Source: a virus. From it: DNA of 27,446 bases. The position numbers and the translations under genes are program-made. Of the stretch, positions 1 to 27,446 are shown one piece after another. The notes under the pieces are model-generated. The model was not told the DNA's origin, did no database searches, and was given only the letters and a program-made list of their open reading frames with translations. Each line of letters begins with the position of its first letter. Position 1 is the first letter of the stretch. The stretch covers positions 1 through 27,446 of IMG/VR virus record IMGVR_UViG_3300037460_000298. One strand, given 5' to 3'.

Positions 1-2
1 AG

Positions 3-125
3 GATTGCCCAGGCAAAGATGACTGCGAGCGCCTGGAAGATTTATGCGACATGGCAAAAACCGACAGCACATTAAAAAAGGAACTCGAACTCCTGGAATC
101 ACTCATGCAGCCAGGCAAAAATTAG
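3..125 (+). CDS. C-terminal end of an unidentified gene (partial)
   Basis: An open frame enters from the left edge and ends at TAG 123-125, giving about 40 residues rich in Asp, Glu, Lys and Leu with three Cys near the start (DCPGKDDCERLEDLC). The end looks helical and hydrophilic. No start codon is in the window and the family is not recognised. It reads in the same direction as all later genes and is followed by a long gene-free stretch, so it probably closes an upstream operon. Confidence 0.45.
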   Translation, partial: DCPGKDDCERLEDLCDMAKTDSTLKKELELLESLMQPGKN

Positions 126-143
126 TTTCGCCGATTTTTCCTT

Positions 144-656
144 AAAAAAGCCGGGAGATTAATTATTTTGAAAATCGACTTTTGAAACCCCCATAAACAG
201 GGGCTTACAGAGGCTCGGATTTCAAAAAATGCCGCTTTTTTTTTTCAACTTCAACGTTTTTAATTTTTTGCAGAATCACAAAACTTTTATTTTGAGTTTT
301 AGGTTTGTGAATTTTCGCAGAAATGAAAAAAGATTTTTTTCAGTTTCAGAGTTTTAATTTTTTAGCAGAATCGAAAAACATTTTTTTCCAAAACCGAAAA
401 CCTTTTATTTTTCAAATCTCTTTTGTTTTTTTTTCCAGAATCGAAAACCTTTTATTTTTCAAATCGGTTTTGTAATTTTTTTGCAGAATCGAAAAAGATT
501 TTTTTCAGCTCCAGAGTTTTATTTTTTTAGCAAAAATGAAAAAGGATTTATTTCACCAGAAAGAGTTGAATTTTTTGAAAATGGACGCCCTGTGTCGCCC
601 TATTCATGCGGGTTTCATTTTCCGTTTTTCAAAAAAATAATTCTCCCGGCTTTTTT
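144..656. repeat. Element with 87-bp imperfect terminal inverted repeats
   Basis: Bases 144-230 match the reverse complement of 570-656 without gaps (paired positions sum to 800). A hand count gives 65 of 87 identical. The outer 15 bases (AAAAAAGCCGGGAGA) are identical, and both arms share a core GAAACCC.CAT.AA.AGGG. Weak similarity continues outward to about 133 and 667. The 340-bp core is T-rich on the + strand. No transposase is present and no target-site duplication was seen. It could be a MITE-like insertion, a replication or recombination site, or a bidirectional terminator; the sequence does not decide. Confidence 0.7.
269..545. repeat. Degenerate T-rich direct repeats
   Basis: Variants of GCAGAATCGAAAA followed by long T-runs recur. 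A 24-base segment at 395-418 is repeated exactly at 442-465 (47-bp shift). A segment starting GCAGAA.(T/C)GAAAAA at 317 recurs at 483 with similar downstream text (166-bp shift). The units are imperfect and of uneven length, which suggests slippage or unequal recombination rather than a clean array. Confidence 0.6.
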
Positions 657-723
657 TCAGAAAAAACACGCAAAGAAATAAAATACTGACACCAGCGTTT
701 AATTTCCCCCAAAAGGATAAAAA

Positions 724-738
724 CCACTGACACAGTGG
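724..738. promoter_or_regulatory. 15-bp perfect palindrome, possible operator
   Basis: CCACTG-ACA-CAGTGG forms two perfect 6-bp arms around three bases, 20 bp upstream of the -33 element of the lysis promoter. No T-run follows directly, so an operator or mRNA hairpin is likelier than a terminator. Confidence 0.4.
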
Positions 739-757
739 ATTTACACCTGTTTTTCTA

Positions 758-788
758 TTGATTGTTGAGCCGCGCTGCCGTACTTTTG
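758..788 (+). promoter_or_regulatory. Bacteroidota-type promoter before the lysis block
   Basis: TTGA at 758-761, a 19-bp spacer and TACTTTTG at 781-788 match the -33/-7 (TTTG / TAnnTTTG) pattern. The spacing is the same as in the four promoter modules at the right end of the window. The -7 box ends only four bases before the ATG at 793. The transcript would therefore be almost leaderless for that start, or translation begins at the next in-frame ATG (823). Confidence 0.55.
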
Positions 789-792
789 TCAG

Positions 793-1248
793 ATGATAAA
801 AGCACTCGAACCGCGTCAAGCGATGTTATTATCAGCCGCGGATTTTTTTCTTTTGAAGGAAATCCCAGGAGAGCAGAACAATCCGATGATTCTCGGATGG
901 TTCCAGGATCTAGGATTTAACTGGATCCAAAATGACGAAACCGCCTGGTGCTCGCTTTTCATAAACTGGCTCGCCAAGGAAAACGGGATCGAACACAGCA
1001 AAAAACTGGACGCAAGATCCTGGATGAATATCGGAGAGAACGCGGAAAACCCATCCAAAGGTGATATTGTTGTTTTTTGGAGAGAATCCCTCGCCAATAG
1101 CTGGAAGGGACACGTCGGACTTTTTATGGGACAACAGGATGATCACATTTATTGCCTCGGAGGAAACCAGGACAACCAGGTCAATATTAAACCTTACCCT
1201 CTTAGCCGACTTTTAGGATTTCGCAAATTGAATTTTATAAATACATAA
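793..1248 (+). CDS. Endolysin, TIGR02594 / NlpC-P60-like peptidase
   Basis: Predicted cell-wall peptidase that lyses the host at the end of infection. The 151-residue product carries the family pattern: EIPGEQNNPMILGW near residues 23-36, the catalytic Cys in TAWCSLFINWL (Cys53), GDIVVFWR (90-97), His in GHVGLF (His107) and GGNQ (Asn125). No signal peptide is seen, so export would need the holin-like neighbour 10 bp downstream. The longest frame is given. The ATG at 823 (MLLSAADFF) fits better with usual family starts and with the promoter position. Family call is firm, exact start is not. Confidence 0.85.
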   Translation: MIKALEPRQAMLLSAADFFLLKEIPGEQNNPMILGWFQDLGFNWIQNDETAWCSLFINWLAKENGIEHSKKLDARSWMNIGENAENPSKGDIVVFWRESLANSWKGHVGLFMGQQDDHIYCLGGNQDNQVNIKPYPLSRLLGFRKLNFINT

Positions 1249-1258
1249 ATAAACCGTC

Positions 1259-1561
1259 ATGGATTGGATGAACGAAGTATGGCCGCAAATTGCAACCTAT
1301 ATATCAATTCCCTATTTATTGACTTTTATTCTTTTAAGCTACCTGGTTAAAAAATACCTGGAGCACGTCCTGGAGAAGATAACCAGGTTTAAATGGCGAA
1401 CAGTTTACACCGTTTTATTTTTAGGGATCCTGCTCGCCGTTCCTTTTTTGATATGGACCGAAGCAAGCTGGGTCCAGGTATTATTCAGTTACGCCGTTGG
1501 AACCAGCCTCCATGAATTGTGCTTTAGATACATCGAAAAGCTATTTATAAAAAAAAAATAA
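1259..1561 (+). CDS. Holin-like small membrane protein
   Basis: The 100-residue product has three hydrophobic segments (about 11-30, 47-66 and 70-88) separated by charged turns and ends in a Lys-rich tail. This is the size and shape of a phage holin, and it lies 10 bp after the endolysin. No specific holin family is recognised. The reading frame ends on an A10 tract (1549-1558) followed at once by TAA. The -1 frame continues into a zinc-ribbon coding stretch, so a longer 132-residue form is possible (see next entry). A plain membrane accessory protein remains an alternative. Confidence 0.6.
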   Translation: MDWMNEVWPQIATYISIPYLLTFILLSYLVKKYLEHVLEKITRFKWRTVYTVLFLGILLAVPFLIWTEASWVQVLFSYAVGTSLHELCFRYIEKLFIKKK

Positions 1562-1656
1562 AACCCTGTAATTGTAAAAAGGACAGCGGATGGACGTATG
1601 TCAAGGCTTGCAATTTTTGCGGAAAGCCTAAGAAAGACAGCTGGGTTATACTATGA
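1558..1656 (+). CDS. Zinc-ribbon segment, likely -1 frameshift tail of the holin-like protein
   Basis: In the -1 frame relative to the gene before it, an open stretch encodes 32 residues with CNC, 11 residues, then CNFC, a four-cysteine zinc-ribbon pattern, ending WVIL. It has no ATG, GTG or TTG start and opens directly from the A10 tract at 1549-1558. Slippage there by ribosome or RNA polymerase would give a 132-residue membrane protein with a zinc-ribbon tail (Cys104, 106, 118, 121). The stop at 1654-1656 overlaps the next start as ATGA, the usual mark of coupled translation, which supports real coding. Alternatives are a homopolymer sequencing error or initiation at ATA 1558. Confidence 0.55.
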   Translation: MKPCNCKKDSGWTYVKACNFCGKPKKDSWVIL

Positions 1657-2396
1657 ACAAATTAAGCAACATAATCGATAAAACGGGAAAATGGCTCTCC
1701 CGGATAAGAACAATCGCATTCTTTGTTTTGATTGTATTTTTATTTTTATCGATTTTCAAACATGGATGCGACCGCGACGAAATCGCGGATTTGATCCAGC
1801 GGACCACAGGCTTAAACCTTGAAAACGATATCCTGCACAATCACATCGATGAACGCGACTCGATGCTGATAAAAAAAGAGGAAGTAATCGACAACCTCCA
1901 GGCAGCAATCCAGCGGAGCGAAGGAAAGGTGAACGGAATGGTTACCGCTTACGCAAAATTGAATGACAAATATGACCACCTGGCCGACTCGATCCTTACA
2001 ATCCCGGCGGATTCCAGTTACAGATTTTTGGATTTTCAGGCATATCCAAGCAGAGGCATCCGGAAATTTCCATTTTCAGGGGACCAGGTCCAAAGGATCC
2101 ACCTGACCTGGATGGAGCGAATATCCCTGTCCGATATGAACCTGAACCTGAAGGACCGGATCCACGAATTAAACGACCAGCTGCTGCTGAAGGATTCAGT
2201 CGCGATAAATTCAGAACAGAAGATGGTCCTCATGCAAGCCAGCACCAGAGATTACCAGGAAATCATTATAAATAAAGACGAAATAATTGAAGGCCAGGAT
2301 GACTTTATAAAAAAGAAAAAGAAACAAACCAAAATCGGTCGATTTGTCGCGGGAGCCGTAATTGTAATTCTTGCGATCCTGGCCGGAACAGGTTAA
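1653..2396 (+). CDS. Two-TM coiled-coil lysis protein, spanin-like
   Basis: The 247-residue product has an N-terminal membrane segment (about 20-36), a long charged helical region (about 45-115 and 155-220) likely to form coiled coils, and a C-terminal membrane segment (about 228-246) after a KKKKKQ basic patch. Its position after endolysin and holin, with an ATGA overlap to the zinc-ribbon frame, suggests a role in lysis, perhaps linking membranes as spanins do. No lipobox or Rz/Rz1 pair is seen, so spanin function is inference from topology and place. The middle part (SSYRFLDFQAYPS) is not recognised. Confidence 0.5.
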   Translation: MNKLSNIIDKTGKWLSRIRTIAFFVLIVFLFLSIFKHGCDRDEIADLIQRTTGLNLENDILHNHIDERDSMLIKKEEVIDNLQAAIQRSEGKVNGMVTAYAKLNDKYDHLADSILTIPADSSYRFLDFQAYPSRGIRKFPFSGDQVQRIHLTWMERISLSDMNLNLKDRIHELNDQLLLKDSVAINSEQKMVLMQASTRDYQEIIINKDEIIEGQDDFIKKKKKQTKIGRFVAGAVIVILAILAGTG

Positions 2397-2407
2397 ACGA
2401 CAACGAC

Positions 2408-3031
2408 ATGAGCTTTATTCTTGATCAAGATTACTCGGTTTTAATTACCGATGACCAGCTGGCACAAATAACACAAAGCCAATCAGACATCGACGTCTGC
2501 CTGTTGCAATCAGAGGAAGAAGTCAAGGAATACCTCCGTCACCGCTTTAACGTTGAGGTGGATATGCGATCATTCCAGATCTCCACAACAGGCACAGGCG
2601 TCACGGCTGTTGAAACGGATCGGATCTATCAAAGCACCACAAATAAATTCTATATCTGCACAGCCGACGCAACAAGCGAAAGCCTCACAGATACAAATTT
2701 TTTTGAAGAGGAAGATGACCGGAACCAAAAGCTGGTCCAGGTAACAACCGATGTTTTTTTGTATCACCTTCACACCAGGCTCAATCCCAGGAACGTCCCG
2801 ATGCACAGGAAAATCAGATATGACGGGGATGGAGATATTCAAAAAGCGATGAGCGCAACCAAATGGTTACTCATGGTTCAGAAGGGAACGATCACTCCCG
2901 CCCTGACCATTATCGTGGATGACGAAGGAGAACCACCCGACTCCGGACAATCAATCGAATTCGGACATTCGCCTCGCGATGGGCAGAGAGGACTCCGGAG
3001 TGATCGCTTCGACCATTTAACAGGAAATTAA
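2408..3031 (+). CDS. Mu gp36-like neck protein (DUF1320)
   Basis: The product is 207 residues long. It starts with the typical FILDQDYSVLITDDQLAQIT segment, followed by a helical part (EEVKEYLRHRFNVE), a helix with YHLHTRLNPRNVPMHRKIRYD and KAMSATKWLLMVQKGTITP. The Mu gp36 / DUF1320 family is thought to act at the head-tail connector. In many Mu-like phages it lies after the capsid gene; here it precedes the portal. The tail (EFGHSPRDGQRG) resembles the glycine/arginine end of family members. Function is by family analogy. Confidence 0.7.
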   Translation: MSFILDQDYSVLITDDQLAQITQSQSDIDVCLLQSEEEVKEYLRHRFNVEVDMRSFQISTTGTGVTAVETDRIYQSTTNKFYICTADATSESLTDTNFFEEEDDRNQKLVQVTTDVFLYHLHTRLNPRNVPMHRKIRYDGDGDIQKAMSATKWLLMVQKGTITPALTIIVDDEGEPPDSGQSIEFGHSPRDGQRGLRSDRFDHLTGN

Positions 3032-3042
3032 ATATTTGAAAA

Positions 3043-4377
3043 ATGGCTTCAATAGTAGATAGAATCAGAGGGAAAACAAACGGTGAGATTCCAGCCGCGA
3101 AGGTTACAAATTTTGTAACCGCCCTCAGAAAATTCATCCGGAAAGTAAATCACCCATCAGCGCTTAATCAGATCGATCCCCGCCAGCTTTACAGATTCAC
3201 CTGGACCATTGATGAATGGCAGATCGCCGTCGATAATGCAGAGGACGTTCATTCTCAAAATTTATACGACCTGGCTGAAATATTTAATGACGTCGTGGAC
3301 GATTATGCCGTGGCATCATCGATGGCACAAAGGACAGCCAAAGCGATCAATTCAAAAATTATGTTCGTTAACCAGGACGGAACAGAGAATGAAAACATAA
3401 AGCCGTTTTTTCTAAATGTAGATGGATCGCAAAAACCATGGTTTAGGCGCTGGCTTAAGATAGCAATGGATTCCAAATATTACGGATTCGCCGTCGCGGA
3501 ACTGGGATCCTTTGTTGATGGCCAATTCCGCCGGGTAGAAGGCCGCGCCGCCTGTGAAAAGATTCCCTATGAGAACCTTCTCCCGATGTACAGGTTTATA
3601 AAAATGGATGCCGAAGCAGGATCCGCACCAGGGAACATCATGTCAATGGATCGTGGCCCGTTTTCAAAATGGCTCGTTCCGATGGGGGAGAAGAATGACA
3701 TCGGGCTTTTAAATAAAGCAACCCCTTATGTAATATGGAAACAGATATTTGCAAATTGGAGCCAGCATGCTGAAATCTTCGGTCAACCATTCCGGGAAGG
3801 AAGAACAGACGTTTATGATCCGGAACGCAAAGAGCAGATGAGGAAAATGTTTGAAGAAATGGTCGGCTCCACATACGGAATCTTCCATCCGGATGATGAA
3901 ATCGAATACATAGAAACCAGCAAGACGGATGCCTTCAAAATATACGATGCGCTGATCGAGCGATGCGACCAGGCCATTGTAAAAATATTCCTTTCGCAGA
4001 CAGGGACCACAGAGGAAAAAGCATTTGTGGGATCCACCGAGGCACACGAACGGGTCATGTCGGATATTGTAATGAATGACCGATTTGATCTATCTGAATT
4101 TTTCGAGGATATCCTGATTCCAAAACTAAGGAAGATCGGAGCGATCCCGCTCAATGAATCCTTTTCGATGGTTTGGATTGTTGAGGAACACCTTTCTTTA
4201 ATTCAATGGGCCGAAATAATCACCAAGCTCTCAGCAAATTATTCTATCCCGATCGACGAAATAAACAAGCGATTTGATATCGACGTTGAGGAAAAATTAT
4301 TCCCTGAACAAGCACCAGGAGCTCTCGCAGATGAAATCGACAAAAAAAAGTTGAATAATGGCACGAACAATAAATGA
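3043..4377 (+). CDS. Portal protein, Mu gp29-like (DUF935)
   Basis: The 444-residue product has the usual length for Mu-like portals. Recognisable parts are a helical region with DDYAVASSMAQRTAKAINSK near 90-110, YYGFAVAELGSF near 145-160, and IFANWSQHAEIFGQPFREGRTD near 235-256. The last is the conserved W...FG.P segment of DUF935, followed by a GSTEAHERVMSDIVMNDR helix. It would form the dodecameric ring at the capsid vertex through which DNA enters. No large terminase gene lies upstream in the window, which is unusual. The 3' end overlaps the next gene by 20 bp. Confidence 0.8.
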   Translation: MASIVDRIRGKTNGEIPAAKVTNFVTALRKFIRKVNHPSALNQIDPRQLYRFTWTIDEWQIAVDNAEDVHSQNLYDLAEIFNDVVDDYAVASSMAQRTAKAINSKIMFVNQDGTENENIKPFFLNVDGSQKPWFRRWLKIAMDSKYYGFAVAELGSFVDGQFRRVEGRAACEKIPYENLLPMYRFIKMDAEAGSAPGNIMSMDRGPFSKWLVPMGEKNDIGLLNKATPYVIWKQIFANWSQHAEIFGQPFREGRTDVYDPERKEQMRKMFEEMVGSTYGIFHPDDEIEYIETSKTDAFKIYDALIERCDQAIVKIFLSQTGTTEEKAFVGSTEAHERVMSDIVMNDRFDLSEFFEDILIPKLRKIGAIPLNESFSMVWIVEEHLSLIQWAEIITKLSANYSIPIDEINKRFDIDVEEKLFPEQAPGALADEIDKKKLNNGTNNK

Positions 4378-5218
4378 AATATACGGGGAGATGATCCTCG
4401 AAAAAGAAGAGTCGCCTTATTTAACAGGCTTGACCAGCAACAGCCGCGTCGCAGTATGGCGCTTATTATTCTACATTTGCGCCGTCGCAGTAAAAGTCGT
4501 GGAGGATCTTTATTCTTTACACGTGGCAGAAGTTGAAAAAGCCGGACTGGAAGCAATCGCAGGAACCCTGGCATGGTACGCAGCGCAAACATTACTTTAT
4601 CAATTTGGGGATGAATTGAGTTATGACGCGGAAAGCGGAAATTTCGGTTATGAAATTATTGATCCGGATAAACGAGTCGTCAAATTAGCGACTGCCCAGG
4701 ACGACTCGACAGGCCGCGTTTTTATAAAAGCGGCGAAAATAGATACAGGAACAGGAATCCCGGAACCATTATCGGTCAATGAATTAGCCGGACTTACAGG
4801 ATATTGGAATCAAAAGAAATTCGCAGGAACCACAATGGTGGTCACCAGCGATCTGCCGGACCTGGCTCACATCGCTTACAGAATCATTTATGACCCAAAT
4901 ATTTTAAATCAAGACGGGGAATTATTACTCGATACTGCCATCAAACCTGTTGAGGACGCAATCAACCAATTTTTTGTTGATTTTGGAATCCAAAATTTCG
5001 CTGGCATTTTTCAGATCGTGGACATTACCGATTACATACAGGATGTCCAGGGAATTATCAACACCGCGCCAACGATAATCGACATGACAAAGAATGACGG
5101 ATCGGGATTTATAAATGTACTGGCAACCCAGGACAACCGTTATGAGAGCGTCGCGGGTTACATAATTGTGGATCCCTTATATCCGCTGACAGGACAAATT
5201 ATTTATAATCCAGTCTAA
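4358..5218 (+). CDS. Putative baseplate protein, gpJ-like
   Basis: The 286-residue product begins MARTINEIYGEMI...LTGLTSNSRVAVWRLLFYICAVAV and includes LAWYAAQTLLYQFGDEL. These features recall a family found in Mu-like phages of Bacteroidota that seems to replace baseplate J. The end contains TKNDGSGFINVLATQDNRYESVAGYIIVDP. It overlaps the portal by 20 bp and shares one base with the next gene, which looks gpI-like, as J and I pairs do in P2- and Mu-like phages. The function is inference from neighbours and general form. Confidence 0.45.
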   Translation: MARTINEIYGEMILEKEESPYLTGLTSNSRVAVWRLLFYICAVAVKVVEDLYSLHVAEVEKAGLEAIAGTLAWYAAQTLLYQFGDELSYDAESGNFGYEIIDPDKRVVKLATAQDDSTGRVFIKAAKIDTGTGIPEPLSVNELAGLTGYWNQKKFAGTTMVVTSDLPDLAHIAYRIIYDPNILNQDGELLLDTAIKPVEDAINQFFVDFGIQNFAGIFQIVDITDYIQDVQGIINTAPTIIDMTKNDGSGFINVLATQDNRYESVAGYIIVDPLYPLTGQIIYNPV

Positions 5219-5754
5219 TGGACATACAAATTTTTAGCATAACCTGGATCAATATTGCAGACAATATGCTGCCCTGGTACTGGCGCGATTTAGAACCATT
5301 CTCGCCGGGAGTGGATAATCGATACTGGTTAAGAGATTACAACCGCGCAATTTTAATGTCCATCGAAAGCATCACGGATGATTTATTTGAACTGGCTTTT
5401 AACATACAGAAAAAAACAAACAGGACGGGCCAGCATGGAGTCCTGGAGATTTCTATAAATACGGATTTTGATCCGACATTAAGACGACTATTCCTGACGG
5501 ATGCCTTCGGACCAGCCAATTATAATTTTGATTTCTATAAGCAGGGAGAGGTGGATCCCACACCGCAAAGTTTTTATAAAGAAGGAGAGGTGGATCCATT
5601 CCCGAAAATATTCTGGTTAGGAATTGAAAGCGCTGGAGAATTTGATTTTATAGTAAATATCCCAAGCGCCGTCGGCATCGATGTGGCTCAACTTCGCAGC
5701 GTCGTCGATACTTACAAGCAAGCAGGAAAAATTTATGACGTAATATTCTTTTAA
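5218..5754 (+). CDS. Putative baseplate/tail protein, gpI-like
   Basis: The 178-residue product has an N-terminal aromatic part (NMLPWYWRDLEPFSPGVDNRYWLRDYNRAI), a central ISINTDFDPTLRRLFLTDAFGP segment and a C-terminal beta-rich half ending VDTYKQAGKIYDVIFF. Its size and position after the gpJ-like gene and before a fiber-like gene match tail protein I / Mu gp48 proteins that link fibers to the baseplate. A 13-residue in-frame duplication (YKQGEVDPTPQSF / YKEGEVDPFPKIF) lies near residues 107-132. The start overlaps the preceding stop (TAATGG). Confidence 0.45.
   Translation: MDIQIFSITWINIADNMLPWYWRDLEPFSPGVDNRYWLRDYNRAILMSIESITDDLFELAFNIQKKTNRTGQHGVLEISINTDFDPTLRRLFLTDAFGPANYNFDFYKQGEVDPTPQSFYKEGEVDPFPKIFWLGIESAGEFDFIVNIPSAVGIDVAQLRSVVDTYKQAGKIYDVIFF
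5536..5613 (+). repeat. In-frame tandem duplication, 39-bp period
   Basis: TATAA..A.GGAGAGGTGGATCC occurs at 5536-5558 and again at 5575-5597, 39 bp apart, so that 13 residues are repeated in the gpI-like protein. The remaining bases of each unit have diverged. Confidence 0.7.
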
Positions 5755-5756
5755 TT

Positions 5757-6809
5757 ATGACAAACAGAAAATTATGGTTCACAGGTGGAGAGCCGGATGT
5801 AAACATCGATGACCTCCAGCGAAACGTGGATGCAGTATTCAGATCCTATGATGCGATGTTCGGCGCTTTCAATATAGGGACAAATCTAAATTACATCGTC
5901 GTCGGCTGCATTCCAACGATTCTCGCGGGAGTTTCTGCGACGGTAACAGACGGTTATATTTGGCTGAACGATGAAATTTTAAGAGTCGATGCACAAAGCA
6001 CGCCTTTCGTTTCGAGCGACCAATATTATTATGAAAAGGATGTAACTTATGATCCCGCTGGGGATAAGGTTTACAACGATGCCGTCCCCAGGGAAACCTG
6101 GCAAATAAACCGGGGAGTTTTAGTCAACGGGACTGGCGCTCCGCTTCCATCGAACGTCCTGGACACCCAAGGATTCACGATGCCGGACAAAATCAAGCAA
6201 ATCATTGAAGGAAATCTTGTTGAATTCAATGCACAAAGTTTCGCGATTCAAAACACCGATGAATTAGTTAAGGCCGGGATCAGCGGCGCTGGTAATACCT
6301 GGATTATGACCGTTCCGGACACCAATATAATCGCATCAACGGAGGTATTTTTTCTGCACTTTTTCGATCATGCACCAGGAACGGGTTTTGGCATTTATGA
6401 GATCCGAACGGTGAGTGGATTTCTGATCACAACGGTCACGGAGCCGACCTTTTTAATGTACGTAAATGACCAGGGAACGATTAAAGAATTTTGGAGATTA
6501 TCCCTGGTTCCAGTCGGCGCACCTATTAATTTTGCAATAGGGCCGTGGAATATGGACACCGTCGCAACTGTAGTAATTCCACATGGTTTATTAGATAAAA
6601 ACTTGATACGCAGCGTCCAGGCAACAATTATAAATGACACCGGAGATACGCTTTTCAGTTTTTCAAATATGAATGGGGGATGGTTCAGGTGGGACGATAC
6701 AAACGTGATCCTGGAGCGCGAATCTGGAAATGCATCCCTATTTGATAACACGGAATTTAATGACGCAGTACTTGATCGCGGCTTTTTACTAATATTCCTA
6801 TTCACATAA
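5757..6809 (+). CDS. Fiber- or collar-like tail protein
   Basis: The 350-residue product starts with TGGEPDVNIDDLQRNVDAVFRSYDAMFGAF, then a beta-rich part (ILAGVSATVTDGYIWLNDEILRVD, SSDQYYYEKDVTYDPAGDKVYND) and a C-terminal domain with WNMDTVATVVIPHGL and DTLFSFSNMNGGWFRWDD. The pattern of a short helical start followed by beta-strand domains with ATVTDGYIWLN is common in baseplate-attached fiber proteins. Its place after the gpI-like gene supports this. No S74 or collagen-like part is present. Receptor binding is inferred only. Confidence 0.5.
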   Translation: MTNRKLWFTGGEPDVNIDDLQRNVDAVFRSYDAMFGAFNIGTNLNYIVVGCIPTILAGVSATVTDGYIWLNDEILRVDAQSTPFVSSDQYYYEKDVTYDPAGDKVYNDAVPRETWQINRGVLVNGTGAPLPSNVLDTQGFTMPDKIKQIIEGNLVEFNAQSFAIQNTDELVKAGISGAGNTWIMTVPDTNIIASTEVFFLHFFDHAPGTGFGIYEIRTVSGFLITTVTEPTFLMYVNDQGTIKEFWRLSLVPVGAPINFAIGPWNMDTVATVVIPHGLLDKNLIRSVQATIINDTGDTLFSFSNMNGGWFRWDDTNVILERESGNASLFDNTEFNDAVLDRGFLLIFLFT

Positions 6810-7609
6810 TGGCAGAATGGACATCAGCGATGAATCGCCAGTTGATAGAAGGAGTTTATGGTGGAGTCATAACAGCCTTTAATTTGCCGGAAAAATTATT
6901 CGAGTTTTCCTTTGCTGAACTTATGGGCCAGGTCGATGAGGGATTTGTGCCGGAGCAAACGGTTTTAAATAAAGAATTGATTTATAAAGGATTCAGGAAA
7001 AACATAAATGAAACTGCAGGAGCAAAAACAGCCAGCAATGTAATCCAGCTGAATGAGGATGTATTTCTGCCCGACGGATCGAAGCGACCATTCAAAGATT
7101 TTTCTGCAAGAGCCTCCCGCGTCAATAAACAGTATAATCAAATCTGGCTGAAAACGGAACAAAACACAGCCTTCTCATCAGCGCAATCAGCAGACCGATG
7201 GGTGCGAACCCAGGATCAAAAAGAAACATTTCCGATGCTCCAATATCAAACCGTGAACGATGGCCGGGTCCGTCCGGAACACCGGGACTGGGATGGAATC
7301 GTAAAACCAGTCGACGATCCATTCTGGGACACCCGGATCCCGCCGAATGGATGGAACTGCCGATGCCGCGTTATCAGATTAAGACAGGCAAATGAAACAA
7401 ACCTGGATGACCAGCGCAAACAGGTAAACAAAGATCGAGCAACCAGGGGAGAACCAGCCGTCCCAAACCTGAAAAATTCATCGGACATTTTCAATATCAA
7501 TCCAGCAAAATCAAAATACATTTTTAAGGAATCACAAACGCCATACTTCGCTGATGCGGCGAGATTCACAAAGCAGGGAAAAAATAATTATGGATTAGGT
7601 TATAAATAA
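6809..7609 (+). CDS. Minor head / head morphogenesis protein (Mu gpF, SPP1 gp7-like)
   Basis: The 266-residue product carries the family signature VRPEHRDWDG at about 154-163 and FWDTRIPPNGWNCRCRVIRL at 172-191, with the conserved PP.GWNCRCR motif. SPP1 gp7-like proteins bind the portal and join the procapsid early in assembly. In Mu-like genomes this gene normally follows the portal directly. Here three baseplate and fiber genes lie between. The start shares its first base with the previous stop (TAATGG). Confidence 0.85.
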   Translation: MAEWTSAMNRQLIEGVYGGVITAFNLPEKLFEFSFAELMGQVDEGFVPEQTVLNKELIYKGFRKNINETAGAKTASNVIQLNEDVFLPDGSKRPFKDFSARASRVNKQYNQIWLKTEQNTAFSSAQSADRWVRTQDQKETFPMLQYQTVNDGRVRPEHRDWDGIVKPVDDPFWDTRIPPNGWNCRCRVIRLRQANETNLDDQRKQVNKDRATRGEPAVPNLKNSSDIFNINPAKSKYIFKESQTPYFADAARFTKQGKNNYGLGYK

Positions 7610-7615
7610 AGCAAA

Positions 7616-8320
7616 ATGGGGAAGTTCTTTAATATACCAGACATTATTGATTCCGTCGCAAAAGGCGATGTAAAAAAGGATTTCATCCCAGGAGATATCG
7701 ACGTTTTAGCAAAATCAGACGTCGGAAAGCAGTTTAATGTTTCGACGGAATTTTTAAGAGGATCGGCAAATAAATTATTACAGAAATTTGGCTTTGCTCC
7801 GCCCTTTCTCCTGGATTTCCTGGAAGATTTACCCGTCGGCATTTCGGCTTTCGGACTTCCTGTTTTTGACAGCGTCGAATTTCCAGGTGGACATTACAGC
7901 ATTATAAACCCCGGCTTAATACAAGAATCAATCCAGTTTGCTGGAATCCTTATCGATACAGTGGTTGTTCAGGCATCGATGCGAAAAAATATTGTAAAAA
8001 CGGAAATCGCCGGAAGGGAAGGAGCCGTTAAAGAATACATTTCAAGTAATGATACAATGATATCAATTTCAGGAGCAATCATCAATGCACATTCAATGGC
8101 ATATCCCAGGACCGAAGTCCAAAATTTAGTCCGGATCCTGAATATTCCCCAACAACTAAGAGTCAAATCGAAATTTATAAATGATATCCTGGGATTTGAA
8201 TTTATAACAATAGAATCCTGGAGCCTGAACACGACAACCGGAACCCGGAACACGCAATTATTCTCGATCGAAGCAATAAACGACATATCACCGGAAATCG
8301 ATGAAACATCAGCGACTTAG
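7616..8320 (+). CDS. DUF6046-like phage tail-associated protein
   Basis: The 234-residue product contains LPVGISAFGLPVFDSVEFPGG (near 75-95), VQASMRKNIVKTEIAGREGAVKEYISSNDTMISISGAIIN (near 120-160) and LRVKSKFINDILGFEFITIES (near 183-203). The segment order matches proteins annotated as DUF6046 in Bacteroidota phages. The K.T.I.GR.G.VKEYI...D..I.I.G pattern resembles proteins of the baseplate hub region of other contractile tails. The structural role is inferred. Confidence 0.6.
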   Translation: MGKFFNIPDIIDSVAKGDVKKDFIPGDIDVLAKSDVGKQFNVSTEFLRGSANKLLQKFGFAPPFLLDFLEDLPVGISAFGLPVFDSVEFPGGHYSIINPGLIQESIQFAGILIDTVVVQASMRKNIVKTEIAGREGAVKEYISSNDTMISISGAIINAHSMAYPRTEVQNLVRILNIPQQLRVKSKFINDILGFEFITIESWSLNTTTGTRNTQLFSIEAINDISPEIDETSAT

Positions 8321-8334
8321 CAGCAAAACGAAAA

Positions 8335-8775
8335 ATGGCTAAACAAGGAGTTAAAAAAATAGGGAGGCTTCCCATACAAGATATTAACCCGCGAATGATC
8401 AGCCGCGAAAAGAATAAAACAATGGCTGTCATTGGAGAGGAATCGGTTAATCATTTTGTAAAGGGATTCAGAGAGGGAGGTGGTCAAACCGATGAAAGCA
8501 AGGATGGATGGAAAAGAAGGAGAAGCGGAGTGGATCCAAACCGAGCAACCCTGGTGAAATCCGGAGATTTATGGAAGGATATCGATGTGATAAAAGAAAC
8601 CCAATCGATCGTGGTGGTTGGTACACAGCGAATCGCTTATGCCGCCGAACATAACGAAGGAACAAAGGGACAGATAAAGCGGGAATTTATAGGACCATCC
8701 AAAGAATTAGAAAAAGACATCGAAAAAGAAGTCGCCACCTACCTGGATGTATTAACGAAAGGAAAACGACGATGA
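8335..8775 (+). CDS. Phage virion morphogenesis protein (Mu gpG family)
   Basis: The 146-residue product shows the family features: SVNHFVKGFREGG, a W..RRSGVDPNRATLVKSGDLW segment near 61-81 (the conserved 'L..sG.L..s' region), IVVVGTQRIAYAAEHNEG near 92-109, and a C-terminal IGPSKELEKDIEKE helix. This family (tail completion, P2 gpS / Mu gpG) acts at the head-tail joint. It overlaps the next gene by 4 bp (ATGA), which indicates coupled translation. Confidence 0.75.
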   Translation: MAKQGVKKIGRLPIQDINPRMISREKNKTMAVIGEESVNHFVKGFREGGGQTDESKDGWKRRRSGVDPNRATLVKSGDLWKDIDVIKETQSIVVVGTQRIAYAAEHNEGTKGQIKREFIGPSKELEKDIEKEVATYLDVLTKGKRR

Positions 8776-9326
8776 GCAACTCAATAAAAATCGACCTTTA
8801 CACAGCATTAAAAACTGAAATCGCGGCGCTGCTTGAAGCCGGACCAGGGAGCGATCCATTATTTAAATTTGTCGGGCATTACAACACGCCGGAGGAAAAG
8901 AATGAAAATGAATTTGCATACAGGACACCCGCCGCTTTTATATCCCTGGACCGAGTCGCCTGGATAGATACCTTATGGGATCACCCAGGCCAGGATTTGT
9001 CCAGGCAGCAGAATGGAGTCGCAACATTTACGATTCATATATTCATCCACGATTTGAGGACAGACACCGATTCTTATGTCGAGCACCTGGCAATTGTAAA
9101 TCGAGTTTACCGGGCATTAATAGGACTGCGATCACCATCAACGGTGGAAGGGAAATATTCCAGCTGCCGCAGGATCCACGAACAAGACGATCGGGAATTT
9201 GCAAATTTGCGCCATTGGCGACAGACCTATGAATCATTTGTCCAGGAAGCACCGATCTCAACCGACCAGGTCGATGCCTCACCAGCAACGCTGGAATATA
9301 CAATTGTTGTGGATAACGCTCCGTAA
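8772..9326 (+). CDS. Putative tail terminator / neck protein
   Basis: The 184-residue product has an N-terminal helix (IDLYTALKTEIAALLE), then FAYRTPAAFISLDRVAWIDTLW, a strand-rich FTIHIFIHDLRTDTD and a following helix (VEHLAIVNRVYRALIGL). The end contains WRQTYESFVQE and TLEYTIVVD. Such alternating helix-strand order and size fit the gpU / tail-terminator group. The ATGA overlap with the gpG-like gene supports a neck role. It closes this operon, and a 100-bp gap with no gene follows. Confidence 0.5.
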   Translation: MSNSIKIDLYTALKTEIAALLEAGPGSDPLFKFVGHYNTPEEKNENEFAYRTPAAFISLDRVAWIDTLWDHPGQDLSRQQNGVATFTIHIFIHDLRTDTDSYVEHLAIVNRVYRALIGLRSPSTVEGKYSSCRRIHEQDDREFANLRHWRQTYESFVQEAPISTDQVDASPATLEYTIVVDNAP

Positions 9327-9368
9327 AAACCGCTGACAGGACGACTTAACAATCTAACAATTACGTCA

Positions 9369-9405
9369 GTAAATTGTATTTTAGTATATAAAGTATTAAA
9401 TTTAC
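9369..9405. promoter_or_regulatory. 7-bp inverted repeat upstream of the small HTH gene
   Basis: GTAAATT (9369-9375) and AATTTAC (9399-9405) form perfect arms around 23 very AT-rich bases, ending 24 bp before the start of the HTH gene. TATTTTAG at 9377-9384 differs from TAnnTTTG by one base. This is a reasonable operator/promoter region, but no -33 box at 19-bp spacing is seen. Confidence 0.35.
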
Positions 9406-9429
9406 TTCAGCCGCGCAATACATAAAACC

Positions 9430-9582
9430 ATGCACAGAACAGGAGAAACAATCGATCGCAGACGGCAGTACATTAAAGAGCGCATGCACAACAGGTCAAC
9501 ATCAGTATCAAGTGAAGTGCGCCGGATTGCCAGGGACTTATTTATTTCCGAACGGACCGTTTATCGCGATCTTCACTGTTGA
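9430..9582 (+). CDS. 50-residue helix-turn-helix protein
   Basis: The small frame from ATG 9430 to TGA 9582 encodes a very basic protein (GETIDRRRQYIKERMHN...) ending in SSEVRRIARDLFISERTVYRDLHC. The final 24 residues form a clear HTH pattern (helix, ISERT turn, recognition helix VYRDL), as in the N-terminal parts of resolvase-like and DeoR-like regulators. It stands alone between two structural operons, behind an AT-rich region with an inverted repeat and ahead of a terminator. A role as regulator of the following capsid operon is inference. A remnant of a larger gene is possible. Confidence 0.6.
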   Translation: MHRTGETIDRRRQYIKERMHNRSTSVSSEVRRIARDLFISERTVYRDLHC

Positions 9583-9646
9583 AATCGTGACAAGACGGAA
9601 AAAAACTCTAAAAGTTAAATATTAGTGTTCAACAGCAGTACCAAGG

Positions 9647-9671
9647 AACCCGCTTAATTGGCGGGTTTTTT
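9647..9671 (+). terminator. Rho-independent terminator after the HTH gene
   Basis: AACCCGC (9647-9653), a 7-base loop and GCGGGTT (9661-9667) form a GC-rich stem that runs into T6 (9666-9671). It ends transcription 65 bp after the HTH gene and separates it from the capsid operon. Confidence 0.8.
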
Positions 9672-9725
9672 GTTTGCTGACATTATGGATATCAGTGGGT
9701 TAAATCCTTTCGACTCAGCCGCGCA

Positions 9726-11177
9726 ATGGTTAATTTTACACAAACCAGCGCAATGGACCACAACAACAGTCACGTCGCCAAAATTAGACTTTCCTCCGCT
9801 TTCCAGCCGGACTCATTCCGCAGCTTATCAATTCAAAACGGGATCGAAGCGATCATCGGAAAATTGAAAGGAAACAAACAGATTTCAACAAAGGATTTTC
9901 ATTTTAACGCTTCGGAATTTTCACTCGCAGACTGCCGCGCCTGGTTAGGAAATAAGAGTATGAGTTTTTTAAGGATCGAGAGCGCTCCCAATTTGCCGGA
10001 GATCCGGGATTTAATCAGTAATCCATTACCCAACAAAAAAACAGAATTCGAATTATTTATCAGAGGGACAATCGGCTTCGATGTTTCGGGCATTGCCATT
10101 GCAGAAGAAATCGATCGGCTGAACCAGGAAGGAGCAACCCGGATCACTGAAAGGATAAACTCGGCAGGGGGAGATGTAATCGATGGCTTCAATATTGTCG
10201 CGGCGAATCTCAGAAGCAAAGCAATAATCGAAACCATCAATGAAGGAGTCGCAGCATCCATGGCTGCAGTAATCCTGGCAACCGGAGATGAACGCCGAGC
10301 CTTTGATTTCAGCACCGCATTAATTCACGATCCGATGATGGCCGGAATATCCCTGGAACAGATCGAAGATCAGCAGAAAAAAGAGAATCTAATCAAAATC
10401 AAAAATGGACTGGTTAAGATTCTGACGGATGCAACAGGCCAACCCGATAATATTATCAACGAATTGATGAGCCGGGAAACGGTAATGTCGTCATCCGAAC
10501 AGCGAAAATTCGGACTGGTAAACTCTGTAATTAAAAGCCGGATAAAGCGAGCACCTGCGAACCTTTCCCTTTTAGAAGTCATGAATTATTCTGAAGCGGC
10601 AACCGCAAGCGATATCGATAATATAAACAAATCAAAAATTCATAAAATGAAGAAAATCACGAATTTCTTGAATCTTCAGGATGACGCAAACGAGGAATCA
10701 ATCCTGAAAACCCTGGAAACACACAGCAAGGAAGCTGAAACAATTTCAGCAACCCTGAAAAGCACCCAGGATGAGCTCGCTGAAAATAAAGCAAAACTCA
10801 CAGCAGCAACCGAGAAGCTGGATGCCTCGAAAGCACAGAACATCAAATCGGCTGTTGATTCCGCAATCGAGTCCGGAAAATTTGCAGAAGATCAGCGGGA
10901 GAAACTGACCGCGAAAGCAGAGGAAAACTTTGATTTTTTCAATGATATGGTTGAGGCAATACCAATGCCTCATGCCTCCGCATTGGAGAGGATCCAAAAT
11001 GCTTCACTCTCAGCTGATAATTCCTATAAAAACGAGAAAGGGGAAACAGTAAAAAAGGACTGGGATTATTACCAGCAGAATGATCCCCTCGCCCTTCAGA
11101 ACCTGCAACTCAGCAACCCCAAAGAATTTGATCGTCTCTATTCCGCATACTGGGAGAAAGAAGAAGCAACAAAATAA
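9726..11177 (+). CDS. Head maturation protease (ClpP/S14-like) fused to scaffold
   Basis: The 483-residue product has two parts. Residues 100-285 are a ClpP-like serine protease: ITERINSAGGDVIDGFNIV near 140-158, NEGVAASMAAVILATGD with nucleophile Ser178, and TALIHDPM with His201. At the site where ClpP has its catalytic Asp (RD.fmsa...GL) the sequence reads SRETVMSSSEQRKFGL, so Glu251 may stand in. Residues 308-483 are helical and charged, a scaffold that the protease would cleave during capsid maturation. An in-frame ATG at 10647 could yield the scaffold alone. The first Met at 9726 is used; Met10 (9753) is an alternative. Confidence 0.8.
   Translation: MVNFTQTSAMDHNNSHVAKIRLSSAFQPDSFRSLSIQNGIEAIIGKLKGNKQISTKDFHFNASEFSLADCRAWLGNKSMSFLRIESAPNLPEIRDLISNPLPNKKTEFELFIRGTIGFDVSGIAIAEEIDRLNQEGATRITERINSAGGDVIDGFNIVAANLRSKAIIETINEGVAASMAAVILATGDERRAFDFSTALIHDPMMAGISLEQIEDQQKKENLIKIKNGLVKILTDATGQPDNIINELMSRETVMSSSEQRKFGLVNSVIKSRIKRAPANLSLLEVMNYSEAATASDIDNINKSKIHKMKKITNFLNLQDDANEESILKTLETHSKEAETISATLKSTQDELAENKAKLTAATEKLDASKAQNIKSAVDSAIESGKFAEDQREKLTAKAEENFDFFNDMVEAIPMPHASALERIQNASLSADNSYKNEKGETVKKDWDYYQQNDPLALQNLQLSNPKEFDRLYSAYWEKEEATK
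10647..11177 (+). CDS. Possible nested scaffold protein, internal start
   Basis: Within the protease-scaffold frame, ATG 10647 follows an A-rich leader like those before other genes here and begins MKKITNFLNLQDDANEE, a natural protein N-terminus. The 176-residue product would contain the whole coiled-coil scaffold (ETISATLKSTQDELAENKAK...) without the protease. Nested scaffolds of this kind are known in lambda (C/Nu3) and Mu (I/Z). Expression is inferred. Confidence 0.45.
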   Translation: MKKITNFLNLQDDANEESILKTLETHSKEAETISATLKSTQDELAENKAKLTAATEKLDASKAQNIKSAVDSAIESGKFAEDQREKLTAKAEENFDFFNDMVEAIPMPHASALERIQNASLSADNSYKNEKGETVKKDWDYYQQNDPLALQNLQLSNPKEFDRLYSAYWEKEEATK

Positions 11178-11202
11178 TTATAACTAATTAAAATCCAAGA
11201 TC

Positions 11203-12138
11203 ATGGCAGAAATCAGACCGATCAAATTTTCACAGGAACTGCAGTCCCAATTATTCCCGGATAATGCGTTCTATAAAAGATCAATATCGGAAACAGGGAT
11301 CGGAATCGATGTCGAACGCATCGAGATCCCACAGGCAGCAGCAGCCGGAACGGTTGGTGTCGGAGTACCAGGAACACTCCCCCTGACAATCACGCAGAGA
11401 ACTGATGACATTCGCAGCTACCTGGTGGAGCAGCTTTACATGGAAGAACCAATTCTCATCACGGACGAGAACGAAATTGTTGTGAATTATAATAAGCGCC
11501 AGGATATCATCACCGCGATGGCCATGTCCATCAATTCAAAAGCGGGTGACATTGCAGCAACCGAATGGGGAGCAACCCTGGCCGCGAATTTTGTCAGGAC
11601 CACAGACACGGCTGTTCGAGCAACCGAAATTGTGGGAGCAACAGGAAACAGGAAGCGAATCGCTTATGCCGACCTGGTCGCAATAAACGGAATAATGAAT
11701 CGCATGAATGCGCCCGTCGGAAAATGGTATGGATTGCTGACAGCCGCGATGATCGATGATTTATTTCTCCTGGACAAGCTGAACGAAGCGGACAAGGCTC
11801 AGATCGCCATCATCCGGACCGGGGAGATTGGAAATATTTTTGGAATCAATTTCATGATGCGCTCGAATAATACGCTCGGTCACGCCGGACTCAGTTATTC
11901 AAACGATGCAACTCCGGTAAAACAGGCACTCGGCGCTGTCGTTCCAGCCACAGCAAATGCGGGTGGAGTGGTATGGCATCAAAGGCTCGTGAGGCACGCT
12001 GAAGGTCACGCCAAGACTTACATCGATCGCGACAAGCCGGAATATTTGGGAACCGTCGTTAACTCGAAGGTAAGATTCGGTGCGACATACAACCGGACCG
12101 ATGAAGTCGGAGTGATCTCACTAATTGAAGGACAATAA
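11203..12138 (+). CDS. Major capsid protein
   Basis: The 311-residue product lies directly after the protease-scaffold gene, the normal place for the main head protein. It contains RTDDIRSYLVEQLYMEEPILITDENEIVVNYNKRQDII near 66-103, TEWGATLAANFV, a long central part with GKWYGLLTAAMIDDLF, and a C-terminal KPEYLGTVVNSKVRFGATYNR segment. The length and order suit an HK97-fold capsid subunit of the type found in Bacteroidota Mu-like phages. It has its own 25-bp A-rich leader. Confidence 0.75.
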   Translation: MAEIRPIKFSQELQSQLFPDNAFYKRSISETGIGIDVERIEIPQAAAAGTVGVGVPGTLPLTITQRTDDIRSYLVEQLYMEEPILITDENEIVVNYNKRQDIITAMAMSINSKAGDIAATEWGATLAANFVRTTDTAVRATEIVGATGNRKRIAYADLVAINGIMNRMNAPVGKWYGLLTAAMIDDLFLLDKLNEADKAQIAIIRTGEIGNIFGINFMMRSNNTLGHAGLSYSNDATPVKQALGAVVPATANAGGVVWHQRLVRHAEGHAKTYIDRDKPEYLGTVVNSKVRFGATYNRTDEVGVISLIEGQ

Positions 12139-12150
12139 AAGCCAGCGATT

Positions 12151-12453
12151 ATGATCCATGAAACCAAAGACCAAAAACTGATCGATGGTTCGATCGAGCA
12201 TTTTGAGAGGAATCCAACCGTCAAGGAATTATTTGCTTCGGAAGATGGGCAGTATTTCTTTTCTGTTTCACGATCGAATTACCATTGTAAAACGCGAGGC
12301 TTAAAACTGTACAGGATTTCGCGCTCGCAGATAGAGAAAAGCGCACCTGAACCAAAGCCGGAAAAGAAAGCGCCGGAGAAGAAAGCTGAACCAGCCAAAA
12401 CCTCCAGCGCAAAAGGAGTGGGATCAGAAAAAAAACCTTCAAAACCTAAGTAA
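12151..12453 (+). CDS. Small head-region protein with Lys/Pro-rich tail
   Basis: The 100-residue product has a folded N-terminal part (IHETKDQKLIDGSIEHFERNPTVKELFASEDGQYFFSVSRSNYHCKT) and a disordered tail from about residue 65 made of repeated PEKK/PAK units. It sits between capsid and sheath, where head completion or decoration proteins are found. The family is not recognised. The N-terminal part resembles short proteins that read 'vkelfattdGqyFf', commonly next to capsid genes in this phylum; the role is unknown. It shares one base with the next start. Confidence 0.45.
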   Translation: MIHETKDQKLIDGSIEHFERNPTVKELFASEDGQYFFSVSRSNYHCKTRGLKLYRISRSQIEKSAPEPKPEKKAPEKKAEPAKTSSAKGVGSEKKPSKPK

Positions 12454-13952
12454 TGGGAAAAATAGAATTTAATATTGGTCAAGGAGGTTTAGGCAGACCG
12501 CTGACAGGGAAGGATTATTACTCCGGATTGTTATTTGATTCAGCAGTTTACCCTTCCGGCTTTTCAGCTTTAGAGCCAATTAAGCTGGTCGCCTCCCTGG
12601 AGGATGCCGAGGATCTCGGCATTGTATCAGGAACAGGAGAAACACTCGCGACAGGTGGAGAAATTGAGGTGACCTTAGTCGGTGCCGCCGGGGATAAATA
12701 CACCATCGCAATCCAATCAACCAGGAATCCCGCAATTACCCTGGGAGAAGTAATCGAGGCAGCAGCTGAAACGGCGGATACTCTCGCTGCGAGAATTGCA
12801 GCCATAATCAATGCGAATAGCAACACCACAGGATTCACGGCATCAGCCGCGCTCGCCGTGGTTTCAATTGTTATGGCTCCGGACTGGGGTGCCGCATTTA
12901 ATGGAGCCGGACTTTCAATCGTTTCCACCGGAGCCGGGACCAGCACAGTCACTCAATTTACAGCAGGAGTCGGATCCGATTTATCCGCGCTTCATTATAC
13001 GGTTTCGGAATTTTTCAGGATGCAGCCAAAAGGCTTATTGTGGATCGGAATTTATGATGAATCGGGAGGATTAGATTCTCAGGATATCGAGGACATCCAA
13101 ACCGAAGCCGATGGTGATATTCGACAGATGGCCATTTTAATGCAAACATCATTCGCAACGGGTGACCTTGGAATAATTCAAACCGCAATCGATGCGCTGC
13201 AAGTGGATTATCAATTCATGAATGCATTATACGCGGCGGATCAACTATCCGACACTTTGACAGCGCTCGCGGATCTTCGAGCATTGACAGATGATCGCGT
13301 ATCAGCAGTCTGCGGACAAGATGGAGGTGCAGAAGGATGGCGCCTGGTGGATGTTTTGGATCGATCAATGCCAGCAGTCGGAACAGCACTCGGAACCGTC
13401 GCACTTGCCAGCGTTTCTGAAAATATCGGGTGGGTTTCCAAATTTGACCTGGCAGGAGGTGAAATGGAAGTTCTATCATTCACAACCGGGGATCTATTGA
13501 AAGCGATAAGCAGCCCAACCCTTTTATTTTTGGAAAATCGCGGCTGGATTTTCGGCAAAAAATACGTGGGTAAAGCCGGATCATACTGGAACGATTCATC
13601 ATGCGCCATTACAGAAACTTCGGATTACGCATATATTGAAAATGGCAGGACCATCGACAAAGCCGTCCGAGGTGTCAACGTCGCGCTGACCAATTTTATA
13701 AACGCGCCTCTTTTCGTAGATGCCCAAACGGGAAGGTTAACCGAATTAACCATTTCGACATTTGCCAATGCCGCATCGATCCCCCTCGATCAAATGCTGA
13801 TCGACCTGGACCTTTCAGGATTCGAAGTAATCATCGATCCGGAGCAGAACGTCCTCGCGACAAGTACAATCACAATTACAATCCGCCTTGTACCAGTCGG
13901 AGTCGCCAGGACAATCGTGGTTAATATAGGTTACACCGTTTCACTTTCATAA
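12453..13952 (+). CDS. Contractile tail sheath protein (DUF2586-like)
   Basis: The 499-residue product contains GRPLTGKDYYSGLLFD (near 14-29), an inserted beta-rich domain with VTLVGAAGDKYTIAIQ (near 72-90), SVSENIGWVSKFDLAGG, LFLENRGWIFGKKYVGKAGSYWNDSSCAITETSDYAYIENGRTIDKAVRGV (near 350-400) and a beta-strand C-terminus typical of the sheath handshake (ATSTITITIRLVPVGVARTIVVNIGYTV). The GYYxN-like 'NRGW.FG.KY.GK.G.Y.NDS' block is characteristic of DUF2586 sheaths. It would form the contracting outer tube. It is followed by tube and chaperone genes, as expected. Confidence 0.8.
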   Translation: MGKIEFNIGQGGLGRPLTGKDYYSGLLFDSAVYPSGFSALEPIKLVASLEDAEDLGIVSGTGETLATGGEIEVTLVGAAGDKYTIAIQSTRNPAITLGEVIEAAAETADTLAARIAAIINANSNTTGFTASAALAVVSIVMAPDWGAAFNGAGLSIVSTGAGTSTVTQFTAGVGSDLSALHYTVSEFFRMQPKGLLWIGIYDESGGLDSQDIEDIQTEADGDIRQMAILMQTSFATGDLGIIQTAIDALQVDYQFMNALYAADQLSDTLTALADLRALTDDRVSAVCGQDGGAEGWRLVDVLDRSMPAVGTALGTVALASVSENIGWVSKFDLAGGEMEVLSFTTGDLLKAISSPTLLFLENRGWIFGKKYVGKAGSYWNDSSCAITETSDYAYIENGRTIDKAVRGVNVALTNFINAPLFVDAQTGRLTELTISTFANAASIPLDQMLIDLDLSGFEVIIDPEQNVLATSTITITIRLVPVGVARTIVVNIGYTVSLS

Positions 13953-13965
13953 AAAATAAAAAATC

Positions 13966-14307
13966 ATGGCAGTAATAAATCATCCATTTGGAGCAACAGG
14001 AAACCCGGTATTGTCAGCCGATGCAGCACAAGCGATCACGGTCGATAAATCATACACAATTGTCGATGGCGTCACGGTTATCGCGCTTACCAATAATCGG
14101 ACTTTGAATTTGACCATCGATGACGGAATGCCGCTCGGCGCTCAATTATTTGTAATGAGTAAAACCACAGCAGCGGAAACAACAATCTTCGGAACCGGAA
14201 TGGTTGGCGTCACAATAACAGGAACTGCTGGGAAAACCATTTGTGCCCTGTTCATTTTTGACGGGACCAATTTTGTCCAGGCCGGAGCAGAGCAGCAAAT
14301 CGATTAA
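13966..14307 (+). CDS. Small beta-rich structural protein
   Basis: The 113-residue product is made almost wholly of predicted strands (YTIVDGVTVIALTNNRTLNLTIDDG, GAQLFVMSKTTAAETTIFG, TAGKTICALFIFDGTNFVQAG). It lies between sheath and tube genes behind an A-rich leader. The fold looks like small decoration or fiber-tip domains, but no family is recognised. It may decorate the head or tail. Confidence 0.4.
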   Translation: MAVINHPFGATGNPVLSADAAQAITVDKSYTIVDGVTVIALTNNRTLNLTIDDGMPLGAQLFVMSKTTAAETTIFGTGMVGVTITGTAGKTICALFIFDGTNFVQAGAEQQID

Positions 14308-14324
14308 TTCTAAAATAGAGCGAC

Positions 14325-14741
14325 ATGGCAGAACCATTAATAAACGGACGCGCTTATGATTATGTAGATATCCAGGTTTCAATCCTCGGAGCAGAAATCA
14401 ATGGAGTCACAGAAATCAATTACACCTCGGAGCAGGAGAAAACAAACAACTTCGGAACTGGTGTATTTCCGACCTCAAGAGGTCGAGCGTCACGCAATTC
14501 TTCCGGATCGATTGGACTTTCAATGAACGAAGTCGAAGCGATCCGGGAAGTCGCTCCATTCGGTAATTTGTTAGACATTCCCTCGTTTGATATTGTAATC
14601 GTTTTCGGCAATGTACAATCGCCGCAGACGCACGTAGTAAAAAACGTGGAATTTACCGATGATGGCGTTGAAACCTCCACAGGAGATGCCTCAGTAAATA
14701 GGGTATTTTCCTTTGTAGCCTCTCATATTTTGTACAGATAA
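14325..14741 (+). CDS. Tail tube protein
   Basis: The 138-residue product begins INGRAYDYVDIQVSILGAEINGVTEINYTSEQEKTNNFG and continues with RGRASRNSSGSIGLSMNEVEAI and FTDDGVETSTGDASVNRVFSFV. The gamma-turn-like 'G..i.G..ei.y....' start, the beta-strand pattern and the 'd.v..stgd.s..r.f.f' end are typical of contractile-tail tube subunits. The position, after the sheath and just before the frameshifting chaperone gene, agrees. Confidence 0.7.
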   Translation: MAEPLINGRAYDYVDIQVSILGAEINGVTEINYTSEQEKTNNFGTGVFPTSRGRASRNSSGSIGLSMNEVEAIREVAPFGNLLDIPSFDIVIVFGNVQSPQTHVVKNVEFTDDGVETSTGDASVNRVFSFVASHILYR

Positions 14742-14744
14742 AAA

Positions 14745-15050
14745 ATGAAAAGAACGATAATCGAAAGGAAATCCGCACCGACGAGTGATTACACAATCAC
14801 ATTCAATGGCAAGGATTTTAAATATAAGATCCAGGAGCCGACGTTTGAGCAATTGAGCGTCGCGCTCGCTGAATCACAGGCCGGAGTTGGGAAATTAAAC
14901 ATGGCCGGGGGTGGGAAAGTAGTATGGGAATTGTGCTGCCTTGAAGCAGATGAAGCCATCGAAAAGAATCCCCGCATTTTGCTCTCGGTCTGTATAGAAC
15001 TTTATACAGAGTGGGTTCTGAGCGCCGATGTTGAGATAAAAAAAAATTAG
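14745..15050 (+). CDS. Tail assembly chaperone, short form
   Basis: The 101-residue product (FNGKDFKYKIQEPTFEQLSVALAES..., then CCLEADEAIEKNPRILLSVCIELYTEW) has the Phe/Leu-rich helical form of tail assembly chaperones. The frame ends IKKN-stop on an A9 tract (15038-15046), and the -1 frame stays open to 15232. A short and a long form at one locus upstream of the tape measure is the standard arrangement (gpG/gpGT in lambda). Confidence 0.75.
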   Translation: MKRTIIERKSAPTSDYTITFNGKDFKYKIQEPTFEQLSVALAESQAGVGKLNMAGGGKVVWELCCLEADEAIEKNPRILLSVCIELYTEWVLSADVEIKKN

Positions 15051-15232
15051 AGAAATATTCTCTGACGGGTAATAAAATCGGACATGGACACATTGTCGCC
15101 CTGATCCGATTTTTTTATCATATAAAACCTGAAGATCTGGACCTGGACACATTCGCGAAACTGCAAGCTGAGTTACTTTTTTTAGCGTCAATCGGAGTTT
15201 TAAATATTACGTTCAATGCCAGTCACAGATAG
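14745..15232 (+). CDS. Tail assembly chaperone, -1 frameshift long form
   Basis: A -1 shift on the A9 tract at 15038-15046 joins the short chaperone to a 62-codon extension that starts LEKYSLTGNKIGHGHIVALIRFFY and ends at TAG 15230-15232, giving 162 residues. The extension contains FYHIKPEDLDLDTFAKLQAELLFL, a typical helical T-domain, and has no good start codon at its beginning. A 6-bp hairpin (15049-15063) lies two bases after the A-run. The end overlaps the tape-measure start by 17 bp. The conserved position before the tape measure makes programmed shifting very likely. Confidence 0.8.
15038..15063 (+). promoter_or_regulatory. Slippery A9 tract and hairpin for -1 frameshift
   Basis: A9 at 15038-15046 is followed after two bases by AGAGAA (15049-15054), a 3-base loop and TTCTCT (15058-15063), a perfect 6-bp stem. 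Slip site and stem fit a -1 frameshift or transcript slippage signal, although the stem is closer to the slip site than most known stimulators. Confidence 0.65.
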
Positions 15233-16922
15233 AGTTGAATATATAGTTTCGGTCCGCGATTTGGCATCCCGGAAATTGAAAGGGATGACCACACAGGTGG
15301 GAAGGACTGACAAAGCCTTCTCAGCTTTAAGTCGGCGGATTGGTGCATTTGCAGGAGCAGCAGCACTGGGTCGTGTACTATCAAATTCGATCAAAAAGAT
15401 GGCTGAATTTGAAGAGGTCGCCTCCAATTTATCAGCCATAACAGGAGCCGTCGGTGATGATTTGGATTTTTTGAAAAAGAAAGCAATCGAACTCGGAGCC
15501 GCGACAACAAAATCCGCCGTCGAAACTTTGGAAGGAATGAAGCTGATCGCATCAGCGAAACCCGAACTTTTATCGGATGCGGCTGCGCTTGCTTTAGTAA
15601 CCGAGGAAGCGATTGCATTATCAGAAGCAAGCGGACTGGCTCTCCCGGAAGCAGCGCGAAATTTAACATCAGCATTAAATCAATTCGACCTGGCAGCGAG
15701 CGAAAGCAGCCGAGTAATTAACGTCCTGGCAGCAGGATCCAAATTTGCAGCTGCAGAGATCCCGGAACTGGCCACATCATTAAACGAATTCGGCGGAGTC
15801 GCCAAAAGTTTAAATATTACCCTGGAGGAATCCGCTGCAGCCGTCGAAACATTATCAGCGAAAAACCTGAAAGGTGCGCGGGCAGGATTTATGATGAGGA
15901 ACGTCCTCCTGAAATTAGGAGCATCAACCAACAGGAATATCAACCCGGCAATCGTCGGACTGGGCACAGCGCTCGAAAACCTGGGAGGAATCCAGGATGA
16001 CGTCACCGCATTAACAAAAATGTTCGGCAGACAAAACGTCCTCGCAGCACAAACACTTATAAAAAACCGGGATCGATTCAATGAATTGACAGAAGCGATG
16101 ACGGGCACAAACGTCGCTTATGAACAAGCCGCAATTAATACGAACAACCTCAAAGGCGATGTCGACAGATTAAGCAGCGCCTGGGAAGGATTCATTCTGA
16201 ATTTGAATAAAGGCGAAGGTGATATTACAAATCTATTCCGCAAAGCAACACAAGCAGCAACACAATTTGCAGAAGGACTCGCCCTGGCTGCCAAAGGTCA
16301 GGACCAGCTGAACGATGAAGGAGTGATGAAACGAATGACCGGATTCACGGATTTCCTAAAGACGCAAGGCGTCAAAGATATGGAATCGTTGAGGGAGGCC
16401 GTCGTTACAGAAATCCTGCGGATGGATTCAGCGACAAAAGAGGCAGCACAAAGAACACAGGAAATCGGGAAAAGGAGAGTCAGACGCGCAAGAGAGGGAT
16501 CCGTTCAGTATTTCTTTCAGGATATCGGTCTCGCAAATAAGGAAAAATTTGCAGAAAGGCTCTCCCTGTCAGCCGCCGTTGCAACCGACCGTCCATTTTT
16601 AAATCAGTTAGAAGAATTAATCGGCGATCCCGATAAGCTGAATGCGCTAATGGAAAAACTTTCTCCAACGCTGGCAGCGCCGGAACTTACACCAGCAGGA
16701 GCAGCGCCGCCAGGGTCAACAAAAATCGATCCAGCCGCGCAAAAACAAATCTCAACCATCACAGGAGCAGCGCCGAAAACCTTTAATATAAATATAGGAT
16801 CACTAATCGAAAACCAGGAAATATCAACCACCAATCTGACAGAATCAGCAACCGAGGTGAAACACGCAATCACGCGAGCGATGGCTGAAGCACTGGCAGA
16901 CGTGGATCCAATGACAACGTAA
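15216..16922 (+). CDS. Tail tape measure protein (TP901-like core)
   Basis: The 568-residue product has the conserved tape-measure core: EFEEVASNLSAITGAVGDDLDFLKKKAIELGAATTKSAVETLEGMKLIASAKPE near 67-120, LALPEAARNLTSALNQF, EIPELATSLNEFGGVAKSLNITLEESAAAVETLS and LKGDVDRLSSAWEGF near 312-326. The rest is helical, with a small Pro/Ala-rich stretch near 485-510. Tape measures set tail length; 568 residues would imply a short contractile tail. The start overlaps the chaperone extension. Confidence 0.85.
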   Translation: MPVTDRVEYIVSVRDLASRKLKGMTTQVGRTDKAFSALSRRIGAFAGAAALGRVLSNSIKKMAEFEEVASNLSAITGAVGDDLDFLKKKAIELGAATTKSAVETLEGMKLIASAKPELLSDAAALALVTEEAIALSEASGLALPEAARNLTSALNQFDLAASESSRVINVLAAGSKFAAAEIPELATSLNEFGGVAKSLNITLEESAAAVETLSAKNLKGARAGFMMRNVLLKLGASTNRNINPAIVGLGTALENLGGIQDDVTALTKMFGRQNVLAAQTLIKNRDRFNELTEAMTGTNVAYEQAAINTNNLKGDVDRLSSAWEGFILNLNKGEGDITNLFRKATQAATQFAEGLALAAKGQDQLNDEGVMKRMTGFTDFLKTQGVKDMESLREAVVTEILRMDSATKEAAQRTQEIGKRRVRRAREGSVQYFFQDIGLANKEKFAERLSLSAAVATDRPFLNQLEELIGDPDKLNALMEKLSPTLAAPELTPAGAAPPGSTKIDPAAQKQISTITGAAPKTFNINIGSLIENQEISTTNLTESATEVKHAITRAMAEALADVDPMTT

Positions 16923-16923
16923 A

Positions 16924-17955
16924 ATGTTGAGGCCGCAAATAAATATAAAAATCGGACAGTTTCCAGGGGTGGATTTTACTTATTGCCAGGAAGTAAAAAT
17001 TGAAACATCCCGCGATTCATTTACACGAACAGCCTCCATCGTTCTGCCGCAGCGATTTTATAAAAAATACGAGAAAATAATCAACGTAATATCAATCGGA
17101 GATCCGGTCGTTATCGACATGGGATTTTATCCGAATTTGGAAAACCGCTTTAATGGATATGTAACCAGGCGCGTCCCGGATTCCCCGCTGCAGCTTTCTT
17201 GTGAAGATGAATCCTGGCAGTATAAAAACCGATTTATTGATCCCGTAACCGTTGAGGACGCAACCCTGGAATCATTTATAAAAAAAATTTACACAGGGAA
17301 GATCGGGACCATTGCAGATGGAAGTCGGAAAATCGGAGATTGGCGCGTCGCAGGATTTACCACATTTATAAAAGCGCTGGACACGCTAAGAAATACTTTC
17401 GGAATTACCGCATTTTGGGATTTGGATGGCGCTTTAAATATTGATGCACAGCTGGAGCAAGTATCAACGGTGAACAATAGAATATTTGATTTTAATATAA
17501 ATCTCATATCGACCGAAGGGATGAATTACCAGGAAGCCGCTGAATATTCGCAAGTGGTATTTTATTCTTCAATCCAGGAGGAACTCCTGGAAGATGGAAC
17601 GCCAAAACCGACCGTTGAGGTTTATGCCTTTTATGATAAATTGGGAAGGCCACAAGTATCAGAACTCAATCCAGGGGTCCAGGGAAATATAAATCGTTTC
17701 ACGATTCCTTATTTCTCAGCCGCCGAATTGAAACCGCTGGCCCTCACACGCCTGAAGGCTTTAAATTTCACAGGATATCGCGGCGGATTTGTAACATTCG
17801 GAGAACCGATCACTGAAGTAAACGATGACTGCCAAATCAGAAACACCCGATCACCGGAGATGGATGGCAGATACAGAGTCAAAGCAGTCAATGTAAGTTA
17901 TGGAATCAATACAGGATATAAACAGGAAATCGAAGTCGCAAGGAAAACAGGATGA
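16924..17955 (+). CDS. Baseplate hub protein (gpD / Mu gp44-like)
   Basis: The 343-residue product begins with a strand-rich domain (INIKIGQFPGVDFTYCQEVKIETSRDSFTRTASIVLPQ), then VISIGDPVVIDMGFYPNLENRFNGYVTRRVPDSPLQLSCEDESW near 55-98. This 'GD.V.i..GY.g.....F.GyV..i.p..p..l.cED..' pattern is that of late-control-D-like hub proteins. A middle part (FGITAFWDLDGALNID) and the end RYRVKAVNVSYGINTGYKQEIEVARK also agree. The hub connects tube and spike. It overlaps the next start by 4 bp (ATGA). Confidence 0.75.
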   Translation: MLRPQINIKIGQFPGVDFTYCQEVKIETSRDSFTRTASIVLPQRFYKKYEKIINVISIGDPVVIDMGFYPNLENRFNGYVTRRVPDSPLQLSCEDESWQYKNRFIDPVTVEDATLESFIKKIYTGKIGTIADGSRKIGDWRVAGFTTFIKALDTLRNTFGITAFWDLDGALNIDAQLEQVSTVNNRIFDFNINLISTEGMNYQEAAEYSQVVFYSSIQEELLEDGTPKPTVEVYAFYDKLGRPQVSELNPGVQGNINRFTIPYFSAAELKPLALTRLKALNFTGYRGGFVTFGEPITEVNDDCQIRNTRSPEMDGRYRVKAVNVSYGINTGYKQEIEVARKTG

Positions 17956-18623
17956 AAAATTTACAGACCATAATGAACGAATTTATCATCCGCGTTCTAA
18001 AAGAACAGGAGATTTACTCGGAGCGAGCCAGGGTGTTAGAACAGCCACCACCCGATGAAGAAAAAAACACCTGCTCAGTTGAAACCCTGGACAATAAAAG
18101 TATTATACATAAAGTGCTATTTTCAGGATATCGCGGCGCTCAATACGGTTTATTTTTGGTTCCAAAAATAGGATCCGTCGTCACGATAAATTATTACTCC
18201 AAGGATGAAGCATACATCGCCACACCAGCAGAACTGGAAAGAGTAAAACTGATTTATAAACCCGCTGATGATATCAATGGAGTTTCAATCGATATCATAA
18301 AAGAAAAGATATTAATCGAATGGCCGGAATCAGAGGAAGGAACCACAGTCGAGATCTCAGAGGAACAAATCCTGGTCAATTCAGAAGAAACGATTTTTAA
18401 TGGAGGTGAATTATTAGGAATGGTAAAAGTTGAGGAAATGACGGCTCGGCTGAATGACCTGGAATCGCTGTGGACCCAAATACAAATGGATTTTAATACA
18501 TGGGTGCCCGTTCCAATGGATGGAGGTGCCGCATTGAAAGCAACTTTAAGCGCCGGAATCTTAGCACAGATCGTCCCGAATTCTCAGGTCGGAGATTTTG
18601 AAAACGAAAAAATAAAACAATAA
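17952..18623 (+). CDS. Baseplate spike protein (gpV / Mu gp45-like)
   Basis: The 223-residue product has an OB-fold-like segment (CSVETLDNKSIIHKVLF... YGLFLVPKIGSVVTINYYSKDEAYIAT near 41-92) followed by short beta repeats (VSIDIIKEKILIEW, VEISEEQILVNSEETIFNGG) and a helical VKVEEMTARLNDLE end. The 'VPKIGS.V.v.y' signature and strand repeats fit the central spike that pierces the membrane. It is flanked by hub and gp25-like wedge genes. Its ATGA overlap with the hub gene suggests coupled translation. Confidence 0.7.
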   Translation: MKNLQTIMNEFIIRVLKEQEIYSERARVLEQPPPDEEKNTCSVETLDNKSIIHKVLFSGYRGAQYGLFLVPKIGSVVTINYYSKDEAYIATPAELERVKLIYKPADDINGVSIDIIKEKILIEWPESEEGTTVEISEEQILVNSEETIFNGGELLGMVKVEEMTARLNDLESLWTQIQMDFNTWVPVPMDGGAALKATLSAGILAQIVPNSQVGDFENEKIKQ

Positions 18624-18925
18624 TGGATGTAAAGGACATTTTAATATTAGACCCTTTCAATGATGTAACCGGGGATTTTAAAATCGATGATTCGAATATT
18701 CAGAATCAATTGGCGCTTTTATATAATTCACCTGGCCAATTTTACCAATGGCCAACACTCGGAGTGGATGCCAGGGATTCAATTAATTCACCTGTTGAAT
18801 TACAACTTTTGAGAGCGCGAGTGATTACGGAATACTCAAAGGACGGTTATCAATTAACGGTTTACGATTTCCAGGCACGACCGGATGGATTCGAAGTCGA
18901 TATCGATGCCATAAAAATAAGATAA
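18623..18925 (+). CDS. Baseplate wedge protein, gp25/gpW-like
   Basis: The 100-residue product matches the GPW/gp25 family in size and order: DIQNQLALLYNSPGQFYQWPTLGVDARDSINSP-like segment (with QNQLALLYNSPGQFYQWP at 27-44), then LLRARVITEYSKDGYQLTVYDFQARPDG. Gp25 forms part of the wedge that starts sheath polymerisation. It shares single bases with both neighbouring genes, as in a tightly packed operon. Confidence 0.75.
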   Translation: MDVKDILILDPFNDVTGDFKIDDSNIQNQLALLYNSPGQFYQWPTLGVDARDSINSPVELQLLRARVITEYSKDGYQLTVYDFQARPDGFEVDIDAIKIR

Positions 18926-19221
18926 TGGGAAAGATAACCTCACAACAAAATATCATGGATGCCGCCCTGCAGGGATATGGGCAGCTGGAACAATTGGTGA
19001 AATTTGCCGCCGAGAATAATTTTTTATTGGATGAATTACCTGAAGTCGGGCAGGAGTGGAGCACCACCCCAGGATTCGGTGATACATCCACGATTGAATT
19101 TATAATCGATCGCAATTTCATTTATAATAATGGAGGTGTTGAGGCCAAGGCTTTCATCCTGGCCAACACCGATCTGGATATCTTGGCAGCAAAAGCAGGA
19201 GTGAAATTCATTTATAAATAA
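18925..19221 (+). CDS. Small tail protein, gpX/LysM-like
   Basis: The 98-residue product contains SQQNIMDAALQGYGQLEQLVKFAAENNFLLDELPEVGQEW near 6-45, which resembles the 'slldiAlq.yGs.e.lf.la..N.l...d.l..G' core of tail protein X and other LysM-related hub caps. The end (AFILANTDLDILAAKAGVKFIYK) is beta-rich. The place between the gp25-like gene and the tail fiber supports a baseplate role. Confidence 0.5.
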   Translation: MGKITSQQNIMDAALQGYGQLEQLVKFAAENNFLLDELPEVGQEWSTTPGFGDTSTIEFIIDRNFIYNNGGVEAKAFILANTDLDILAAKAGVKFIYK

Positions 19222-19227
19222 TTTGTC

Positions 19228-21453
19228 ATGGCAATAGATAAAAGAATACATGAGCTCGTCGAAACCAGCGACAAAACAGGCAGATACATCGCACTCGATG
19301 AAGCCGGATTATCAGAAGCGCTGAAATTTAACGCCGATCTTTTAATCACCAAAGCGATCACAGACACGCTTTATGTGAAGCTCACCGGAAATGAATCGGT
19401 TAACGGATTGAAAACCTGGAACAACCTGGGACAATTTGATGCCGGGATCCTGGTCACCGCCGGAGGAATCGATGTGACGGGAAATTCAAATATAAATGGC
19501 ACGCTGGGTGTTGACAACACGTTAACCGTTACAGCTGGGGGATTAATTGTCACTGCCGGAGGAATAACGGTCACTGCCGGAGGCATTGACATTGCCGGAG
19601 GCGCAACAATTGCCGGAGGCGCAACTTTTAACACAGGCAACGTGGTTGTAAATGGCATCTTTACTGAAACGTCAAGTGGAAACAGCATAATTCTGCAGGG
19701 TTCAGAATTAACATTTGACCGCAATTCTGTCGTTTACGTGAGATGCTCGACCGCAGGAGGTTACATCGCTTTAGTAACAAATGGATTATCTGGCTCGGTT
19801 GCAAATTCAAACCTGACATTATTCTCAACACAAAATTCAGTTTTTTACGGAAATTTAGGAATCACCGATGGATCAGCATTGACAGCACCGAGCCGAATGG
19901 TTCAATTATACAGTGAAGTCGCGACCCCTGAAATCATGGCAAAATATGCCACTGCCGGAAATGATATTGATACAGGAAGGATATTATTTGAAAGCGATGC
20001 TGCCGGGAGATATTCACAAATAAAAGGCCGTCGCCATGCAAACAGCAACGAACATGGATTGGAATTCTGGACTTACAACACCGGAGAAGTGCAGGCGATG
20101 CAGATATCCCCCCAGGGAACAGTCGGAATCAATAACGATCCTGCCGTTTCCCAGGTTTTCAAAGTACAGGGATTTCCTTCTCAGATTGTAAGCTGGGCAG
20201 TACATGATTATCCTCCGACAGCTTTTATTGATTTTACAACAACCAATCCGAACAGAACGATTTATTGCACTGGAATTGAAGCCGTCGGAGCAGCAAATAA
20301 TCACACGGCCATAACCATGTCCGCCCGATCGTCAGCCCAATATATTGCATTTGCTTCTTTGGTTTGCGTGGCGACAAGCGCCTCAAATAATAACTCCCGC
20401 TTCGCTGTCAACCTTAGACACGGAACAGGCACGACCGATTACAGGACACCGTTCAAAGTGGATTCCGACGGGACGTTTTATTTTCAGGTGAGCACGACGA
20501 GCCAAGACATTATTTTCAAATTCGTGCAAAGCTCCACAGCGCAAGCAGTCATGGGATGGGACGATAATGAGAATGCAATTTCCATTAATATAGGATCCAG
20601 TTTTGCAGAAACGGATCGATTCCTTTTTAAAGCGGCGAATTTTAATATGTACGGATCATCGACGGCAACTTTGCTCATCGATGCAGCGACATCCACATGC
20701 ACGATCAGTCTCCAGGCAGCAAGCTCAAGCGACTCACGAATCAATTTTAGGCAAGACACAAGCACCCGGTTTCTTATAGGTTACGATTCCAGCGCGGCAA
20801 ACTTCCAGATCCACAGCAGCACCTCCTTCTCAAGCAGCGCTCCGGATTTTTGCGTTGACCTGAACGGCCATGTAGGGATTGGAAAAGATGCCCACGCGAA
20901 TGATAAATTGTACGTTTATGACACCAACAGCAGCGGAACACATTTCTGCCTCAGAGTTTATGCAGATGGTAACAATGTCACAGCAGCACAAGGAATCCAC
21001 ATCCAGGCCGGACTTGATACCTTGACCTCGGATGATAATAATTATTTGTGGTGCGTTGATGGGAACGGGACCACGGTCGGAACGCTCCTGGCCGACACAA
21101 CCAGCTTCAGAATTTTTAATGCAGTATCAAGCCGGAATTATAAGTCCAATATTAGGGAGATAAGCGAATCGGCAATGGCTAAATTCAAAGATCCCAGAGC
21201 ACAGCCGAAACGATACAATTACATCGGAAGAACAGATGAAGAACGAGCAGTGATCGCAGCCAGGGGAGGTGACCCGACCGAGCTGGTCGGTTTTGTAATC
21301 GAGGACCTGGAGCAGATATTCCCCGACGCCGTCAAACATCGCGTGGATGAGCATGGAACCCCGGTCCACATGTACTCAGATACAACCCTGATCCCCCATA
21401 TAATCGTCGCGCTAAAAGAACTGGATGCCCGATTAGCCACGCTTGAACCATAA
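19228..21453 (+). CDS. Tail fiber with S74 autocleaving chaperone domain
   Basis: This is the largest gene, 741 residues. The N-terminus (IHELVETSDKTGRYIALDEAGLSEALKF) looks like a baseplate-attachment part. A Gly-rich repeated region follows (VTAGGLIVTAGGITVTAGG... near 100-133), then long beta-rich stretches, and a C-terminal intramolecular chaperone beginning SSRNYKSNIREISESAM. Ser634 and Lys639 have the spacing of the Ser-Lys dyad in S74 endosialidase-type chaperones. Cleavage there would release about 108 residues after trimer folding. LVGFVIEDLEQIFPDAV and the terminal helix (LIPHIIVALKELDARLATLE) are typical of the domain. It is the probable receptor-binding protein. Confidence 0.85.
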   Translation: MAIDKRIHELVETSDKTGRYIALDEAGLSEALKFNADLLITKAITDTLYVKLTGNESVNGLKTWNNLGQFDAGILVTAGGIDVTGNSNINGTLGVDNTLTVTAGGLIVTAGGITVTAGGIDIAGGATIAGGATFNTGNVVVNGIFTETSSGNSIILQGSELTFDRNSVVYVRCSTAGGYIALVTNGLSGSVANSNLTLFSTQNSVFYGNLGITDGSALTAPSRMVQLYSEVATPEIMAKYATAGNDIDTGRILFESDAAGRYSQIKGRRHANSNEHGLEFWTYNTGEVQAMQISPQGTVGINNDPAVSQVFKVQGFPSQIVSWAVHDYPPTAFIDFTTTNPNRTIYCTGIEAVGAANNHTAITMSARSSAQYIAFASLVCVATSASNNNSRFAVNLRHGTGTTDYRTPFKVDSDGTFYFQVSTTSQDIIFKFVQSSTAQAVMGWDDNENAISINIGSSFAETDRFLFKAANFNMYGSSTATLLIDAATSTCTISLQAASSSDSRINFRQDTSTRFLIGYDSSAANFQIHSSTSFSSSAPDFCVDLNGHVGIGKDAHANDKLYVYDTNSSGTHFCLRVYADGNNVTAAQGIHIQAGLDTLTSDDNNYLWCVDGNGTTVGTLLADTTSFRIFNAVSSRNYKSNIREISESAMAKFKDPRAQPKRYNYIGRTDEERAVIAARGGDPTELVGFVIEDLEQIFPDAVKHRVDEHGTPVHMYSDTTLIPHIIVALKELDARLATLEP
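19528..19626 (+). repeat. Tandem minisatellite in the fiber gene
   Basis: Three 21-bp units (19528, 19549, 19570; the second and third begin GTCACTGCCGGAGG) are followed by two nearly identical 18-bp units (19591 and 19609, ATTGCCGGAGGCGCAAC). All stay in frame and encode (V/I)TAGG(I/L) and IAGGAT repeats, a likely beta-helical shaft whose length can change. Confidence 0.8.
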
Positions 21454-21468
21454 ATTAAAACCAGATAT

Positions 21469-21840
21469 ATGAAATTAATCGCAGTTGTTGAGGCTTACCA
21501 GACCCTGGTCGCAATTAAGAATTCTAATGATATGCCCATCGGACTGGCATGGCAGATCCTGGATCAGATCACAGAAATGGCTCCCACAAATGAACGCTTC
21601 GAGAAGCAGAAAAACGCCCTGGGGGAAAAATACGGGGATCCGGATCCGGAAAATCCAGGAATGGTCCACATCAGAAAAAAGGAGGAGGAGAAATTTCAAA
21701 AGGATTTCGACGACCTCTCCAATATTGAGATCCCGATGAACGGAATAAAAAAGCTATCCAAAGCGGAACTTTTAAAGACCGAATTAAAGGTGCCAGCAGG
21801 AACCAACCTGGGATCCTTGAAGCCGCTTATTGAAAACTAA
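21469..21840 (+). CDS. Small protein after the fiber, DUF1617-like
   Basis: The 123-residue product has a helical N-terminus (VVEAYQTLVAIKNSNDMPIGLAWQILDQ), then ERFEKQKNALGEKYGDPDPENPGMVHI, EEKFQKDFDDLSNIEIPM and an end with KKLSKAELLKTELKVPAGTNLGSL. The pattern 'F...r..l..kYGe.de.g...i..e..e.F..e...L...e' recalls DUF1617 proteins of phage tail regions. The identification is tentative. It is the last gene of the long structural operon. Confidence 0.45.
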   Translation: MKLIAVVEAYQTLVAIKNSNDMPIGLAWQILDQITEMAPTNERFEKQKNALGEKYGDPDPENPGMVHIRKKEEEKFQKDFDDLSNIEIPMNGIKKLSKAELLKTELKVPAGTNLGSLKPLIEN

Positions 21841-21890
21841 ATCCGTAAGTCGCTCATTTTTCATACCTTTAATCGATGTTAAATCGTTAG

Positions 21891-21945
21891 CGGACTCGGA
21901 TCGGAAGGAGGAATGCAAGCCAATGGCCACCGGGTCCGTTTTTTT
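21891..21945 (+). terminator. Candidate terminator of the structural operon
   Basis: CGGACTC (21891-21897) can pair with GGGTCCG (21932-21938, one G-U pair), followed by T7 (21939-21945). The loop is long (34 bases), so strength is doubtful, but the site falls 50 bp after the last tail gene. Confidence 0.4.
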
Positions 21946-21950
21946 ACCAC

Positions 21951-22019
21951 CAGGGAATCCGCATCGCAACGGGTTGAATTCCATGGCTTTTTTTCTTCGC
22001 AATCGCGGCGGATTCCCTG
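21951..22019. repeat. Perfect 12-bp inverted repeat with 45-base spacer
   Basis: CAGGGAATCCGC (21951-21962) is exactly complementary to GCGGATTCCCTG (22008-22019), just 7 bp before the next start codon (22027). It may form a large hairpin in the leader of that gene, or be a protein-binding or recombination site. Confidence 0.6.
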
Positions 22020-22026
22020 AATTTTT

Positions 22027-22314
22027 ATGGAACCAAAACCAGGAACATATAAAATGGGACGCTGCCTGGTCATTGTTTCAATAGACAATGGCCGCTGGCA
22101 CATGAGCATCAGCACCAGGATCGCCTCGCCATCATACCAGGAAATAAAAAAAGCCAGGTATTTATTCATTCCAGATAAAGCAGTAATGGCTCAACTTTTT
22201 CCGAGCAGCGCGGAATGGGTAAATTTGCATCCATACTGCCACCATTTGTGGGAGATAAAAGCGGAAGATATTGAAGGATTCGAATCCCAGGAGGACCGGA
22301 AGTCTAAAGAATGA
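22027..22314 (+). CDS. Small phage protein, DUF7694-like
   Basis: The 95-residue product has the block GRWHMSISTRIASPSYQEIKKARYLFIPDKAVMAQLFPSSAEWVNLHPYCHHLWEI. Its spacing of WH.SIS, P...EI..ARY...PD, V.MA...P, and VN.HP.C.HL.EI agrees with the small family annotated as DUF7694 in phages and prophages. The function is unknown. The start sits directly behind a 12-bp inverted repeat. A terminator overlaps its 3' end. Confidence 0.6.
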   Translation: MEPKPGTYKMGRCLVIVSIDNGRWHMSISTRIASPSYQEIKKARYLFIPDKAVMAQLFPSSAEWVNLHPYCHHLWEIKAEDIEGFESQEDRKSKE

Positions 22315-22361
22315 CAGCGCGATCGTTGAGCGAACGCCCCTGGTCGCCCGGTCCTTTTTTT
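22293..22361 (+). terminator. Candidate terminator at the end of the DUF7694-like gene
   Basis: GGACCGG (22293-22299, inside the gene's 3' end) pairs perfectly with CCGGTCC (22348-22354), followed by T7 (22355-22361). The 48-base loop contains GC-rich text that can fold further. It marks the boundary before the small-gene region. Confidence 0.45.
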
Positions 22362-22598
22362 AACCCCTGGAGAATTCATTATTTGAATTCCACCCGACCA
22401 ACGGGAGGGAATAAGACCAGGAAAAACCGCCATGTCACTAATTTAATTATATTTGATTACCATAATTCTGGTCAAGCCAATTATTTCTATTTAACATAAT
22501 ATCTATTATAGTCCACTTTTTTGATCGCCGTTGAGGTGGTGGATAACTAAAATTTGCCTTCAGGAAAATAAACCGTTAACTTTCAGTGAAGTAAACCG
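22362..22598. other. Gene-free stretch before the small-gene region
   Basis: No supported gene. It holds a short inverted repeat (GAATTC at 22372 and 22385 around seven AT-rich bases), an AT-rich stretch (22440-22510) with TATATTTG at 22448-22455 that fits a -7 box but has no -33 box at the right distance, and a CCAC...GTGG inverted pair near 22513 and 22541. Confidence 0.5.
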
Positions 22599-22841
22599 AT
22601 GGTTATGGAGTACTCAGAAGTGAACCTTTTTCTGCTCGGAATTGACCGCCTCGGATATCGACCGTTCCATGCGGCATATATGGAGCCTTTCGATTTAATA
22701 TTTTTCACGAACGGATCCCAGGTCTTAATTCTACAAAACCTGGGAGTTTTCCGAGGGATGAGAATCTATCATTCCAGCCAACTCCAATCAGTAACCGACG
22801 AAATCTCCCGGATCCGGATCCAGGAGAAGCTCGGATTATAA
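22599..22841 (+). CDS. Small protein of unknown function
   Basis: The 80-residue product reads VNLFLLGIDRLGYRPFHAAYMEPFDLIFFTNGSQVLILQNLGVFRGMRIYHSSQLQSV and ends EISRIRIQEKLGL. Alternating strands in the middle and a charged C-terminal helix suggest a small alpha-beta domain. No family is recognised. ATG 22599 is used; ATG 22605 (MEYSEV) is as good. It lies alone, upstream of the first promoter module. Confidence 0.55.
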   Translation: MVMEYSEVNLFLLGIDRLGYRPFHAAYMEPFDLIFFTNGSQVLILQNLGVFRGMRIYHSSQLQSVTDEISRIRIQEKLGL

Positions 22842-22863
22842 ACACCAGGTAAAAATAATCACA

Positions 22864-22943
22864 TTAAAAGACGGTTTATCTTGCTGAGTCCTTGCGTGTT
22901 CCAGGGAATTGTGTTATATTTGAATATAACAAAAACGATAAAC
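22864..22943 (+). promoter_or_regulatory. Promoter module 1 of 4
   Basis: TTAAAAGACGGTTTATC (22864-22880), TTGC (22892-22895), 19-bp spacer, TATATTTG (22915-22922) and leader AACAAAAACGATAAAC up to ATG 22944. The right palindrome arm GTTCCAGGG is present, but the left arm has decayed to TTGCTGAGT. The module is shared with 23757, 24768 and 25992. Confidence 0.85.
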
Positions 22944-23090
22944 ATGAAAGCAGCAGAAAAATACACAGCAGAATGGTTCAAAAACGAACATATAATCGAC
23001 GTAGAAAAATGCTCGCGCAACAGAGGCCATTACGGAAGAACAATATCAGACAGAGCAACTGCAGAATTGAAAAGAAGATCCACAAAATAA
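22944..23090 (+). CDS. 48-residue basic protein, first gene of cassette 1
   Basis: Read from the ATG directly after the module leader (ACGATAAAC-ATG), it encodes MKAAEKYTAEWFKNEHIIDVEKCSRNRGHYGRTISDRATAELKRRSTK, given here as its start MKAAEKYTAEWF and end ELKRRSTK. A longer frame begins upstream at 22881, but that part is the promoter itself. It is Lys/Arg-rich and not recognised. Three more small genes follow. Confidence 0.55.
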   Translation: MKAAEKYTAEWFKNEHIIDVEKCSRNRGHYGRTISDRATAELKRRSTK

Positions 23091-23101
23091 AAAAAAAAGC
23101 C

Positions 23102-23251
23102 ATGACAGCAATGACCACAGTATTAGCCAGCACCAAAGAAGCACTCCAGGAACAACTCGATCACCTGGCCGATTCATACAGAATGACCCCTTCCATCTGG
23201 ACCTGGAACGCAATAATGCAAGTAAAACAAGCAATGACCGAAACCAAATAA
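23102..23251 (+). CDS. 49-residue protein of unknown function
   Basis: Starting at ATG 23102 after an A-rich leader, it encodes MTAMTTVLASTKEALQEQLD...SIWTWNAIMQVKQAMTETK. It is helical and mildly acidic, and looks like two helices. The open frame extends upstream through the promoter and the preceding gene in another frame; that part is spurious. No family recognised. Confidence 0.5.
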   Translation: MTAMTTVLASTKEALQEQLDHLADSYRMTPSIWTWNAIMQVKQAMTETK

Positions 23252-23261
23252 AACAAACGAG

Positions 23262-23477
23262 ATGAGCAATAAAATAAACAACCCAAGCGCAAGATTCTGG
23301 ACTCGCACCCAACTGAAACAAACCGTCAAAGAAGCAAAAACTGCCGGACTCCACGTCCACCAGGAGCAAGACATGACCAGCATCACGGATCCAGGAAACC
23401 AGGACCGCCTGGTGCTCCGGTCCCTGAATAACGGTCGGAACGAAATGGTCCGATTAGATAAATCATACTTCGCATAA
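23262..23477 (+). CDS. 71-residue protein of unknown function
   Basis: The product starts MSNKINNPSARFWTRTQLKQTVKEAKTAGLHVHQEQDM and continues ITDPGNQDRLVLRSLNNGRNEMVRLDKSYFA. A helix followed by short strands and charged turns suggests a compact alpha-beta fold. It follows the previous gene by 10 bp. Not recognised. Confidence 0.6.
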   Translation: MSNKINNPSARFWTRTQLKQTVKEAKTAGLHVHQEQDMTSITDPGNQDRLVLRSLNNGRNEMVRLDKSYFA

Positions 23478-23501
23478 ACAACCGATAAAAAAACGATAGA
23501 C

Positions 23502-23759
23502 ATGAAAACAAGCGCCAAAATGGTAATGATGAGCCACCTCTCCGATGCACAATTTGAATATACAATCGGATTCGCAGATCCTAAAGACACCCAGGAATCC
23601 AGGGACAAAGCGAACCTCCGCCTGAACTTCGTAAAATACATGATCGACAAACTTCTGGATGACCGCCTGGATAATTTAGGCCAGCCGCTGACGAATCACC
23701 TGGAGGTGGATCCGGACGAAATGTTTAAGGAATTTCTGGAGCTAAAAATAAATGACTAA
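23502..23759 (+). CDS. 85-residue acidic protein of unknown function
   Basis: The product begins MKTSAKMVMMSHLSDAQFEYTIGFADPKDTQESRDKANLRLNFVKYMIDKLL and ends EMFKEFLELKIND. It is helical and acidic. The leader AAACGATAGAC-ATGAAAACA is close to the leader of the promoter modules. Its stop (TAA 23757-23759) overlaps the first bases of promoter module 2. Not recognised. Confidence 0.6.
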   Translation: MKTSAKMVMMSHLSDAQFEYTIGFADPKDTQESRDKANLRLNFVKYMIDKLLDDRLDNLGQPLTNHLEVDPDEMFKEFLELKIND

Positions 23760-23836
23760 AAGACGGTTTATCTCCCTGGAACCTTGCGTGTTCCAGGGAT
23801 TTGTCGTATATTTGAATATAACAAAAACGCAAAAAA
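23757..23836 (+). promoter_or_regulatory. Promoter module 2 of 4
   Basis: TAAAAGACGGTTTATCT, then a perfect palindrome with arms CCCTGGAAC (23774-23782) and GTTCCAGGG (23790-23798) around a 7-base loop. The loop holds most of the -33 element TTGC (23784-23787). A 19-bp spacer and TATATTTG (23807-23814) follow, with an A-rich leader to ATG 23837. It overlaps the stop codon of the gene before. Confidence 0.9.
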
Positions 23837-24025
23837 ATGACAACTTACGACAAACTGGCCAGACACGAAAATTTCTCCACGGCGGATTTTTTCCACCTCT
23901 CAGACAAAGGTTATACAAACGAGGAAATCCTCGGAATTTGGGACCGCGACCTGGCAGCTGGCCGGGGACCAGTAACCTCTTACGATTTCAATAAAACAGT
24001 ACAATTTTTTGCAAACAATAAATAA
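23837..24025 (+). CDS. 62-residue protein, first gene of cassette 2
   Basis: The product MTTYDKLARHENFSTADFFHLSDKGYTNEEILGIWDRDLAAG...FNKTVQFFANNK has a helical pattern with FHLSDKGYTNEEILGIWDRD, which looks like a small UBA- or HTH-like three-helix fold. No family is recognised. It begins 22 bases after the -7 box of module 2. Confidence 0.6.
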   Translation: MTTYDKLARHENFSTADFFHLSDKGYTNEEILGIWDRDLAAGRGPVTSYDFNKTVQFFANNK

Positions 24026-24035
24026 ACCAGGAACC

Positions 24036-24200
24036 ATGCACACCACCTTAGAAAATAAAGTAATAGCAGAACAGGAAAATTACCTGGCAACTTCAGACAG
24101 CGACCTTTACATGATTTGCAAAAACATTTATAAGCATCACGGAGAAGAAGCAACCCTGGAGCAGATCGCTGAAGAAGTAGAACTTTTTTATAACAACTAA
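24036..24200 (+). CDS. 54-residue acidic protein of unknown function
   Basis: From ATG 24036 it encodes MHTTLENKVIAEQENYLATSDSDLYMICKNIYKHHGEEATLEQIAEEVELFYNN. Key blocks are DLYMICKNIYKHHGEEATLEQ and EEVELFYNN. The frame extends upstream to 24009, but that ATG lies inside the previous gene, and the leader AAACCAGGAACC precedes 24036. It is all-helical and acidic. Not recognised. Confidence 0.55.
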   Translation: MHTTLENKVIAEQENYLATSDSDLYMICKNIYKHHGEEATLEQIAEEVELFYNN

Positions 24201-24213
24201 AAAACTGGAAACG

Positions 24214-24762
24214 ATGAACATCACAGAAACACAGTATCAGCTGGCTTATTTGAGGCAAATGGAACAAAATAACCTGGAGCTTTGGAGAACAGAAGAAGCC
24301 GCCGCTCAACCAAACGACCTCGGCCAATTATATTTTGACGCTTATCAAGCCTATAAAGGATCCGCTGACAAATTGGACCTGGCCATTAAATACCTGGGTG
24401 AAGCGCAAGAAATCTCCGCAAAAATAAAGGAGCACAACCAAACCGAGGACTTGAAGGATTCGAACATTTACCTCCTGGATGATATGGGACCAGGATCCCT
24501 TCAGCGAATTTTTAACGAGCACGATCACCTGATCGTCATGGACTGGATTACCAGCCTCGCCTGTAAAGGAAACGTCGAAGCTGACATGATAATGGACGAA
24601 ACAATCCATGGCGACAAATACAGCGCCAGCCTGGTGGTCAAATACCAGGGTCACCGTTTCAGCATATACTCCAGCTTCGGAGATTTCCGCTTCGGATCCG
24701 AAAGCGGAAACACGGTCCCGGACCAGGTAATCGAAAACTTCATAAATGAGATCAAAAAATAA
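24214..24762 (+). CDS. 182-residue protein of unknown function
   Basis: This is the largest complete gene of the small-gene region. The N-terminal half is helical (TETQYQLAYLRQMEQNNLELWRTEEAAAQ, then DLAIKYLGEAQEISAKIKEHNQ). The C-terminal half is mixed, with DHLIVMDWITSLACKGNVEADMIMDETIHGDKYSASLVVKYQGHRFSIYSSFGDFRFG. No membrane segment or known motif is seen. It closes cassette 2; promoter module 3 begins five bases after its stop. Confidence 0.65.
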   Translation: MNITETQYQLAYLRQMEQNNLELWRTEEAAAQPNDLGQLYFDAYQAYKGSADKLDLAIKYLGEAQEISAKIKEHNQTEDLKDSNIYLLDDMGPGSLQRIFNEHDHLIVMDWITSLACKGNVEADMIMDETIHGDKYSASLVVKYQGHRFSIYSSFGDFRFGSESGNTVPDQVIENFINEIKK

Positions 24763-24767
24763 TAGTA

Positions 24768-24846
24768 TTAAAAGACGGTTTATCTCCCTGGAACCTTGCG
24801 TGTTCCAGGGATTTGTCGTATATTTGAATATACAAAAACGATAAAC
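24768..24846 (+). promoter_or_regulatory. Promoter module 3 of 4
   Basis: TTAAAAGACGGTTTATCT, a perfect palindrome (arms 24786-24794 and 24802-24810), TTGC (24796-24799), 19-bp spacer, TATATTTG (24819-24826) and leader ending ACGATAAAC-ATG. From the box to the -7 element it is almost identical to module 2. Confidence 0.9.
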
Positions 24847-25014
24847 ATGAAAACAGCAACAAACAAGCAACTAACAAAAATCGCGGCGGATAAATTGGAC
24901 CTGGAAACATTAGAAACCAGGATGAGCGACGGCTTAGATTTTCACGACCTGGCCGTCTGGCAAATAAAAGAAGCTCTCCAGGCAGCGTTCGAATTAGGAC
25001 AAAAAAGCAAATAA
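24847..25014 (+). CDS. 55-residue protein, first gene of cassette 3
   Basis: From ATG 24847 it encodes MKTATNKQLTKIAADKLDLETLETRMSDGLDFHDLAVWQIKEALQAAFELGQKSK. The pattern is two or three helices with an acidic middle and DFHDLAVWQIKEALQAAFE-LGQK end. The frame continues upstream to 24796 through the promoter, which is not coding. Not recognised. Confidence 0.6.
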   Translation: MKTATNKQLTKIAADKLDLETLETRMSDGLDFHDLAVWQIKEALQAAFELGQKSK

Positions 25015-25034
25015 TCAAATAAACGATAAACATC

Positions 25035-25223
25035 ATGAAAAACAGATTCTACATTTTAACCTTCAAAGGGACAACTTTAGAAAAGCTGCAAGCACAACTG
25101 GATCATGAGCTCATTATGCTCCAGGACGACGGAAACGAAATAATCGATTGTCAGATCCTCCAGGATCCCCAAAACTGCCGGATGCTAATCGGAATTATAA
25201 AATACAAATACATAAACGAATGA
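25035..25223 (+). CDS. 62-residue protein of unknown function
   Basis: Behind the leader AAACGATAAACATC-ATG it encodes MKNRFYILTFKGTTLEKLQ...LIMLQDDGNEIIDCQILQDPQNCRMLIGIIKYKYINE. A strand-helix-strand-strand order suggests a ferredoxin-like small fold. The stop overlaps an ATG as ATGA (25220-25223). Not recognised. Confidence 0.6.
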   Translation: MKNRFYILTFKGTTLEKLQAQLDHELIMLQDDGNEIIDCQILQDPQNCRMLIGIIKYKYINE

Positions 25224-25228
25224 ACATC

Positions 25229-25507
25229 ATGAGAGCGAAAATTAAAAGAAACGACTCCGGCACAATCAGAGAGATCCCGGTCACGGTCCCGGAATATGAC
25301 CAGGAAACGGTCGACTGGTACGTTCAAAAATTCTTCCAGAAAATGATGGATCCCATTTACGGATGCGAAATGCAAACAGCAAAAGACTGGGTCACCGGGA
25401 CCAACAGCGCAACCAATGAAATCGAGAAGTATGAAATTTATAATGCGATTGAGGACAACTGCCGGATTTGCCCGATTGGATCCCGGACCTATTTAATCAG
25501 AAAATAA
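25229..25507 (+). CDS. 92-residue protein of unknown function
   Basis: The start at 25229 is chosen because the leader (AAACGAATGAACATC-ATG) matches the shared one; ATG 25220 (MNIMRAK) overlaps the previous stop and is also possible. The product reads MRAKIKRNDSGTIREIPVTVPEYDQ, VDWYVQKFFQKMMDPIYGCEMQTAKDWVTGTNS and YNAIEDNCRICPIGSRTYLIRK. It has three Cys, too few for a metal site on their own pattern. Not recognised. Confidence 0.55.
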   Translation: MRAKIKRNDSGTIREIPVTVPEYDQETVDWYVQKFFQKMMDPIYGCEMQTAKDWVTGTNSATNEIEKYEIYNAIEDNCRICPIGSRTYLIRK

Positions 25508-25521
25508 AAAACGAAAACATC

Positions 25522-25767
25522 ATGAAACAATTAGAACTTTTCTTAGACAAATTAATCCGCTCCGGCTTTGATTGGACCTGTAACTGGCAGCACGACGTGA
25601 ACAACTCCCGCCTGGACCATTACACCATCCGCAAAAACGATGAAAGCATCCAGGTTATATTTCAGATATTCTCCGGATCTAAAGGATTCACCAATTACAT
25701 CGAAAGCCAGCAACTCGATTATGACCGGATGATTACGGAATTTAACCAGGCACTCAGACCTGAATAA
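25522..25767 (+). CDS. 81-residue protein, paralogue of the next gene
   Basis: From ATG 25522 (leader AACGAAAACATC-ATG) it encodes MKQLELFLDKLIRSGFDWTCNWQHDVNNSR..., with YTIRKNDESIQVIFQIFSGSKGFTNYIESQ near the middle. The VIFQIF....GF..Y motif and a preceding W.Q segment also occur in the next gene, so the two look like a diverged tandem pair. The family and function are unknown. It touches the next start directly. Confidence 0.6.
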   Translation: MKQLELFLDKLIRSGFDWTCNWQHDVNNSRLDHYTIRKNDESIQVIFQIFSGSKGFTNYIESQQLDYDRMITEFNQALRPE

Positions 25768-25986
25768 ATGGCAAACGATTTAAAATTCCGGGATTCCAGG
25801 AAACAATTTTATGCCTGGAAAAATAAGACAAACAAGATCTCCGGGTTTTGTCTTTGGCAAATCGAATTTGCAGGATTTCTCCTGGAGGCATGGAATGACC
25901 AGGACGGTCACATGGTAATTTTTCAAATTTTCGAGAATGGCCGTGGCTTCCTGGTTTATAAACCAGATAGAAATTACTATAAATAA
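25768..25986 (+). CDS. 72-residue protein, paralogue of the previous gene
   Basis: The ATG follows immediately after the previous stop (TAAATG). The product contains FRDSRKQFYAWKNKTNKISGFCLWQIEFAGFLLEAWNDQDGHMVIFQIFENGRGFLVYKPD. It shares VIFQIF....GF..Y with the gene before. A beta-sheet with aromatic core is likely. Function unknown. Promoter module 4 follows five bases later. Confidence 0.6.
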   Translation: MANDLKFRDSRKQFYAWKNKTNKISGFCLWQIEFAGFLLEAWNDQDGHMVIFQIFENGRGFLVYKPDRNYYK

Positions 25987-25991
25987 ATTCA

Positions 25992-26070
25992 TTAAAAGAC
26001 GGTTTATCTCCCTGGATCCTTGCGTGTTCCAGACTTTAATGCTATATTTGAATATACAAAAACGATAAAC
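25992..26070 (+). promoter_or_regulatory. Promoter module 4 of 4
   Basis: TTAAAAGACGGTTTATCTCC, TTGC (26020-26023), 19-bp spacer, TATATTTG (26043-26050) and leader ending ACGATAAAC-ATG. The palindrome is reduced: only CTGGA and TCCAG still pair, and bases after CCAG have changed to ACTTTAATGC. Confidence 0.85.
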
Positions 26071-26382
26071 ATGAAAACAACAGACGCAAAAAGGACAGAA
26101 TTAACCGCAAAATTAGAGAATTTCCTGGCGACTTTTCCAGACAACGCAACCAGCTGGAGAGAAGCAACCGACGAAATCAGGGACCTGGCTTATAAGATTC
26201 GCTCAACGTATAACGAACTTACCCTGGACGTCATAGAGGGAGATGAAGGTTACATCGAAAGCCTGAATTATACAAACTTCAGGACACCCGCAGAATGGAA
26301 CACAGGAACCAAAAAGCAGATCAGGAACCTCTGGACCAAGATGAACGACTGGAGCCGCCTCTGCGCCATGAACGAACAATAA
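26071..26382 (+). CDS. 103-residue protein, first gene of cassette 4
   Basis: From ATG 26071 it encodes MKTTDAKRTELTAKLENFLATFPDNATSWREATDEIRDLAYKIRSTYNELTLDVIEGDEGYIESLNY and TKKQIRNLWTKMNDWSRLCAMNEQ (shown in parts: LENFLATFPDNATSW, LAYKIRSTYNEL, RNLWTKMNDW). It is helical and acidic. The first 15 coding bases are identical to those of the next gene. The frame upstream to 26020 is promoter. Not recognised. Confidence 0.6.
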   Translation: MKTTDAKRTELTAKLENFLATFPDNATSWREATDEIRDLAYKIRSTYNELTLDVIEGDEGYIESLNYTNFRTPAEWNTGTKKQIRNLWTKMNDWSRLCAMNEQ

Positions 26383-26417
26383 AAGCAACCACAGTATAAA
26401 CGATAAACATCACAGCC

Positions 26418-26744
26418 ATGAAAACAACAGACATTCAAGAGAAGTACAGGAACACAAACCAGGCCATTTTATTCACCGGGATTTATGAACTGATAAGCAA
26501 GACAGGAATCCACAGCAAGGTCATGGTCGACATAAAAAACGATTCTTATGACGCGCAGAGTTACGCAAAAATACAAACCTGGACACCAGCTGGATGGGTA
26601 TTTGTAACCAGCCTGAACTGGAAGGACACCCGGAGCCAGGAAATATTTAACCAGAAAAAAGTGGAGAGTTTCACCACGCGAGAATTCAGAGCATTCCAGG
26701 CAGACAAAGATCAACTCCTGGTGCTGGCCGACAAAATTATTTAA
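26418..26744 (+). CDS. 108-residue protein of unknown function
   Basis: The product begins MKTTDIQEKYRNTNQAILFTGIYELISKTGIHSK and contains VMVDIKNDSYDAQSYAKIQTWTPAGWVFVTSLNWKDTR and FTTREFRAFQADKDQLLVLADKII. It has strands in the middle with aromatic residues and a helical end. Its leader (AAACGATAAACATCACAGCC) and first 15 coding bases repeat those of the gene before. Not recognised. Confidence 0.6.
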   Translation: MKTTDIQEKYRNTNQAILFTGIYELISKTGIHSKVMVDIKNDSYDAQSYAKIQTWTPAGWVFVTSLNWKDTRSQEIFNQKKVESFTTREFRAFQADKDQLLVLADKII

Positions 26745-26767
26745 TAACCATATAAACGATAAACATC

Positions 26768-27446
26768 ATGACAACAGAAATCGAAATTCTACAAAACAAG
26801 GTGCTGAAACGAGCAGAAAACAACATGCCCAGGATCAGCGAAGTAATTACACAGATCCAAACCGAGGACAAGCTGCTCGGAGATGCCCTGGTTCATACGA
26901 ACCGCTTTAAATTCCAGGCAGCAGGATCCGGAATGATAATGAATTATGGCGATGAGCAAAAACACATGGGCAAATTTGCCACCAGGCAGATCGCTAATAA
27001 ATTCGGGATCCCGACGCAATATTTGAATCGCCTGAACGAATCTCCATGGGGACCAACTCTCGCGGCGGATATTATGAACCGCCACGCCCAGGAATCAGAA
27101 CCACAAAGACTCCTGGTCAGATCCGTAGAAGATGAAGTCAGGGGAGTTTTATCGGATTCATATAAACGGATAAATTCAATGACCGTATTCCTGGCATTCC
27201 TCCAGGCAGCAACCGAGAAGGAAGCGAAATTATATGACGCGGCAATTGATGAAACAAAATCCTTCATCGAGGTAATTGTCCCGGAAATAGTACAGATCGA
27301 CACCCCGAACAATGGAATGGTAAATATGATAATGGGTGCAGAGCTAAGAAATAGCGACTTCGGAGATGGACGCCTGAATCTCAGAACCTACCTTATGAAC
27401 GTAGTATGCCTGAACGGGATGATCGGGAAAAAATTTATGAACGAGG
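26768..27446 (+). CDS. DUF932-like protein (3' end outside window)
   Basis: The frame is open from ATG 26768 (leader AAACGATAAACATC) to the window end, 226 codons with no stop. It contains KFATRQIANKFGIPTQYLNRLN near 76-97, then LLVRSVEDEVRGVLSDSYKRINS near 116-138, the 'vR...g.vrgvLSd.Y..i.n' block of DUF932 phage/plasmid proteins, and LRNSDFGDGRLNLRTYLMNVVCLNGMIG at the end. DUF932 members are common in phage and plasmid accessory regions with unknown role. It is the only gene in the right-hand region that resembles a known family. Confidence 0.65.
   Translation, partial: MTTEIEILQNKVLKRAENNMPRISEVITQIQTEDKLLGDALVHTNRFKFQAAGSGMIMNYGDEQKHMGKFATRQIANKFGIPTQYLNRLNESPWGPTLAADIMNRHAQESEPQRLLVRSVEDEVRGVLSDSYKRINSMTVFLAFLQAATEKEAKLYDAAIDETKSFIEVIVPEIVQIDTPNNGMVNMIMGAELRNSDFGDGRLNLRTYLMNVVCLNGMIGKKFMNE

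Follow-up and report, generated by a model that had tools for sequence, protein, structure and literature searches.

Results

The locus and a related phage

The window, by which we mean the whole 27,446-nucleotide stretch analysed here, is a virus contig for which end repeats are not listed. Encoded on it are the portal and major head proteins, a Mu-type minor head protein and a head maturation protease for the head, and a sheath and tape measure for the tail. Among named phages the portal protein finds its best matches in Flavobacterium phages (about 30% identity), and the window phage is a Bacteroidota phage. A search with the major head protein (MCP) led to L219 (78% identical) in a 38,534-base record, hereafter G002, the closest syntenic relative, which has homologues of most structural genes of the window in the same order. 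In the small-gene region three genes have homologues in G002, namely those at 22599 (43% identity), 25768 (57%) and 26768 (61%). G002 also encodes ParA and an HTH_36 protein and contains the palindromic repeats GTGTACCGATAATCGGTACAC, which suggests that it may live as a plasmid (plasmid-like prophage); in such a state a repressor would be expected. Such marks were not seen in the window phage, which is incomplete at 27,446 bases and, judged against G002, lacks about 11 kb. The window had no DNA match to phages or plasmids, and searches with the DUF932-type and 25768 proteins yielded G002 as their sole outcome.

Four repeated modules, each followed by a cluster of small genes, occupy the last part of the window (Table 1). 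The original prediction counted fifteen downstream genes, which is correct (4 + 3 + 5 + 3, the last one cut by the window end), and described all of them as unknown, which holds for all except the DUF6900 gene, the gene with a phrog_10108 match and gene 26768. The latter matches phrog_1362, aligns with L243:14158-15228 and is a relative of a 356-aa G002 protein which we take to be DUF932-type, in line with the annotation of a plasmid relative. The counterpart of 25768-25986 (L243:15681-15911) likewise directly precedes a module in G002. For the protein of 22599-22841, a fold of helix, four strands and helix is predicted, not a helix-turn-helix, and a fold search gave no significant match.

Table 1. 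Modules, neighbouring genes and leader motifs in the small-gene region of the window
Feature	Position	Strand	Details
Gene directly 5' of module 1	22599..22841	+	homologue at the same place in G002
Module 1	22866..22943	+	box 22866-22880 (-61 to -47); -33 TTG 22892-22894; -7 TATATTTG 22915-22922; predicted transcription start 22927, inferred from the TAHHTTTG rule (PMC6847099); 17-nt leader
Cluster after module 1	22944..23759	+	ORFs 22944-23090, 23102-23251, 23262-23477, 23502-23759; without a convincing family; nothing in Pfam passed the cut-off
Module 2	23758..23836	+	box 23758-23772, overlapping stop codon of upstream gene; perfect palindrome TCCCTGGAAC-N7-GTTCCAGGGA 23773-23799, centred on -33 element; TTG 23784; -7 23807-23814; predicted start 23819; leader of different sequence
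Cluster after module 2	23837..24762	+	ORFs 23837-24025, 24036-24200, 24214-24762; no family match found
Module 3	24770..24846	+	box 24770-24784; perfect palindrome 24785-24811; -33 TTG 24796; -7 24819-24826; predicted start 24831; leader TACAAAAACGATAAAC
Cluster after module 3	24847..25986	+	24847-25014 (DUF6900), 25035-25223, 25229-25507, 25522-25767, 25768-25986
Module 4	25994..26070	+	box 25994-26008; degenerate palindrome; -33 TTG 26020; -7 26043-26050; predicted start 26055
Cluster after module 4	26071..27446	+	26071-26382, 26418-26744 (phrog_10108), 26768 to window end
Leader motif before internal genes	23493, 25023, 26400, 26756 (span 23493..26767)	+	ACGATRAACAT / ACGATAGACAT
Leader motif within modules 1, 3 and 4	22935, 24838, 26062	+	

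Sequence and geometry of the modules

The upstream box AAAAGACGGTTTATC is present in four exact copies, all on the + strand, and a scan of the window with up to three mismatches added a single match, at 9551 in the structural-gene region. TTGC-N19-TATATTTG was likewise found exactly in all four modules and at no other place in the window. From the start of the box to the start of TTG the distance is exactly 26 bp in every module; the gap between box and TTGC, predicted to vary between 10 and 12 bp, does exist and is constant at 11. These exact matches and the fixed spacing bear out the repeated arrangement of box, TTGC, 19-bp spacer and -7 block that had been proposed.

The four copies form a single repeat family of 102 nt and are 81-94% identical to each other (0.81-0.94; 94% for modules 2 and 3), and beyond the module edges no likeness was detected (21-47% identity in the upstream flanks, 23-37% in the coding DNA that follows). 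When the modules are anchored on TTG, 52 of 69 aligned columns are invariant, including runs of 17 (upstream, TAAAAGACGGTTTATCT), 15 (over the -33 element, CCTTGCGTGTTCCAG) and 14 columns (TATATTTGAATATA); two runs that long appeared in 53 of 100,000 column shuffles. The palindrome is perfect in modules 2 and 3 only, and its centre lies about 21 bp, or two helical turns, from that of the box. It was rightly noted that the box is kept even where the palindrome degenerates (box in 4/4, full palindrome in 2/4). A leader shared up to the ATG was also expected, and this applies to three modules, which have AAAAACGATAAACATG, while module 2 has AAAAACGCAAAAAAATG.

Core promoter

In Bacteroidota, the sigma-ABfr promoter was described as TTTG/TANNTTTG and later revised to TAHHTTTG (PMC6847099), and the same -7 box was reported for Flavobacterium psychrophilum (PMC9723704). 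All four modules contain TATATTTG, which fits TAHHTTTG, preceded by TTG-N20, in agreement with a -33 TTG/TTTG at about 19-21 bp. If the G of the -7 element is taken as position -5 relative to the transcription start (PMC6847099), the predicted starts are those of Table 1, the leaders would be 16-18 nt long and the box would lie at -61 to -47 in each module. Judged by these elements and their regular distance, which are the same in host sigma-A promoters (PMC6847099, PMC9723704), the module core is a normal Bacteroidota -33/-7 promoter that unmodified host polymerase should read. No modified polymerase is thus needed, and the phage-modified enzyme that had been suggested finds no support in TTG-N20-TATATTTG. 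The host consensus has neither a box at -61 to -47 nor a block over -33, whereas the modules have both, and the view that the upstream box is foreign to the core promoter was accordingly correct.

Modules of G002

G002 has four repeated modules of its own, on the coding strand at L243 18247, 17361, 15657 and 13852, with the make-up TTCANCGGTTCAA..TGTTTGGTAGTCTGAAA..TATCTTTG, in which the core is as in the window and the overlay is different. The module at 18247 comes after the 22599 homologue, as module 1 does, and the one at 15657 after the 25768 homologue, as module 4 does. Among themselves the G002 modules are 59-82% identical (0.59-0.82), and compared with those of the window, in this one pair of genomes, they reach 31-43% when anchored on TTG and 34-51% (0.34-0.51) when anchored on the -7 element; for scale, the DUF932-type genes of the two phages share 57.5% DNA identity in an ungapped alignment. 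The site consensus thus differs between the window phage and this one relative. In both phages the conserved block reaches across the -33 element and over the neighbouring half of the spacer. CGGTT is found in the upstream box of both, but because its distances differ by 8-9 bp we treat it as possibly due to chance.

In G002 the genes that come after the modules are an LPD29 gene, a series of small genes, DUF932, and RecT preceded by a DUF3799 (PDDEXK) exonuclease gene. Since these analogous promoters would drive RecT, the DUF3799 exonuclease and DUF932, the window clusters, which run up to the DUF932-type gene in which the window ends, probably form an early/recombination regulon. The proposal that the modules are co-regulated promoters of one early gene set is supported, its early part through these G002 genes. 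That proposal had been made dependent on further copies in related phages; taken literally this counts against it, since the box was not found in the relatives examined, but G002 has its own modules at corresponding places, so the idea of co-regulated promoters survives in changed form.

Searches in sequence collections

Neither 2.9 million viral contigs nor about 85,000 genomes yielded the module again, although these collections may leave out near copies of the window's own genome. The box alone gave 98 stretches in viral contigs against a rough chance estimate of about 80 (15 bases, about 40 Gb, both strands), and none of the 80 listed among the 98 resembles the module. A relaxed module pattern retrieved 18 viral and 90 genome stretches, where roughly 10 and 67 would be expected by chance; the best match was identical at 39 of 64 positions, much of this identity being imposed by the pattern. 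At seven DUF6900 loci no module was present, and one of them had a TTG-TAnnTTTG match. Among other relatives, G004 has three promoters with a common TTGTTTATATCAAAA and no visible upstream box, G003 and G005 had nothing clear by way of repeated modules, and none was seen in lotta8-1 (Winoviridae). Rfam gave no match. We found no literature on repeated early promoters in Bacteroidota phages, and little seems to be known about how these phages time their genes.

A leader motif in front of probable early genes

At least seven early genes of the window, including genes internal to the clusters, are preceded by ACGATAAACAT or a close form, and nine G002 genes, all in the early region and again including cluster-internal ones, by ACGATTAGACA or a close form. 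Six exact copies are present in the early region of the window compared with 0.002 expected from shuffles, and the motif was absent in front of the window structural genes inspected. Used as a pattern, the G002 leader had four matches in G002 and one each in 16 other contigs; this pattern is one base off the window's own leader, which lay outside that scan. Read from their alignment, the two leaders would be the same motif in forms that differ by one base in length. Translation starts in Bacteroidota are helped by adenines at -3, -6, -12 and -13 (PMC6847099), and the A-rich leader motif agrees with this preference. The motif may simply provide a favourable context for initiation, or it may be a signal specific to this gene class.

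Discussion

The window and its relative G002 both carry four promoter modules with a host-type core and a differently spelled overlay, two of them at orthologous places. We consider it slightly better than an even chance (about 55%) that the four window modules are host sigma-A promoters of one co-regulated early gene set, combined with sites for a phage regulator, most likely a repressor. Each module would consist of a host sigma-A promoter (-33 TTG, -7 TATATTTG) leading into a 16-18 nt leader, overlaid with a putative binding site for one phage-encoded regulator. The first part of this site would be the upstream box at -61 to -47, and the second CCTTGCGTGTTCCAG over -33, which modules 2 and 3 enlarge into a palindrome with -33 at its centre. 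Both are typical places for a regulator. By blocking polymerase, the regulator would keep or turn the early clusters off, with the upstream box as a second contact two helical turns away; this spacing between box and palindrome would suit one protein touching both. A repressor is most likely because the CCTTGCGTGTTCCAG block covers the sigma contact. Site and regulator would drift together, so that each phage lineage would have its own version. Two findings stand against this explanation: no helix-turn-helix is predicted for the product of 22599-22841, the gene with the closest tie to module 1, and only two of the four modules keep the complete palindrome. No cognate regulator gene was identified in the window, which is an incomplete phage, or in G002, where the helix-turn-helix genes found were HTH_17, HTH_8 and HTH_36.

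The position of the box, at -54, is also a usual one for an activator and counts against a repressor. A phage activator on the upstream box might instead recruit host polymerase in a middle-type switch, with the -33 block touched by activator and sigma together. The box would suit this role, as it keeps a fixed distance from the core in all four modules and is the longest invariant block (17 nt), retained where the palindrome is not. However, with good -33 and -7 elements the core should work unaided, and binding over -33, where the palindrome and the second invariant block are situated, normally blocks polymerase. The -33 block speaks for repression no less than for activation, and together with the dyad that modules 2 and 3 have at the -33 element and the seemingly self-sufficient core it favours repression. 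From this arrangement a repressor appears more likely than an activator, to which we give about half the weight of the preferred reading.

Alternatively, the promoter might recently have been copied between small genes by recombination, with no shared regulator, as proposed for T4-type regulatory cassettes; Arbiol and colleagues reportedly described T4-type mobile promoter/stem-loop cassettes in 2010 (cited in PMC4177764). The 94% identity of modules 2 and 3 would agree with such a mobile or duplicated cassette, as would a repeat that fills the intergenic gap up to the first codons. Yet the invariant columns are clustered in three blocks instead of being spread, and G002 keeps a module at two orthologous positions despite its different sequence, which makes copying without a regulator rather unlikely. 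A lineage-specific trans-acting factor would be the simplest reading of the sequences; copying among modules could contribute and could still be how the set stays alike.

It is quite improbable that the palindrome serves the upstream cluster as terminator or RNA hairpin beside a plain promoter: modules 2 and 3 do form a stem of 10 bp (z about -4) directly after the upstream stop codon, but modules 1 and 4 fold no better than shuffles and have no stable stem, a proper T run is missing, and box and -33 block stay unexplained. Least probable of all is a phage-modified polymerase that reads the box as an UP-like element, as with T4 Alt. T4 early promoters do carry additional upstream consensus, and Alt stimulates some of them (PMC2988021), but the box here is phage-specific and not A/T-only, and in G002 both the sequence and its distance differ.

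It is tempting to speculate on a second layer of an early code, although we regard this as doubtful. Besides a phage-specific operator at each promoter, an ACGAT-A-ACA-ATG leader found only before early genes, promoter-proximal and internal, might be recognised by a phage or host factor that sets early-class translation in a host without Shine-Dalgarno sequences.

A host-type core with a phage-specific overlay, spelled differently in two related phages, offers a direct handle, because a change of spelling should be matched by a change of regulator. Such a promoter set would also unite a group of uncharacterised small genes with RecT-type recombination genes in a single regulon.

Parts of this organization are known from other phages. 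The early promoters of T4 (PMC2988021) and the T4-type cassettes mentioned above are, as here, repeated strong host-type promoters that stand before small early genes and carry extra consensus, but host and sigma differ, and here only two of four copies retain an intact stem. In Cluster K mycobacteriophages, the SAS is a short motif that directly precedes the start codon in numerous small genes; some copies are accompanied by a longer element, the ESAS, which has imperfect inverted repeats and a subcluster-specific consensus and resembles our modules (PMC3203893, PMC12699233). Motifs directly before many starts are also present in the window (ACGATRAACAT type) and in G002 (ACGATTAGACA type, nine genes). 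However, the SAS consensus GGGATAGGAGCCC is unrelated to ACGATAAACAT; the start motif described here is A-rich, which suits a host without Shine-Dalgarno sequences, and the upstream element holds a recognisable promoter. Together with SAS/ESAS, the closest known parallels are the operators/stoperators of Cluster A mycobacteriophages (L5, Bxb1), where many copies of one phage-specific site, mostly in one orientation, diverge in consensus between relatives along with the repressor and in part overlap early promoters (PMC6550527). Cluster A phages have 20-30 asymmetric 13-bp sites, mostly outside promoters (PMC6550527), whereas the window phage has four copies of one site, each built into a promoter; the host phylum differs, and a cognate repressor is known there and was not found in the window or G002. 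In summary, without the sequences of the Cluster A and Cluster K cases or, as far as tested, their regulator, the system described here works like them.

CCWGG sites and repeats

CCWGG occurs in excess across the whole window (shorter words predict about 136 sites; 211 are present), whereas it is almost missing from the stretches of the closest syntenic relative, G002 (L242 and L243; 1 site, about 20 expected). Despite the kinship of the two phages, this difference suggests that their hosts exert different restriction pressure.

The degenerate repeats near the window start occupy DNA that is apparently non-coding, ahead of the gene at 793. The palindromic repeats of G002 are iteron-like and may represent the plasmid origin of a phage-plasmid. 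Perhaps the three promoters of the more distant relative G004 form another lineage-specific set.

Repeats, promoters and dif-like sites by position
Feature	Position	Details
A/T-rich degenerate direct repeats	window 240-560	units such as TTTTTTGCAGAATCGAAAAA
Palindromic repeats GTGTACCGATAATCGGTACAC (n=5)	L243 8310-8540	between HTH_36 gene and next gene; ParA nearby
Three promoters sharing TTGTTTATATCAAAA and TATCTTTG	L244 (G004) 12817, 9293, 6002	minus strand
dif-like site (sequence likeness)	window 22489-22516	
dif-like site (sequence likeness)	G002 38438	minus strand; near L242 start

dif-like site

The dif-like site lies directly upstream of the 22599 gene, the ORF before the first promoter module, and of its homologue in G002, and may have a role in dimer resolution or integration. 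In both phages ATTTAACATAA comes first, then a centre of 6 bases and a second arm that has diverged, an arrangement that resembles the dif site of XerCD recombination, as in E. coli dif.
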